Shown: positions 1 to 64,000 of the stretch, piece after piece
Numbering within the stretch: the stretch's first letter is position 1
Layout of the letters: each line of letters begins with the position of its first letter
Assembly: GCA_036522515.1 (NCBI GenBank)
Contig: DATDFQ010000056.1
Span: forward strand, 186,001 to 250,000
DNA from: Bacteroidota bacterium
Lineage (GTDB): Bacteria; Bacteroidota; Ignavibacteria; UBA10030; SZUA-254
Reading direction: 5' to 3'
DNA: 64,000 nt
Program-made: the position numbers and the translations under genes
Notes under the pieces: model-generated
What the model was told of the DNA's origin: nothing
Databases searched by the model: none
What the model saw: the letters and a program-made list of their open reading frames with translations, nothing else

Positions 1-1003
1 GAAAAACCATTCCCGCATAAATGTAAATGGAGGCATCGGGCGTTTTGTAGACCGGATGGACGTGGCGAAAGATCGAAGGGAGCTGGTTGTTCTCGGCAAG
101 CGCGAACGTGAGGCGTGGCGCGCCGAGGATGTTGCCTCCGATGAGTCCCAATGTCGAGATCACCGCCCCCGCGGCAATCACCCGGGCGCCGGCCGGCCCC
201 ATGACCGCGGCCGCAAGCGCGGCGATCGGCCGTTCTTCCGAGGCCAGGCCGGGGAGGACCCCCGTGGCGACGAGCTGGAGAAGGAAGTAGACGGCGGCGA
301 CGACGAACACTCCGGCGATCAGGGCCCTCGGCACATTGGAACGGGGATCGACGGCCTCGCCCGACGGGATCGTCATGATTTCAAATCCTCCGAAGGCGAA
401 CGTCAGCAGGAAGAGCGAGCGCATGAAGCTTTCGGCCGGAGGAACGGTCTCCACGGCGAGGTTTTTCCCCTGGATGAAAAATAGGCCCACCACGACGACG
501 AGTACAAGCGGGAGGACCTTTGCGATGGTGATGAAGTCGACAGTGAGGGCGCCGTACCGAACACCCCGCACGTTGATGAAGGTGAGAACCGCCGTGAGAA
601 GCAGAAACACTCCCAACCGAACGGCCGGTGCGTTCATCCCGGGGATAAAATATCCGAGATAGAGCGTAAAGAGCCCGAAACTTGCCGCTGTCCCAGCCAA
701 CCGGGTAAGATAGACGATCCAGCCCACCTGGAACCCTGCGAATGGCCCGAACGCATGATAGGCGTACCGGTAGGGTCCTCCGCCTGATTCGAACCGGCTC
801 GATGCCTCCGCAAACGACAAGACGAATGTGAGTGTCACAACGGCGCAGGCGATGCAGGCGTACGGGCTGAGGGGCCCGAGGAGGCCCGCGATCACCGCCG
901 GGAGAAAGAAAATTCCGGCTCCGAGGATGCTGTCGATCGTCAGCGCGATCAGATCCCACCGGCCCATGGCGCGGGCGAGTCCGGCCGGATGCTCGAGCGT
1001 CAT
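1..1003 (-). CDS. APC-family amino acid permease, partial (C-terminus beyond left edge)
   Basis: The reverse strand reads open from an ATG at 1003 to base 1, giving 334 residues without a stop. The start is MTLEHPAGLARAMGRWDLIA, followed by the first-helix motif SILGAGIFFLPAVI typical of amino acid-polyamine-organocation permeases. Later landmarks are GGGPYRYAYHAFGP, a run of hydrophobic helices, FAFGGFEIMTIPSGE (the helix-6 region) and, close to the edge, LPSIFRHVHPVYKTPDAS, the usual APC loop before helix 9. It would be an inner-membrane amino acid importer or exchanger; the substrate cannot be read. The start overlaps the stop of the upstream hydrolase gene by ATGA, so the two are translationally coupled. 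Confidence 0.9.
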   Translation of the reverse strand, partial: MTLEHPAGLARAMGRWDLIALTIDSILGAGIFFLPAVIAGLLGPLSPYACIACAVVTLTFVLSFAEASSRFESGGGPYRYAYHAFGPFAGFQVGWIVYLTRLAGTAASFGLFTLYLGYFIPGMNAPAVRLGVFLLLTAVLTFINVRGVRYGALTVDFITIAKVLPLVLVVVVGLFFIQGKNLAVETVPPAESFMRSLFLLTFAFGGFEIMTIPSGEAVDPRSNVPRALIAGVFVVAAVYFLLQLVATGVLPGLASEERPIAALAAAVMGPAGARVIAAGAVISTLGLIGGNILGAPRLTFALAENNQLPSIFRHVHPVYKTPDASIYIYAGMVF

Positions 1004-1797
1004 TTCAGCCAGGCGAGAAAATGCAGGAGGTGGCGGTTGAACTCTTCGGCGTTTTCCAGGTTGCTCAGGTGTCCAGCGCGGGAAATGATGTGAAGCTCCG
1101 CGCCGGGTATTTTTTCCCGCATGGCGCTCGACGCGGCCGGCGGGGTGATGGTGTCGTTCTGACCGACGAGAATGAGCGCCGGGATGGTGAGCGTGAAGAG
1201 CAATGGGGTGGTGTCGGTGCGGGCTGCGAGCGCGAGGAGCGTCCCGGCTGCAGCGACGGGCGATGTCTGTTCGATCACCTGGCGGATCCCCCGCACCACC
1301 TCCGGGAGCCGTTCCGGAGTTTCGGGGTGAAACGCCGCGCGGAGAAAGGCGTCGGCGAACTTCTTCATGCCGTCCCTCTTCACGGACCGGGCCTGGGCCG
1401 CCCGGTTGACTTTCCCTTCATTCGTGTCCGGCTCGCTTCTCGTATCGGCGAGGATCACTCCCCTGAACCGGTCCGGGTGCCGTTCGATAGCGCGGAGAGC
1501 GATGTATCCCCCCATCGAGAGTCCGGCCACGACGGCTTTCGGGATCTTGAGATGGTCGAGCAGGCCGATCAGGTCGTCCACAAAATATTCGACCGAATAC
1601 TGCCCGTCTCCCGCGTCGCTCGCCCCGAAGCCGCGAATATCGTACGTGACGGCATAATATTGTTCCTTGAGGGCCTCCAGCTGGGGCATCCACATGCGGC
1701 GGTCGAACGGAAAGCCGTGGACAAAGACGACCGGCAGGCCGGCCCGGGGCCCGGAGACTTCATATTCAATCGAGATGCCGTCGGTCAGGAATTTCAT
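1000..1797 (-). CDS. alpha/beta hydrolase
   Basis: 265 residues with a complete alpha/beta-hydrolase layout: oxyanion strand VFVHGFPFD near residue 25, nucleophile elbow GLSMGG with Ser94, acid VGQNDTIT near residue 215 and catalytic His in RAGHLSN near residue 243. The length and the YDIRGFGASD strand resemble 3-oxoadipate enol-lactonase and related carboxylesterases, but no substrate-specific feature is visible, so I give only the fold family. It is the first gene of a two-gene unit with the APC permease (ATGA overlap). A family A repeat separates it from terC upstream. Confidence 0.88.
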   Translation of the reverse strand: MKFLTDGISIEYEVSGPRAGLPVVFVHGFPFDRRMWMPQLEALKEQYYAVTYDIRGFGASDAGDGQYSVEYFVDDLIGLLDHLKIPKAVVAGLSMGGYIALRAIERHPDRFRGVILADTRSEPDTNEGKVNRAAQARSVKRDGMKKFADAFLRAAFHPETPERLPEVVRGIRQVIEQTSPVAAAGTLLALAARTDTTPLLFTLTIPALILVGQNDTITPPAASSAMREKIPGAELHIISRAGHLSNLENAEEFNRHLLHFLAWLK

Positions 1798-1810
1798 GGG
1801 TTCCCCATCC

Positions 1811-1910
1811 TGTCATCCTGAGGGAGCGTAGCGACCGAAGGATCCCGGTCCACGAAGCGGGGAGATCCTTCGCTTCGCTCAGGATGACAACTCCCACGCT
1901 CAGGATGACA
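1811..1910. repeat. family A palindromic dispersed repeat, copy 1
   Basis: Imperfect inverted repeat. The left arm begins TGTCATCCTGAGGGAGCG and ends CGAAGGATC; the right arm is GATCCTTCGCTTCGCTCAGG plus ATGACA, ending at 1889. The left arm is the long form (extra GGAG and ACC) and the right arm the short form. A further fragment, GCTCAGGATGACA, follows up to 1910. It fills the gap between terC and the hydrolase gene. Confidence 0.9.
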
Positions 1911-1942
1911 TTTCAAGTGGTCAGGATGCCAAGGGTGATAGT

Positions 1943-2872
1943 TCACGGTTTCACCGCAGAAGCATTCTTTTCGGGCCGGAGGAGTGACGCCACTATGGCG
2001 ACCGACAGCAGAAAGAAGATGATCAGGAGGGAGACGTGGATCGGCACCTGAACCCACCGCTCGAGAAGCATCTTCGCACCGATGAACGCCAGGACGGCGG
2101 AGAGTCCGTACTTGAGAAACCGGAATTGCCCCATGAATCCCGCGACGAGGAAATAGAGCGAACGCAGACCGAGGACGGCGAAGATGTTCGACGTGAAGAT
2201 GATGAACGCGTCTCTCGTAATGGCAAAAATCGCCGGGATCGAATCGGTGGCGAACGCGATGTCTGTCGTTTCAATCGTCAGGAGGACGAGAAAGAGCGGC
2301 GTCATGCTCCGCTTCCCTCCGGTCCTGACGAAGAATTTCTTTCCCGCGTACTCCCGGGTGACGGGGAAAAACCTCCGGGCGAGGCGGATCAGGGGGTTGC
2401 GCTCGGGGTCAACCTGCGTGTCGCGCTGAATGGCGAGCTTCACCGCCGTGACGATCAGGAACGCGCCGAGGAGATAGAGGATCCAGTGGAATTGGGTGAC
2501 GAGCGCCGATCCGAGGAGGATAAAAACGGCCCGGAACACGATCGCGCTCAGCACTCCCCAGAAGAGGACGGCGTGATGCACCTCCTTCGGCACAGCGAAA
2601 TAGGTGAGGATCACGATGAAGACGAAGACATTGTCGACGGAGAGCGCTTCTTCGACGAGATAGCCGGTGAGATACTCGAAGGCTTTGCCGCTCCCCTGGT
2701 TGAGCCAGATGAAGAGGCAGAAGAGCATCGCCAGGAGGAACCAGACCGCCGTCCAGATTGCCGCCTCCTTCATGGACGGAAAATGCGGCCGCTTCTGGAA
2801 GACGCCGAGATCGAGAGCCAGCATCACCAGAACGACAACGATGAAGAGAACGAGAATAAAGGTGTCGCTCAT
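1943..2872 (-). CDS. TerC/Alx-family integral membrane protein
   Basis: 309 residues, almost entirely hydrophobic helices. It carries the TerC family signatures EEALSVDNVFVF (about residue 73), TIETTDIAFATDSIPA (about residue 200) and FTSNIFAVLGLRSLYF (about residue 228), with the conserved acidic residues in membrane segments thought to bind metal. The family (TerC, Alx, MeeF/MeeY) exports Mn2+ or supports metalation of secreted proteins; tellurium resistance itself cannot be inferred. The gene lies 71 bp downstream of citrate synthase on the same strand. That gap folds into a nested hairpin (2904-2945) but has no clear promoter, so co-transcription with gltA is possible. Confidence 0.92.
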   Translation of the reverse strand: MSDTFILVLFIVVVLVMLALDLGVFQKRPHFPSMKEAAIWTAVWFLLAMLFCLFIWLNQGSGKAFEYLTGYLVEEALSVDNVFVFIVILTYFAVPKEVHHAVLFWGVLSAIVFRAVFILLGSALVTQFHWILYLLGAFLIVTAVKLAIQRDTQVDPERNPLIRLARRFFPVTREYAGKKFFVRTGGKRSMTPLFLVLLTIETTDIAFATDSIPAIFAITRDAFIIFTSNIFAVLGLRSLYFLVAGFMGQFRFLKYGLSAVLAFIGAKMLLERWVQVPIHVSLLIIFFLLSVAIVASLLRPEKNASAVKP

Positions 2873-2903
2873 TGAGATGGCACTGCCTGATAGCCGGCGC
2901 CGG

Positions 2904-2945
2904 AGCTCAACACCCGCCCTGGGCTCTCAGCCCGCGGTTTGAGCT
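2904..2945 (-). promoter_or_regulatory. structured gltA-terC intercistronic region
   Basis: Perfect 7-bp inverted repeat AGCTCAA (2904-2910) / TTGAGCT (2939-2945) enclosing a second perfect hairpin, GGGCT-ctc-AGCCC (2921-2933). The outer arm includes the gltA stop codon. There is no T-run, so it is not a standard intrinsic terminator; it would be the leader of terC in a gltA-terC transcript. TerC genes often follow Mn riboswitches, but I could not match that consensus here. Confidence 0.5.
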
Positions 2946-4308
2946 ACGATTTTTTTTCTTCGGTACGCTTTCCCATCATCACATAGTCCCGCATGCCCGG
3001 ACCGAGGTAGATCTGACGGGGCCTCGCGATCTTCTGCTCCGGATCGAGCAGCATCTCCTCCCATTGCGCCACCCACCCCGAAGTCCTGCCGATGGCGAAC
3101 AAGACCGGAAACATCTCGACCGGGAAGCCCATCGCCTGGTAAATCAATCCGGAGTAGAAATCGACGTTCGGGTAGAGTTTCCGCTTGATGAAGTACTCGT
3201 CCTGGAGCGCGATGTGCTCGAGCTCGAGGGCGATGTCGAGCTTCGGGTTTCGTCCCGTGACCTCGAACACCTCGTCGGCGAGCTTCTTGATGACCTTCGC
3301 CCTCGGATCGTAGTTCTTGTACACGCGGTGGCCGAAACCCATCAGGCGCCCCTTTCCCTCTTTCACCGACTTGATGAACCCGGGGACGTTATGCTTCGAG
3401 CCGATTTCGTCGAGCATCAGCAGCACGGCCTCGTTCGCGCCGCCGTGCAAAGGGCCGTAGAGGGCGGATGCGGCGGCCGCGGTGGCGGAGAACGGGTCAA
3501 CCTGCGAGCTTCCGACGCTTCGCATGGCGCTGGTGCTGCAATTCTGCTCGTGGTCGGCATGGAGAATAAAGAGGACATCGAGCGCGTGTTCCAGGACGGG
3601 GTCGACCTTGTACTTCAGTTCCGTCATCTTGAACAACATGTTGAGCAGGTTTCCCGCATAGGTCAGATCGTTATCGGGATAGACGTACGGCCTGCCGACG
3701 CTGTGGCGGAACGCGAAGGCCGCAAGCGTAGGCATTTTGCCGACGAGCCGGAAAATCTGCCTCTTCCTCGATTCGGGGTCGCTGATATCCTTCGCATCGG
3801 TGTAGAACGTCGAAAGGGCCCCCACGGCGCTGATCAGCATTCCCATCGGATGGGCGTCGTAATGGAACCCGTCCACGAACTTCTTGATGTTCTCGTGAAT
3901 CAGCGTGTGCATGACGATATGATTCGTCCACTGCTCGTACTGGGACTTTGTGGGGAGCTCTCCGTAAATCAGGAGGTACGCCACCTCGAGGTAGTTGCTT
4001 TTTTCCGCCAATTGTTCGATCGGATATCCGCGATACCGGAGGATCCCCTTGTCGCCGTCGATGTAGGTGATGCTGCTCTTGCAGGCGGCTGTATTGAGGA
4101 ATGCGGGATCGTAGGTCATCATCCCGAAATCCTCGTTCTTGAGCTTGATCTGGCGAAGGTCCATCGCCCGGATTGTCTCGTTCTCGATGGGGATTTCGTA
4201 CTGCTTTCCGTTGCGGTTGTCGGTGATCGTGAGCGTGTTTCGTCCGTTCATCGGTTGCGCGGTGCGTTGTTCCTGGCTGAGAGATGTGGGTGCGTCTTGT
4301 TTCGGCAT
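2944..4308 (-). CDS. gltA: citrate synthase
   Basis: 454 residues from the ATG at 4308, which has a good ribosome site (AGGAGA, 7 nt upstream); the frame stays open 25 codons further but lacks a site. Catalytic residues are clear: His288 in GPLHGGANEAV, His327 in GFGHRVYKNYDPRA and Asp383 in VDFYSGLIY. The long-form sequence with ILHADHEQNCSTSAMR and the N-terminal beta region indicate the hexameric type II enzyme of Gram-negatives, often regulated by NADH. It condenses acetyl-CoA and oxaloacetate at the entry of the TCA cycle. A short CCCGG/CCGGG hairpin (4333-4347) lies just upstream of the ribosome site. Confidence 0.97.
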   Translation of the reverse strand: MPKQDAPTSLSQEQRTAQPMNGRNTLTITDNRNGKQYEIPIENETIRAMDLRQIKLKNEDFGMMTYDPAFLNTAACKSSITYIDGDKGILRYRGYPIEQLAEKSNYLEVAYLLIYGELPTKSQYEQWTNHIVMHTLIHENIKKFVDGFHYDAHPMGMLISAVGALSTFYTDAKDISDPESRKRQIFRLVGKMPTLAAFAFRHSVGRPYVYPDNDLTYAGNLLNMLFKMTELKYKVDPVLEHALDVLFILHADHEQNCSTSAMRSVGSSQVDPFSATAAAASALYGPLHGGANEAVLLMLDEIGSKHNVPGFIKSVKEGKGRLMGFGHRVYKNYDPRAKVIKKLADEVFEVTGRNPKLDIALELEHIALQDEYFIKRKLYPNVDFYSGLIYQAMGFPVEMFPVLFAIGRTSGWVAQWEEMLLDPEQKIARPRQIYLGPGMRDYVMMGKRTEEKKS

Positions 4309-4437
4309 GTAAGATTCTCCTGAAAAATACAACCCGGCAACACCGGGAAGATTATTTGAAGAAATGTACGAATTTTTGTCCAAAGTTGCAGCCCTGGTTG
4401 TGACGGCGAGCGCACCCGCGGCGGAAACAAAAGCGGC

Positions 4438-5799
4438 TCAGCCGGAGAGATACCGGACAATTTGCTCCGAGATGTTCGATGCGCTGGAGACGCAGTCTCC
4501 CACAGCGATCCCTCCCCGGTAATTGCTGCAGATGAATGCGCCCCGAAAATTCTGCTCGAAACGATCGATGGCCCGGAGGACGCTCTCGTACCCCATGGTG
4601 TACTGCGGAATCGCATGCTCCCAGCGAGTGATCCGGGAGAAGAGAGGGTCCCCACGGATTCCCATGATCGATTGCAACTCCTTCAGGACGAGGCTCTTCA
4701 ACTGTTCGTCATCCAGCGAAACCAGGCCGGGCTGGCGGGCGCCCCCGACAAACGTCGTGAGCGCGACGCAGCCCTCCGGCGCACGCCCCGGGAATAACGC
4801 CGCCGACCAGATTGAGCCGAGGATCTGGCGGCCTTCCACCTCGGGAACCAGGAATCCGAAGCCGTCGAGGGGACGAGCGAGCTGATCCTGTTTGAATCCA
4901 AAAAAGACCGATGCCACCGGAGGGTAATAGATCGATTCCAGTTTCTTCGACATCTCGGGATCGATCGGCCGGATGATTGCGGCTGTCGCGGCGGCCGGAC
5001 TTGCGAGCACGACCGCGGACGCCTGGATCGATTCGGATGCGCCGTTCCTGCGGACGGTGACCACGTGAATCGGGTTGCGGCCCGCGCGCATCGGAATGAT
5101 CCGCTCCACCGGGGCGTTCAGAACGAGCGAATCTCCGAGTTCCGACGCTAGCGAGCGGGGCAGGGTTTGCATCCCGCCGGAAAATGTCAGGAGCCGCGAT
5201 CCGCCCGCCGGATTCTTTGAGCCCTTCCGCTCCCTTTTGAGCGCGAGCATTCCGCGGAACAGCCCGCCGTATTTCGATTCGAGGGCGTACATTTTGGGAA
5301 ACGCCGAGCGTATCGAGAGCGTCCGGGGGTCTCCGGCATAGACTCCGGCGACGAACGGATTGATCGCATAGTCCAGGAACTCCTTCCCGAGGCGTCGGGT
5401 CACGAACCCGGCCACCGATTCCTCTTCGGTCGCGCGGCCGACGAACGGTTCCTTCAGAATCCTGAGCCGGCCCTTGAGCGACCACAACCGTGTGACAAGG
5501 GCCGAGGAGGGAGTCATGGGGATCGCCCGCAGCTCCCCCTCTCTGAGGATATATCTGCGCGAGGCCGCCGGGTCGGCATAGATGCGTTGTTCGAGGATCC
5601 CGAGTTCGCTCAGGAGCTGCCCGAGGAGAGGCGTGGTCTCGAGGGCGCTGTTGGGCCCGGCTTCCACGAGCCAACCCTCTTCCCGGTCTGTCCGCATGGT
5701 GCCGCCCGGTTCAGAACCTTGTTCGAAGACAAGCACATCGAGACCCCGCCGCTTCAGCCAGTGCGCGGTGCATAATCCGGAGATCCCGGCGCCGGCCAC
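4438..5799 (-). CDS. hemY: protoporphyrinogen oxidase, FAD type
   Basis: About 453 residues. The Rossmann FAD motif AGAGISGLCTAHWLKRRGL starts the frame, followed by FEQGSEPGGTMRT, the PPO/CgoX signature. Later FINPFVAGVYAGDP-type sequence (INPFVAGVYAGDPRTLS) and a C-terminal GGIAVGDCV FAD loop support O2-dependent oxidation of protoporphyrinogen IX (or coproporphyrinogen). The start is uncertain. GTG at 5799 cuts into the first beta strand, which continues upstream as SLPVVV, so a CTG at 5841 preceded by GGAG may be the true start. It follows hemH in the same frame, immediately after the hemH stop. With HemF upstream, the protoporphyrin-dependent route is the likely pathway. Confidence 0.93.
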   Translation of the reverse strand: MAGAGISGLCTAHWLKRRGLDVLVFEQGSEPGGTMRTDREEGWLVEAGPNSALETTPLLGQLLSELGILEQRIYADPAASRRYILREGELRAIPMTPSSALVTRLWSLKGRLRILKEPFVGRATEEESVAGFVTRRLGKEFLDYAINPFVAGVYAGDPRTLSIRSAFPKMYALESKYGGLFRGMLALKRERKGSKNPAGGSRLLTFSGGMQTLPRSLASELGDSLVLNAPVERIIPMRAGRNPIHVVTVRRNGASESIQASAVVLASPAAATAAIIRPIDPEMSKKLESIYYPPVASVFFGFKQDQLARPLDGFGFLVPEVEGRQILGSIWSAALFPGRAPEGCVALTTFVGGARQPGLVSLDDEQLKSLVLKELQSIMGIRGDPLFSRITRWEHAIPQYTMGYESVLRAIDRFEQNFRGAFICSNYRGGIAVGDCVSSASNISEQIVRYLSG

Positions 5800-5892
5800 G
5801 ACGACCGGGAGCGATGCGCCGCCGCCGCGCGGGTGATTCAGAACTTCAGTCTCCGGAGCGTTCAGGAGCTCCTCCGCCCTGGCGTAAGACGT

Positions 5893-6870
5893 TCAGACAT
5901 TCTTGAGGACAAGGTCAGCCAGACACTGGATGAACTTCGGATGGTCGTTCAAGGCAGGCATCATTTCGAACTGCTTTACGCCGAGCTCCATCGCTTCTTC
6001 CCGTGCTTCGATATCGATTTCATGGAGGGTTTCGATATGTTCGGTGACAAAGGCGACCGGTATGACAAGGAAATGTTTTCGTCCGCGTGACGCCAGCTCG
6101 CGCAGGGTATCGGGGAGGGAAGGTTTGAGCCATTCCGCCGGGCCGACCTTGCTCTGGTAGCAGAGCGTATGGGGAGAGCTCCATTTCCCGCTTTCGACGA
6201 CGAGAGCGACCGTCTCGCCGATCTGCCTCTCGTACGGGTCGCCCCCCTCCACAAGCTTGACCGGCACGCCGTGGGCGCTGAAAATCAGGTCGACATCTTC
6301 CGGCCGAACGGAGGCGAACCTGGGATACACCTGGTTGATTCTCTCCACGATTGCAGAAACATAGAGCGGATGGTTGTGATAACAGCAGACGGTCTCCGTC
6401 GGGACGGAGGTGTAGCCGTGCACGGCGCACTGCCGGTCCCACTCCCGCAGGCTCGACGCGGTTGTCGCGACGGAGTATTGGGGGTAGAGGGGGAGGAGGA
6501 TAATCTTCCGGAGCTCTTCGTCTTTCATCCGGACTATCGCCTCCTCCGCGAGGGGATGCCAGTAGCGCATCGCCACATGGACGGAAACCGGAAGGTGCCG
6601 TTTGAGCTCGGCCTCAAGGGCGCGCGCCTGGGCCGCGGTCAGATCGACGATCGGGGACTTGCCGCCGATCTCCCTGTAGCGCCCGGCGACCTTCCCGGCC
6701 CGTCTCGAAGCGATGAACCGGGCAAGCGGTTTTCTGGCGAGAAAGGCGCCGGGAAAGTTTATGATGTCGGGATCGCAGAAGAGGTTATAGAGAAACGGCT
6801 CGACAGCCTCGAGCGAATCGGGCCCCCCGAGTTGAAGGAGCACAACGCCGACCTTTGCGTCCGGTCTCAA
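5893..6870 (-). CDS. hemH: ferrochelatase
   Basis: 325 residues if translation starts at the TTG at 6870, which overlaps the hemF stop (TTGA). The frame is open far upstream, but that extension is antisense-like arginine-rich sequence inside hemF, so I exclude it. The class I ferrochelatase core is visible: VVLLQLGGPDS at the N-terminus, LPLYPQYS, the catalytic FSAHGVPVK with His200 and, near the C-terminus, FVTEHIETLHEID carrying the conserved Glu residues. The protein inserts Fe2+ into protoporphyrin IX. It has no cysteine cluster of the [2Fe-2S] type at its C-terminus. Confidence 0.93.
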   Translation of the reverse strand: MRPDAKVGVVLLQLGGPDSLEAVEPFLYNLFCDPDIINFPGAFLARKPLARFIASRRAGKVAGRYREIGGKSPIVDLTAAQARALEAELKRHLPVSVHVAMRYWHPLAEEAIVRMKDEELRKIILLPLYPQYSVATTASSLREWDRQCAVHGYTSVPTETVCCYHNHPLYVSAIVERINQVYPRFASVRPEDVDLIFSAHGVPVKLVEGGDPYERQIGETVALVVESGKWSSPHTLCYQSKVGPAEWLKPSLPDTLRELASRGRKHFLVIPVAFVTEHIETLHEIDIEAREEAMELGVKQFEMMPALNDHPKFIQCLADLVLKNV

Positions 6871-7745
6871 ATCCAGTCTCTCGGTTCCCTGAGGACGTTC
6901 AGGAGTTCGGCCTCGCGCGATCCGGGTTCCGGTTCGCTGCAGTAATCCCACCTCGCCTCCGGGGGGAGGGAAACAAGGATCGACTCGATGCGGCCCTGCG
7001 TCTCGAGCCCGAAGAGAGTCCCCCGGTCGTAGAGGAGGTTGAATTCGACATAACGTCCCCTCCGGAGAAGTTGCCACTTCTTTTCGGCCGGCCCCCAAGC
7101 GTCGGATTGCCGCCGCCGGAGGATTGGAAGATATGCGGTCAGGAACTGGTCCCCGAGGTCGGTGACGAAGAGAAAGAATCGGCCGGGGTTGTCGCGCCGG
7201 TAGTCGAAGAAGATTCCCCCGACCCCCCGCGTTTCCTGCCGGTGCCTGATAAAAAAGTATTCGTCGCACGCCCTCTTGAACAGAAGGTGCCAGCCGGAGT
7301 CGTGCCTGTCGCACACGGCCTTCATCACTCCGTGGAAATGGGCGACGTCTTCCTCGTGCAGGTAATTTGGAGTCAGGTCGGCGCCCCCTCCGAACCATGC
7401 GTCGCCGTTCGCGAGTTCGAGGTATCGAAGGTTCATGTGGACGGTCGGGATCATGGGGCTGACCGGATGGAGGATGAGGGACACGCCGGTGGCGAAGACC
7501 GGCTGTGGATCGACGCCGAGCTTCGCGGCCATCGGAGCAGGGATCCCGCTCTCGACCGCAGAGAAGTTTACTCCCGCTTTTTCAAAGATCGCTCCGTTCT
7601 CGAGCACCCGTGTGACGCCCCCGCCCTTCTCCGGATGAGCCCAGCGGTCCTCCCGGAATTGTCCCTTCCCGTCAGCCTCAGCCAGGGCGGAGCAGATGGT
7701 ATTCTGAAGCGTTTCGAAGTATTGTTGGACGCGAAGTTTGAACAT
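6867..7745 (-). CDS. hemF: oxygen-dependent coproporphyrinogen III oxidase
   Basis: 292 residues, the family's usual length. Signatures: GGGVTRVLENGAIFEKAGVN, the substrate loop WFGGGADLTP (about residue 118) and RRGRYVEFNLLYDRGT near the C-terminus. It decarboxylates coproporphyrinogen III to protoporphyrinogen IX using O2 in the cytoplasm, and implies an aerobic branch of haem synthesis. The stop overlaps the probable TTG start of hemH. Upstream, about 300 bp of repeats separate it from the bacterioferritin-like gene, so it may be expressed unequally with the rest of the cluster. Confidence 0.96.
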   Translation of the reverse strand: MFKLRVQQYFETLQNTICSALAEADGKGQFREDRWAHPEKGGGVTRVLENGAIFEKAGVNFSAVESGIPAPMAAKLGVDPQPVFATGVSLILHPVSPMIPTVHMNLRYLELANGDAWFGGGADLTPNYLHEEDVAHFHGVMKAVCDRHDSGWHLLFKRACDEYFFIRHRQETRGVGGIFFDYRRDNPGRFFLFVTDLGDQFLTAYLPILRRRQSDAWGPAEKKWQLLRRGRYVEFNLLYDRGTLFGLETQGRIESILVSLPPEARWDYCSEPEPGSREAELLNVLREPRDWI

Positions 7746-7779
7746 CTATCTCATTTGGAAGTGTCATCCGGGCATTGGG

Positions 7780-8042
7780 AGCCGCGACCCTCAGGTCGCG
7801 GGCTGTTGAACGCAGCCTGAAGGCTGCGGCTACCGATTTTTCATCCTCATTCTCGTTCCGGCGCAGAGCGCCGGGGTATGCGTTCCCACGCGGAGCGTGG
7901 GAACGAGAAAGAAATCCGTGCGGCGACCGGTAGGCGCGACCTTCAGGTCGCGTGCCGTCTATCTGTCATCCTGAGGGAGCGTAGCGACCGAAGGATCCCC
8001 GTCTACAAAGGGGAGAGATCCTTCGCTGCGCTCAGGATGACA
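7780..8042. repeat. repeat island between bacterioferritin-like gene and hemF (families B, C, B, A)
   Basis: The 304-bp gap holds no gene. In order: B units CCGCGACC/GGTCGCGG (7782-7801) and CGCAGCCT/AGGCTGCG (7811-7828); family C with CCGGCGC/GCGCCGG (7858-7874) and CGTTCCCACGC/GCGTGGGAACG (7881-7905), bracketed by TCTCGTTCC/GGAACGAGA; a B unit CGCGACCT/AGGTCGCG (7935-7952); and a family A element at 7964-8042 with long left and short right arm. All are palindromes able to form hairpins in the mRNA. Confidence 0.9.
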
Positions 8043-8049
8043 TTCTGTA

Positions 8050-8472
8050 TTACATCCCCCTCAGGATGCGATCGAGCTGCTCGGCGTGCCCGGTTTCTTC
8101 GACGATGAGTTCCTCGAGCTTGATCTTCAGGCCGATCTCGCCCGCTTCCTCCGCCTGCATCGTGCGTTCGCGGTAGTTCTGAATCACCTGCCGCTCCAGA
8201 GCGAGATCATATTTTAGCATCGCCTTCACGTCCTTCGGCGATTTGTATTGAGTCGGGACCGTGGTCGGCTTTCCTCCAAGGGCTGCGATTTTTTCGGCGA
8301 GGAAAATGGCGTGCGCCATCTCGCCGGAGACCTCGGGCGTCAGAAATTCCCTCAATTCCTCTCCGTCCCACCCGGTGGCGGTCGATGTCTGGTAGAGATA
8401 GAGAATCGATGCGCCGAGTTCGTTGGCGAGATCCTGGTTTAATCCGTCGATGAGGGTTTTCTTATTTGTCAT
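8050..8472 (-). CDS. bacterioferritin-like diiron protein
   Basis: 140 residues, one four-helix ferritin-like domain. Candidate diiron ligands fall almost exactly at bacterioferritin positions: Glu18 (ANELGAS), Glu51 and His54 (SGEMAHAIF), Glu93 (LALERQV), Glu126 and His129 (EETGHAEQ). Met52 next to Glu51 coincides with the methionine that binds interface haem in classical Bfr. It is shorter than Bfr (about 158) because the C-terminal helix is missing, so a Bfr-like or Dps-like ferritin variant is also possible. Ribosome site AAGGAGG lies 8 nt before the ATG. It sits 33 bp after hemE inside the haem cluster, suggesting iron storage or supply coupled to haem synthesis. Confidence 0.8.
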   Translation of the reverse strand: MTNKKTLIDGLNQDLANELGASILYLYQTSTATGWDGEELREFLTPEVSGEMAHAIFLAEKIAALGGKPTTVPTQYKSPKDVKAMLKYDLALERQVIQNYRERTMQAEEAGEIGLKIKLEELIVEETGHAEQLDRILRGM

Positions 8473-8505
8473 GGAAATGCTCCTCCTTGGTGAATATGGC
8501 GGTGG

Positions 8506-9546
8506 TTAGTGGTATGGGACGCTTTCTTCCTGTACGGCCCGGACGAACTCGCGCGCGTTCTCCACGGGAGTATCCGGAAATATTCCGTGGCCGAGATTGA
8601 AAATGTGACCCGATCCGGTCCCGAACTTCGCCAGGATCCTTCTCACCTCTTCCCGGATCGTCGCGGGCGACGCGTACAACACCGCGGGATCGAGATTTCC
8701 CTGGAGCGCGACCCGTTCCCCCACGGTCACGCGGGCGTGGCCGATGTCGGAGGTCCAGTCCAGGCCCACGACCTGACACCCGGCAGCGGAAATCCGCTCG
8801 ATCAGGTGCCCGCAGTTCTTGCAGAAGAGAATGATCGGCGCTCCCCGCGCGTTCGTTTCTGCGATCACGCGCTCGATATAGGCGAGCGAGAATTCCTGAA
8901 ACGCATCCCCGGTGAGGACGCCTCCCCAGGTGTCGAAAATCTGGAGCGCCTGCGCGCCCGCCTCGACTTGCGCGCTGAGATAGGCGGCCACCGCGCCCGA
9001 CAGCTTGTCGAGCAACCGGTGGAGCGCGTCCGGACGATCGTAGAGCATTTCCTTGATCCACCGGAACCCTTTGGAGCCGCCCCCTTCCACCATGTACGAA
9101 GCCAGCGTCCAGGGAGACCCCGAGAATCCGATCAGAGGCGCCGTTCCGTTGAGCTGCTTCCGGGTGAGGCGGATGGCATCCATGACGAATGCGAGGTGGT
9201 CGGCGGGATCAGGGATCCGCAGCCGCGCAATGTCCGCGTCGCTCCGGATGGGAGAAGGGAACCGGGGCCCGCCCTTTCCCTCTTCGACGATGAGTTCCAT
9301 CCCCATCGCTTCGGGGACCACGAGGATGTCCGAGAAGATGATCGCCGCATCCACGCCAAGCAGTTCGACCGGCTGGAGAGTCACGCGCGCGGCCAGCTCG
9401 GGCGTCTTGCAGAGCGTGAGAAAATCGGTTTTTGCGCGCACTTCCCGGTACTCCGGGAGGTACCTTCCCGCCTGCCGCATCATCCAGACCGGAGTCCGGG
9501 CCGTGGTCTGGCGGAGGCACGCCCGCAGAAAAAGATCGTTAGCCAT
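8506..9546 (-). CDS. hemE: uroporphyrinogen decarboxylase
   Basis: 346 residues from the ATG at 9546 (MANDLFLRAC). The open frame extends 29 codons upstream, but that part lies inside hemD. UroD signatures: PVWMMRQAGRYLPEY with the conserved Arg24, FSDILVVPEA with catalytic Asp73, GSPWTLASYMVEGG and the C-terminal FNLGHGIFPDTP. It converts uroporphyrinogen III to coproporphyrinogen III. The start overlaps the end of hemD by 8 nt (ATGGCTAA), pointing to translational coupling; no strong ribosome site is seen. Confidence 0.97.
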   Translation of the reverse strand: MANDLFLRACLRQTTARTPVWMMRQAGRYLPEYREVRAKTDFLTLCKTPELAARVTLQPVELLGVDAAIIFSDILVVPEAMGMELIVEEGKGGPRFPSPIRSDADIARLRIPDPADHLAFVMDAIRLTRKQLNGTAPLIGFSGSPWTLASYMVEGGGSKGFRWIKEMLYDRPDALHRLLDKLSGAVAAYLSAQVEAGAQALQIFDTWGGVLTGDAFQEFSLAYIERVIAETNARGAPIILFCKNCGHLIERISAAGCQVVGLDWTSDIGHARVTVGERVALQGNLDPAVLYASPATIREEVRRILAKFGTGSGHIFNLGHGIFPDTPVENAREFVRAVQEESVPYH

Positions 9547-10399
9547 TGTCCGGCGCGACAGGGATTGATGGACGGAAGGGGCTGCGCTCTCCGTGATCCG
9601 TTTCCGGATGATAATACCGGATAATGGCGTCAACGAGGGATGCGGCGGAGGGTTCTGCCGGGGCGATATCCGTCCCCATCCCGTGCCGCCCGATCGCCGC
9701 GGAGGTGGCCGGGCCGATGGCGGCGATGAGAGTGCGAGGGCGGAATTTCATGAGTTCGTCTCCGGAGAATAGGGCGACAAAATTATTGAACGTCGAGGGA
9801 CTCGTAAAGGTGACAACATCGATTCTCCCCTCCAGGAGCATTGTGCGGACGGGCTGAAAATTTCCGGGACGGGCCAGGCGCGTCTCGTAAACGGTCACGC
9901 CATCCACGAGCGCCCCGAGCAAGGAGAGATGTTCCGGGATCGTATCATCGCCCAAACTGCCCCGGGGAAAGAGAAAGCGTTTACCCCTGAGGTCTCCCTG
10001 CGCGAGAGTGTGGGCCAGATCGGTGGCGGTAAAGCGCTGCGGCATAACCGTTACCCTGAGACCGAGTCCGGCCGCGGCCCGCCCTGTCTTTTCTCCGACG
10101 ACGCAGATGATCTTCGTCTGAAGGCTCGCGACCGGGAGGCCGCGGCCCGACCAACGCTCACAGAAGTATTGAACTCCGTTCGTACTGGTGAAGATCAACC
10201 CGTCGTAACTGTCGATGCGGTCGATCGAACGGTCGCACTCGTCCCACGACCCGGCCGGCCGGATTTCGATGGTCGGGAACAGCACGGGTGTGCCACCCGA
10301 CTTCTCAATTTCCGCGGCCAGCTCTCCGGCTTGAAGTGCCGCACGCGTGACGAGGATCTTCTTGCCTGCCAACGGTGCGGATGATTGTGACTTATTCAT
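9539..10399 (-). CDS. hemD: uroporphyrinogen-III synthase
   Basis: 286 residues of a poorly conserved family. Diagnostic parts are the N-terminal GKKILVTRAALQAGELAAEI, DGLIFTSTNGVQYF, KRFLFPRGSLGDDTIPEHL and DVVTFTSPSTFNNFVALF, matching the two-lobed HemD fold. It cyclises hydroxymethylbilane with D-ring inversion. Position between hemC and hemE, with an 8-nt overlap to hemE, supports the call. A family A repeat fills the 132-bp gap to hemC. Confidence 0.93.
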   Translation of the reverse strand: MNKSQSSAPLAGKKILVTRAALQAGELAAEIEKSGGTPVLFPTIEIRPAGSWDECDRSIDRIDSYDGLIFTSTNGVQYFCERWSGRGLPVASLQTKIICVVGEKTGRAAAGLGLRVTVMPQRFTATDLAHTLAQGDLRGKRFLFPRGSLGDDTIPEHLSLLGALVDGVTVYETRLARPGNFQPVRTMLLEGRIDVVTFTSPSTFNNFVALFSGDELMKFRPRTLIAAIGPATSAAIGRHGMGTDIAPAEPSAASLVDAIIRYYHPETDHGERSPFRPSIPVAPDNG

Positions 10400-10415
10400 G
10401 TCGTCTCTACTTGAA

Positions 10416-10517
10416 TGTCATCCTGAGCACGTTCGCTGCGCTCAGTGTAAACTCCGCGAAGGATCTCCCCGGTCGTGGACCAAGATCCTTCGGTCGCTTC
10501 GCTCCCTCAGGATGACA
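10416..10517. repeat. family A palindromic repeat between hemC and hemD
   Basis: Left arm is the extended type (TGTCATCCTGAGCACG, then CTCAGTGTAAACTCCGCG and AAGGATC). Right arm is the long type (GATCCTTCGGTCGCTTCGCT followed by CCCTCAGGATGACA). The gap between hemC and hemD contains essentially nothing else. Confidence 0.9.
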
Positions 10518-10531
10518 GCCCTTTCGCGGTT

Positions 10532-11494
10532 TTAGGAATCGGGTACTTCCTGGAGGTCGGGGTGCCTCACCCGGTCGAGGAGTTCCTTCCCGCCGCTTTT
10601 CAGCAGAACAACGGCGAGCTGCTCTCCCAGCGCGGCGCTCTCGCCGGGTTCCCCATGGATCGCTCCCCGGACAATCTTCTTCCCGTCCAGTCCCCCTATC
10701 ATGCCGTCGAGCAGAAAGCGGCCCGATTCGATCCTTCCGTACGCCCCGATCGGGACCTGGCATCCTCCCTCGAGCACCCGGAGGAGGGCCCGTTCGCCGT
10801 TTGTGGAAATCAGCGTCGCCTCGCTGTTCAACGGCTTCACAAGATCGAGGGTTTCCCTGTCCCCGTCCCGAATTTCGATACCGAGCGCCCCCTGTCCCAC
10901 CGCCGGCAGAATCCGGTCCTCGGGAATCGTCTGTGTGATCCGCTCACCGGCTCCGAGCCGTACGATCCCCGCTTTCGCGAGGATAATCCCGTGCCAATTC
11001 GATCGATCGAGCTTCGCGAGGCGGGTGTTCAGGTTTCCGCGCAAATCGACGATCCGCAGATCGGGACGCCAGCTGAGGAGCTGGCATTTTCTCCGCAGGC
11101 TTCCCGTGGCGATCACGGCGCCGGCGGGCAGTTCTTCAATCGGAAGCCGGGGTTTCCCGGGATGCCCCACGAACACATCGCGCACGTCCTCCCGTTTCGA
11201 GACGGCGGCGATCATCAACCCCGCCGGCAGCATCGTCGGGACATCCTTCAGGCTGTGGACTGCGAGATCGACGCGCCGCTCGAGCAGCGCCTGCTCGATC
11301 TCCTTCGTGAACAATCCCTTGGAGCCGATCAGCGAGAGGGGCGAATCAAGAACGGCATCGCCCGTCGTCTTGATAATCTCGATTTCGACGGGCAGGCCCG
11401 GATGGAGTCTCTTCAGTTCGTTCCGGACGAAGTTCGCCTGCCAGAGCGCAAGCTGGCTTCCGCGGGTGCCGATGACGAATTGCCGGCCGCTCAT
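10532..11494 (-). CDS. hemC: porphobilinogen deaminase (hydroxymethylbilane synthase)
   Basis: 320 residues. IGTRGSQLALWQA at the N-terminus, AVHSLKDVPT with the catalytic Asp, GSLRRKCQL, RGNLNTRL and LEGGCQVPIGAYG with Cys245, which anchors the dipyrromethane cofactor. It polymerises four porphobilinogens. The ATG overlaps the hemA stop (ATGA). hemB, which makes its substrate, is not in the window. Confidence 0.97.
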   Translation of the reverse strand: MSGRQFVIGTRGSQLALWQANFVRNELKRLHPGLPVEIEIIKTTGDAVLDSPLSLIGSKGLFTKEIEQALLERRVDLAVHSLKDVPTMLPAGLMIAAVSKREDVRDVFVGHPGKPRLPIEELPAGAVIATGSLRRKCQLLSWRPDLRIVDLRGNLNTRLAKLDRSNWHGIILAKAGIVRLGAGERITQTIPEDRILPAVGQGALGIEIRDGDRETLDLVKPLNSEATLISTNGERALLRVLEGGCQVPIGAYGRIESGRFLLDGMIGGLDGKKIVRGAIHGEPGESAALGEQLAVVLLKSGGKELLDRVRHPDLQEVPDS

Positions 11495-12762
11495 TCCGGC
11501 TTCCTCTTGTCGAGCCCGAACAGATGGCGGACGACATGGATCCTGTCCCGGATTCTCTCGCCGCTTCCGCTCTCCGGTTCGGTTTTCAGATTGACGGTCG
11601 GAGTGTGAAGAATCTTGTTGATGATCCGTTTCGTCAGGAGTTCGAGTTCCTCCCGTTCGCCGGGTGAAAAGTGGCGGAGGTGTTTTTCGACTTCCGCGCG
11701 GCGGATCGCCTCGACATGGTCCCGCAATTGTTCGATGGTCGGGTTGACTTCAAGCGAGCCGTACCAGCGGTTGAACTGGATGAGCTCGTCGAGGACGATT
11801 TGCCTCACTTTCGGAACCTCCGCCGTGCGGTGCCGCAGGTTTTTTTCGACAAACCGGTTGAGGGCGTCGAGGTCGTGAAGGAAAATATTCTCGATGGAGT
11901 TCGCTTCCGGATCGATATTGCGAGGCACGCCGAGATCTATCAGAAAAAGCGGTCTGTTTCCCCGCAGTTTCATCGCCTGCCGCAGATCCTGGGCCGAAAG
12001 GACGTACGAAGGCGCCTGGATCGAGCAGATGACGATATCGACATGGTTGATCTCCCCGAGAAACGACTCAAAATCGACGACGCGGCCGCCCAGGTCGGGG
12101 GCGATGGCTTCGGCGTGCATCCGCGTCCGGTTCGTGAGGAGCAGCGTCCCCACGTTTCGGCCGACGAGGTGTTTGGCGGTGAGCGAACCCGTTTCTCCCG
12201 CGCCGATCAGGAGGGCGGACCGTTTCGAGAGGTCGCTGAAAATTTTTGAGGAAAGCTCCGCCGCGGCGTAGCTGACGGAGACGGCCCCGCTGCTGATTTC
12301 CGTTTCGGTCCGCGCCCGTTTGCCGATCCGGAGGGCCGTATCGAACACCCTGTTCATCACCGACCCCATCGCCGCGAGCTCATGCGAGATCGCGTACGCC
12401 TCCTTGATCTGGTTGAGGATCTGGATGTCGCCGACCACCATCGAATCGATGCCGGAGGCGACGTTGAAGAGGTGTTTTACGGCGTTGAGCGATCCGATCG
12501 TATAGAAATGATCTCCGCCCGCCCCGCTTGCCCCTTTGTGATTCGCGAGGACCGTCCACATCGGCGACCCATTGGAGGATTCGTCCCGCGTCGTGTAATA
12601 AAGTTCCGTCCGGTTGCAGGTGGAAATCAGGACGCATTCGGGGAGTTGCCTCTCGTGCAGGGACTGAACCAGGGACCTCGCCTCCTGCGCGGAGAACCAG
12701 AGCTGCTCGCGCACCTCGAGGGGGGCCGTACGGTGATTGATACCCACGCAGTGGAGGTTCAT
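11491..12762 (-). CDS. hemA: glutamyl-tRNA reductase
   Basis: 423 residues. Starts MNLHCVGINHRTAPLEVRE; catalytic Cys49 in LISTCNRTELY; SGIDSMVVGDIQILNQIKEAY; NADPH-binding LLIGAGETGSLTAKHL; C-terminal dimerisation helix with INKILHTPTVNLK. It performs the first committed step of C5-pathway tetrapyrrole synthesis; glutamate-1-semialdehyde aminomutase (hemL) is absent here. Overlaps hemC by ATGA. It lies downstream of the hemX-like gene, the usual partner, across a 144-bp gap filled by a repeat. Confidence 0.97.
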   Translation of the reverse strand: MNLHCVGINHRTAPLEVREQLWFSAQEARSLVQSLHERQLPECVLISTCNRTELYYTTRDESSNGSPMWTVLANHKGASGAGGDHFYTIGSLNAVKHLFNVASGIDSMVVGDIQILNQIKEAYAISHELAAMGSVMNRVFDTALRIGKRARTETEISSGAVSVSYAAAELSSKIFSDLSKRSALLIGAGETGSLTAKHLVGRNVGTLLLTNRTRMHAEAIAPDLGGRVVDFESFLGEINHVDIVICSIQAPSYVLSAQDLRQAMKLRGNRPLFLIDLGVPRNIDPEANSIENIFLHDLDALNRFVEKNLRHRTAEVPKVRQIVLDELIQFNRWYGSLEVNPTIEQLRDHVEAIRRAEVEKHLRHFSPGEREELELLTKRIINKILHTPTVNLKTEPESGSGERIRDRIHVVRHLFGLDKRKPE

Positions 12763-12804
12763 GAAGCGATCCGTACCCTACCCACGCTTTGAATTCCTCC
12801 TCAT

Positions 12805-12882
12805 TGTCATCCTGAGGGAGCGAAGCGACCGAAGGATCTCGATCCGGAAACAACGGGATCCTTCGCTTCGCTCAGGATGACA
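12805..12882. repeat. family A palindromic repeat between hemX-like gene and hemA
   Basis: Long left arm (TGTCATCCTGAGGGAGCG ... CGAAGGATC) and short right arm (GATCCTTCGCTTCGCTCAGG ATGACA). On the minus-strand transcript the short arm comes first. Confidence 0.9.
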
Positions 12883-12906
12883 ATCTTGATGGAGTTGCAG
12901 CATCTT

Positions 12907-13755
12907 TTAGTAGAATTTGTGAAAGCTGGAGAGAAACACGTTGATAAACGTCATTGAAAACATCGCGGTGGCGAAACCGAACATCGAGAGGACCATCATC
13001 TTGCGTCCCTGCCAGCCTTTGAGCCGCTTGGCGGTGAGTCCGATCGCGTAGATCAGCCAGATCCCCATCGTGCCGAACAGTTTCGGGTCGGCGTAGGAGA
13101 CGCCTCCGGAGATCCGGGGGAGCCAGATGAGACCGACGACAATCGCAATGGTCAACAGGATGAACCCGAATACCGTCGCGGTGACGCTCATCCGTTCGAG
13201 TGTTTCGAGGTTCGGGAGCCGCTGGTAGATCACCCCGAACCGGCTCGATTTGATGTCATGGTAGAGCATCAGGTAGAGGAAGCCGTACACGGCTGAAATC
13301 GTTATGGCGGCATATCCGAGGAGCGCGCTCGAGACGTGGACGCCGAGCAGATTGCTCTGGAGAATGGGCGGAACGGAGGTCACTTCCCTGATGAATATCG
13401 AAGAGGCGAGTTGAAAGAAAAACGGCAGGATCAGGATGAAATACCCGGTCGATTTGATTTTCAACCGAAGTTCGATGTAGGAATAGACGAATGCGACGGT
13501 AAAGGCGATGAGAGAGAGAATCTCGAAGACCGACGTGATGGGGGGATGGTTGAATTCGGCCGTCCGGAGGGTGATGTAGAGCGCGTGAACGGCGAGGGTC
13601 GTAAAGAGGAGCGGTGTGCGCAACCGTTCCGCCGGCTTGATGTTGCTGAAGAATGCCCTCGCGTAAGCCCAGATTGTCCCGAAGTAGAGGAGGGGCAGCA
13701 GAATTTCACAGAGGCCGATCAGATTCCGCATCACCGAAGGTTGCTGTTGAGCCAA
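12907..13755 (-). CDS. HemX/CcsA-family membrane protein (cytochrome c assembly domain)
   Basis: 282 residues from a TTG at 13755; an in-frame ATG at 13731 (MRNLIGLCEILL) is an equally likely start, as neither has a good ribosome site. Eight or so hydrophobic segments are seen. Family landmarks: FNHPPITSVFEILSLIAF, LLGVHVSSALLGYAAI with a conserved His, and the final LKGWQGRKMMVLSMFGF. The tryptophan-rich WWD haem-handling loop of true CcsA/CcmC is not visible; its place holds GLIWLPRISGGVSYADPK. That and the position just before hemA fit HemX, a membrane protein affecting glutamyl-tRNA reductase level, better than a cytochrome c synthase subunit. Confidence 0.75.
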   Translation of the reverse strand: MAQQQPSVMRNLIGLCEILLPLLYFGTIWAYARAFFSNIKPAERLRTPLLFTTLAVHALYITLRTAEFNHPPITSVFEILSLIAFTVAFVYSYIELRLKIKSTGYFILILPFFFQLASSIFIREVTSVPPILQSNLLGVHVSSALLGYAAITISAVYGFLYLMLYHDIKSSRFGVIYQRLPNLETLERMSVTATVFGFILLTIAIVVGLIWLPRISGGVSYADPKLFGTMGIWLIYAIGLTAKRLKGWQGRKMMVLSMFGFATAMFSMTFINVFLSSFHKFY

Positions 13756-13795
13756 AGATACCGAAAATCCGCCTCAGTATCAAGGAATCCCCATC

Positions 13796-13824
13796 TTGCA
13801 ACTCCATTCGGGCTTTGCTATATT
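13796..13824 (+). promoter_or_regulatory. sigma70-like promoter of the M20 peptidase gene
   Basis: TTGCAA (13796-13801), 17 bp, TATATT (13819-13824). The start codon is 48 bp downstream of the -10. TTGCAA is self-complementary, so it could also face the hemX-like gene, but no good -10 lies that way. Confidence 0.65.
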
Positions 13825-13871
13825 GGGGTGCAATTTTTCGCCTTCTTGGACACTTCAACAAACACGGGGCT

Positions 13872-15260
13872 ATGGAAACAATCCTCCGCTACATCGAGTC
13901 CAATAAATCGCGCTATCTCGAAGAGTTGAAAGAACTCATCTCCATTCCGAGCATCAGCACAAACCCCGAAAACAAGCCCGACGTCCTGCGCTGCTCCGAG
14001 TGGATTTCCGCGCATCTCCGCAAGATCGGGATGCAAAATATTCAGATATTCCCGACCAAAGGGCATCCGATCGTCTACGCCGACTCGCTTTTCGCGCCCG
14101 GGAAGCCCACCGTCCTCCTCTATGGCCATTACGACGTCCAACCGGTAGATCCCCTGGAGTTGTGGACTTCGCCCCCCTTCGAATTGACCGAGAGAGGCGG
14201 GAACCTGTACGCGCGGGGAAGCGCGGACGATAAAGGGCAGGTCTTTATCCATCTGAAAAGTATCGAAGCCTACCTGGAAAACGAGGGGAGCCTCCCGATC
14301 AACCTGAAGATGATCATCGAAGGGGAGGAGGAAATCGGAAGCGAGAACCTGGATGCGTTTGTGCGCGCGAACAAGGCCCTCCTGAAGGCCGACCTCGCGG
14401 TAATCTCCGATACTTCCATGTTCGCCCGGGGGGTGCCGTCGGTCTGTTACGCGCTGCGCGGCCTGAGTTACATGCAGCTCGAATTAACGGGCCCGAACAG
14501 AGACCTTCACTCCGGTTCCTTCGGAGGATCGGTCCACAATCCCATCCAGGCGCTCGCGGAAATGATCGCGCGCCTCCACGACAAGGACGGGAGGGTGGTC
14601 ATCCCCGGCTTCTACCGTGACGTCCGGTCCCTCGGCAAAAAAGAACGCGCGGCAATCAAGAAACTTCCCTGGTCGGATTCCCGGTATGCCCGCGATCTTG
14701 GTGTCGGCCGTCTCTACGGCGAGAAGGGATACTCGACCCTCGAGCGGCTCTGGGTGCGCCCGACGCTCGAATGCAACGGGATCTGGGGAGGGTTTACGGG
14801 AGAGGGTGCGAAAACGGTTCTTCCCGCGAAGGCGCATGCGAAAATATCGATGCGCCTGGTTCCCGACCAGAAGTCGGGCGTCATCGCGAAGCTCTTCGAA
14901 AAGTATATACGAAAGATCTCGCCCAAAACGCTGCAGGTCAAGGTGACCTATCTTCACGGCGGCGAGCCGGCGCTCACTCCGATCGACAGCCCGGGCGTGC
15001 GGGCCGCGGCGGTTGCCCTCGAGAAGGGGTTCGGGAAGAAGCCGATCTACCAGCGCGAGGGGGGCTCGATCCCGATCGTCGTGCAGTTCAAGGAGATCCT
15101 CGGCCTCGATACGGTCCTTCTCGGGTTCGGCCTTCCGGATGAGAACGCGCACGCCCCCGACGAATTCATGAGCCGGGAAAATTTCTTCGGCGGGATCCGC
15201 ACCGCCGCCTACTTCTACAACGAGCTCCCCAACTTCATGAAGAACGGCCGGAAACGGTGA
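13872..15260 (+). CDS. M20-family dipeptidase / metallopeptidase
   Basis: 462 residues from ATG 13872 (METILRYIESN); the frame is open upstream but across the promoter. Di-zinc site: His86 and Asp88 in YGHYDVQPVD, bridging Asp119 in ARGSADDKGQ, catalytic Glu in EGEEEIGS (about 153), Asp in ISDTSMF and C-terminal His in ENAHAPDEF. The lid domain lies between, with RDLHSGSFGGSVHNP. It matches the cytosolic nonspecific dipeptidase/carnosinase subgroup, which hydrolyses dipeptides. It is followed after one base by the cobalamin adenosyltransferase gene. Confidence 0.93.
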   Translation: METILRYIESNKSRYLEELKELISIPSISTNPENKPDVLRCSEWISAHLRKIGMQNIQIFPTKGHPIVYADSLFAPGKPTVLLYGHYDVQPVDPLELWTSPPFELTERGGNLYARGSADDKGQVFIHLKSIEAYLENEGSLPINLKMIIEGEEEIGSENLDAFVRANKALLKADLAVISDTSMFARGVPSVCYALRGLSYMQLELTGPNRDLHSGSFGGSVHNPIQALAEMIARLHDKDGRVVIPGFYRDVRSLGKKERAAIKKLPWSDSRYARDLGVGRLYGEKGYSTLERLWVRPTLECNGIWGGFTGEGAKTVLPAKAHAKISMRLVPDQKSGVIAKLFEKYIRKISPKTLQVKVTYLHGGEPALTPIDSPGVRAAAVALEKGFGKKPIYQREGGSIPIVVQFKEILGLDTVLLGFGLPDENAHAPDEFMSRENFFGGIRTAAYFYNELPNFMKNGRKR

Positions 15261-15261
15261 C

Positions 15262-15804
15262 GTGAGAATCTACACGAAGACCGGTGACAGGGGGGAGACC
15301 TCTCTTTTCGGGGGGCGCCGTGTCTCCAAAGACGCGCTGCGGATCGAGGCCTTCGGGACGGTGGACGAGCTGAACAGCGTTCTCGGTCTCTGCCGCGCCC
15401 TCAAGCCCCGGAGGGAAATCGGGACGATCCTTGAACAGGTCCAGCGCGACCTGTTCGCACTCGGCGCGGAACTCGCAACCCCTGAAAAAGCACGCGGCGC
15501 CCGACGCGCGCAGGTCGGTGCCGCGGACGTCGCCCGCCTGGAACGCCACATCGATTCTGTCGAACCAAAGCTGGCGCCGTTAAAAAAGTTCATCCTCCCC
15601 GGCGGGAGCGGTGCGGCAGGGATGATTCATTTCGCCCGGACGGTCTGCCGGCGCGCCGAGCGGAGGACGGTCCAACTCTCGCAGAAGGAACGGCTGGGGG
15701 ATTTTCCGGTCGTCTACCTCAACCGGTTATCGGATTTATTGTTTGTGCTGGCACGGTGGGAAAACGCGCGAGCCCGGATTCCGGAAACGAAGTGGAGCGC
15801 GTGA
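15262..15804 (+). CDS. ATP:cob(I)alamin adenosyltransferase, PduO type
   Basis: 180 residues from a GTG one base after the previous stop. ATP-binding N-terminal motif IYTKTGDRGETSLFGG, then IEAFGTVDELNSVLG, FILPGGSGAAGMIHFARTVC with RRAERR, and YLNRLSDLLFVLARW. It adenosylates cob(I)alamin to coenzyme B12, indicating B12-dependent mutases or reductases elsewhere in the genome. It is convergent with the glycosyltransferase gene with only 2 bp between the stops. Confidence 0.95.
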   Translation: MRIYTKTGDRGETSLFGGRRVSKDALRIEAFGTVDELNSVLGLCRALKPRREIGTILEQVQRDLFALGAELATPEKARGARRAQVGAADVARLERHIDSVEPKLAPLKKFILPGGSGAAGMIHFARTVCRRAERRTVQLSQKERLGDFPVVYLNRLSDLLFVLARWENARARIPETKWSA

Positions 15805-15806
15805 AC

Positions 15807-17489
15807 TCATCTCCTCTCAAACACAAGAAGCGCCGAAGCCGCCTTCACCCTGTAGTCTGACCCCTTCACGTTCCAGTCATACCTCGTCGAGTCGGCCGAT
15901 ACGATCTCGGCGACTCCCACCGTTGAGTAGTGATCCGTAAGGTAAGACCGAAGCCAATCGAGTATATGGGTCTCGGATCCGGGCCGCTGCGCCCATGAGG
16001 CATACGTCGTGACGAAAACGATGAACTTCACCTCCTGAGATTCGATTTCACGGATCATATCCGTCTGCATCCAGAGCGCATCCGGGTGCGGCACCATCAG
16101 GTTGTAGGTGTCGATGTACGAGGTTGCCGATTGCCTTCCCGAGTAAAAACAGATCTCGGGTTCAGAGCCGAGCACGGCGATCTTGTCGGTGGGGGCGCTC
16201 CGTGAGGCGATGAATTCAGCCACCTGTACGGCCTCCGGAAACGGGTTGGCCCCATAGGTATCCCGGAGGATCTTTTTCATATCGTCCCGGAAAAAGTATC
16301 CCCGCTGGCTGAACAGACCGGTCGCGATTGCGACAGCAACGAGTCCGGAGGCGGCGATCAGAGACAGTCTGCCGCCGGGGCCGCCCGGGGTTCTCAACCG
16401 GACGAGATTGGCAAAGCTCCCCGCGAGAAGGGCAACGGCGGGAAGGACCATGACGAAATAATGGGGCCGGAACAAAAAGCCCGGACAGACGGCGAGGAAG
16501 GAAAAAAGTGCGAAAAGTACGGGGAAGGATTTTTTTACGTTCAGCCCCGTCTGGAATGGCAGTGTGAGCATCCCCAGGAGGCCCAATATCCAGAGGAGGA
16601 AAAAGCCGTCCACCACGCGTGAAAAATTGCCCCAGAAAAGACCCAGGCCTTCGGACATCGACGCCTGTGATCCGAATGTCGAGGCGTAAACGACCGCCCA
16701 GTACCAGAACTTTTCAAACGCCCCTATCGCATACAACCAGAGGATCGCCGCCGAAAGCGGCAGGAGCGATCCGAGCACAAGCCCGGTAAGCTTGAGGACG
16801 GTTTCCTTGCCCGGCCGGCGGGCCCCGGAGCCGAGGGAGTGAAGAACGGCGTATGTCACCGAGAAGAGAATGAAAAAGATCGCCGCCTGTTTCATGACGA
16901 GGGCGACGCCGCTCGCCACACCGGACCACACGTAGTATCTGACTCTCCCCCCGTCTTCCAACGCCCGGAGCAAAAGGAATACCCCGCCGAGAGCGGGGAG
17001 GACGACGAATTGAGTCGCATGGGTGGCGAAACCGTTCGTCGATACGCTCAGCGAAAGAATCGCGAACCCTGCTGCCGAGATGATGCCGGTAAATCCCCCG
17101 GCTATTTTTTTCCCGAGAAGAAAGAGCAGAACGGTGCTGATCGAGTTGACCAGAAGCAGCCCGAGGTGGATCCCCACGGTGGTCTGTCCGAACAGGGACA
17201 TGATCAGGGCGTACATGAGGTAGACGCCCGGGAATTTGATATCATACGCCTGCGTGTAGAGCGGGATTCCCTTGAGAATCTGTTGCCCCATGTAGGCGAA
17301 TTCACCCTCATCGCGCTCCAGGGGAATTCCCAGGAGCCGGAACCGCAGCAATCCGACCAGAAGGAGGATCAGGGCAAGAAGAAACCACTCCGCCGCCTTC
17401 CGGCCGCGGCTGTCCTCCCCGGCGAAACCGGGCTGATTTTTGCCGGATGTTGGTCCTTCCGGGCCCCTTCTATGGAAAAAGAATTTCAT
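15807..17489 (-). CDS. GT-C fold glycosyltransferase (ArnT/PMT-like, family GT39/GT83)
   Basis: 560 residues with about 12 hydrophobic segments. The first extracytoplasmic loop has the catalytic acidic motif LERDEGEFAYMGQQIL followed by YDIKFPGVYLMYAL, the hallmark of dolichyl/undecaprenyl-phosphate sugar transferases. The C-terminal soluble part (from about residue 430) includes KIAVLGSEPEICFYSGR and KFIVFVTTYASWAQ. It probably transfers a lipid-linked sugar to an envelope acceptor (lipid, protein or polysaccharide); the acceptor cannot be inferred. ATG at 17489, weak ribosome site. Confidence 0.82.
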   Translation of the reverse strand: MKFFFHRRGPEGPTSGKNQPGFAGEDSRGRKAAEWFLLALILLLVGLLRFRLLGIPLERDEGEFAYMGQQILKGIPLYTQAYDIKFPGVYLMYALIMSLFGQTTVGIHLGLLLVNSISTVLLFLLGKKIAGGFTGIISAAGFAILSLSVSTNGFATHATQFVVLPALGGVFLLLRALEDGGRVRYYVWSGVASGVALVMKQAAIFFILFSVTYAVLHSLGSGARRPGKETVLKLTGLVLGSLLPLSAAILWLYAIGAFEKFWYWAVVYASTFGSQASMSEGLGLFWGNFSRVVDGFFLLWILGLLGMLTLPFQTGLNVKKSFPVLFALFSFLAVCPGFLFRPHYFVMVLPAVALLAGSFANLVRLRTPGGPGGRLSLIAASGLVAVAIATGLFSQRGYFFRDDMKKILRDTYGANPFPEAVQVAEFIASRSAPTDKIAVLGSEPEICFYSGRQSATSYIDTYNLMVPHPDALWMQTDMIREIESQEVKFIVFVTTYASWAQRPGSETHILDWLRSYLTDHYSTVGVAEIVSADSTRYDWNVKGSDYRVKAASALLVFERR

Positions 17490-17576
17490 GCAGGTATCGA
17501 TCCGATATGCTCTGAACGCACCGCTGGTCCAATTCGCCGATCAATGTAAGACATTTTTCAGTGGCACGAAAGGTAT

Positions 17577-17905
17577 TTAAATCGGGGGTGCCGGTTGGAT
17601 TTCAACCCCCGATTCAAAAGAACGCAGGCTAAAGCCTGCGCCTACCACGCCCGAGGCGTCCCAATATGCATTCCGCCGCTCCGCGGCGGAACGAGAACCG
17701 GGGTATCGGTAGCCGCAAGCTTTAGCTTGCGGGTTCTTGATCGAGGAGTCGTGCCATGGCGGGAAAAAGACCGCAGCCCAAAGGCTGCGGCTACCCTCCC
17801 CGAATGATCGGGGCAGCCTGAGGCTGCGGTTACCAAGCCCGAGGCGTCGGTAGGCGCGACCTTCAGGTCGCGTGCCGTTCAACGCAGGCTAATGCCTGCG
17901 ACTAC
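17577..17905. repeat. large repeat island upstream of the glycosyltransferase gene
   Basis: A chain of palindromes with no ORF of its own: AATCGGGGGT/ACCCCCGATT (17579-17614), CGCAGGCT/AGCCTGCG (17623-17640), TTCCGCCGC/GCGGCGGAA (17671-17691), an 88-bp composite element (17708-17795), CCCCGA/TCGGGG (17798-17813), GCAGCCT/AGGCTGC, CGCGACCT/AGGTCGCG and a last GCAGGCT copy. The linkers (for example around GAGGCGTCGGTAG) are also shared with the islands near 36.3 kb and 47.6 kb. Confidence 0.9.
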
Positions 17906-17957
17906 GAACATTCACTGGGGGTGTCGGATAAGGCGGGCGATTCTTCGGTCAGGGCAT

Positions 17958-18031
17958 AAAAAAAGCACGGGGCGAGTGTGGCATTCCAACTTGGGAGGCG
18001 AAGTCAGAAACCGTGGATCCCGCCCACGTGC
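17958..18031 (-). ncRNA. candidate small RNA with own promoter and intrinsic terminator
   Basis: Reading the minus strand, a promoter (TTGACT, 17 bp, TATCTT at 18066-18038) predicts a start near 18031. The predicted 5' end, GCACG-T-GGGCG (18031-18021), pairs over 10 bp with one bulge to CGCCC-CGTGC (17974-17965), directly followed by seven T (17964-17958). The enclosed 46 nt contain weak internal pairing (CCAAGTTGG region). There is no ORF. The unit is therefore about 74 nt: promoter, closing stem, loop, terminator. I do not recognise the family; it lacks 6S, SRP, tmRNA and RNase P landmarks. It is divergent from nuoA. Confidence 0.6.
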
Positions 18032-18037
18032 AGTTCT

Positions 18038-18066
18038 AAGATACAACAGCAGGTTTGAAAAGTCAA
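18038..18066 (-). promoter_or_regulatory. sigma70-like promoter for the candidate small RNA
   Basis: TTGACT (18066-18061), 17-bp spacer, TATCTT (18043-18038), read on the minus strand. The predicted start is 7 nt downstream, exactly where the closing stem begins. Confidence 0.65.
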
Positions 18067-18169
18067 GTAAATAAGTTTTGTGAACTAAATTTAATTTCCT
18101 TTTACCCGTTCGGGCATGATCCGCGAGATGTTTCTCCTATCCGGCATCCTTTCTACCCCCTGTTTTCCG

Positions 18170-18198
18170 TTGACTTTCTGGCATATTCTTCCTATATT
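18170..18198 (+). promoter_or_regulatory. sigma70-like promoter of the nuo operon
   Basis: TTGACT (18170-18175), 17-bp spacer, TATATT (18193-18198). Transcription would start near 18205, giving a leader of about 50 nt. That leader contains the palindrome CAGTTG-A-CAACTG (18232-18244), 10 bp before the nuoA ATG, possibly an operator or leader hairpin. A CCCG-tt-CGGG palindrome lies upstream at 18107-18116. Confidence 0.75.
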
Positions 18199-18254
18199 CC
18201 AGCGAAATTTTTAGCATTTCGACCCCCACTCCAGTTGACAACTGACTGCAAGAG

Positions 18255-18689
18255 ATGATCACTGACTTCGGCAGGGTTTTCATTTTTTTTATCATCGGGG
18301 CGGTATTCGTCGCCGGGGGCCTGGTCACTGCATGGCTGGTGCGTCCGAGTCGTTCCTACCCGGGGAAACTTACCTCCTACGAATGCGGCGAAGAACCGGT
18401 GGGAGGCTCCTGGGTCCAGTTCAACATCCGGTTTTACGTCCTCGCCTTGATCTTCCTGATTTTCGACGTCGAGATCGTCTTTCTCGTGCCCTGGGCGGTG
18501 GTCTATCAGAAACTCGGGGGCTATTCGTTCGTCGAGATGATGATTTTTCTGGTCATTCTGGGCGTCGGGTACGCCCACGTTTGGGTAAAGGGGGACCTGG
18601 ACTGGGACCGGCCCCAACCCAACATACCGGTCATGAGGCGCGGGACGCCTCTCCAAACGGAGCCGGTCTCTGAAAAAGCGATCGCATAA
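18255..18689 (+). CDS. nuoA: NADH-quinone oxidoreductase subunit A
   Basis: 144 residues with three membrane helices. The conserved loop [20 protein letters not shown] (about residues 42-61) carries the Cys of the quinone-site loop, and [18 protein letters not shown] follows with the family's acidic residues. First gene of nuoABCDHIJKLMN. The C-terminal 20 residues are polar and extended. Start ATG 18255 follows a weak AAGAG. Confidence 0.97.
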
Positions 18690-18703
18690 CACGAAGGCAT
18701 CCT

Positions 18704-19195
18704 TTGGGACTTCTTGACAAACAGTTCGGGACCAGCAACGTCGTCGTCACGAGCCTCGATAATCTTCTTAACTGGGCGCGCCTTTCCTCGCTCTGGCAGA
18801 TGCAATTCGGGCTCGCCTGCTGCGCGATCGAGATGATGGCCGCAGCCGCCTCCCATTACGACTTCGACCGCTTCGGGGTCATCCCCCGGGCGACCCCCCG
18901 GCAATCAGACGTCATGATCGTCGCGGGAACGGTGACGCTGAAAATGGCTTCGCGGATCAAACGGCTCTACGATCAGATGTCCGAGCCGCGCTACGTTATT
19001 TCGATGGGGAGCTGCTCGAATTGCGGCGGCCCCTACTGGGAACACGGCTACCATGTTCTCAAAGGAGTCGATCGTGTGATCCCGGTCGACGTCTACGTGC
19101 CGGGTTGCCCTCCCCGCCCGGAAGCCCTGATGGAAGGGCTGATCAAGTTGCAGGAGAAAATCCGCGGCGAGAGCCTTGTGAAGAAGAGCGCATAA
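18704..19195 (+). CDS. nuoB: NADH-quinone oxidoreductase subunit B
   Basis: 163 residues from a TTG at 18704 with AAGG upstream. N2 [4Fe-4S] ligands are all present: the tandem Cys39-Cys40 (GLACCAIE), Cys104 in [12 protein letters not shown] and Cys135 in VPGCPPRPE. Terminal electron donor to quinone in complex I, peripheral arm. 14 bp after nuoA. Confidence 0.97.
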
Positions 19196-19205
19196 CTCCT
19201 TGCTC

Positions 19206-19685
19206 ATGACCCCCCAGGAAATTTCGGAGAAATTGAAATCGAAGTTCGGCGATCGGATCCTCGAAGCGAAGATCGAGGGCGTGGTCGATCCGTTCGTCAA
19301 GCTTGCCCCCTCTGCGGTCGCCGACGCGGCGCTCTTCCTGCGCGATGACAGCGATCTCGCGTTCGACACCCTCATGTGCCTGAGCGGCGTCGATTACACG
19401 AAGGAGACGCTCGGTGTGGTCTACCATCTCGCCTCCATGGCAAAGCGCCACAAGATTACCGTGAAGGTGGAAGTCCCGGCGGCCAGCCCGTCGGTTCCCA
19501 CCGTATCGGCGGTCTGGCCGGCCGCCATCTGGCACGAGCGCGAGGCATTCGACATGCTCGGCATCGTCTTCGACGGTCATCCCGACCTCCGCCGCATTCT
19601 CCTTCCCGACGATTATCCGGGCCACCCCCTCCGGAAGGATTTCAAGGTCCCCGAATTCTATCAGGGGATGAGGGTTCCCTACTAG
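19206..19685 (+). CDS. nuoC: NADH-quinone oxidoreductase subunit C
   Basis: 159 residues from ATG 19206; an in-frame TTG two codons earlier is possible. Contains the 30-kDa subunit signature WHEREAFDMLGIVFDGHPDLR and ends LRKDFKVPEFYQ. Peripheral-arm structural subunit; it is separate from NuoD, unlike the fused NuoCD of enterobacteria. Confidence 0.96.
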   Translation: MTPQEISEKLKSKFGDRILEAKIEGVVDPFVKLAPSAVADAALFLRDDSDLAFDTLMCLSGVDYTKETLGVVYHLASMAKRHKITVKVEVPAASPSVPTVSAVWPAAIWHEREAFDMLGIVFDGHPDLRRILLPDDYPGHPLRKDFKVPEFYQGMRVPY

Positions 19686-19688
19686 ACC

Positions 19689-20849
19689 ATGCCTGAGACG
19701 CTCACAGCTCCGTTGAGGACATCGACCGGACGGGCCATCCGGACGGAGGAGATGATCCTCAACATGGGCCCCCAGCACCCCTCCACCCACGGCGTCCTCC
19801 GGCTCGAACTCGTCGTCGACGGCGAGATTGTGGTCGAGGTGATCCCCCATATCGGGTATCTCCACCGCTGTTTCGAGAAGCACGCCGAGCACATGACGAA
19901 TTACCAGCAGGTGATCCCGTACTGCGACCGGCTCGACTATCTCGCCTCGATGAACATGGACCTGGGATACGCGCTCGCGGTGGAAAAACTCCTCGGTCTG
20001 CAGATTCCCGAGCGCGTCGAGTACATCAGGGTGATCATGGCCGAACTGCAGCGGATCGCGTCGCATCTTCTCGCGCTCGGCACGTACGGATTGGATGTCG
20101 GGGCGTTTACTCCCTTCCTCTTCTGCTTCCGGGACCGGGAGAGGGTCCTCGACCTGTTTGAGATGACCTGCGGCGCACGGCTCCTCTATAATTACATCTG
20201 GGTCGGAGGGCTCTCGCACGACCTTCCGCCCGGATTTGTCGACAAGGCGAAGGCGTTCTGCAGCTATTTCCGGCCCAACATCAAGGAATTGAACGACCTC
20301 CTCACCTATAACGAGATTTTCATCAAGCGGACCGCCAATATCGGAATCCTCCCGGCGGACGCCGCCATCGCGTACGCCTGTTCCGGCCCGATGCTGCGGG
20401 GGTCGGGCGTCGACTGGGATTTGCGGCGTGACGATCCCTATTCGATTTACTCCCGGTTCGACTGGAAACCCGAAATCGGGAAGGGAGAAGTGGGGACGGT
20501 CGGCGATTGCTGGGACCGCTACATCGTCCGGGTAAGGGAGATGGAGCAGAGTCTTAAGATTATCGAGCAGGCGCTTGAGCAAATCCCGGAGGGAGACGTC
20601 CAGTCCGCGGTCCCGCGGCGCATCCGTCCCAACGCGGGGGACGTGTACGTCCGTTCCGAGTCGCCCCGCGGAGAGATCGGGTTCTATATTGTGAGCGACG
20701 GCTCCGCCACCCCCTATCGTGTGAAGGCGAGAGCTCCGGCGTTCGTCAATCTCGCCGTCTGCCCCGAAATCTGCAAGGGATATATGATCGCCGACGTGGT
20801 GGCAATCGTCGGCAGCATCGATATCGTCCTCGGGGAGGTGGACCGCTAG
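19689..20849 (+). CDS. nuoD: NADH-quinone oxidoreductase subunit D
   Basis: 386 residues. [16 protein letters not shown] near residue 26 holds the quinone-pocket His, [18 protein letters not shown] follows, then TGRAIRTEE-type N-terminus and the C-terminal [20 protein letters not shown] related to hydrogenase large subunits. Forms the quinone-binding cavity with NuoB. 3 bp after nuoC and 4 bp before nuoH. Confidence 0.97.
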
Positions 20850-20853
20850 GGCC

Positions 20854-21915
20854 ATGGATCAATTCCTGCGGGCAATCCTCAACGACGAAGCTCCCCGTTG
20901 GCTTCACGACCTCTTCAATGTGGAGATCCTCGTCTATGTCGTGATGGCCCTTCTCCCGCTCTTCGTCTGGGTTCTCCCGTACGCCCTGTTTGCCGTCTGG
21001 CTTGAGAGGAAGGTCTCCGCGCACATGCAGGACCGCCTCGGCCCGATGCGCACGGGCGGCTGGCACGGGTGGGCACAAACCATTGCGGACATCCTGAAGC
21101 TGATCCAGAAGGAAGACATCGTCCCGACCGCGGCCGACTGGAAGCTTCATTTGCTTGCCCCCTTCCTTGTGTTCATCGGATCCTACGCGGCGTACGCTGC
21201 GATCCCCTTCAGCAGCATGTATATCGGAAGCGACATCAGCATCGGCCTCTTCTATATCATCGCGGTGTCGTCGATCGTCGTCGTGGGGATTCTCATGGCG
21301 GGCTGGTCGTCGAACAACAAGTGGTCGCTCTTCGGGGCCATGCGCGCCGCCGCGCAGATCGTGAGTTATGAGATCCCCTCCACCCTCGCGCTGATCGTCG
21401 TGGTAATGATCGCCGGCACCCTGAACCTTCAGGAGATCAACCGGATGCAGGCGGGGTGGTTCTGGAACTGGTTCGTTTTCAGAAAATTTCCGTTCGTGTT
21501 TATCGCATTCCTGATCAATTTTATCGCGTCGCTCGCGGAAACCAACCGCACCCCGTTTGACATCCCGGAGGCGGAGTCCGAGCTGGTGGCAGGGTACCAC
21601 ACCGAATACAGCGGGATGAAGTTCGCCCTCTTTTTCCTCGCGGAATATGCGAATATGTTCGCCGTCTCCGCCATCAGCGCCACGGTTTTCCTGGGAGGGT
21701 GGAACAGCCCCTTCGGAGAGTTCCTCGGCGGCCCGTTCTGGGGAGTCTTCTGGTTCTTGTCGAAAGGGATGTTCTTTGTCTTCGTGCAGATGTGGCTCCG
21801 GTGGACGCTTCCGCGCCTGCGCGTCGACCAGTTGATGTACGTTTCGTGGAAAGTGCTGACTCCCTGGGCGTTCGCCTGTATCGTGGGGGTCGGAACCTGG
21901 ATGATGCTGGGATGA
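20854..21915 (+). CDS. nuoH: NADH-quinone oxidoreductase subunit H
   Basis: 353 residues, about eight membrane helices. Family motifs: [40 protein letters not shown] (quinone-channel loop, acidic cluster) and [20 protein letters not shown]. Links the quinone site to the membrane arm. Confidence 0.97.
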
Positions 21916-21937
21916 ACGAATCCTCGGGAAGAAGGTA

Positions 21938-22567
21938 ATGGGCAGGTACTTCAGAGATATTTTCCAGTCGGTTTGGACGATCCTTGTCGGCATGAAGGTG
22001 ACGTTCAGCCATCTCTTCACCCCCGCGGTCACCATCCAGTATCCCGACGTCAGGCTGAAGCTTCCGGAGCGCGCGCGGAACCGATTGTACGTCAACATGG
22101 ACGACTGCATCGGTTGTTTTCAGTGCGACATGGCCTGCCCGGTCGATTGCTTCAAGATTGAAACGGTGAAGGCGCTTCCGACCGAAGACCTGGGCATGAC
22201 CTCGACGGGGCAGAAAAAACGTCTCTGGGTCCCCACGTTCGACATCGATATCGCGAAGTGCTGCTACTGCGGGCTGTGCGTCTATCCCTGCCCGACCGAG
22301 TGCATCAAGATGACGGACGTCTACGAGTTTTCCGAGACGAACCGGCAGGACCTGATCTACAATTACGCGACCGTCACGCAAGCCGAAGCGGTTGACATCC
22401 GCGATCGTGCCGCGGCGTTCGAGAAAGAGCAGGCCGCGAAGAAGGCGGCCGCGGCCGCCGCGGCGGCCAAAGCGAAGGCGGCAGCGCCGCCGCCCGCGCC
22501 CGCAGGGGAACCGCCGAAGCCCCCGTCCGGATCAGCCACCCCTCCTCCAGCCGCTCCCGGAAGCTGA
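21938..22567 (+). CDS. nuoI: NADH-quinone oxidoreductase subunit I with Ala/Pro-rich tail
   Basis: 209 residues. Two [4Fe-4S] sites: Cys57-x2-Cys60-x2-Cys63-x3-Cys67 and Cys108-x2-Cys111-x2-Cys114-x3-Cys118, carrying clusters N6a/N6b. The functional part ends near residue 160. Residues 161-209 are low complexity: an Ala/Lys run followed by repeated Pro/Ala/Gly, longer than in typical NuoI (160-180 aa). Ribosome site GAAGG, ATG 21938, followed 2 bp after the stop by nuoJ. Confidence 0.96.
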   Translation: MGRYFRDIFQSVWTILVGMKVTFSHLFTPAVTIQYPDVRLKLPERARNRLYVNMDDCIGCFQCDMACPVDCFKIETVKALPTEDLGMTSTGQKKRLWVPTFDIDIAKCCYCGLCVYPCPTECIKMTDVYEFSETNRQDLIYNYATVTQAEAVDIRDRAAAFEKEQAAKKAAAAAAAAKAKAAAPPPAPAGEPPKPPSGSATPPPAAPGS

Positions 22568-22569
22568 GC

Positions 22570-23079
22570 ATGGAACTCTACGACGCGGTCTTTTATTTCT
22601 TCGGCCTTATCACGCTCGTTTCCGCCTGGATCGTGGTCTCCTCCCGGAATATCGTTTACTCCGCGTTCGCGCTCCTCTTCACGTTTTTCGGAGTGACCGG
22701 ACTCTATGTCCTTTTGAGCGCCGATTTCCTGGCGATAGCGCAGCTCCTCATTTATGTCGGCGGGATACTCGTCCTGTTGCTCTTCGGCGTCATGCTCACG
22801 AACAAAGTCGTCAACGTCGATATCAAAACGGGGACGATGGGAACGATTCCGGCGCTGATACTTGCCGGAAGCACGGGCGGAGCCCTCTTTGCGGTCTTTT
22901 ACGCGACGGACTGGCGGATCGTCCGGGGCGCTCCTCAGGCTCCGACGACGACCGATGCCCTCGGTCAGATGTTCATGACGACCTACCTGCTCCCGTTTGA
23001 GGTCGCCTCCATCGCGTTGCTCGTAGCTCTGATCGGCGCGGCGCTCATCGCCCGCAGAGAAAGGGTGGTGCGGAATTGA
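22570..23079 (+). CDS. nuoJ: NADH-quinone oxidoreductase subunit J
   Basis: 169 residues, five hydrophobic segments, with SRNIVYSAFALLFTFFGVTG and LLIYVGGILVLLLFGVMLTN, the conserved pi-bulge region of helix 3. Membrane-arm subunit next to NuoK. Its stop overlaps the TTG start of nuoK. Confidence 0.96.
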   Translation: MELYDAVFYFFGLITLVSAWIVVSSRNIVYSAFALLFTFFGVTGLYVLLSADFLAIAQLLIYVGGILVLLLFGVMLTNKVVNVDIKTGTMGTIPALILAGSTGGALFAVFYATDWRIVRGAPQAPTTTDALGQMFMTTYLLPFEVASIALLVALIGAALIARRERVVRN

Positions 23080-23390
23080 CTATCCATGCCGGCCTCTACC
23101 ATTACCTCCTGATCAGCGCGATCCTCTTCGCCCTGGGTCTCGTCGGGGTCGTCACCAGGCGCAACGCGATCATGGTGCTGATGGGAATCGAGCTGATCTT
23201 GAACTCCGCCAACATTAATTTTATAGCCTTCTCCCGTTTCGGCGGACTGAATCTCGACGGGCAGGCGATCGCGGTGTTCGTGATCGTCCTTGCGGCGGCC
23301 GAGGCGGCGATCGCGCTGGCGATCGTGCTCAATATCTACCACCGGTGGCATACGGTGAATGTCGATGAAATCGACAGGTTGAAGGAATAG
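23076..23390 (+). CDS. nuoK: NADH-quinone oxidoreductase subunit K
   Basis: 104 residues from TTG 23076 overlapping the nuoJ stop (TTGA). Three helices with the conserved membrane Glu in MGIELILNSANINFIAF and the second in AAAEAAIALAIVLNIY. MrpC-like proton-channel subunit. Confidence 0.96.
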   Translation: MTIHAGLYHYLLISAILFALGLVGVVTRRNAIMVLMGIELILNSANINFIAFSRFGGLNLDGQAIAVFVIVLAAAEAAIALAIVLNIYHRWHTVNVDEIDRLKE

Positions 23391-23393
23391 GCG

Positions 23394-25652
23394 TTGGCCC
23401 CCATGGATCCGGTTCTACAGCTCGCACTTGCGATACTCCTTCTCCCGCTCGCGGGATTTGTGATTCTCGTCTTTTTCGGAAAGCGTCTTCCCCGCGGGGG
23501 CGATTGGCTCGGGACCGCCCTGCTGTTCACCTGTCTGGCCCTTTCGACCGCGGTCTTTTTCACGGTCCTCAAGACTGAGACGCCTGCGGCGCTGAACTTC
23601 CGCTGGGTCGATTTCGGTAACGTGCCTGCGATCGGCGAACTCCATATCGATCTCGGGATGGCCGTCGATCACCTCTCGGCGATCATGCTGGTGGTGGTCT
23701 GCCTCGTGAGTTCCCTCGTGCATTTGTTCTCGATCGGGTATATGCACGGCGACGTCCGTTACTCGCGGTATTTCTCCTACCTCGGACTCTTCACCTTTTC
23801 CATGCTGGTCATCGTCCTGACCAACAACTTCTTCACGATGTACGTGGGATGGGAGCTGGTCGGGCTGAGCTCGTACCTCCTCATCGGCCACTGGTATGAG
23901 AAGAAATCCGCCGCGGATGCCTCGAAGAAGGCGTTCATCGTCAACCGGGTGGGCGACATCGGGATGTTCACGGGCATCCTGATCCTCTACCGCACGTTCC
24001 ATACGTTCGGATTCACGGAAATTTTCTCCGGCATTCAATCCGGCCATCTTCCCTTCGGGAGCGAAGGGTGGCTGACCGCCGCCGGGATCCTCGTCTTTTG
24101 CGGCGCGATCGGAAAGTCGGCCCAGTTCCCGCTCCATGTCTGGTTGCCCGATGCGATGGAGGGCCCGACGCCGGTGAGCGCGCTGATCCACGCCGCCACG
24201 ATGGTCGCCGCGGGCGTCTATCTTGTCGCGCGGACATTCCCGATGATGACTTCCGGGGCGCTCATGTTCATCGCCTACACCGGGGCGATCACGGCCTTCA
24301 TTTCCGCCACGATCGCGATCGCTCAGAACGACATCAAGAAGGTGCTCGCCTATTCGACCATTTCCCAGCTCGGGTACATGGTCATGGGGCTCGGCGTCGG
24401 CGCGTACACGGCGGGGTTCTTCCACCTGGCCACCCACGCGATGTTCAAGGCAGGGCTCTTCCTCGGCTCCGGATCGGTGATCCATGCGATGCACAACGCC
24501 CTGCATCATGCCGGAGACCATCACACCGATCCGCAGGACATCCGGAATATGGGCGGGCTGAAAAAGAAAATGCCGGTCACCTTCTTCACCTTTTTGATCT
24601 ATACGCTGGCGATCTGCGGCGTGCCGCTCACGTCCGGATTCTTGAGCAAGGATGAGATCCTTGCCGGGACTCTCGCGTTCGGCGGGCTCACCGGACACTA
24701 CCTGATCCCAATCATCGGTTTTCTGGTGGCCGGGATGACCGCGTTCTACATGTTCAGGATCGTGATCATCGCGTTTTTGGGCGACCATGCGGAGCCGGGG
24801 CGCTTCGGCTCGGTGCACGAATCTCCGGCGACGATGACGATCCCTCTCATCGTCTTCGCGGTGTTGAGCTTCTTCATCTTTTATTCGTTCAATCCCATCG
24901 GCGCGTCGGAGGGCTGGTTCTTCCACGCGGTCGAGCGGCCGCAGTCGGTCGTGCCTGCGTCGCAGCAGGCGGCCTCAATCGAGACCTTCGAGGAGGCGCT
25001 TCACCAGAGCCACATTCCCGCCATGGCGCTCTCCCTGACCGTCGCGGGGCTCGGAATTCTCCTCGCCTTCGCGACCTACTCCTGGAAGAAGATCAGCGCC
25101 GACGCGTGGGCTGCCCGGATGAAAGGCCTCTACACGTTCCTTCTGAACAAGTGGTATTTCGACGAGTTGTACGGGGCCGTGGTCGTGGGGGGAACGCTCC
25201 TCGCCACCCGGGTGCTTCGCTGGATCGACGAGAAGATCATCGACGGGCTCGTGAACGGGACGGCGACCTGGACCAGGTCGGTCGTCTTCGGGTCCGGCGA
25301 GCAGAAGGGCGAAGGGAAGGGAAGCGGGATCGCTTATACGGCGGCCGGGGGAATCCTTTCGGTCGTCATAGCCGTGCTGGTGGGAGATTCGATGTGGACC
25401 GCCCAGGCGGGGTTGGGCTCGAATATCCTGGCGGTCGTCACGGCCTGCATCTGCGGCGGATTGACCTTTTTCTTCTTCTGGGGCGGGGCCGGGTCGTTCG
25501 ACCGGTACGTGGTGGACGGGCTCGTCAACGGCGCGGCACAGGTCTCGGGGTTGTTCGGGAGGGCGTTCAGAAAACTCCAGACCGGGAGGGTGCAGACGTA
25601 TCTCGCGTTCGTCATCCTCGGCGTGATGGTGTTCTTCTTCTGGTTTCGGTAG
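23394..25652 (+). CDS. nuoL: NADH-quinone oxidoreductase subunit L
   Basis: 752 residues from TTG 23394 (AAGGA 7 nt upstream); an in-frame ATG lies 9 bp later. Antiporter-like core with MYVGWELVGLSSYLLIGHWYE, the lysine helix FCGAIGKSAQFPLHVWLPDAMEGPTPVSALIHAATMV-type region and HAMFKAGLFLGSGSVIH. It is longer than E. coli NuoL (613). The extra C-terminus carries an IDGLVNGTA block near residue 617 and a VDGLVNGAA block near residue 706, followed by LQTGRVQTYL. Distal proton-pumping subunit with the lateral helix. Confidence 0.96.
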   Translation: MAPMDPVLQLALAILLLPLAGFVILVFFGKRLPRGGDWLGTALLFTCLALSTAVFFTVLKTETPAALNFRWVDFGNVPAIGELHIDLGMAVDHLSAIMLVVVCLVSSLVHLFSIGYMHGDVRYSRYFSYLGLFTFSMLVIVLTNNFFTMYVGWELVGLSSYLLIGHWYEKKSAADASKKAFIVNRVGDIGMFTGILILYRTFHTFGFTEIFSGIQSGHLPFGSEGWLTAAGILVFCGAIGKSAQFPLHVWLPDAMEGPTPVSALIHAATMVAAGVYLVARTFPMMTSGALMFIAYTGAITAFISATIAIAQNDIKKVLAYSTISQLGYMVMGLGVGAYTAGFFHLATHAMFKAGLFLGSGSVIHAMHNALHHAGDHHTDPQDIRNMGGLKKKMPVTFFTFLIYTLAICGVPLTSGFLSKDEILAGTLAFGGLTGHYLIPIIGFLVAGMTAFYMFRIVIIAFLGDHAEPGRFGSVHESPATMTIPLIVFAVLSFFIFYSFNPIGASEGWFFHAVERPQSVVPASQQAASIETFEEALHQSHIPAMALSLTVAGLGILLAFATYSWKKISADAWAARMKGLYTFLLNKWYFDELYGAVVVGGTLLATRVLRWIDEKIIDGLVNGTATWTRSVVFGSGEQKGEGKGSGIAYTAAGGILSVVIAVLVGDSMWTAQAGLGSNILAVVTACICGGLTFFFFWGGAGSFDRYVVDGLVNGAAQVSGLFGRAFRKLQTGRVQTYLAFVILGVMVFFFWFR

Positions 25653-25696
25653 GCGTGAATCGACAGACGATTTCTTCAACTTGAACTGAAACGAAC

Positions 25697-27295
<1,599 letters not shown>

Positions 27296-27298
27296 AAT

Positions 27299-27376
27299 TG
27301 TCATCCTGAGCGCAGCGAAGGATCTTCGCCTTCGTGGAGGGGGATCCTTCGGTCGCTTCGCTCCCTCAGGATGACA
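27299..27376. repeat. family A palindromic repeat between nuoM and nuoN
   Basis: Short left arm (TGTCATCCTGAGCGCAGCGA AGGATC) and long right arm (GATCCTTCGGTCGCTTCGCT CCCTCAGGATGACA). It occupies nearly all of the 101-bp gap inside the nuo operon, 20 bp before the nuoN ATG. Confidence 0.9.
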
Positions 27377-27396
27377 CATCAAAAGGCTGAATCGAA

Positions 27397-28896
27397 ATGC
27401 TTGAACAAATACTGACCGGCGCAAAGGCGCTCCAGCCCGAAACCGCTCTGAGCGTCGCGTTCTGCGCGGTCCTGGTCGCGGACCTCCTTTTCCGGAAAAA
27501 CAAATCCGTTCTCCCGTGGCTCGCGTTGCTCGGTCTCGTGGCGGCGGGTCTTTACCTTGCCTCCCAGGCGGCTACCGGCACGAGTTCGATCCTGTTCAAC
27601 ATGTTTGCCGTCGATTCGTTCTCGATGTACTTCAAGGTCGTCATCCTAGTGAGCAGCATGGTTGTGGTGTTGTTCTCGATGCAATCGCAGCATCTCAATG
27701 CGGGAACGAGGCCCCTGGGCGAATACTACGCGCTCCTGATGGCGCTGACGCTCGGAATGTTCCTGATGACCGGCGCGAGCAACCTCCTGATGATGTACCT
27801 CTCGCTGGAATTGACGAGCATCAGCTCGTATATTCTGGCCGGCTACATGAAGGAGTCGCCCGGTTCGAACGAGGCGTCGCTCAAGTACGTGATCTACGGC
27901 GCCGCGTCGTCGGGATTGATGCTCTACGGGTTTTCCATCCTCTACGGCCTGACCGGAGCGGTCGATATCTACGGAATCAACACTGCGCTTTCCGCCGGCA
28001 CGGCCAATCCGGCCGCGCTCCTGATCGCCGGGGTCCTGATCATCGCGGGGTTCGGATACAAGATCTCCGCAGTCCCGTTTCACTTCTGGACGCCGGACGT
28101 GTACGAAGGGGCGCCGATCACCATCACGGCATTACTCTCGGTCGCATCCAAAGCGGCGGGGTTTGCGATGATGATCCGCTTCCTGAAGGTTACCTTCCTC
28201 AACTCCGCGCTGCCCGGGCTTGTTCCCGGAACCTGGGGGTTGCTGCAGGGGTTCGAGTGGAACCGGATCCTGGCGATCATCTCGGTGCTGACCATGACGC
28301 TCGGGAACCTCGTCGCGATCTGGCAGAACAACCTCAAGCGGCTCCTTGCGTACTCGAGCATCGCGCACGCCGGGTATATGCTGCTCGGAGTCGTGGTCCT
28401 GAGCAACGAAGGGCTGGCCGCAGTCCTGATCTACTTCGTGGTCTATCTCTTCATGAACCTCGGAGCGTTTTACGTGGTCATGCTCGTCGCCGACAAGACC
28501 GGGAGTGAGGATATCGAGGCCTACAGGGGGCTCGGGTACAGGACGCCGCTGGTGGGAGTGGTGTTCACGCTGTTCCTCCTCTCGCTCACCGGAATTCCGC
28601 CCACGGCGGGATTTGTCGGCAAGCTCTACCTGTTTTCCGCCCTGATCAACGCCAAGATGTTCTGGCTTGCGGTCGTGGCCGCGCTCAACAGCGTCGTTTC
28701 CCTCTACTATTACGTGCGGGTTCTCAGGAATATGTTCCTTCGCGATCCGGTCGGTTCGGTCACACCGATCAGGTTTTCCGCGGGACAGGTTGCACTCCTC
28801 GTGGTCCTCTCGATCCCCACATTGCTCCTCGGAGTCTATTTTGGACCGCTGGTCGAGTACGCTCAGGCATCGGTGTCGATGTTCGGGGGTCACTGA
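27397..28896 (+). CDS. nuoN: NADH-quinone oxidoreductase subunit N
   Basis: 499 residues, about 14 helices; YLSLELTSISSYILAGYMKE with the conserved Glu, SAVPFHFWTPDVYEGAPITITA with the Lys/trp motif, and LLAYSSIAHAGYMLLGVV. Third antiporter-like subunit and last recognisable gene of the operon. nuoE, nuoF and nuoG are not present anywhere in the window. Confidence 0.97.
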   Translation: MLEQILTGAKALQPETALSVAFCAVLVADLLFRKNKSVLPWLALLGLVAAGLYLASQAATGTSSILFNMFAVDSFSMYFKVVILVSSMVVVLFSMQSQHLNAGTRPLGEYYALLMALTLGMFLMTGASNLLMMYLSLELTSISSYILAGYMKESPGSNEASLKYVIYGAASSGLMLYGFSILYGLTGAVDIYGINTALSAGTANPAALLIAGVLIIAGFGYKISAVPFHFWTPDVYEGAPITITALLSVASKAAGFAMMIRFLKVTFLNSALPGLVPGTWGLLQGFEWNRILAIISVLTMTLGNLVAIWQNNLKRLLAYSSIAHAGYMLLGVVVLSNEGLAAVLIYFVVYLFMNLGAFYVVMLVADKTGSEDIEAYRGLGYRTPLVGVVFTLFLLSLTGIPPTAGFVGKLYLFSALINAKMFWLAVVAALNSVVSLYYYVRVLRNMFLRDPVGSVTPIRFSAGQVALLVVLSIPTLLLGVYFGPLVEYAQASVSMFGGH

Positions 28897-28950
28897 CCCG
28901 GGAGAGGTTCATCTGTCCGGTTCGTAGCGTTCGGTCGGGAGAGAGGTCTG

Positions 28951-29691
28951 ATGCCGAAAAAATCAATTCAATCCAACACCAATCCTCCGGTGCCTGCCGC
29001 CCCTCCGGCGGGGCAGAAGACGCACCTCCTCATCGTTGAAGACGAGCAGCACCTGGCGGATTCAGTCGCCCGCCGGCTGGAAGAGGAGGGCTATGCCGTC
29101 GATATCGCAAACGACGGCGAGGCGGGGTTCCGGATGGCCAGCTCAGGACGGTATGATCTGATTATTCTGGATTTATTGCTCCCGCGTAAAGACGGCCTGG
29201 AGGTGCTTCGGGAACTCAAGCGGAGCGATGTCCGGAGCATGATTCTCATCCTGACCGCAAAAAGCACCGTGGAAGATCGTGTGCAAGGGCTGCAGCTTGG
29301 GGCGGACGATTACCTCCCGAAGCCGTTCGCGTTTGCGGAGCTGAGCGCGCGGATCGAGTCGCTCCTCCGGCGGCACGGACTTGGACCCGGTCCGGTTCTG
29401 GAGGTGGCCGACCTGAAACTGGATCTGGAGACACGGACGGTGAGCCGGGGGAGCAAGACCATTCAACTTACGCAGAAGGAATTCTCGCTCCTCGAGATCC
29501 TGCTGCGGAACAAAAACCGGATCCTGACCCGGCGGACGATCGCCGAGCAGGTCTGGGGGTACACCTTCGACACGGGAACGAACGTCGTCGACGTCTACGT
29601 CAACTACCTCCGGAAGGCGATCGACGAGGGTTTTCCCAAGCGGCTTATCCATACGGTACGCGGCGTCGGGTTCATCCTGAAGGAAGAGTGA
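28951..29691 (+). CDS. OmpR/PhoB-family response regulator
   Basis: 246 residues: a disordered Pro-rich N-terminus (1-22), a receiver domain with LLIVEDEQ, phospho-acceptor Asp74 in IILDLLLPRKDG and the Lys of DYLPKPFAF, then a winged-helix output domain ending VDVYVNYLRKAIDEGF and HTVRGVGFIL. The sequence is closest in style to CopR/CusR metal or envelope-stress regulators, but that is only a resemblance. No histidine kinase is adjacent, so it is an orphan here. 54 bp after nuoN; convergent with coaX with 1 bp between stops. Confidence 0.93.
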   Translation: MPKKSIQSNTNPPVPAAPPAGQKTHLLIVEDEQHLADSVARRLEEEGYAVDIANDGEAGFRMASSGRYDLIILDLLLPRKDGLEVLRELKRSDVRSMILILTAKSTVEDRVQGLQLGADDYLPKPFAFAELSARIESLLRRHGLGPGPVLEVADLKLDLETRTVSRGSKTIQLTQKEFSLLEILLRNKNRILTRRTIAEQVWGYTFDTGTNVVDVYVNYLRKAIDEGFPKRLIHTVRGVGFILKEE

Positions 29692-29692
29692 G

Positions 29693-30472
29693 TCACGCGC
29701 GCCGTTCCCTCCTGAGCCGCTCGTAAATCAACCTGGCCCCTTCCAGAACAAGCGCGGGTTCGACCTGCACGATCGAGCCGCTTTGTTCCGCAATGATCCG
29801 GGCATACCCTCCCGTGGCGATCACCGTCGCTTTCTTGCCGATCACGCCCTTGATCCGGCGGACAATTCCTTCCGTCGCCTCGAGAGCGCCGTACATGATT
29901 CCCGCCTGCATCCCGGCGACGGTGTTCGTCCCGATCACCCGCTCCGGGAAAAGGAGATCGACCCTGGGGAGAACTGCGGTCCGCCCGGAGAGGCCGGCCG
30001 CCGCCGTCTCGACCCCGGGCGCGATGACTCCGCCGAGGTATTCCCCCTTCGCCGAGATCACGTCGAACGTCGTCGCAGTCCCGAAGTCGATCACGATGGC
30101 CGGTCCCCCGTATTTGGAAAAGGCCGCAACGGCATTGCAGAGCCGGTCGGCGCCGAGCCGCGAAGGGTCGTCGTAGTGCACCGTCATGCCGGCATCCATA
30201 TCGCCGGTGATGATGAGCGGCGTCGTGCCGAGAAAGTTTTTTGCCATCCTCCCGAACCCCTTAGTCAGGCGCGGATTCACCGATGAGATGACGACTCCCT
30301 CAATGTCGTCCGGGGCGGCCCCGGTTTCCGCCGCGAACGTTCGCACATACACGCGGAGATCCCGGGCGCTGAGCGAGAGCTTGCTCGGCATCCGCCATTC
30401 GTCGACCAGTTGATCTCCGCTGAACAGGCCGAGGACTGTGTCGGTGTTCCCGACATCGATTGCAAGAAGCAT
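29693..30472 (-). CDS. coaX: type III pantothenate kinase
   Basis: 259 residues of the ASKHA fold. LLAIDVGNTDTVLGLF with Asp6, GADR at 107-110 with the catalytic Asp109, DFGTATTFDV at 129-138 and IAPGVETAA. It phosphorylates pantothenate in CoA synthesis; type III enzymes need a monovalent cation and are not inhibited by CoA. 12 bp downstream of birA, a common pairing. Confidence 0.96.
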   Translation of the reverse strand: MLLAIDVGNTDTVLGLFSGDQLVDEWRMPSKLSLSARDLRVYVRTFAAETGAAPDDIEGVVISSVNPRLTKGFGRMAKNFLGTTPLIITGDMDAGMTVHYDDPSRLGADRLCNAVAAFSKYGGPAIVIDFGTATTFDVISAKGEYLGGVIAPGVETAAAGLSGRTAVLPRVDLLFPERVIGTNTVAGMQAGIMYGALEATEGIVRRIKGVIGKKATVIATGGYARIIAEQSGSIVQVEPALVLEGARLIYERLRRERRA

Positions 30473-30484
30473 CGCGGGCCGTCT

Positions 30485-31252
30485 CTAGGGATGAATGCTG
30501 ATGTCGCCGGCGGAGATTTTTCGCTCGATCCCGCCGGCCAGGAGAAGCAATCCGCCGTCCGCGGCGAGCCCGGTCGCAAGTCCGCTCACGGTTTGGTTCT
30601 CCGTCCTGACCGTCAGGTTCCGCCCGATCGTTCCGGAGTGATTGATCCACTCCCTCGGAATCGTTCCCGACTCATGATCGAGAAGGTCCGGATAACGCCG
30701 CTCGAGCCGCTCGAGGAGGGAAGCCAGAACAATATGCAGTTCGAAGGGACGCCCCGCGATGAGCTGGAGGGAGGTTGCGGCTGATTTCAATTCGGGGGGG
30801 AAAAGGGTCTGGTTCACGTTCAGTCCGATTCCAACGATCGCCGATGCGACCCTCCCGCGATCGATGCTCGATTCGGAGAGGATCCCGCAAACTTTCAATC
30901 CTGCCATGAGAACGTCATTGGGCCACTTGCACTCAAGGGTCAAACCTGTGAGGGACCCGATCGCCTCAGCCACGCTCAGGGAAGCATAGAGCGATATCAG
31001 GCCGCTCAATTCCGCAGGCAGACCGGGCTTCAAAATGAGAGAGAAGGTGAGGTTCTTTCCCTTCTCCGCGCTCCAGACTCTCCCCTGCCGTCCGCGCCCT
31101 GCGGTTTGCTCGCCGGCGACAACGACCGATCCCTCCCCGGCCCCGGATTCGAGGAGAGACCGGGCGAAAGAGTTTGTTGAATCGACGGTATCAAGGGAAA
31201 TGATCTGTTTTCCGAATCTGGCGGTCTTTGTCCCCTTCTCGGGTCCGGTCAT
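30485..31252 (-). CDS. birA: biotin--[acetyl-CoA-carboxylase] ligase, monofunctional
   Basis: 255 residues from ATG 31252. The frame is open upstream, but the stretch 31253-31348 contains the probable promoter. The biotin-AMP loop GRGRQGRVW is at residues 52-60 and KWPNDV at 109-114; the C-terminal SH3-like domain follows. The N-terminal winged-helix of bifunctional BirA is absent, so it should biotinylate carrier proteins without repressing bio genes. First gene of birA-coaX. Confidence 0.93.
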   Translation of the reverse strand: MTGPEKGTKTARFGKQIISLDTVDSTNSFARSLLESGAGEGSVVVAGEQTAGRGRQGRVWSAEKGKNLTFSLILKPGLPAELSGLISLYASLSVAEAIGSLTGLTLECKWPNDVLMAGLKVCGILSESSIDRGRVASAIVGIGLNVNQTLFPPELKSAATSLQLIAGRPFELHIVLASLLERLERRYPDLLDHESGTIPREWINHSGTIGRNLTVRTENQTVSGLATGLAADGGLLLLAGGIERKISAGDISIHP

Positions 31253-31309
31253 CAGGATTTGAATTTCCGCATCGATTCTTTGAGTGAACGTTTCCGCCAG
31301 ATCACCCCG

Positions 31310-31338
31310 ATGGTAGCAAAAAGGGTGTCCAAAGTCAA
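31310..31338 (-). promoter_or_regulatory. sigma70-like promoter of birA-coaX
   Basis: On the minus strand TTGACT (31338-31333), 17 bp, TACCAT (31315-31310). This places the transcription start downstream of the longer possible birA start and supports ATG 31252. Confidence 0.6.
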
Positions 31339-31391
31339 GGATTCGCAACCCGTCTTTGGCAGGAAGAAGGTGCCAAATCCGTTCAAATTCG

Positions 31392-31406
31392 CTGTCAGAT
31401 TGACAG
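31392..31406. promoter_or_regulatory. 15-bp palindrome, candidate operator upstream of dnaK
   Basis: Perfect inverted repeat CTGTCA, spacer GAT, TGACAG, between the divergent birA and dnaK promoters (54 bp from the birA -35, 105 bp from the dnaK -35). The regulator is unknown. Confidence 0.45.
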
Positions 31407-31510
31407 TATGGCAGACCGGAAGAGGGCGTCCGGAACCCCCGACATTTGCAAGTCCTTCATATTCGCCCCAATTCCGCAGGGGCGCCTGGCCGGGATCTCT
31501 GGCACGAGTG

Positions 31511-31540
31511 TTGACTCTATGAATGTAGGCAAATTATGGT
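31511..31540 (+). promoter_or_regulatory. probable dnaK-clpB promoter
   Basis: TTGACT (31511-31516) with a weak -10: TTATGG after 17 bp or TATGGT (31535-31540) after 18 bp. It looks like a housekeeping rather than a heat-shock sigma promoter. Confidence 0.5.
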
Positions 31541-31604
31541 TTTCTTTCCCGGAGTACGAATCCCACCAGGGGAAGATCTACACTTTTCATAAGGAGAACA
31601 AGTA

Positions 31605-33548
31605 ATGGCCGGTAAAATTATTGGCATCGATCTGGGAACCACCAACTCCGTCGTCGCAGTGATGGAAGGGAACGACCCCGCCGTGATCGCAAATTCGGAA
31701 GGTGCCAGGACCACACCCTCGGTCGTCGCCTTTACCAAAGGGGGCGAGCGATTGGTAGGCCAGGCTGCGAAGCGGCAGGCCGTCACAAATTCTCAGAATA
31801 CGGTTTTTTCGATCAAACGGTTCATGGGCCGTCTCTACAACGAGGTATCCGAAGAGATGAAGCTTGTGCCGTACAACGTCGTCAAGGGGGACAATAACAC
31901 GGCGCGTGTACAGATCGGGGACAGGGTCTATTCGCCCCCCGAAATCAGCGCGATGATCCTGCAGAAAATGAAGCAGACCGCGGAGGACTATCTCGGCGCG
32001 AAGATCACCGACGCCGTGATCACCGTCCCGGCGTATTTCAACGACGCGCAGCGGCAGGCGACCAAGGAGGCCGGTGAGATCGCGGGCCTCAACGTCCGCA
32101 GAATCATCAATGAGCCGACGGCCGCGGCGCTCGCGTACGGACTCGACAAGAAACACAAGGATTCGAAAGTGGCCGTCTTCGATCTGGGAGGCGGAACGTT
32201 CGATATTTCAATACTCGAGCTGGGGGAGGGCGTCTTCGAGGTGAAATCGACAAATGGCGACACCCACCTTGGCGGAGACAATTTCGACCAGCGGGTGCTG
32301 GACTATATCGCGGATGAGTTCAAGAAGCAGGAAGGGATGGATCTGAGAAAGGATCCGATGGCGCTTCAGCGTCTCAGGGAAGCGGCCGAGAAGGCGAAGA
32401 TGGAGCTCTCGCAGCTCCTCCAGACGGAAGTGAATCTCCCGTTCATCACCGCCACCGCCGACGGTCCGAAGCATCTCAACCTGACGATCACACGGGCAAA
32501 GTTCGAGCAGCTGGTCGAAGACCTCGTGCAACGCTGCGTGCCGCCCCTTGAGAAGGCGCTCAAGGACGCAAACCTCAACCCGAACCAGATCGACGAGGTC
32601 ATACTCGTCGGCGGGATGACCAGGATGCCGAGAGTCCAGCAGCTCGTCAAGGATACGTTCGGCAAGGAAGGGCACAAGGGGGTCAACCCGGACGAGGTCG
32701 TTGCGATCGGCGCGGCGATCCAGGGTGGAGTTCTGTCGGGCGATGTCACCGATGTGCTCCTCCTCGACGTCACTCCGCTGACTCTGGGAATCGAAACGCT
32801 CGGCGGCGTTACGACATCGATGATCCCGGCGAATACAACGATTCCTACGAAAAAAATGGAGGTCTTCTCCACGGCTTCAGACAACCAGCCCTCCGTGGAG
32901 ATACATGTGCTGCAGGGTGAGCGCCCCATGGCAATCGACAACCGGACGCTCGGGAGATTCCATCTCGACGGAATCCCGCCGGCTCCGAGGGGAGTGCCCC
33001 AGATCGAAGTCACTCTCGATATCGATGCGAACGGCATGCTGCACGTCAACGCGAAGGACAAGGCGACCGGGAAGGAACAGAGTATCCGGATTACGTCATC
33101 GAGCGGCCTGAGCAAGGAAGAGGTCGCAAAGATGAAATCGGACGCGCAGGCCCATACCGCCGAGGATCAAAAGCGGCGCGAAGAGGTCGATACGAAAAAC
33201 CAGGCCGACACGCTCGTGTTCCAGACTCGAAAGCAGATGAAAGAGTTCGGCGAGAAGATTCCGGCCGAGATGAAGGGGAAGGTCGAAGCCGCCGCAGACG
33301 CCCTCGACGCCGCAGTGAAGAGCGGGAACATCGTCGACATCCGCGCGAAAATCGAGACCCTCAATGCGGCATGGAACGAGGCATCGAGCGCAATGTACCA
33401 GCAGACGACTGCCGGCGCCGGGCAACAGGCCGGTCCGCAGCCCCCTCCGGGCACGGGCACCGGAGCCCCCGAGGGTGAAGCAAAGGGAAAGAACGGCAAA
33501 GCCGTCGAGGACGCATCATTCGAAGTGGTGGATGACAAGGACAAATGA
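31605..33548 (+). CDS. dnaK: chaperone DnaK (Hsp70)
   Basis: 647 residues. [16 protein letters not shown] at the N-terminus, [30 protein letters not shown] and [13 protein letters not shown] define the ATPase domain (to about 385). The substrate domain follows, with a Gly/Ala-rich C-terminus ending [10 protein letters not shown]. Refolds proteins with DnaJ and GrpE, which are not in the window. Strong ribosome site AAGGAG, 8-nt spacing. Overlaps clpB by ATGA. Confidence 0.98.
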
Positions 33549-36193
33549 ACTTCAATAAATTCACGATAAAATCGCAGGAGGCGATCCAGGCCGCCCAGGA
33601 GATCGCCGCGAGCTACTCGAACCAGTCGATCGAGCCGGAACACCTTCTCGCGGCGCTCGTCCAGGACAGCCAGGGGCTCGTCGTCCCGATCCTCAGGAAG
33701 ATCGGGTCAAACCTCGACTATATCAGAATCAAGACCAACGAAATCGTCGAGAAACTGCCGAAGGTGACGGGCAGCGCCGCCGGAAACCAGCATCTTGGCC
33801 AGGCGTTACAGCAGGTCTTCGACGCGGCCCGGAGCGAGGCGCAGGCACTGAAGGATGAGTACGTCAGCACAGAGCACCTCCTCCTCGCGCTGATCTCCGG
33901 CCGGGGCCCTGCGGCCAAATTGCTCGCCGACCAGGGTGTGACGAAGGATCAGGTCTACAAGGCGCTGAAAGAGGTCCGGGGGAATCAAAGGGTGACCGAT
34001 CAGACTCCGGAGGAGAAATACCAAACCCTGGAGCGCTTCGGGCGCGATCTGAATGACCTCGCCCGGAAGGGAAAGCTCGACCCCGTGATCGGACGCGATG
34101 AGGAAATCCGCCGGGTGCTGCAGGTTCTCTCGCGCCGGACGAAGAATAACCCGGTCCTCATCGGCGAACCGGGAGTCGGCAAGACCGCGATCGCCGAAGG
34201 AATCGCCCGGAGGATCGTTCAGGGCGACATCCCGGAGAACCTCAAAACAAAGAGAATCATCGCTCTCGACATGGGCTCGCTCGTCGCTGGGACAAGCTTC
34301 CGGGGACAGTTCGAAGAACGGTTGAAGGCTCTGCTGAAGGAAGTGTCGGAATCGGAGGGTGAGATCATTCTGTTCATCGACGAGCTTCATACGCTCGTCG
34401 GCGCCGGATCGGCGCAGGGTGCGGTCGATGCCGCAAATATGCTGAAGCCGGCCCTGGCAAAGGGGGAGCTGAGGGCGATCGGCGCCACGACGATCGACGA
34501 ATACAGGAAGTATATCGAGAAGGATCCGGCGCTCGAACGGAGGTTCCAGCCGGTCCTGATCGATGAACCGGGAATCGAGGATACCATCTCGATCCTCCGC
34601 GGCCTGAAAGAGCGGTACGAGGTGCATCACGGAGTGCGGATAACCGACGGCGCCATCGTGGCCGCCGCCCAACTCAGCTACCGGTATATCAGCGACCGGT
34701 TCCTCCCGGACAAGGCGATCGACCTTGTCGACGAGGCGGCCTCCAAGCTCCGGATCGAAATTGATTCGATGCCGGAGGAACTCGACGAGATCGAGCGAAG
34801 GATCAAACAACTCGAGATCGAGCGGGAAGCGATCAGGCGGGAGAAGGACGAAGCGACGAAGTCGCGTCTGGCCGGGATTACACGCGAACTTGCGGAATTG
34901 CAGCAGCAGCGCTCGGAGTTGCGCGCCCACTGGCAGAACGAAAAGGAACTGATCCAGTCGATCCGGAAGATGAAGGAAGAGATCGACCGGTCGAAGACGG
35001 AGGCGGATAAATACGAGCGGGAGGGAAATCTCGCGCGGGTCGCCGAACTGCGGTACGGAACGATCGCCTCCCTCGAGAAGGACCTGAAGGCGGCGAGCGC
35101 GAAGCTGGCTTCCGCCCAGCAGGACAAGAAAATGCTGAAGGAGGAAGTCGATGCGGAAGACATCGCGGAAATCGTGGCCCGGTGGACCGGAATTCCGGTG
35201 AGCCGGATGCTCGAAAGCGAGAGGACGAAACTTCTTCACCTCGAAGAGCGGTTGCACGAGCGGCTGGTCGATCAGGAAGAGGCGGTCCGCTCGGTGAGCG
35301 ATTCCATCCGCCGAAGCCGTGCGGGCCTGCAGGATGAGCAGCGTCCGATCGGATCGTTCATGTTCCTGGGGAGCACCGGGGTCGGGAAGACGGAGCTTGC
35401 GAGGGCGCTGGCCGAGTTTTTGTTTAACGACGAAAACGCCCTTGTCCGGATCGATATGAGCGAGTATATGGAGAAGTTTTCGGTCTCCCGTCTGATCGGG
35501 GCTCCTCCCGGCTACGTGGGGTATGACGAAGGGGGGCAATTGACGGAGGCGGTCCGGCGCAAGCCCTACTCGGTGGTCCTCCTCGACGAGATCGAGAAGG
35601 CGCACCCCGAAGTGTTCAACCTCCTCCTTCAGGTGCTCGACGAAGGGCGCCTCACCGACAACAAGGGCCGGACGGTGAATTTCAAGAACACGATCATCAT
35701 CATGACCTCGAACCTCGGATCGCACCTGATCCAGCAGAAACTTGCGGGGCATGCGGAAGGGAACGGCCAGCTCGAAGCGTTGTACGACGGGCTCCGTGCG
35801 GAGTTGTATGAGATGCTCCGCCAGTCGATCAGGCCGGAGTTTTTGAACCGGATCGACGACATTATCCTGTTTAAATTATTGAGCAGGGAGGATCTGCGGA
35901 AAGTGGTCGATCTTCAGCTCAAGCGCGTCCAGGCGATGCTGATGAAAAAGAATATCACGCTCGAGCTGACCTCCGACGCGAAAGACTGGCTGGGCGAACT
36001 CGGATACGACCCCTCCCTCGGGGCAAGGCCGCTGAAAAGGGTCATCCAGAAACACATTGTGAACGAGATTTCAAAAAAGGTGCTCTCGGGCGAGATCAAC
36101 GAGGGCGACGTTGTCAAGGCCGGCCTCAACAAGCAGGGCCTGATCGAGTTTACGAGAAAGAAACATCCCGCCGCTGTGGCGGCAGCCCTGTAA
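33545..36193 (+). CDS. clpB: disaggregase ClpB (Hsp100)
   Basis: 882 residues, full length. N-domain (1-150), first AAA+ module with Walker A GEPGVGKT at 207-214 and Walker [10 protein letters not shown], coiled-coil middle domain (about 410-540, charge-rich heptads), second AAA+ module with Walker A GSTGVGKT at 609-616 and [14 protein letters not shown]. The middle domain marks ClpB rather than ClpA/C. It works with DnaK to resolubilise aggregates, and the ATGA overlap with dnaK fixes their stoichiometry. Confidence 0.98.
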
Positions 36194-36218
36194 TCCCCAG
36201 AACGTCTCTAGAGGATTC

Positions 36219-36446
36219 GGTAGCCGCAGCCTTTAGGCTGCGGTCCGCGACCTTTAGGTCGCGGCTACCCTATCCAAAGCCCGCAAGCTGAAGCTTGCGG
36301 CTACCGATGCCTCGGGCTTGGTAGGCGCGGCCTTCAGGCCGCGTTTGTTCGGACGACAGACGAGATCCTTCGCGGAGTTTACACTGAGCGAAGCGAACGT
36401 GCTCAGGATGACATTCTCCCCCCGCAAGCTAAAGCTTGCGGCTACC
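36219..36446. repeat. repeat island between clpB and the asparaginase-like gene
   Basis: The 308-bp gap holds B-family palindromes (GCAGCCT/AGGCTGC, GCGACCT/AGGTCGC, GCAAGCT/AGCTTGC, GGCCT/AGGCC) at 36219-36343, a lone extended right arm of family A (36364-36413) and one more GCAAGCT/AGCTTGC unit (36424-36440). No gene is visible. Confidence 0.9.
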
Positions 36447-36501
36447 TCCGTATTTTCGTATTTTCCACCAGCATCACCACACTCAAAACCCTTAAGGAAG
36501 C

Positions 36502-37404
36502 ATGATTTCTCTTATTGTCCATGGTGGCGCCTGGGATATTCCCGATTCGCTGGTCGAAGCGCACCGGGCCGGTTGTGCGAGTGCTCTGGCGCTCGGGTGG
36601 GCGCTGCTCGAGCGCGGAGGATCCGCGGTCGATGCAGTCGAGCAGGTCGTCCGTCACCTTGAGGACAGTGCGGCGTTTGACGCCGGTCATGGCTCCCATC
36701 TCAACGCCCTCGGCCAGGTGGAACTCGATGCGAGCATCATGAACGGAAAATCGCTCCGTTGCGGCGCCGTCGCGGCAGTGCATTGCATCAGGAATCCGGT
36801 CTCCCTCGCCCGAAAAATCATGGAAGAAAGCGAGCACATCCTCCTCGTCGGGGAGGGGGCGGAACGGTTTGGCAGCGAGCATGGCATCCCGCTCTGCGAT
36901 CCGCGTGAGTTGATCGCGCCGAGGGAAGAGGCGCTATGGAGGTCTGTACAACTGGACGATCAATATACTTCGAAAAACGCGTTCCGGGCGAACGGCGGCG
37001 ATACCGTCGGGGCGGTCGCTCTCGACCGCGATGGGACGATTTGCGTCGCTACTTCCACCGGAGGCACGCTCAACAAGTATCCCGGCCGGGTCGGAGATTC
37101 CCCGCTGATCGGCTGCGGCTCCTACGCGGACAATGCCATTGGCGGAGTTTCGACGACGGGTTGGGGCGAGGCGATGATCAAAGTCGTCATGGCGAAGAGT
37201 GTTATCGATATCATGGAGGCAAACGGGGGAAACGCCCAGGCAGCCGCGGACCGGGGGATTGAGTTGCTCAAACGTAAAGTGGACGGCGACGGGGGAGTGA
37301 TCGTGCTCAACGCCCGGGGCGAATACGGGGTCGCCTTCAATACCCCGAGGATGGCGAGGGCCTATATGACCTCCGGGATGCGCGTACCGTTCGTGGCTGC
37401 ATGA
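36502..37404 (+). CDS. isoaspartyl peptidase / L-asparaginase (Ntn hydrolase)
   Basis: 300 residues. N-terminal IVHGGAWDIP, FDAGHGSHLNALGQVELDASIM and the autocleavage site GGDTVGAVALD, where Thr168 becomes the N-terminal nucleophile of the beta chain; CGSYADNAIGG and STTGWGEAMIK follow. The family removes isoaspartyl dipeptides and hydrolyses asparagine. Ribosome site AAGGAAG before ATG 36502. The stop overlaps the next gene by ATGA. Confidence 0.93.
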   Translation: MISLIVHGGAWDIPDSLVEAHRAGCASALALGWALLERGGSAVDAVEQVVRHLEDSAAFDAGHGSHLNALGQVELDASIMNGKSLRCGAVAAVHCIRNPVSLARKIMEESEHILLVGEGAERFGSEHGIPLCDPRELIAPREEALWRSVQLDDQYTSKNAFRANGGDTVGAVALDRDGTICVATSTGGTLNKYPGRVGDSPLIGCGSYADNAIGGVSTTGWGEAMIKVVMAKSVIDIMEANGGNAQAAADRGIELLKRKVDGDGGVIVLNARGEYGVAFNTPRMARAYMTSGMRVPFVAA

Positions 37405-38762
37405 ATGTCAACTCCCTCGTCGGGCATATTCTTGAGCTGACCGAGCTCACCGATAAAAGCAGCGAGCCGGCGGACCAGGTTGCTTCAAAGTTCTTCCGCC
37501 AGAAAAGCTATCTCGGCGCCGGCGACCGCCGGTTTATTTCCGAGGGTTTCTTCGGGATCATCCGGCACCGCAGATTGATCGAGGCCTTGCTTGAGGAGTA
37601 TGTCCGGCAGAAGCCGCAAGAATCCTCCCTTGATGCTCCCCACGTCCGGTATCTCTCCCTCTACGTCGCGTACTCCCTGCTCGATCCCGTTCGCGGGACA
37701 ACGACTGCGGAACCCGACCCGGGCCAATCCTTCCCTCACCGGATCGACGCCCTCTGGAACTCCTTCTTCCCCGAGTCCGACCTCGCTTCCTACATTCTCT
37801 GGCTGCGTGAGCACCGGAGGCTTGATTTTCTTCCGGAGAGCGGACCGGGCGGAGAGCTCCTCCGGCTTGCGGTGGAGTATTCCTTCCAGGACTGGATGGT
37901 CCGGGAATGGGACCTCCAGTTCGGCGGCGATCTGGAGAAGTTGCTCCGGTCCCTGAATACGCCGGCGAAGCTGACGCTCCGCGTGAACGGCTTGAAAGTG
38001 GGGAGGGAGGAGTGCCGCAAACGCCTGGCGGGGGAAGGGATTGATACCGAGCCCACGGCGTTCTCTCCTGCGGGACTCGTTGCGTCAAAACGATTTAACT
38101 CGCAGGCCTCGGCCGCGTTCAAAGATGGGTGGTACGAAGTGCAGGACGAAGGGAGCCAGTTGATTTCACTGATCGCAGAACCGCAGCCGGGGAGCATGAT
38201 CCTGGATGCCTGCGCGGGCGCGGGTGGGAAAGCGCTCCATCTGGCCGACCTGATGAAAGGGAAGGGGACGATCTTTGCCGCGGATGCGGGGCGTTCACGG
38301 ATCGACGAGCTCGATCAGCGCGCCCGGAGGGCAGGAGCGAAGAACATCCAGGCCGTCACAGAGGGGCATTCCCTGCCGGATGTGTTTCGGGCGGACCTGG
38401 TCCTCGTCGACGCCCCTTGCACGGGGGCCGGAACGATCCGGCGGAACCCATGGATCAAGTGGCGCGTTACAGAAGACTCGGTGGCGAAGTATGCGGAGAA
38501 GCAGCGGAACCTGCTCCACGCGAACAGCCGGTTCGTCAAAGAAGGGGGAGTAATGATGTATGTCACCTGCTCGTTGCTCCGCGGAGAAAATGAAGAGGTC
38601 GTGGGGTCGTTTCTCGCCGCCCATTCCGGATTTCAGGTGGAACGGATCGAGCCGCGCGCTTGCCCTCCATCGATGATTACGCCAGAAGGCTTTGTAAAAA
38701 TGTTGCCTCACGATGCAGGCACAGACGGCTTCTTCGCCGCGAAACTGGTTCGGACGCCATGA
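37401..38762 (+). CDS. RsmB/NOL1-family 16S rRNA m5C methyltransferase
   Basis: 453 residues. An N-terminal helical region (1-150, NusB-like in RsmB) precedes a Rossmann methyltransferase domain: SAM site DACAGAGGKALHLADL from residue 269, DAPCTGAGTIRRNP with Cys340, and VTCSLLRGENEEVV with Cys390, the two-cysteine mechanism of m5C RNA methylases. The likely target is C967 of 16S rRNA, but other members of the family modify other positions. Confidence 0.88.
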   Translation: MNVNSLVGHILELTELTDKSSEPADQVASKFFRQKSYLGAGDRRFISEGFFGIIRHRRLIEALLEEYVRQKPQESSLDAPHVRYLSLYVAYSLLDPVRGTTTAEPDPGQSFPHRIDALWNSFFPESDLASYILWLREHRRLDFLPESGPGGELLRLAVEYSFQDWMVREWDLQFGGDLEKLLRSLNTPAKLTLRVNGLKVGREECRKRLAGEGIDTEPTAFSPAGLVASKRFNSQASAAFKDGWYEVQDEGSQLISLIAEPQPGSMILDACAGAGGKALHLADLMKGKGTIFAADAGRSRIDELDQRARRAGAKNIQAVTEGHSLPDVFRADLVLVDAPCTGAGTIRRNPWIKWRVTEDSVAKYAEKQRNLLHANSRFVKEGGVMMYVTCSLLRGENEEVVGSFLAAHSGFQVERIEPRACPPSMITPEGFVKMLPHDAGTDGFFAAKLVRTP

Positions 38763-38765
38763 ATT

Positions 38766-38794
38766 TTGCTTCTGGAACGCCCAATTCGTAGATT
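38766..38794 (+). promoter_or_regulatory. candidate promoter of the lipoprotein-DUF58 operon
   Basis: TTGCTT (38766-38771), 17 bp, TAGATT (38789-38794), directly after the methyltransferase gene and 54 bp before the lipoprotein ATG. Confidence 0.5.
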
Positions 38795-38848
38795 AAAATT
38801 GCATCCCTTGAATGTCTCAACTTCCCGGCTTCCGCAGAGGTATCCGAT

Positions 38849-39370
38849 ATGAAACGATTTGAACTTCTGGTTCTGCTTGCGCTCCTTTTAGCCGATTGCT
38901 CCGGGAAATCGGACGTGCAGCTTTTCCAGGAAGGCACTGCCGCCGAGGAATCCGGAAATTTCCAGGTCGCGGCAGACAGGTACGAAGAGGTCGTCAAACG
39001 CTTCCAATCGAGCGCGTACGCGGAAAGCGCCCTCTACCGGGCGGGCCTGGTGTACAATAACGACATGCACGACCCCGCAAAGGCTGTCGGGGCGTACAGG
39101 AGATTCTATGAATTCTTCCCGTCGAGCAAGCAAGCTCCGACGGCGTTGTTCCTCTCCGGGTTTTTGCTCAACAACGAACTCCATCAGACCGATAGCGCGA
39201 AACTTGCCTATGAGATGTTTTTGAAGAACTATCCCAAACACGACCTGGCGGCTTCGGCAAAATTCGAGCTCGAAACTCTGGGGAAAGACCCCGGACCCCT
39301 GTTGAAAATCGACACCGCAGCCGACAACCGGAGCCGCACCCATCCCCCGCCGCAGGCGTCGTCGCAATGA
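38849..39370 (+). CDS. TPR-repeat outer-membrane lipoprotein (BamD/YbgF-like)
   Basis: 173 residues. Signal peptide with lipobox LLLADC, so Cys17 would be lipidated. Then three tetratricopeptide-like repeats (YEEVVKRFQSSAYAESALYR; YRRFYEFFPSSKQAPTALF; YEMFLKNYPKHDLAASAKF) of the type found in BamD and CpoB, and a Pro-rich tail. Shorter than BamD (about 245), so it is a relative rather than a sure orthologue. Overlaps the DUF58 gene by ATGA. Confidence 0.75.
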   Translation: MKRFELLVLLALLLADCSGKSDVQLFQEGTAAEESGNFQVAADRYEEVVKRFQSSAYAESALYRAGLVYNNDMHDPAKAVGAYRRFYEFFPSSKQAPTALFLSGFLLNNELHQTDSAKLAYEMFLKNYPKHDLAASAKFELETLGKDPGPLLKIDTAADNRSRTHPPPQASSQ

Positions 39371-40275
39371 CACAAACGGTTCAGGATTACAGGAAATACC
39401 TGCAGCCCGACGTCGTCGCGCGACTCGCGAATATGGAACTCGTCGCACGCCTCGTGGTCGAGGGATTTATCACCGGCCTGCATAAGAGCCCGTACCACGG
39501 TTTTAGCGTCGAATTTGCCGAGCACCGGCAATATATGCCGGGGGACGAGATCAAGCACCTTGACTGGAAGATCTACGGCAAGACCGACCGCTACTACATC
39601 AAGCAGTTCGAGGAAGAGACAAACCTCAAGTCCTACATCATCCTGGATGCGAGCCGCTCGATGTCGTATTCCTCCGAGGGGCGGATGTCAAAGCTCGAAT
39701 ACGCGTCGTATGTCACGGGAGCGCTCGCGGAACTGATGGTGCAGCAGCGGGACGCGGTGGGTTTCACGATCTACGACGAAAAAGTGCGCACGTACATGCC
39801 CCCCCACGCGACCAAGTCGTATCTGAAAGAAATCCTTCGCCAGCTCGAGACGCTCCAGGCGGGCAACAAGACCGGCACCGCCGACTCGCTCCACGTCATC
39901 GCCGAGCGGATCAAGCGCCGGGGCCTCGTCATCATCCTCTCCGATCTTTTCGACCGCCCGGCAGAAGTGATGAGCGCCTTGCGCCATTTTCGCCATAAGA
40001 AAAATGAAGTGATCGTGATGCAGATTCTCGATCCGCTGGAGCGGAGCTTCGCCTTCGGCCGCGACGCGGTCTTCAAGGACCTCGAAACGGCGGAGGAACT
40101 GATCACCCAGCCGGTGCACATCCAGAAGGCCTACCAGCAGGAGATGAAGCAATTTCTCGACTCCTACAAGAGAGAATGCCGGGAGAATAATATCGATTAC
40201 ATCCTCCTCGACACCTCGACACCGTTCGATGTTGCGCTCTTCGAATACCTCCACAAGCGGCAGAGAATCGGCTGA
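39367..40275 (+). CDS. DUF58-domain protein
   Basis: 302 residues. DUF58 signature HGFSVEFAEHRQYMPGDEIKHLDWKIYG-type region (about residues 40-65; HLDWK, YYIKQFEEE) followed by a vWA-like fold with LDASRSMSY at about residue 97 in place of a MIDAS, and LVIILSDLFD. DUF58 proteins usually sit next to MoxR ATPases and Bat/vWA proteins in envelope-maintenance operons; no moxR is present here. Cytoplasmic, no signal peptide. Confidence 0.9.
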   Translation: MTQTVQDYRKYLQPDVVARLANMELVARLVVEGFITGLHKSPYHGFSVEFAEHRQYMPGDEIKHLDWKIYGKTDRYYIKQFEEETNLKSYIILDASRSMSYSSEGRMSKLEYASYVTGALAELMVQQRDAVGFTIYDEKVRTYMPPHATKSYLKEILRQLETLQAGNKTGTADSLHVIAERIKRRGLVIILSDLFDRPAEVMSALRHFRHKKNEVIVMQILDPLERSFAFGRDAVFKDLETAEELITQPVHIQKAYQQEMKQFLDSYKRECRENNIDYILLDTSTPFDVALFEYLHKRQRIG

Positions 40276-40331
40276 GCTGACGCCCGGAGGGCCGCAGTAC
40301 CCATTCACGTTCGTTCACAACCGGAAATCAG

Positions 40332-43247
40332 GTGGAACAGGATAAGCTCATCGTTAAGGGCGCTCGCGTCCATAACCTGAAGAACATCGATGTGGAAATG
40401 CCGCGAGACCGGCTGATCGTCATCACCGGCCTTTCGGGCTCCGGCAAATCGAGCCTCGCCTTCGATACGATCTATGCCGAGGGCCAGCGCCGGTACGTCG
40501 AAAGTCTTTCCTCCTATGCCCGCCAGTTTCTCGGACTCATGGAGCGGCCGGATGTCGATTACATCGAGGGGCTGAGCCCCGCGATCTCCATCGAGCAGAA
40601 GACGGTTTCCCACAATCCGCGCTCGACGGCGGGCACCGTCACGGAAATCTACGATTATCTCAGGCTTCTCTTCGCCCGCGTGGGCGTGCAGCACTGCACG
40701 AACTGCGGCCGGGTCGTCCAGAAGCAATCTGTCGATCAGATCATCGACGCGATCATGGAGTACCCGAAGGGGGCGAAGATCCAGATCCTCGCCCCGGTGG
40801 TCCGGGGAAGAAAGGGACACTACCGGGAGCTGTTCGAGGAAATCGTGAGGGACGGCTACCTCCGCGTGCGGATCGACGGGGAGGTGAGGGAAATCGGGAA
40901 AGCGATGCAGATCGACCGGTACAAGGTTCATGATATCGAGATCGTCGTCGACCGGCTCGCCATCAAGCCGGAGATGCGGTCGCGCGTGGCAGAATCGGTG
41001 GAGAGCGCGCTCAGGATGGGATCCGGCCTGGTGATCGTGAACCGCGGCGAGGAAGGGAAACCGGCTCCCGACGGGAAGGGCGCGCGCGGCGATCAATTGT
41101 TCAGCCAGCACCTCGCCTGTCTCTATTGCGGCCTCAGCTACGACGACCCCGCGCCGAACGCATTCTCCTTCAATTCGCCGTACGGTTGGTGCCCGGCCTG
41201 CACGGGTCTGGGCGAGACACAGGAGTTCGACGTCAACCTGATCATTCCGGACGAATCGCTCAGCATCAACGAAGAGGGCCTGGCTCCGCTCGGGAAGCCG
41301 CGGTCCACCTGGCTCTGGACTCAGGTAAGGGCTGTCGCGAAAAAGCACGGCATCGATCTCGACACGCCCATCGGAAAGATCCCCAAGAAACTGCGCGCGA
41401 TCCTTCTTGACGGCGCGGGGGATGAGAAATTCGAAATGCCGTACACCTACTCAAGCGGCCGAACGGTGATCTACCGCCAGCGCTACACCGGGCTCATGGC
41501 GATCCTCAAGCAGTATTTCATCGAGACGACGTCGGAGGGGCTCCACCGCTGGGTGGAGTCGTTCATGAACACCAAACCGTGCGAGACGTGCGGGGGCGGA
41601 CGCCTCAAGAAAGAAAGCCTCGCGGTGAAACTCACGGACGCGAAGTCGGGGAGGGAGGTCAACATCCGCGACGTGGTCAAGCTCTCCATCCGCGACGCCT
41701 CGGCTCTCTTTGACTCGTTTTCGCTGACCGAACGTCAGCTTCTGATCGCGCATCAGATTCTCAAGGAAATCAAACAGCGCCTCCGGTTCCTCCTGAACGT
41801 CGGGCTGGAGTACCTGACGCTGGACCGCTCGGCCAGGACCCTCTCCGGCGGCGAGGCCCAGAGAATCCGGCTCGCGACACAAATCGGCTCCCAGCTCGTC
41901 GGGGTGCTCTACATTCTCGACGAACCGAGCATCGGTCTTCACCAGCGAGATAACATCAAGCTCATCTCAAGCCTCAAGGAGCTGCGCGACCTCGGGAACA
42001 CGGTGATTGTCGTCGAGCACGACAAGGAAATGATTCAGCAGGCGGACTACGTCGTCGACCTCGGACCCGGGGCGGGAGAGCACGGGGGCCATGTGGTCAC
42101 CGCCGGAAGCCCGGACCGGCTCAGGATGAAAAATGAGACTCTGGCGCTCTCCGGAAACGGCAGGACCGGCGTTTCCTATACAGCCCTCTACCTGCACGGC
42201 AAGCGAAGCATCGAAGTTCCTCCCACCCGCCGGAAGGGGAACGGCATGTTCCTCACGCTGAAGGACGCCCGCGGGAACAACCTGAAATCCGTCACACTCG
42301 AGATCCCCCTCGGAACTTTTGTCGCCGTCACCGGTGTCAGCGGGTCGGGGAAGTCGAGCCTCATCACGGAAACCCTCTACCGGATTCTCTCGAGAAAGTT
42401 CTACAAGTCGAAGGACGTCCCCCTCCCGTACGGGTCGATCGACGGGCTCAAGCAGATCGACAAGGTGATCGAGATCGATCAGTCGCCGATCGGCCGCACC
42501 CCGAGGTCGAACCCCGCGACCTACACGGGACTTTTCACTCTCATTCGGGACCTCTTTGCCCAGCTCCCCGAAGCGAAGATCCGGGGGTACCAGGTCGGGC
42601 GCTTCAGCTTCAACGTCAAGGGGGGAAGGTGCGACGAATGCGAGGGGGACGGTGTGAGGAAGATCGAGATGAACTTTCTCCCCGACGTCTACGTCCTCTG
42701 CGAGGTCTGCAAGGGGAAGCGTTACAACCGGGAGACCCTGGATATTCTATATAAAGGGAAGTCGATCTCCGACGTCCTGGAAATGACGGTCGAGGAGGCA
42801 GTCTCTTTTTTCAGCGAAATTCCGAGGTTGCAGCGGAAGCTCCGGACCCTGTACGATGTAGGCCTCGGGTATATCAGGCTCGGGCAGCAGGCCACGACCC
42901 TCTCGGGAGGCGAGGCGCAACGGGTAAAACTCTCCACGGAACTCTCGAAGGTGGGGACCGGAAAGACGCTCTATATACTGGATGAACCGACGACAGGACT
43001 GCATTTTGAGGATATCCGGATGCTCCTCTCGGTCCTCTCCAAGCTCGCCGATCTGGGAAACACCGTCGTGGTGATCGAACATAACATGGAGGTCATCAAG
43101 ACGAGTGATTGGATCGTCGACCTCGGCCCGGAAGGTGGCGAGGGAGGGGGGAAGATCATCGCCGTGGGAACCCCGGAGCAGGTCTCCCGCGTAAAGGGGT
43201 CCTACACGGCGGAATTTCTCAAGCTTGAGCTCGCTTCGCCCTCATAA
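40332..43247 (+). CDS. uvrA: excinuclease ABC subunit A
   Basis: 971 residues from GTG 40332. Two ABC modules: Walker A GLSGSGKS at 33-40 and GVSGSGKS at 668-675, signatures [17 protein letters not shown] and [16 protein letters not shown]. Zinc sites CTNCGR, CLYCG...[12 protein letters not shown] and CDECEGDG...[11 protein letters not shown]-damage recognition for nucleotide excision repair with UvrB/C. 56 bp after DUF58; weak ribosome site. Confidence 0.98.
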
Positions 43248-43260
43248 ATCGCGGAATTAG

Positions 43261-43289
43261 TTGACTTTCGACAGCCGAAGGGGTATATT
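43261..43289 (+). promoter_or_regulatory. sigma70-like promoter of the response-regulator gene
   Basis: TTGACT (43261-43266), 17 bp, TATATT (43284-43289), identical hexamers and spacing to the nuo promoter. The ATG is 49 bp downstream of the -10. Confidence 0.75.
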
Positions 43290-43337
43290 TAGCCCCATGA
43301 AACGTTTAATTCTTCCCATTCCGGCGGCGTGTAAGCG

Positions 43338-43715
43338 ATGAATAAGGCCAAGACGATCCTGTTCATCGAGGATGAGGAAGAGCTTCTCAATACAATCGGC
43401 AATCTGCTCCGGGATATAGGGTACGAGGTTATGGCAGTCCTCGACGCCGAGGATGGCCTGATGAAGATCGAAGAGACCACTCCCGACCTGATCCTTGCGG
43501 ACATCAAGCTGCCGGGGATTGACGGGTTTGCGTTCTTCAAACAGGTGAAGCAGGATAAGCGGTTCGCGGCGGTCCCGTTCGTTTTTTTGACCGCCTACAA
43601 CGACCTGAAAGCGATGCGCTTTGCGAAGGAAAATGGAGCCTCCGAATATATCACCAAGCCGTTCGACTTCGAGTACCTGATCGCCCGCATCAAGGACCTC
43701 CTTCCCCCACCGTAG
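43338..43715 (+). CDS. single-domain response regulator (CheY-like)
   Basis: 125 residues, receiver domain only: acidic pair FIEDEEE, phospho-acceptor Asp55 in LILADIKLPGIDG, FLTAYND with the switch Thr, and Lys in YITKPFDF. No output domain, so it would act by protein contact or phosphorelay. No kinase is next to it. A structured region and a 53-codon ORF follow. Confidence 0.92.
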   Translation: MNKAKTILFIEDEEELLNTIGNLLRDIGYEVMAVLDAEDGLMKIEETTPDLILADIKLPGIDGFAFFKQVKQDKRFAAVPFVFLTAYNDLKAMRFAKENGASEYITKPFDFEYLIARIKDLLPPP

Positions 43716-43742
43716 TACTCCTCTCCAGAGATTTTACCCGAA

Positions 43743-43836
43743 ATGCGCGTTTCCCGCAGGAAGGCGGGGATGGCCGTGCCGCATAAGACCGGATCCGGTG
43801 ATATTCGTCACCATCTCCCGCCGGGCAAACGCGTAT
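43743..43836. other. 94-nt long-stem structured element
   Basis: Outer helix: ATGCGCGTTTCCC (43743-43755) pairs with GGG-c-AAACGCGTAT (43823-43836), 13 bp with one G-U and one bulge. After a 7-nt left-side bulge (GCAGGAA) an inner helix pairs GGCGGGGATGG (43763-43773) with CCATC-t-CCCGCC (43811-43822), 11 bp with one bulge. The loop contains the palindrome CCGGATCCGG and a GGTGA/TCACC hairpin. It lies between the response regulator and a 53-codon ORF. RNA leader, small RNA or mobile palindrome are all possible. Confidence 0.6.
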
Positions 43837-43889
43837 CTTCCTGATGAAGCTGTTATTGGGTCAACGAACGCAGGAGTCGCTGAAGCAGA

Positions 43890-44051
43890 ATGGATAACGA
43901 GCATACAACGGTGAAGTTTCTCAAATGGGTGGGCCTCGTCGCGCTTGTCTCGCTCCCCCTGGTGGTCTTTCTGAAAAAACGGAAGCCGCAGGAATCCGAA
44001 TTCCCCAACGAAGACGATTCAAACATCTTCGCCTCCGAACTGAAAGAGTAA
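43890..44051 (+). CDS. small membrane-anchored protein, 53 aa
   Basis: A 53-codon frame: MDNEHTTVKFLK, one hydrophobic helix (WVGLVALVSLPLVVFL, residues 13-28), a KKRK stop-transfer and a strongly acidic cytoplasmic tail (ESEFPNEDD...SELKE). Helix, positive flank and acidic tail form a sensible small membrane protein, and AGGAG lies 13 nt upstream of the ATG. I do not recognise a family; function unknown. It is convergent with the PBP1A gene (27 bp gap). Confidence 0.6.
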   Translation: MDNEHTTVKFLKWVGLVALVSLPLVVFLKKRKPQESEFPNEDDSNIFASELKE

Positions 44052-44078
44052 GCCCTCCGTCCCCGGCCGCTGCCGGGA

Positions 44079-46301
44079 TCAGAAGTTAATCAGATTTTTC
44101 GGATCCTCACTCTCGCGCCAACGCCAGCTGGTGTGTTTTTGGCATTTTCCCGGAGGATACTTCTTGTTGAAGTATTCCACAGTCCGTTCCGGACAGAACG
44201 GCGTGGCGATCTTCTTCGTATCGGTGCAAATGGTGTCAACCTCGATTCCATCCGGCTGGACGAATTCGGCCGGTGCCATCCCGATCTCCTTATCCTCATA
44301 GACATACTTCATGAAGCGTCCCCAGATGGGGGCGGCGGCCCTTCCTCCCTGGCCGTCGGCGTTCGTAAAGTGAACCGTCTTGTTGTCGAACCCGACCCAC
44401 ACCCCGGCTGTGAGGTTCGGCGTGAACCCGATAAACCATGCGTCGGCAAATTCCTGCGTCGTTCCGGTTTTTCCGGCGGCGGGTCCCGCATAATAGAGCC
44501 GCACGCGCGCGCCCGTCCCTCCGTTGACGTTGTCCTTCATCATACTCGTCATCAGATACGCCGTCTCGGGGCTTAAGACCTCACGCTTGTTCGGCTGGTT
44601 CTCTTCGAGGACATTTCCGTCCTTGTCCTCGATCCTGAGGATGGAGCCCGGCTCCACGTACACCCCCTCGTTGGGAAACACGCCGTAGGCGGCGGTGATT
44701 TCAAGCGGCTGCACTTCTCCCGTGCCGATGGCAAGCGACTCGTAGGGCGGGAGGTCGGACTTGATCCCCATCCGGCGGGCGTATTCGATCACCTGTTTCA
44801 CCGGCGCGATTTCCATGATCGCCCTGATCGCGACGAGGTTGATCGACATCTTGATCCCCTCCCGGAGCGTGCTCTTGCCGCCGAAGAGGTGGTCGAAGTT
44901 TTCGGGAGTCCACCGTTTGCCGTTCGCCATCACAAGCGTGACCGGCTGATTGAGGAGCTCGAAGCAGGGAGGATAGCCGTTGTCGATCGCCACTGTATAA
45001 ACGAACGGCTTGAACGCCGACCCCGGCTGGCGGTGGATCTGGGTGACGTGATTCAGGCCGTACTTGAAGTTCTTGACGTTCGCTCCCCCCACCATCGCCA
45101 CGATATTCCCGTTGTGGTGATCGATCGCGACGAAACCGACTTCAATCCGGGCGGCGGCCTTCTTCACCGAATCGATGAACGCAGGATTTTTTCGAAAAGC
45201 GCGCGCAATGCTGTCGCGTTCGCCCGCATCCGCATCCCGGTATTCCTCGGAGGTCCGGATCGCCATCGAGACCGCCTGGTCGGCTTCGGGCTTGTGCGCC
45301 TTCCAATCCCATTGCTTGTTGAACGATCCCTGGTACTCCGGGATGTGCTCCCGGACCGCCCGATTGGCGGCCCGTTGCATCCGGCTGTCGAGCGTGGTAT
45401 AGACCGAGAGCCCGTCCCGGTAGATGTCGAACCCGTATTGGTCCGCCTTCTGGAGGAGCTGCTGCCGAATCCACTCCACGAAGTGGGGGGCGATGCCGGC
45501 CGTCAATTCTTCGTCGAAGGGACGGAACTCTATCGCGTCGTCCTTGGCGGCCTGGGCTTTTTCGCTCGTCAGGTAGGAGTATTTCACCATCTGATCCAAG
45601 ACGGTGTTGCGGCGCTCGATGCATCTCTGGTAATGCCGAAGCGGATCGAACGTCCCCGGGCCTTTCAGCATTCCGATCAGCAACGAGCCCTCGGCAAGCG
45701 TCAGGTCGGAGGGATTCTTTCCGAAGTAAATCTGCGCCGCGGAGGCGATGCCATAGGCGCTTCGCCCGAAATAGGCGACGCTCAGGTACATCTCGAGGAT
45801 TTCCTCCTTCGTGTAGTTTCGTTCGATCTGGATCGCCGTGATGAACTCGCGGATTTTCCGGGTCCCCTTCCCGAAGACCGATTCATTCGGATCCTTGAGG
45901 TCGTAGAGATTCCGCGCGAGCTGTTGGGTGATCGTGCTCGCCCCCTCTCTCAACCGGAGCGAGAAGACGTTTTTGACCATCGCGCGGACGAACCGGGGCA
46001 GATCGACACCCCAGTGGTCGTAGAAGTTCTTGTCCTCGGTCGCCACGAGCGCATCGATCAGCTCCTTGGGGAGGTCCTTGTAGGCGACGCGGGTCCGGTT
46101 CTTGATGAAGAACTGATCGAGGATTTCACCGTCGCTCGAATAGACCTTGGTCGCCAGTTCTGGCTTCGGATGTTCGAGCTGCTCCAGCGAAGGGAGGCCC
46201 GAAATCAGGAACGCGGTGTAGATCCCGAGAAGCCCGATCAGCACCAGCCACCCGCCGAGAAGGAGTTTTCGCCTGTTTTTAAAGATGCCCTGTGTTGTCA
46301 T
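44079..46301 (-). CDS. mrcA: penicillin-binding protein 1A (bifunctional)
   Basis: 740 residues from ATG 46301, which overlaps the lpxH stop (ATGA); an in-frame GTG lies 21 bp upstream. One N-terminal helix, then a GT51 glycosyltransferase domain with catalytic Glu89 in ATEDKNFYDHWG and GASTITQQLARNLY, and a transpeptidase domain with Ser428-x-x-Lys431 (GSAFKPF), SIN (KMSINLVAI) and KTG at 611-613. It polymerises and cross-links peptidoglycan in the periplasm. The C-terminus has four Cys residues (CTDTKK...FCPE, KCQKH), unusual but seen in some PBP1A relatives. Confidence 0.96.
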   Translation of the reverse strand: MTTQGIFKNRRKLLLGGWLVLIGLLGIYTAFLISGLPSLEQLEHPKPELATKVYSSDGEILDQFFIKNRTRVAYKDLPKELIDALVATEDKNFYDHWGVDLPRFVRAMVKNVFSLRLREGASTITQQLARNLYDLKDPNESVFGKGTRKIREFITAIQIERNYTKEEILEMYLSVAYFGRSAYGIASAAQIYFGKNPSDLTLAEGSLLIGMLKGPGTFDPLRHYQRCIERRNTVLDQMVKYSYLTSEKAQAAKDDAIEFRPFDEELTAGIAPHFVEWIRQQLLQKADQYGFDIYRDGLSVYTTLDSRMQRAANRAVREHIPEYQGSFNKQWDWKAHKPEADQAVSMAIRTSEEYRDADAGERDSIARAFRKNPAFIDSVKKAAARIEVGFVAIDHHNGNIVAMVGGANVKNFKYGLNHVTQIHRQPGSAFKPFVYTVAIDNGYPPCFELLNQPVTLVMANGKRWTPENFDHLFGGKSTLREGIKMSINLVAIRAIMEIAPVKQVIEYARRMGIKSDLPPYESLAIGTGEVQPLEITAAYGVFPNEGVYVEPGSILRIEDKDGNVLEENQPNKREVLSPETAYLMTSMMKDNVNGGTGARVRLYYAGPAAGKTGTTQEFADAWFIGFTPNLTAGVWVGFDNKTVHFTNADGQGGRAAAPIWGRFMKYVYEDKEIGMAPAEFVQPDGIEVDTICTDTKKIATPFCPERTVEYFNKKYPPGKCQKHTSWRWRESEDPKNLINF

Positions 46302-47035
46302 ACCGGTTGCCCCTGTCTCCACTGCTTCAGTTCGATTCTTCCCCCGGCCATCGCCGCATAGGTATTATGCCCGATCCAGTCGCCGAGGTTGACATACACG
46401 CCGCTGCCGATTTCCACGCAAACCGGGGAATGCCGGTGCCCCATCACCACGATATCGAATCCTTCCCCGATCTTCTTCCGGGCGAAGGCCAGCATGCCGT
46501 CTTCCTCGCCGTATTCCTTGCCCGACGTGTGCTGCCGGCTCTTCCGGGACGAGGAGCGGGCGATACTGACGCCGATGTCGGGATGCACCCAGGTAAACAA
46601 CCAGATGCTTAACGGGTTGTTCAGGATTTTCTTGAGGATTCTGTACCCGGTATCCTTATTCGAGAGCCCGTCGCCGTGATGGATCAGAACCTTCCTCCCG
46701 TCGATCAGCGTCTCGATCGGGTGGTGATACGTCTTGATCCCCAATTCTGATTGAAAATAATCCTTCATCCAGTAATCGTGATTCCCCGCAAGATAATGGA
46801 CGGCGATTCCCCGCTCCGTGCATTCATCCAGCTTTGCGAGAAGCCGGTGGAACCCTTTCAGGATCACCGTCCGGTATTCGAACCAGGCGTCGAAGAGGTC
46901 GCCCACGATGAAGAGCTGGTCGGCGTCTTCCTGGATGCCGTCCAGAAAGGCGATGAGCCGGTTCTCCTTCTGCCGTTCTTCTTCCCGCGATCCGAGCCCC
47001 AGGTGGGCGTCGGAGATAAAATATGTTCTTCCCAT
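46298..47035 (-). CDS. lpxH: UDP-2,3-diacylglucosamine diphosphatase (LpxH-like)
   Basis: 245 residues from ATG 47035 (a TTG is directly before it). Calcineurin-like metallophosphoesterase with all motifs: ISDAHLG (Asp9, His11), VGDLFDAWFEY, LAGNHDYW, IHHGDG and GHRHSP. The GDLFDAWFEY and NHD-YW context are typical of LpxH, which cleaves UDP-diacylglucosamine in lipid A synthesis. This supports a Gram-negative envelope. Operon with PBP1A. Confidence 0.88.
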   Translation of the reverse strand: MGRTYFISDAHLGLGSREEERQKENRLIAFLDGIQEDADQLFIVGDLFDAWFEYRTVILKGFHRLLAKLDECTERGIAVHYLAGNHDYWMKDYFQSELGIKTYHHPIETLIDGRKVLIHHGDGLSNKDTGYRILKKILNNPLSIWLFTWVHPDIGVSIARSSSRKSRQHTSGKEYGEEDGMLAFARKKIGEGFDIVVMGHRHSPVCVEIGSGVYVNLGDWIGHNTYAAMAGGRIELKQWRQGQPV

Positions 47036-47041
47036 CAAGCT

Positions 47042-47500
47042 CTACTTTGCCGCCGGTACCGTCAACGAGAACGGCTGTTTGAACTTGCTGCACCACCCTT
47101 CGGAATCCGAGCAATAAAAGTAAGTGAGAGTTCCCTTGATCGTGAGACCGGTGGGCTTGGACGGCCCGGCCCTATTGAGGAGCTTGTACTTCTGCACGAT
47201 CGCCTTCGAGGTGTCGAGATAGGGAAATTTCTCCATCGCAGGCGTTTCAAGCGTGTCCGCCGCTTCGACCCGTGCGGAGGAATCGAACGTGACGCTCATC
47301 GGCGGGGTCAGGTTGATATGGATCCCTTTCCTGGGGCGCAGGTTGAACAAGATCGCCCCGGATGAGCCGTCGCGCGGGGTCGCTTTCCTGAGGGCGGCCG
47401 AAAAAGTGACGTAGATGTTCGCGTTTGTCGGGCTGACGCCCGTGCTCGCATGGGGGCTGACAAGCAGAAGGGAAAAAATTATTACGGCGGCGATTCTCAT
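47042..47500 (-). CDS. DsbD alpha-domain-like periplasmic protein
   Basis: 152 residues with a signal peptide (MRIAAVIIFSLLLVSPHAST). The body resembles the N-terminal alpha domain of DsbD: RKGIHINLTPPM, then a strand pair with TYFYCSDSEGWCSKFKQPF, holding two Cys ten residues apart. No membrane or thioredoxin domain follows, so it is the stand-alone form. It may relay disulfide reduction or act in cytochrome c maturation; partner unknown. A -10-like TATATT (47520-47515, minus) lies upstream without a clear -35. Confidence 0.65.
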   Translation of the reverse strand: MRIAAVIIFSLLLVSPHASTGVSPTNANIYVTFSAALRKATPRDGSSGAILFNLRPRKGIHINLTPPMSVTFDSSARVEAADTLETPAMEKFPYLDTSKAIVQKYKLLNRAGPSKPTGLTIKGTLTYFYCSDSEGWCSKFKQPFSLTVPAAK

Positions 47501-47560
47501 ACTTTCTCTACCCTAATATAAGCATTTTGAGGAACCATTTCCCTGCTGTTGTGTTTACGG

Positions 47561-47689
47561 GCACGCGACCTAAAGGTCGGGCCTACCGATGCCGAGGACT
47601 TGGTAGCCGCAGCCTTCAGGCTGCGGTCTTTTTCCCGCCATGGCACAGCCCCTCGATCGAAAACCCGCAAGCTAAAGCTTGCGGCTACC
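47561..47689. repeat. repeat island with the 88-bp composite element, copy 2
   Basis: B unit CGCGACCT/AGGTCG (47564-47579), a shared linker (GATGCCGAGGACTTGGTAG), then the 88-bp element 47602-47689: GCAGCCT/AGGCTGC palindrome, conserved spacer (TTTTTCCCGCCATGGCAC) and GCAAGCT/AGCTTGC palindrome. By eye it differs from the inverted copy at 17708-17795 at 7 of 88 positions. Its last base is the first base of the MFS stop codon. Confidence 0.9.
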
Positions 47690-48960
47690 TATACCCCGGA
47701 TATCGTTGCGGCGCGCCTCTCTGGGACTCCCTGCAGAACAATCAGTCCGGCGATGAAAAAGAGCCCGATCGCGAGTGCGGCAAGGCGCTCGTTCGTCAAA
47801 TCGGCGACCAATCCATAGATAAACGGACCGACGACTGCGGAAGCCTTACCACATAAACCATCGTAAAAACCGAAAAATTCCCCTTCACGCTCCTTCGGCG
47901 TCAAGAGGGCCATCATGCTCCTGCTCGCCGATTGAGACGACCCGATCGCTATCCCCGCGCCAAGCGCGACGACGTAAAACACGGCGACCGTCGTTACGAA
48001 ATACGCCCCGATGCTGATTGCGATCCAGAGGACGAGCGTGATCGAAATGGTTCGTTTGGGCCCGAGCCTGTCTGTGATGAAGCCGAAGACGAGAGAGCCG
48101 AGGACGGCGCTCGTTTGGACGACGGCGAAAAAGACGATGATCTCGTCGTCGCTCATCTTGAGGACCTGCGCCGCGAAGATTGCGGCGAAGGCGATAATGG
48201 TGAGGATGCCGTCATTATAGACGAAGAATGCGATCAGGAACCTGGCGATCTCCGGATACTCCTTCGTCTTGAACAGCAGGACGAACGTGCGCTTTGCCTG
48301 CCTGAAACCCCCGGAGACGTAACCGCGGGCAGAGGCATCCTCTACGGCCCTCCCGGGCTCAGGCACAAAGAGAAACATGGGGAGTGAAAAGAGGAAGAAA
48401 AAGGCGGCGGCGATGACGAACGACAAACGGACATAGAACAGGTAGTCTGCGTCTTCCGCGCCGGGAAGGACCGCCCGCACGATCAGAAGGACGGCGAGGG
48501 CTCCCGCGTACCCCATGGCGAATCCGTATCCGGAGACTCTGCCGTACGAGTGTTCGGAGGTGAGCGAGGGGAGGAAGGCGTCGTAGAAGACGAGGCCTCC
48601 TTCGAACCCGATATTGGCGAGGATAAAGAGGAGGAGCCCGGCGAGCACCATTCCCTCGCCGACGAAGAACAACAGCGCGGTGCAGACGACGGAACCCGCG
48701 GTGAAGATGAAAAGAAAACGCTTCTTATTGTGCGAAGAGTCTGCCGCGGCGCCCAGAGGCGGCGAGATCGCCGCGGCGCAAATCATCGAAAGGCTGACGG
48801 CCAGGCCCCATAACCAGTGTCTTCCGCCGGCGACATGGGATGTAAAGTACCGCGAATAGATGACGGTGACGATGATGACCGAGAACGCGGTGTTGGCGAA
48901 ATCGAAAAGCGACCACGCGAAAATGACGGCCCGCTTCCCGGCGGCCGGTTGATTCGGCAT
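47689..48960 (-). CDS. MFS transporter, UMF1/Atg22-like
   Basis: 423 residues, about 12 helices. AWSLFDFANTAFSVIIVTVIYSRYF-type N-terminus (FDFANTAF motif), ISPPLGAAADSSHNKKRFL and GFEGGLVFYDAFLPSLTSE are characteristic of the UMF1/Atg22-like major-facilitator group. Substrate unknown; relatives export amino acids from yeast vacuoles. 5 bp after nusB. The 3' end runs into a dispersed repeat, so the last residues and the stop may derive from repeat sequence. Confidence 0.88.
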   Translation of the reverse strand: MPNQPAAGKRAVIFAWSLFDFANTAFSVIIVTVIYSRYFTSHVAGGRHWLWGLAVSLSMICAAAISPPLGAAADSSHNKKRFLFIFTAGSVVCTALLFFVGEGMVLAGLLLFILANIGFEGGLVFYDAFLPSLTSEHSYGRVSGYGFAMGYAGALAVLLIVRAVLPGAEDADYLFYVRLSFVIAAAFFFLFSLPMFLFVPEPGRAVEDASARGYVSGGFRQAKRTFVLLFKTKEYPEIARFLIAFFVYNDGILTIIAFAAIFAAQVLKMSDDEIIVFFAVVQTSAVLGSLVFGFITDRLGPKRTISITLVLWIAISIGAYFVTTVAVFYVVALGAGIAIGSSQSASRSMMALLTPKEREGEFFGFYDGLCGKASAVVGPFIYGLVADLTNERLAALAIGLFFIAGLIVLQGVPERRAATISGV

Positions 48961-48965
48961 GAGCT

Positions 48966-49472
48966 TCAGGCGGCTGGGTCGGGCGGGGGTCCGGTCCGGC
49001 CCGATTTCTGTGAGGCGTTTTCGTTGATGAGCCCCCGCCCGGTCTTCTTGAGGCCGCTATTCTTCTTCAGCTCGTCGAGGATGGCGTCAAGAATGCCGTT
49101 CACAAATTTTCCGCTCTGTTCGGTGCTGAAGGTTTTCGCGACCTCGATCAGTTCGTTGATCGTGACCTTGGGGGGAATATCGGGGAAATAGAGGAACTCG
49201 CAGATGCCCATCTGGAGGAGCAGTTTGTCGATGACGGCGATCCGGTTATACTCCCAGTGTGACACCTTCGCCCGGATCCGGACCTCGATTTCCTCCTGGT
49301 GGCTGACGACCTGGTCGATCAGCTTCTTCGCAAAGTCGAAACTCTCCCTGTCGCCCCGGATGTCACCGAGCACATTCTCCACCACGGAAGAGATCGGCTC
49401 TTTGGAGATCTCGTAGGCGTAGAGCGTCTGGAGGACTTTTTCGCGGGTGATCCGGCGCTTATAGACCGTCAT
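48966..49472 (-). CDS. nusB: transcription antitermination factor NusB
   Basis: 168 residues. Starts RRITREKVLQTLYAYEI, then YNRIAVIDKLLLQMGICEFLYFPDIPPKV and TINELIEVAKTFSTEQSGKFVNGILDAI, the NusB signature. RNA-binding helical protein acting with NusE in rRNA antitermination. The C-terminal 25 residues form a basic then Pro-rich tail beyond the usual length. 58 bp after leucine dehydrogenase. Confidence 0.96.
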   Translation of the reverse strand: MTVYKRRITREKVLQTLYAYEISKEPISSVVENVLGDIRGDRESFDFAKKLIDQVVSHQEEIEVRIRAKVSHWEYNRIAVIDKLLLQMGICEFLYFPDIPPKVTINELIEVAKTFSTEQSGKFVNGILDAILDELKKNSGLKKTGRGLINENASQKSGRTGPPPDPAA

Positions 49473-49530
49473 CTCGCTTCGCCGCCCCCGCGGGGGCGGC
49501 GCTCAGCCGATTTATGCCGTCCGGACACGT

Positions 49531-50649
49531 TCATCCCTTCGCGTGGTCGAGGTCTCCCATTCTGCCCGAATACACCGAGTTCCCGGCATAGAGGTTGCGA
49601 ATATGGGTGATGCTCGCGATGCGCTCCTCGGCGAGATGGTTGGAGGCTTCGTAGGGGGGGATCTTTTGCTGCTTTGCGATGTCGAAGATTTTCGTCATCG
49701 TGCCGTAAATCCCCTCCGCCTGTTTCAACGCGCGTTCGCGCGGGTAGCCTTCGAGTTCATTCGCGACGCTCATGAGGCCTCCGCCGTTGATCGCATAATC
49801 GGGGGCGTAGAGAATTCCCCGGTCGATCAGCATCCGCCCATGTTTCGTTTCGTCGGCGAGCTGGTTGTTGGCGCCGCCCGCGACGATCTTCACCTTCAAC
49901 CGGGGTATCGTCTTGTCGTTGATGATCGCACCGAGGGCGCAGGGGCAGAAAATGTCGGCTGGGACGTCGTAAATCCTCTCCGCCTCGACAAAATTGCCGC
50001 CTGTCTTTTCGGCGAGGGTCTTTGCCTTCGCCTCGTAGAGGTCGCTGATAAAGAGCTTTGCTCCCTCCTCGGCGAGAAAACCGCAGAGAAAGCTGGAAAC
50101 GTGGCCGGCCCCCTGGACGGCGATCTGTTTTCCCTTCAGCGAATCGCTCCCCGTCACTTCCTGGAGGCAGGCTTTGATCCCGTGGTAGACGCCGACGGCG
50201 GTAACGGGGGACGGGTCGCCTCCGCCTCCGAGCGCCCGGTCGATTCCGGTCACATACTTCGTCTCCATCCTCACCCATTCCATGTCCTGCACGCTCGTGC
50301 CGACATCTTCGGCGGTGATATACCGTCCGCCGAGGCCCTCGACAAAGCGGCCGTAGGTCCGGAAGAGGGCTTCGGTCTTGTCCTTGTTGGGATCGCCGAG
50401 GATCACCGCCTTGCCTCCCCCGAGGTTCAGTCCGGCGACCGCCGCCTTATAGGTCATCCCGCGAGAGAGACGGAGCGCATCGATCAACGCCTCCTGATCC
50501 GAGGCATACGTCCACATCCTCGCACCCCCCAATGCTGGCCCGAGTGCGGTGTTGTGTATCGCGATGATTGCGCTGAGGCCGGATTCCTTGTCCGCGCAGT
50601 ATACCACCTGTTCGTGGTTCCTCTTGCCAATTTCCTTCAGGATGTCCAT
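49531..50649 (-). CDS. leucine/valine dehydrogenase (Glu/Leu/Phe/Val dehydrogenase family)
   Basis: 372 residues from ATG 50649. Substrate loop GPALGGARMW, catalytic Lys in AGLNLGGGKAVILGDP (about residue 80), SPVTAVGVYHGIKACL, the NAD-binding VQGAGHVSSFLCG and PCALGAIINDKTI. Length and the GPALGG motif fit leucine dehydrogenase, which reversibly deaminates branched-chain amino acids. The glycine motif GAGHVS has His where GAGNV is usual. Promoter at 50729-50701. Confidence 0.9.
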   Translation of the reverse strand: MDILKEIGKRNHEQVVYCADKESGLSAIIAIHNTALGPALGGARMWTYASDQEALIDALRLSRGMTYKAAVAGLNLGGGKAVILGDPNKDKTEALFRTYGRFVEGLGGRYITAEDVGTSVQDMEWVRMETKYVTGIDRALGGGGDPSPVTAVGVYHGIKACLQEVTGSDSLKGKQIAVQGAGHVSSFLCGFLAEEGAKLFISDLYEAKAKTLAEKTGGNFVEAERIYDVPADIFCPCALGAIINDKTIPRLKVKIVAGGANNQLADETKHGRMLIDRGILYAPDYAINGGGLMSVANELEGYPRERALKQAEGIYGTMTKIFDIAKQQKIPPYEASNHLAEERIASITHIRNLYAGNSVYSGRMGDLDHAKG

Positions 50650-50700
50650 AGGAGAAGGGACCCGGATGAGTGTGATGGATTGCTCTGAAAAAGCAGTCCT

Positions 50701-50729
50701 AATGTAGACAAATTCCCATAGGAAGGCAA
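50701..50729 (-). promoter_or_regulatory. sigma70-like promoter of the leucine dehydrogenase-nusB-MFS unit
   Basis: Minus strand: TTGCCT (50729-50724), 17 bp, TACATT (50706-50701), about 52 bp before the ATG. Confidence 0.6.
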
Positions 50730-50768
50730 GGAGACGGAGTGAGGGCATTGGCTCCCTTTCCAAGGATA

Positions 50769-50847
50769 TGTCATCCTGAGCGCAGCGAAGGATCTCTAGC
50801 GCTCGATCGCGAAGATCCTTCGGTCGCTTCGCTCCCTCAGGATGACA
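50769..50847. repeat. family A palindromic repeat between divergent leucine dehydrogenase and HAD genes
   Basis: Short left arm (TGTCATCCTGAGCGCAGCGA AGGATC) and long right arm (GATCCTTCGGTCGCTTCGCT CCCTCAGGATGACA). It lies upstream of the HAD gene and of the leucine dehydrogenase promoter. Confidence 0.9.
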
Positions 50848-50899
50848 ATGCGCCACCCCCAAAAGAATTCAATCCGAATTATTTGTAAATTAGACGCCT

Positions 50900-51523
50900 A
50901 TGAAGAGAGGTCAGGCAGTCACTACGCTCTTCCTCGACATCGGGGGGGTCCTCCTTACAAACGGGTGGGATCACCAGGCCAGAAAACGGGCGGCGAAGGC
51001 GTTCAGGATCGATCTAGATGAGATGACCGGTCGCCATGAACTGATCTTCGGTCCGTTCGAAAAGGGGGAGCTCACTCTGAATGAATACCTGCGCCGGGTT
51101 GTGTTTTACCGGGCACGGCCCTTTACACAAGAGCGCTTCCGGGCATTCATGTTCGCGCAATCCAGGGCGTATCCCCGCATGATCGGGCTCGTCAGCGCGC
51201 TCAAAGCGCGGTTCGCCTTGAAAATCGCCGTGGTGAGCAATGAGTCGAGGGAGTTGAACGCCTACAGGATTCGAACGTTCGGGCTCGACCGGTTCGTCGA
51301 TTTTTTCATTTCCTCCTGTTATGTCCATCTCAGGAAGCCCGAGGCGGAGATCTTTCGGATGGCCCTCGACGTTTCCCAGACCCCCGCAAACCGGATCGTT
51401 TATATCGACAACACTCCTTCGTTTACGCGGCTTGCGCAGCGACTCGGGATGCGGGGGATCGTTCACACGACGTACGGCTCCACCCGCGCGAAACTTGCCT
51501 CCTTCGGATTGAAACTTGACTAG
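50900..51523 (+). CDS. HAD-superfamily hydrolase (subfamily IA)
   Basis: 207 residues. Motif [12 protein letters not shown] with nucleophile Asp13 (DxG instead of DxD, as in YihX-type members), motif II VVSNES, motif III Lys in [10 protein letters not shown] and motif IV YIDNTPS. The helical cap lies at 20-90. Sugar-phosphate phosphatase is the usual role of this subgroup. Its last codons overlap the phosphoketolase start (TTGACTAG), so the two are coupled. Confidence 0.88.
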
Positions 51524-53891
51524 CGCGCCGAAAAGTCCGTTATCCCCGGACGAACTCAGAAAGATGAACGCCTACTGGCGGGCAGCAAATTACCTCTCGG
51601 TGGGGCAGATTTATCTGTACGACAATCCGCTTCTCCGGGTGCCGCTCAAGCCGTCACACGTGAAACCGACATTGCTCGGGCATTGGGGCACAACGCCGGG
51701 TCAGAACTTCGTCTATGTGCACCTGAACCGGGTCATCAAGAAACACGACCTGAATATGATCTACATCTCCGGCCCGGGTCACGGCGGGCCGGCGCTGGTG
51801 GCGAACACCTATCTCGAGGGAACGTACAGCGAGGTCTATCCTCATATCACCCGTGACGAAGATGGCCTCAAGAAACTCTTTACGCAATTTTCCTTTCCCG
51901 GCGGAATCCCGAGCCATGTCTCCCCGGAGTGTCCGGGGTCGATTCACGAAGGGGGGGAGCTTGGATATTCCCTCAGCCACGCGTTCGGGGCGGTGTTCGA
52001 CAATCCGGACCTGGTTGCGGCCTGCGTCGTGGGAGACGGGGAGGCGGAAACGGGGCCCCTGGCGACAGCCTGGCACTCGAATAAATTTTTGAACCCAGTC
52101 ACGGACGGAGCGGTCCTCCCGATCCTCCACCTGAACGGGTATAAGATCGCCAACCCCACCATTCTTGCGCGCATCAGCCGGGAGGAACTCGAATACTTCT
52201 TTCGAGGCTGCGGATGGATGCCGTACGTCGTCGAGGGGGAGGAGCCGGAGAGCATGCACCAGAGCATGGCCGCCGCCCTCGAGAAGGCGGTCGGGGAGAT
52301 CAGGCAAATCCAGGCCGGCGCCCGGAAGAACAACGACACGAAGCGGCCGGCATGGCCGATGATCGTTTTGATATCCCCGAAGGGCTGGACCGGCCCGAAA
52401 GAGGTCGACGGAGCGCAAGTGGAAGGGACCTACCGCTCGCACCAGGTTCCGCTTCAGGTTGATGCGGGCCATCCGGGACATCTCGAGCGGCTCGAATCCT
52501 GGATGAGAAGCTACAAGCCCGAAGAACTCTTCGACGAACGCGGAAGATTCCTATCTGAATTGGCAGAACTCGCCCCCACGGGCGAGCGGAGGATGGGCGC
52601 AAACCCTCACGCCAACGGGGGAATCCTGTTGCGGGATCTGCGCATGCCCGATCTGTCCCTCCACGCGGTGAATGTCCCCTCGCCGGGCTCGGTCCAGGCC
52701 GCCGACACGCAAGTACTCGGAAAATTTTTGCGCGACATCGTGACGCTCAACCGGGAAGGGAAAAACTTCAGGATCTTCGGGCCGGATGAGACCCTCTCGA
52801 ACAGGTTAAGCGCGGTCTTTGAAGTGACCAATCGCCAATGGCTCGCCGGGGAGGTCCGGAGCGACGAATTTCTTGCCCCCGAGGGCCGCGTGATGGAAAT
52901 GCTGAGCGAGCACCAATGCGAAGGCTGGCTGGAAGGGTATCTCCTCACGGGGCGGCACGGCCTTTTCAATAGTTATGAGGCTTTCATTCATATTATCGAT
53001 TCGATGTTCAACCAGCACGCCAAGTGGCTGAAGGTCACCCTCGGTTTGCCCTGGCGCCGGAAGATCGCCTCCCTGAACTATCTGCTTGCCTCCCACGTCT
53101 GGCAACAGGCCCACAACGGCTTTACCCACCAGGACCCCGGGTTCATCGACCACGTGGTGAATAAGAAGGCTGAGGTGGTGCGCGTCTATCTTCCACCTGA
53201 TGCCAACTGTCTCCTTTCGGTCTGGGATCATTGCCTCAGGAGCCGGCACTATGTGAATGTGGTCGTCGCGGGGAAGTACCCGTCCTACCAGTGGCTGACG
53301 ATGGGGGCGGCGATCCAGCATTGCGCGCGCGGGATTGGCATCTGGCGGTGGGCCGGCACCGGCGGAGACGCCGAGCCGGATGTGGTGATGGCCTGCTGCG
53401 GGGATGTACCCACCCTGGAAGTTCTCGCCGCGGTTTCGATCCTCCGTGCTCATCTGCCGGAGCTCAAGATCCGCGTGATTAATGTCGTCGACCTGATGAA
53501 GCTGCAACCGGGCACTGAACATCCCCACGGCCTGAGCGACGGGGAGTTCGACGCGCTTTTTACCAAAGACAAGCCGATCGTGTTCGCGTTCCACGGTTAC
53601 CCGTGGCTCATCCACCGGTTGACGTACCGCAGGACGAATCATGGGAATTTACACGTGCGGGGGTATAAGGAAGAGGGAACGATTACGACGACGTTCGACA
53701 TGACGGTCCTGAACGACCTCGACCGGTTCCATCTCGTCCAGGATGTGATCGACCGGCTGCCGCAACTGGGCGCCGATGGGGCGAGGCTGAAGCAGATCGC
53801 CGGGGAACGGCTCGTGGCGCACAAGAAGTACATCGTGAAGCACGGGCTCGACCTCCCTGAAATCCGTAACTGGAAATGGAACCTCTCCTAA
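51516..53891 (+). CDS. xfp: phosphoketolase (xylulose-5-P/fructose-6-P)
   Basis: 791 residues, full length, from TTG 51516. Thiamine-diphosphate features: [56 protein letters not shown]-type loop and [19 protein letters not shown] with the cofactor-binding Gly-Asp-Gly. Later GLFNSYEAF and the C-terminal transketolase-like domain. Splits Xu5P or F6P with phosphate into acetyl-P and a shorter sugar phosphate. It overlaps the HAD gene by 8 nt and pgi by 16 nt, so a bifid-shunt-like use of F6P is plausible. Confidence 0.97.
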
Positions 53892-55513
53892 CCCGGACAC
53901 CCCTCACGGATCTTCCCGCATGGATGGCCCTCCGGGCGCATCTTCCGGAAATCCGCCGACTGCATCTTCGGACACTCTTCGCCGACGATCCAACGAGGGG
54001 CGGGCAGATGGCGGCGGAAGCCGCCGGCGTTTACCTCGACTACTCGAAACAGCTTGTCACAGCTCAAACACTCAAACTTCTCCTGGACCTTGCACGCGAG
54101 TCGGACCTGCGGACGAGGATCGAGGCGATGTTTCGCGGGGAAAAGATCAATACGACGGAGAACAGGGCGGTGTTGCATGTGGCGCTGCGCTCCCCGAAGG
54201 GCGGATCGTTCATGGTCGACGGCGAAAACGTCGTTCCGAAGGTCCACGCCGTCCTCGACAAGATGGCCGGTTTTTCAGACCGGATCAGAAATGGCGAGTG
54301 GAAGGGGTACACGGGCAAGCCGATCCGGAACGTCATCAATATCGGCATCGGAGGGTCCGACCTGGGGCCGGTGATGGCGTACGAGGCACTGCGCCATTAC
54401 AGCGACCGCGGCCTCACAGTCCGGTTCGTCTCCAATGTCGACGGAACCGACATCGCGGAAGCCACCCGCGACCTGAACCCCGCGGAGACACTCTGCATCG
54501 TCTCCTCGAAGACCTTCACGACGCTCGAAACGATGACCAACGCGGTGAGCGCGCGCGACTGGGTTCTCAAGGCGTTGAACGACCCGTCCGCAGTCGCGCG
54601 GCATTTCGTCGCTGTCTCCACCAACGCGCCGGAAGTGGCCCGGTTCGGAATCGACACCGGAAATATGTTCGGGTTCTGGGATTGGGTCGGAGGGCGATAC
54701 TCGATGGACTCTGCGATCGGGCTTTCGACGATGATCGCCGTCGGCCCGGCACGATATCGCGAGATGCTCGACGGATTTCACGCGATGGACGAGCATTTCA
54801 GGACTGCCCCGTTCGAAGGCAACCTGCCTGTGCTCCTGGGTTTGCTCGGCATCTGGAACACCGATTTCCTCGGCGCAGAGACAGCGGCGGTGCTTCCCTA
54901 CGAGCAGTATCTGAAGCGATTCCCCGCCTACCTTCAGCAATTGACGATGGAGAGTAACGGCAAGCATGTGACGATCGACGGGAATGCCGCGGAATACGAA
55001 ACGGGGCCGGTCTATTGGGGTGAGCCGGGAACCAACGGCCAGCATTCCTTCTACCAGTTGATTCATCAGGGAACCAGGCTCGTTCCGTGCGACTTTATCG
55101 GCTTCGCGCGGCCGTTGAACGAGCTGGGGCGCCACCATGACCTGCTCCTCGCCAACATGTTCGCCCAGGCCGAGGCGCTCGCGTTCGGCAAAACTCCGGG
55201 CGAAGTCGAAGCCGAAGGGACGCCGGCCTGGCTGGTGCCCCACCGGACATTCGAGGGGAACCGGCCCTCGACGACGATCCTCCTGGAAAAGTTGACCCCC
55301 CGGGCGCTCGGCGCACTCGTGGCTCTCTACGAACATTGTGTCTTCACGCAGGGGGTGATCTGGCGGCTTGATTCGTTCGATCAATGGGGAGTCGAGCTGG
55401 GGAAGGTGTTCGCAGGCAAGATCATCTCTGAACTTGAGAGCAAACCCGATCCCCGTCTCGATCACGATAGCTCGACGAACAACCTCATCCGGCGTTACCG
55501 GAAGTTGAGGTAG
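53876..55513 (+). CDS. pgi: glucose-6-phosphate isomerase
   Basis: 545 residues. SIS-domain enzyme with [61 protein letters not shown] and the catalytic His region [14 protein letters not shown]-terminal [10 protein letters not shown]. Interconverts G6P and F6P, directly feeding the phosphoketolase encoded just upstream (16-nt overlap). Convergent with the vWA gene, 1 bp between stops. Confidence 0.98.
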
Positions 55514-55514
55514 C

Positions 55515-56906
55515 TCACTTCTTCTGGCGCTGTGTCCGGTAATTCTGGTACTGCACCGATTTCTTCACGCGCCGCAAGTCCGATTTTTCGTCCTTCACGC
55601 TGTCGGAGTACGATTCAAGCTGCCGGAGTTGTTCCTGGATCATCGGCGCAGCCACCGCGCTCATGCTCGCCGCTTCCGAGCCTCCCAGGGCGGCCTTCGC
55701 CTGATTGAGTTCCCGGCGGGCATCGTCCCGGCGGCCTTCGTCGAGCGCACGCATGGCTTTCTCGACTGTCCGTGTCGAAACGGCGAGGTCGGCCTTACCC
55801 TGCGCGTCCCAGTCCCTGCCCCTTAAGAGCTCCGCCGCGTCGTCGCTATAGTGCACATCGACGGAAAAGCGGGGCGGATATTCTCGCGACTTCCGGCGCC
55901 CGCCGTCGTACGTCAGGACCCCGCGCGCCGCACAGAGAGTCCCGGCGCTTTCGGGAATGTTCATCTCCAGCGTGTACTCGCGGCGGTCGTTCGAATAGAG
56001 ATCGCCGAGGTTCATGATCCATCGATCGCCCTCGTGACGCCAGGAGCACCCGATGACGTCCCGGATCTCGACGCCTCTTCCCGGTGTGATTTCGATGGAT
56101 GCGTGTTGCGCGATCACCGAGGTCAGTCCGCTGAATTCATGCTCGAAAATGGAGGCGAGCTGGCGGGGGGTCTCCACATAATAGTAGTTGCCTCCCCCGT
56201 GTTCCGCGAGGCCGAGCATCAGGTTTTCGTTGTACGAGAGGCCGACCCCGATCGTGCTGAGTGAAATGGCGTTGCTGGCGTAGCGGCTCGAAATGTCGTT
56301 CAGTTCCGAAGGATTTGTCGTTCCCCTGTTCGCGAGCCCGTCGGAGAGAAGGAGGACGCGATTGACGCACTCAGGCCGGAAATTTCGCTGGATCTGCCGG
56401 AATCCTTCGACCATCCCTCCGCCCAGGTTTGTCGATCCGCGGGGGTAAATCCCGCGGAGAAGGTCCTTGATCCGGTCCCTGTCCCGGACCTGCCGCAGGG
56501 GGAGGAGCGTTTCGATCTGGTCGTCATAGATGATGATCGAAAGGTAATCCTCTCCCGAGAGCTGGTCCAGAAGCGAGCAGATCGCCTGTTTGGCATACTC
56601 CAGCTTGTTGTCGTCCGCCATCGATCCGCTCCGGTCGAGAACGACGGCGAGGTTCATCTGGCGCCGCACGTGCGAGGGCCGCTCGTCGGGGCCTGTCGCG
56701 AGCTGGATCTGCAGATAGACGGTTCCGCCGTTGTGCGGAACGCAGGCGGTGTTGAGATGCCCTTCGAGAACGATCCCTCCCCCGGGAGGCGGAATAGGCG
56801 GAGAAGACATGGCCGGCGACGACTCTATCGCCAGAGTCAGCAAGAGGGGAAGCAGGAGCCATAGAAGGGCAGGTGCGGCCGTGCCGCGAAATCTGATGGG
56901 ATACAT
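55515..56906 (-). CDS. secreted von Willebrand factor A-domain protein
   Basis: 463 residues. Signal peptide (about 1-32, leucine-rich core), a Pro/Gly linker, then a vWA domain with complete MIDAS: DRSGSMAD (Asp91, Ser93, Ser95), the Thr in RGSTNLGGG and LLLSDGLANRG. A beta-rich domain and a charged coiled C-terminus (about 370-463) follow. YfbK/BatA-like proteins bind partners through metal in the periplasm; the partner is unknown. Ribosome site GGAGGT. A 32-bp inverted-repeat leader element lies upstream. Confidence 0.88.
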   Translation of the reverse strand: MYPIRFRGTAAPALLWLLLPLLLTLAIESSPAMSSPPIPPPGGGIVLEGHLNTACVPHNGGTVYLQIQLATGPDERPSHVRRQMNLAVVLDRSGSMADDNKLEYAKQAICSLLDQLSGEDYLSIIIYDDQIETLLPLRQVRDRDRIKDLLRGIYPRGSTNLGGGMVEGFRQIQRNFRPECVNRVLLLSDGLANRGTTNPSELNDISSRYASNAISLSTIGVGLSYNENLMLGLAEHGGGNYYYVETPRQLASIFEHEFSGLTSVIAQHASIEITPGRGVEIRDVIGCSWRHEGDRWIMNLGDLYSNDRREYTLEMNIPESAGTLCAARGVLTYDGGRRKSREYPPRFSVDVHYSDDAAELLRGRDWDAQGKADLAVSTRTVEKAMRALDEGRRDDARRELNQAKAALGGSEAASMSAVAAPMIQEQLRQLESYSDSVKDEKSDLRRVKKSVQYQNYRTQRQKK

Positions 56907-56921
56907 GGGAACCTCCGTTTA

Positions 56922-56953
56922 GTGAGTACAATGGGTCTATGCGTTGTACTCAC
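56922..56953 (-). promoter_or_regulatory. 10-bp perfect inverted repeat in the vWA gene leader
   Basis: GTGAGTACAA (56922-56931) and TTGTACTCAC (56944-56953), perfectly complementary, 12-bp spacer, ending 16 bp before the vWA ATG. It is unrelated to the dispersed repeat families and may be an operator or a leader hairpin. Confidence 0.55.
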
Positions 56954-56980
56954 CGAAAGGCGGGAATGTTCCCGTGTTGT

Positions 56981-57084
56981 TGTCATCCTGAGCACATTCG
57001 CCTCGCTCAGTGTAAACTCCGCGAAGGATCTTGCCCTGTGGAAGGGAAGATTCTTCGCTTCACTTCGTTTCGCTCAGAATGACA
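56981..57084. repeat. diverged family A repeat between obg and the vWA gene
   Basis: Extended left arm (TGTCATCCTGAGCACATTCG, CTCAGTGTAAACTCC, GCGAAGGATC) and an altered right arm (GATTCTTCGCTTCACTTCGT TTCGCTCAGAATGACA). The most degenerate copy in the window. Confidence 0.85.
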
Positions 57085-57106
57085 ATAGGGTTTTGGGTGG
57101 GTTCCT

Positions 57107-59228
<2,122 letters not shown>

Positions 59229-59242
59229 GGCGCGTGTGGCTC

Positions 59243-62200
59243 CTATTTGATCAGCTGCTTGACGCGGTCGATCTCTTTCTTCGCCGCGCCCTTGAAGGTG
59301 GCGTCGATCCCGGGACGATCGATGATCTGTTTGTACATTCCGAGGGCCTCGTCGTACTTCGACATTTTTTCATACGACTGCCCCGCCATGTAAAATGACG
59401 TGGCCGTCCAGTTCACTTTCCCCTGCCTCGAAACAAGATAGGGGACTTTCAGGAACTCCAAAATCGCCTGCTGATAATCTCCCTTGTAGTAGTAGGCCTC
59501 CCCGATGTCGTACCGCAGCTCCGCTTCGAGCAGGCTCCCGGCTTCGCCGATCAGATTCTGAAACTGAAGGATGGCCTGGTCGTAGTACCCCAGTTTGGTA
59601 TAGAGAGAACCGATCTTGATTTTCTTATCGAGGATGCTCTCGTCGTTCGGATACCGCTCGATAAAGTCACGGGCGCTTTTCATGGCGGCGTCGTAGAGCT
59701 TCGTCGATTCGTAGGCGTCGATCAGGTTGTTGAGCGCGTAGGGGAGGATGTCGCCCGCGCTCCCGGGGGAGGCGGCGATCTTCTGGTAGTACCGGATCGC
59801 GTCTTCGTACCGCTCGGCGTTGAAGTGCATATTCCCGAGAGAGAGCTCGGCCCGCGGAACGACGTCCGAAGCGGGGAAATTTTTCAGGATTTCCATATAT
59901 CCCTTCGCGGCATCGTCCAGTTTATTCGTCACTTCCGAAATCTTCGCGAGGTAGTAATACCCCCACGGGCCGAACCGCGTCTCCTTATAGTCGCCTGCGA
60001 TCCTCTTGAAAATCTTCCCCGCGGTCTGATAATCCTCTTTCCTGTAGCAAGCCGATCCGCGTTCGTATTCAAATTCCGCGCGGTAGGGGTGGTCGTCTCC
60101 GAACTCTTTGCCGAAGGTCTCGATGAGCTTGTCCGCCTCCTGAAGCCTGCTCTGTCGCAGCGTTGCGACGATCACCTTCGCCCGGTACGTTTCCTTCACG
60201 CCCGTGCTGTCCGATGTTTGAGCCAGTTGTCCGTACTGCTTCGCCGCCTCGGCGTATTGTTCGGTCTGAAAGAGCAGATCCGCAATGTCCTTTGAGGCCA
60301 GGGCAACCCCGCCGATGGATGCGGCTTCCTTGAAATACGACGACGCGGCCTGGGCCCTCCCCTCGAGGCGGGCCAGAATGCCGAGCGCATAGAACGCCCT
60401 CCCTGCGAGTTCGCCCGTCCGGTTCGTCTGGAGATAATGCGTGTAGGAACGGATCGCCGATTGGCGTTCTCCTTTTTTGTCATACGCTTCCGCCAGGTAG
60501 AAGAGGTTACTCTCGTCGGCCGAATCCGGGTACGGCGAGGTTTCAACTTCCCGGCGGAGGGCGTCGTACTGAGTGATTGCCCCGGCGAGATCTCCCGCCT
60601 GCACCTCTGCCCGGGGAAGGAGGGTCGCGGCGCGATCCGCGAACTCCGTGTAGAAAAACTCTCCCGAAATCCTTTTGAGGAGAGGGACTGTGAGTGTGTC
60701 GTTTCTTCGCCGGGAGAGATCCGCAAGAAGCCAGAGCGCTTCAACAGTGGAGCGGTCGACCTCCGGCCGCGCAATCGCCCGCCTCCAGCAAACGGTTGCC
60801 GAATCCTCGTCCGACCCGCCAAAGGCCTTTCCCCGCTCAACAAGGGCCCGGCCCGCGATCTGCGAAGACGGGGTTGCCTCCAGCAGCGAGCCGAGTGTCC
60901 GGAGCGCCTCCGCCGTATCATGCGAGGCAAGAGCGGCAATTCCAAGCTCGAGGAGAACCGTGTCCCGGTACCGGGATACCGGGTACTGCTTCACGAAACT
61001 TCGTGCGTTCGTCAGGATGCCCGCAGGGAGCGCCGCGTCGTTCCTGAGCCGGTGGGCATAGTAGGCGGCCTCCTCGGATCGCCGGCTTTTGGGATATTGC
61101 CGGACGAACGCCTCATAGGAAGCGAGAGCTGCGGCGGCGGCCGAGGAGTCGGTTTCCGCAAGAAGGTGGGCCGAGCGTGCCTGGAGGAACGAGGCGTTCG
61201 CGAGGCTCTCTCCCTGGACGCCTCCCGCGATGGCCGTGGCGAACTGTTTCGCCGCGGTTTTGTAATCCTTGAAATCGTTAAAATAGATGTCTCCCATCTC
61301 GAGCGCGATCTCTGCCTTCGATTTATCGGTGATCGATTCGCCGACAACCCGGGCCAGTTTTTCCATCCCCCCGTCGCGGTTCTTGATGTAATGATTCTCG
61401 ATATATTCGATCCTGCGATCCACGATCCCGCTCTGGTCGCTCGCCGGAAACCGGTCCCGGAGATCGCGGTATGCGATCAGAGCGCCCTCGTAATCGCCGA
61501 GTTTTTCGCGGCACTCGGCAGTCCTGATCATCACATCGGTGATACGGCGCGACTGGGGGAATTTCTCCGCGATCCTGTCGAGGACAGCGCTTGCCTTCCG
61601 GTATTCCCCCTGGCCGGAGTAATAAAGGTCTGCCAGCTCGAGGAGAGCATCCGGGATGTGAGAATCCCAGCTGTAGTTTTCCCCGTACGTTTCATAAAAC
61701 TTGGAGGCGTCGGCGAACCGCCGCAGACCGGCAGAAGCGCGGGCGCCGAGCAGGATCACCTTTCCCCTCCAGAAGGAGGGAGTCTGGCCGATCATGGTTC
61801 GTGCGATCCCGATCGTCTTTCCGAAATCTTTCTTCGCATACGCGGCCCGCGCGGCTCCCAGCGACGCCTCCTGGCTGTGTGCCCAGAGGGGAGTCCTGAC
61901 GGGATGCTCGAACGACTCGAGAGCCGCCCCGTACTCGCCCAGCGCAAAATAGCATTTCCCGGCCTCGTACGTGGCGTCGTCCTTCAAGAACCGGGTCGTG
62001 TCTTCCGACGAGACGACCTGCTTGAAATATTCAATCGCATTCTTATAACGGCGCGCGTTTTGTTCGAGCATCCCCATCTCATACGCGACGCTCGCGCGGA
62101 TGAGCGGCTGAAGCTGTTTCCGGGCCAGCAGGGAACCGAACGTCGTCGAAGCGTCGTCAAACAGCGCTTCCTTCGCCTGCAATCTTCCAAGCGAGAAGAG

Positions 62201-62887
62201 AGCGGAAGCCTTGATCCCTTCGGGGGCATCGCCCTCGCTGACACGCCGGGCTTCCTGTTCCGCCAGCTCCATTTGCCCGTCGTCGGCGTAGATGTCGGCA
62301 ATTGCGAGCCGGGCCCTCAGCAGGCTCTTGCTGGAAGGATAATCCTGAATGATCGAGCGGAGTGCCTGTTTTGCGCTCTCCTTTTTACCGGTTCTGCGGT
62401 AGATCTCCGCTGCCTTCAACAGGGCTTCCGGGACCAGGGGGCTCTTGGGGTGGAACACCCTCACCCGCTCGTATGCGGAAGCCGCCTCGTCGTCGTTCTG
62501 CATGGCAAGAAAGGCCTCTCCGACGTTAAACCAGGCCTCCGGCGCCTTCGGATGATCCACGTACGCGAGCGCGAAGTTCTGAAACGTGATCCTTGCGTCG
62601 TCGTACTTCATCAACTTCATCTGGGTCAGCCCCAGGTAGAACCGGGCTTCGATTCCGTCCGCGGTATTGGGATATGCGGCGACGAAATTCTTGAATTGCT
62701 GGAGGGCCAGATCGAACATCCCGTCTCGGAAGAGGCCCAGGGCCATCTTGAATTCGGGATTCTCCTTGGTTTCCTGGGCTCTGGCGCGAGAGGGGAGAGA
62801 AAAAAGGAGCACAAATCCGAACAGCACCGCTCCGGTTGCGATTACGCGATGAATCCCTGCTATCGTATCAGGCCTGCGCCGATTCAT
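59243..62887 (-). CDS. large periplasmic TPR-repeat protein
   Basis: 1214 residues. Signal peptide to about residue 38 (VLFGFVLLFSLPSRARAQ), then tetratricopeptide repeats almost to the end, for example ALQQFKNFVAAYPNTADGIE, AAKQYGQLAQTSDSTG and AILQFQNLIGEAGSLLEAEL. The YPxS/FP endings of repeats resemble the BamD/CpoB/YbgF class. About 30 repeats would form a long superhelical scaffold, perhaps for envelope assembly or secretion. No enzymatic domain is visible. Own promoter at 62995-62967; followed by the 369-aa gene and obg. Confidence 0.9.
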   Translation of the reverse strand: MNRRRPDTIAGIHRVIATGAVLFGFVLLFSLPSRARAQETKENPEFKMALGLFRDGMFDLALQQFKNFVAAYPNTADGIEARFYLGLTQMKLMKYDDARITFQNFALAYVDHPKAPEAWFNVGEAFLAMQNDDEAASAYERVRVFHPKSPLVPEALLKAAEIYRRTGKKESAKQALRSIIQDYPSSKSLLRARLAIADIYADDGQMELAEQEARRVSEGDAPEGIKASALFSLGRLQAKEALFDDASTTFGSLLARKQLQPLIRASVAYEMGMLEQNARRYKNAIEYFKQVVSSEDTTRFLKDDATYEAGKCYFALGEYGAALESFEHPVRTPLWAHSQEASLGAARAAYAKKDFGKTIGIARTMIGQTPSFWRGKVILLGARASAGLRRFADASKFYETYGENYSWDSHIPDALLELADLYYSGQGEYRKASAVLDRIAEKFPQSRRITDVMIRTAECREKLGDYEGALIAYRDLRDRFPASDQSGIVDRRIEYIENHYIKNRDGGMEKLARVVGESITDKSKAEIALEMGDIYFNDFKDYKTAAKQFATAIAGGVQGESLANASFLQARSAHLLAETDSSAAAAALASYEAFVRQYPKSRRSEEAAYYAHRLRNDAALPAGILTNARSFVKQYPVSRYRDTVLLELGIAALASHDTAEALRTLGSLLEATPSSQIAGRALVERGKAFGGSDEDSATVCWRRAIARPEVDRSTVEALWLLADLSRRRNDTLTVPLLKRISGEFFYTEFADRAATLLPRAEVQAGDLAGAITQYDALRREVETSPYPDSADESNLFYLAEAYDKKGERQSAIRSYTHYLQTNRTGELAGRAFYALGILARLEGRAQAASSYFKEAASIGGVALASKDIADLLFQTEQYAEAAKQYGQLAQTSDSTGVKETYRAKVIVATLRQSRLQEADKLIETFGKEFGDDHPYRAEFEYERGSACYRKEDYQTAGKIFKRIAGDYKETRFGPWGYYYLAKISEVTNKLDDAAKGYMEILKNFPASDVVPRAELSLGNMHFNAERYEDAIRYYQKIAASPGSAGDILPYALNNLIDAYESTKLYDAAMKSARDFIERYPNDESILDKKIKIGSLYTKLGYYDQAILQFQNLIGEAGSLLEAELRYDIGEAYYYKGDYQQAILEFLKVPYLVSRQGKVNWTATSFYMAGQSYEKMSKYDEALGMYKQIIDRPGIDATFKGAAKKEIDRVKQLIK

Positions 62888-62966
62888 TGTCCTGAAATGA
62901 GACTCCTAGGAAGAAATGCCGGGATGGGTTGAGAGCGGCTCGCGATCCTCGATCCAATGCCGACGA

Positions 62967-62995
62967 AAGATAGGATTAATTTGTGAGTTGTGCAA
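62967..62995 (-). promoter_or_regulatory. sigma70-like promoter of the TPR-obg operon
   Basis: Minus strand: TTGCAC (62995-62990), 17 bp, TATCTT (62972-62967), about 80 bp upstream of the TPR ATG. Confidence 0.65.
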
Positions 62996-63026
62996 GGTTT
63001 CGGGGGTTTGAGCTTTCCCGATTCTA

Positions 63027-63055
63027 TTGCATTTCAACGTAATACTCCGCATATT
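63027..63055 (+). promoter_or_regulatory. candidate promoter of the exported 159-aa protein gene
   Basis: TTGCAT (63027-63032), 17 bp, CATATT (63050-63055). The ATG at 63067 would lie about 5 nt after the predicted start, and there is no ribosome site, so the mRNA could be leaderless. Confidence 0.4.
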
Positions 63056-63066
63056 GAACCATTGTC

Positions 63067-63546
63067 ATGAAGATTCTTTTCGCTCTCATGCTGATACCCC
63101 TCGTCTCAAGCGGTCCGGGATGCTGTAGCCGGGAGACGGCCCAAAAAGCGCCCCAGGAATCAGATGCGGCGGGCCCGGCCGGCCGCGAAGCGATCGTCCG
63201 TGACCCGCACCCACCCCCCCCGGAAGAAACAACTCTCAAGCGAAACGGAGCCTCCGTCTCTGCTCTCGTGGAATCCGTTTCAGTCCTCGGGGACGACATG
63301 TATACTCTTTTTGTCCGGCTCGATTCGGCCGTCGCGATCGAAGGGATGGATTCTCCCGCGGTTCAGGGGCAATGGCTCACTCTCTCACCCGGTTACGTGC
63401 TCGATGAGAAGGGACAGATCGACCGGTCGAACGAGCGGAACAAGAGGTTGATGAGCCTCCGGTCCTTGAAACAGGGGGATCAGTTCAAAGGCAGGATCAC
63501 CCTGGAGAAGAAGAACGGCTGGGTGCTTGTGGATGTTGAGCAGTAA
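63067..63546 (+). CDS. exported protein of unknown function, 159 aa
   Basis: Signal peptide MKILFALMLIPLVSSGPG followed by two Cys (19-20). The lipobox is imperfect (no Leu at -3), so lipidation is only possible. A Pro-rich linker (about 30-55, PHPPPPEE) leads to a beta-rich domain with SVLGDDMYTLFVRLDSA, GQWLTLSPGYV and FKGRITLEKKNGWVLVDVEQ, the appearance of a small OB- or barrel-like fold. No family recognised. It precedes the BNR-like gene by 24 bp. Confidence 0.75.
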   Translation: MKILFALMLIPLVSSGPGCCSRETAQKAPQESDAAGPAGREAIVRDPHPPPPEETTLKRNGASVSALVESVSVLGDDMYTLFVRLDSAVAIEGMDSPAVQGQWLTLSPGYVLDEKGQIDRSNERNKRLMSLRSLKQGDQFKGRITLEKKNGWVLVDVEQ

Positions 63547-63570
63547 CTATTCCAACTCGATCAAATACTT

Positions 63571-64000
63571 ATGAAATCGAAGATTCTTTCACTCATTGTA
63601 GTTTTCATTGCATTCCTGACGGGGTTTCAGGCGGTCGTCCAGTACGGTTCGCGGCGGGCCTCCGGAACGATCGATCCGGCCGGGAAGGAACAGCTTGAAG
63701 CGACACATGCCTGGCAGGCGCTGAGATGGTACAACGACCAGCGTGCCTATCCCACGGGGCGAATTCCGGCCGATTGGCGGGAAAAGGCGCTCGTTCACGT
63801 CGCGGGGAATAACCTGATGAAGACATTTTCCGAGAATTCGGTCTCCTGGACCAATGTGGGGCCGACAGCGATTGGCGGACGGGTCCGATCGATCGTGATC
63901 AATCCTCTCAATCCGAATACGATCTATTGCGGGTCCGTGAGCGGAGGAATCTGGAAGAGCACCAATGCCGGAGGATCGTGGTTTCCGACGAGCGACGCCG
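63571..64000 (+). CDS. secreted sortilin/BNR-repeat-like protein, partial (C-terminus beyond right edge)
   Basis: 143 residues visible. Signal peptide MKSKILSLIVVFIAFLTGFQ; a charged propeptide-like stretch (residues 30-90) is followed by WTNVGPTAIGGRVRSIVINP, NPNTIYCGSVSGGIWKSTNAG and GSWFP, the characteristic first blades of sortilin/VPS10 and BNR beta-propellers (the TIYCGS...GGIWKSTNAGGSW repeat with an Asp-box-like turn). Such proteins, usually with a C-terminal sorting domain, are abundant surface or secreted proteins in FCB-group bacteria. Confidence 0.85.
   Translation, partial: MKSKILSLIVVFIAFLTGFQAVVQYGSRRASGTIDPAGKEQLEATHAWQALRWYNDQRAYPTGRIPADWREKALVHVAGNNLMKTFSENSVSWTNVGPTAIGGRVRSIVINPLNPNTIYCGSVSGGIWKSTNAGGSWFPTSDA

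Follow-up and report, generated by a model that had tools for sequence, protein, structure and literature searches.

The unit beside nuoA

The window (the whole stretch of DNA that was analysed, 64 kb in length) belongs to contig C56 of a 3.5-Mb genome, in which the unit described below is present once. The unit lies on the minus strand next to nuoA. The features of the locus, with the evidence for each, are as follows.

18255..18689, plus strand: nuoA, complex I chain 3, neighbouring gene (Pfam PF00507, E 6e-35)
18170..18198, plus strand: divergent nuo promoter TTGACT-17-TATATT, neighbouring and outside the RNA (promoter scan; a similar TTGACTTT...TATATT stands before nuoA in relatives)
18038..18066, minus strand: sigma-70-type promoter TTGACT-17-TATCTT (sequence and 11 of 12 homologues)
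17958..18031, minus strand: small RNA of about 74 nt, T run included (fold and covariance-model matches in 12 of the 15 genomes of the family)
18019..18031, minus strand: 5' arm of the closing stem, GCACG-U-GGGCGGG (fold; two-sided changes in 9 of 13 model pairs)
17980..18012, minus strand: inner hairpin GGUUUCUGACUU - CGCCUCCC - AAGUUGGAAUGCC (nearly invariant in the homologue alignment)
17993..18000, minus strand: apical loop CGCCUCCC, complement of GGGAGGCG, putative seed (identical in 11 of 12 copies)
17965..17976, minus strand: 3' arm of the closing stem, CUCGCCC-CGUGC, which doubles as terminator stem (fold and covariation)
17958..17964, minus strand: seven-T run, end of the intrinsic terminator (sequence; homologues also have a T-rich tail after the stem)

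The first-pass annotation had proposed an unannotated small RNA gene at this place, made up of a promoter, a closing stem and a terminator, and this layout was confirmed. On the minus strand, TTGACT (18066-18061) is followed by a 17-nt spacer and TATCTT (18043-18038), exactly as had been described, and the compact unit of about 74 nt begins at G18031 and ends with the seven T (17964-17958) into which the 3' side of the stem had been said to run. The closing stem is present, but it is longer than the 10 bp first given, having 5 + 7 = 12 bp with one bulged U in the window, and the inner hairpin had been overlooked, although this hairpin, loop and stem together, is the most conserved part of the RNA. 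It consists of 12 bp with the arms GGUUUCUGACUU / AAGUUGGAA-U-GCC, one bulge, and the loop CGCCUCCC. The unit had been described as free of open reading frames; no conserved reading frame was found, and AUG is absent in two of the homologous copies (genomes G007 and G002).

Taken by itself, the window sequence gave modest evidence. The unit folds with z = -3.55, and an equally good fold was reached in only 1 of 200 shuffles, while the scan of the window found 7 promoter-like matches against 4.7 expected, so a single match is not above chance and the single-sequence evidence is insufficient by itself. The case for a small RNA gene is firm because the unit is kept in relatives, as shown below.

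Between the RNA and the next gene in the window, a cluster of palindromic repeats was observed at 17576-17905, comprising AACGCAGGCTAAAGCCTGCGCCTAC and its variants (four copies of 25 nt) and giving terminator-like matches. The claim that the unit holds the only clear intrinsic terminator in the window was thus overstated, since such matches also come from the repeats at 17600-17900.

The gene beyond these repeats encodes a PMT_2 membrane glycosyltransferase (15807-17489, minus strand) and separates the RNA from the adenosyltransferase gene, a place at which it is not found in most relatives; judged from this gene order, it is probably a lineage-specific insertion. It is co-oriented with the RNA and begins some 470 nt past the end of the T run, as would be expected if the RNA were a leader, that is, a riboswitch or attenuator of this gene. 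In most relatives, however, the first gene called downstream of the RNA codes for a cobalamin adenosyltransferase (window homologue, PF01923) and is convergent, which leaves nothing to lead, and a leader function is therefore very improbable.

Structure conservation and covariation

Homologues were searched by blastn over 60 relatives and then with a covariance model built from six sequences. By blastn, the unit was found in 10 further genomes, all of them in the same family (f1), together with one extra match (G020) confined to the promoter region. With the covariance model, the unit was found in 12 of the 15 genomes of the family, in a single copy in each. The weakest match in the family, in G002, rose from E 3.8e-4 to 2.8e-11 with a second model that includes the G002 copy.

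Covariation was assessed after 12 sequences had been aligned by fitting them to the model, which gave 10 distinct rows. Standard pairs were present in 98.4% of cells versus 88.3% in shuffles, and in the closing stem two-sided changes were observed in 9 of 13 pairs (26 cells); none of these values was reached in any of 500 shuffles, although fitting an alignment to the structure biases such counts towards structure. When the partner columns were slid as a control, pairing fell to 37-45%. The same exchanges were seen in the six-sequence alignment before fitting and in the raw sequences (GCACG/CGUGC, UGCAUG/CAUGCA, GAGCAUU/AAUGCUC and GAGCAGC/GCUGCUC), and nine relatives, each folded singly, gave a common shape with z between -3.4 and -6.8.

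The inner hairpin showed a different pattern. Its stem is near-constant on both strands, with few changes (U-G to C-G or U-A, G-U to A-U), all of them one-sided, and pairing is mostly kept. Even in the diverged G002 copy, in which other positions have moved, the loop letters CUCCC are retained. Upstream, 11 of 12 copies have kept the promoter TTGAC[TA]-17-TA[TC]NNT, with 5-7 nt between its end and the RNA.

The palindromic repeats nearby, at 17600-17900, would suit the view that the unit is a chance hairpin or a decayed repeat, but the covariation, the conserved promoter, the invariant core and the presence of one copy per genome all speak against this origin, which has a negligible probability. 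Nor is the unit a decayed form of a known element; it matches nothing in Rfam. Conservation beside nuoA and the strong covariation of the closing stem support the interpretation as a small RNA gene, and from these comparisons the unit is almost certainly a functional structured RNA gene.

Distribution in the family and position relative to nuoA

The RNA was shown to be restricted to one family. Searches of the phylum, the class and other families gave nothing convincing outside f1. Two weak matches there were taken as chance, one being an almost perfect inverted repeat where a contig ends (L073) and the other a poor fit with broken stem pairs (L074). The covariance-model search with filters off found no homologue near nuoA in 26 genomes of other families, an architecture scan around nuoA of other families likewise gave nothing in the part of the loci covered by its results, and the exact core was absent from viral contigs. 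The exact core was found in nine MAG records, named Ignavibacteria, Ignavibacteriae, Ignavibacteriales, Bacteroidetes and Chlorobiaceae. Within the family, the covariance-model search detected no copy in three genomes of genus g4, even though they carry this nuoA, indicating that the RNA is not essential everywhere.

Different hairpins were observed near nuoA in two of these g4 genomes. In G014 (L051), AATAGCCGTGAGC...GTTCACGGCTATTTTT lies upstream of nuoA and faces it, and in G004 (L053, about 2040-2080) a hairpin of the GAAGCCATGCAAC/GTTGCATGGCTT type stands before nuoA.

The arrangement beside nuoA is conserved. In all 10 genomes that could be assessed for synteny, having the RNA and nuoA on one contig, the RNA is divergent from nuoA and starts roughly 140-310 bp from the nuoA start; in G010 the contig ends. 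The description of the RNA as lying upstream of nuo is thus true as a conserved position, but nuo as its target is unsupported, and in G002, where no close homologue of this nuoA was found, the diverged copy is located elsewhere.

The constant position would be expected of a cis-acting regulator, in which the RNA or its transcription tunes expression of the nuo operon. Against this stand the two promoters, which point apart and do not overlap, and the nuoA leader, whose pairing with the RNA was no better than that of shuffled sequences in the five genomes with a placed nuoA start. In addition, the G002 copy lies elsewhere, the g4 genomes carry this nuoA without the RNA, and a function in nuo alone would leave the invariant core unexplained. 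Cis regulation of nuo is accordingly considered unlikely.

Proposed mode of action and relation to known RNAs

The unit has its own promoter and terminator, a conserved structure and no reading frame, as trans-encoded small RNAs do, and a free-standing trans-acting small RNA is the best explanation as a whole, with a probability of roughly 0.55. Transcription from its own housekeeping-type promoter would yield a free-standing RNA of about 74 nt, terminated by its own closing stem and T run. The outer stem would serve as scaffold and terminator, a role in which pairing is kept while the letters change. The inner hairpin would display the unpaired C-rich loop CGCCUCCC together with the conserved flanking strand GAYCCAC. 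The complement of the loop, GGGAGGCG, contains the Shine-Dalgarno-like GGGAGG, and the loop may pair in trans, without Hfq, with such G-rich stretches of mRNAs; the paired loop would then stop ribosome entry and cause repression. For this loop-pairing mechanism in particular, our analysis puts the chances for and against at about even.

No match to the Hfq profile PF17209 was found in the 15 genomes of the family, while control genomes did give matches, and the RNA was not placed in the class of Hfq-dependent sRNAs, which presupposes Hfq in the host. In sRNAs with a C- or UCCC-loop, among them RepG of Helicobacter and RsaE of Staphylococcus, an unpaired C-rich segment presumably contacts G-rich or Shine-Dalgarno sites; the C-rich unpaired segment is common to these RNAs and ours, a likeness that serves as a lead only. 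A documented precedent is B11 of Mycobacterium abscessus, which represses through C-rich loops, the eccB4 5' UTR having a six-G tract that could pair (PMC10470900). A reference title quoted in the same article reports that 6C acts via C-rich loops without RNA chaperones. Like B11 and the actinobacterial 6C, the present RNA is short, structured and intergenic with a C-rich hairpin loop. However, B11 and 6C have two stem-loops with a run of C in each, whereas this RNA has one nested hairpin with a single loop CGCCUCCC; they also belong to a different phylum, there is no Rfam match to 6C, and no relationship is claimed. Trans pairing without Hfq is favoured because of the near-constant C-rich loop, the lack of detectable Hfq and the B11 precedent.

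The target search gave no support for specific mRNAs. The loop complement was absent at all nuo gene starts examined, and its occurrence at gene starts in the window revealed no target. GGGAGGCG-ATG occurred 200 times versus 85 for its reversed control in the RNA-bearing genomes and 14 versus 21 times in g4, while the permuted control GGGAGGGC-ATG and its reversed form gave 112 versus 129 and 4 versus 17, respectively. The excess of GGGAGGCG relative to the permuted motif is alike with and without the RNA, indicating that it reflects composition and is no evidence of targets. Among 30 sampled GGGAGGCG sites, 2 precede a plausible gene start.

The main rival to trans pairing without Hfq is a protein-binding RNA, in which the invariant hairpin binds a protein, as a sponge or within a ribonucleoprotein, and mRNAs do not pair with the loop. 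A nearly constant inner hairpin that includes its stem and changes on one side only would be expected in that case, as would a target search that yields none. No candidate protein was found, however, and the diverged copy holds to the loop letters CUCCC despite its shifts elsewhere. The CsrA type, including a CsrA sponge, was dropped because GGA is not conserved, the GGA of the 3' arm being AGA in two copies. Overall, protein binding is possible but clearly less probable than the trans-acting small RNA. Somewhat more doubtful still is a new, family-specific class of RNA whose constant hairpin a protein or the ribosome would recognise, making it a global regulator in Hfq-less bacteria and not an ordinary antisense sRNA.

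That no known RNA family could be recognised was borne out by Rfam 15, which gave no match at the gathering score across the 64 kb and, with E up to 5, just two sub-threshold chance matches on neighbouring repeats. 6S RNA (RF00013) is, like this RNA, a free-standing small RNA of bacteria, but it forms an extended hairpin of some 180 nt (187 model positions) that has a promoter-like bubble at its centre, and identity with 6S was ruled out by the 74-nt size and by RF00013 candidates elsewhere in G002, G008 and G013, all of which carry this RNA. These candidates (L135, L136 and L137, in G008, G013 and G002, respectively) score 34.7-38.2 bits, below the gathering score of 46.4, and are possibly divergent 6S RNAs of this lineage.

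The open-access literature gave no description of this RNA, and a search for Ignavibacter small RNA together with nuoA returned nothing; little seems to be on record for small RNAs of uncultured Ignavibacteria-type lineages. The RNA is most aptly described as a new family within a known kind, the intergenic bacterial sRNA. An exact model is now at hand for a family-wide RNA whose position is fixed and whose loop is constant. Its hosts have no detectable Hfq, and Hfq-free riboregulation thereby becomes testable in Ignavibacteria-type lineages.
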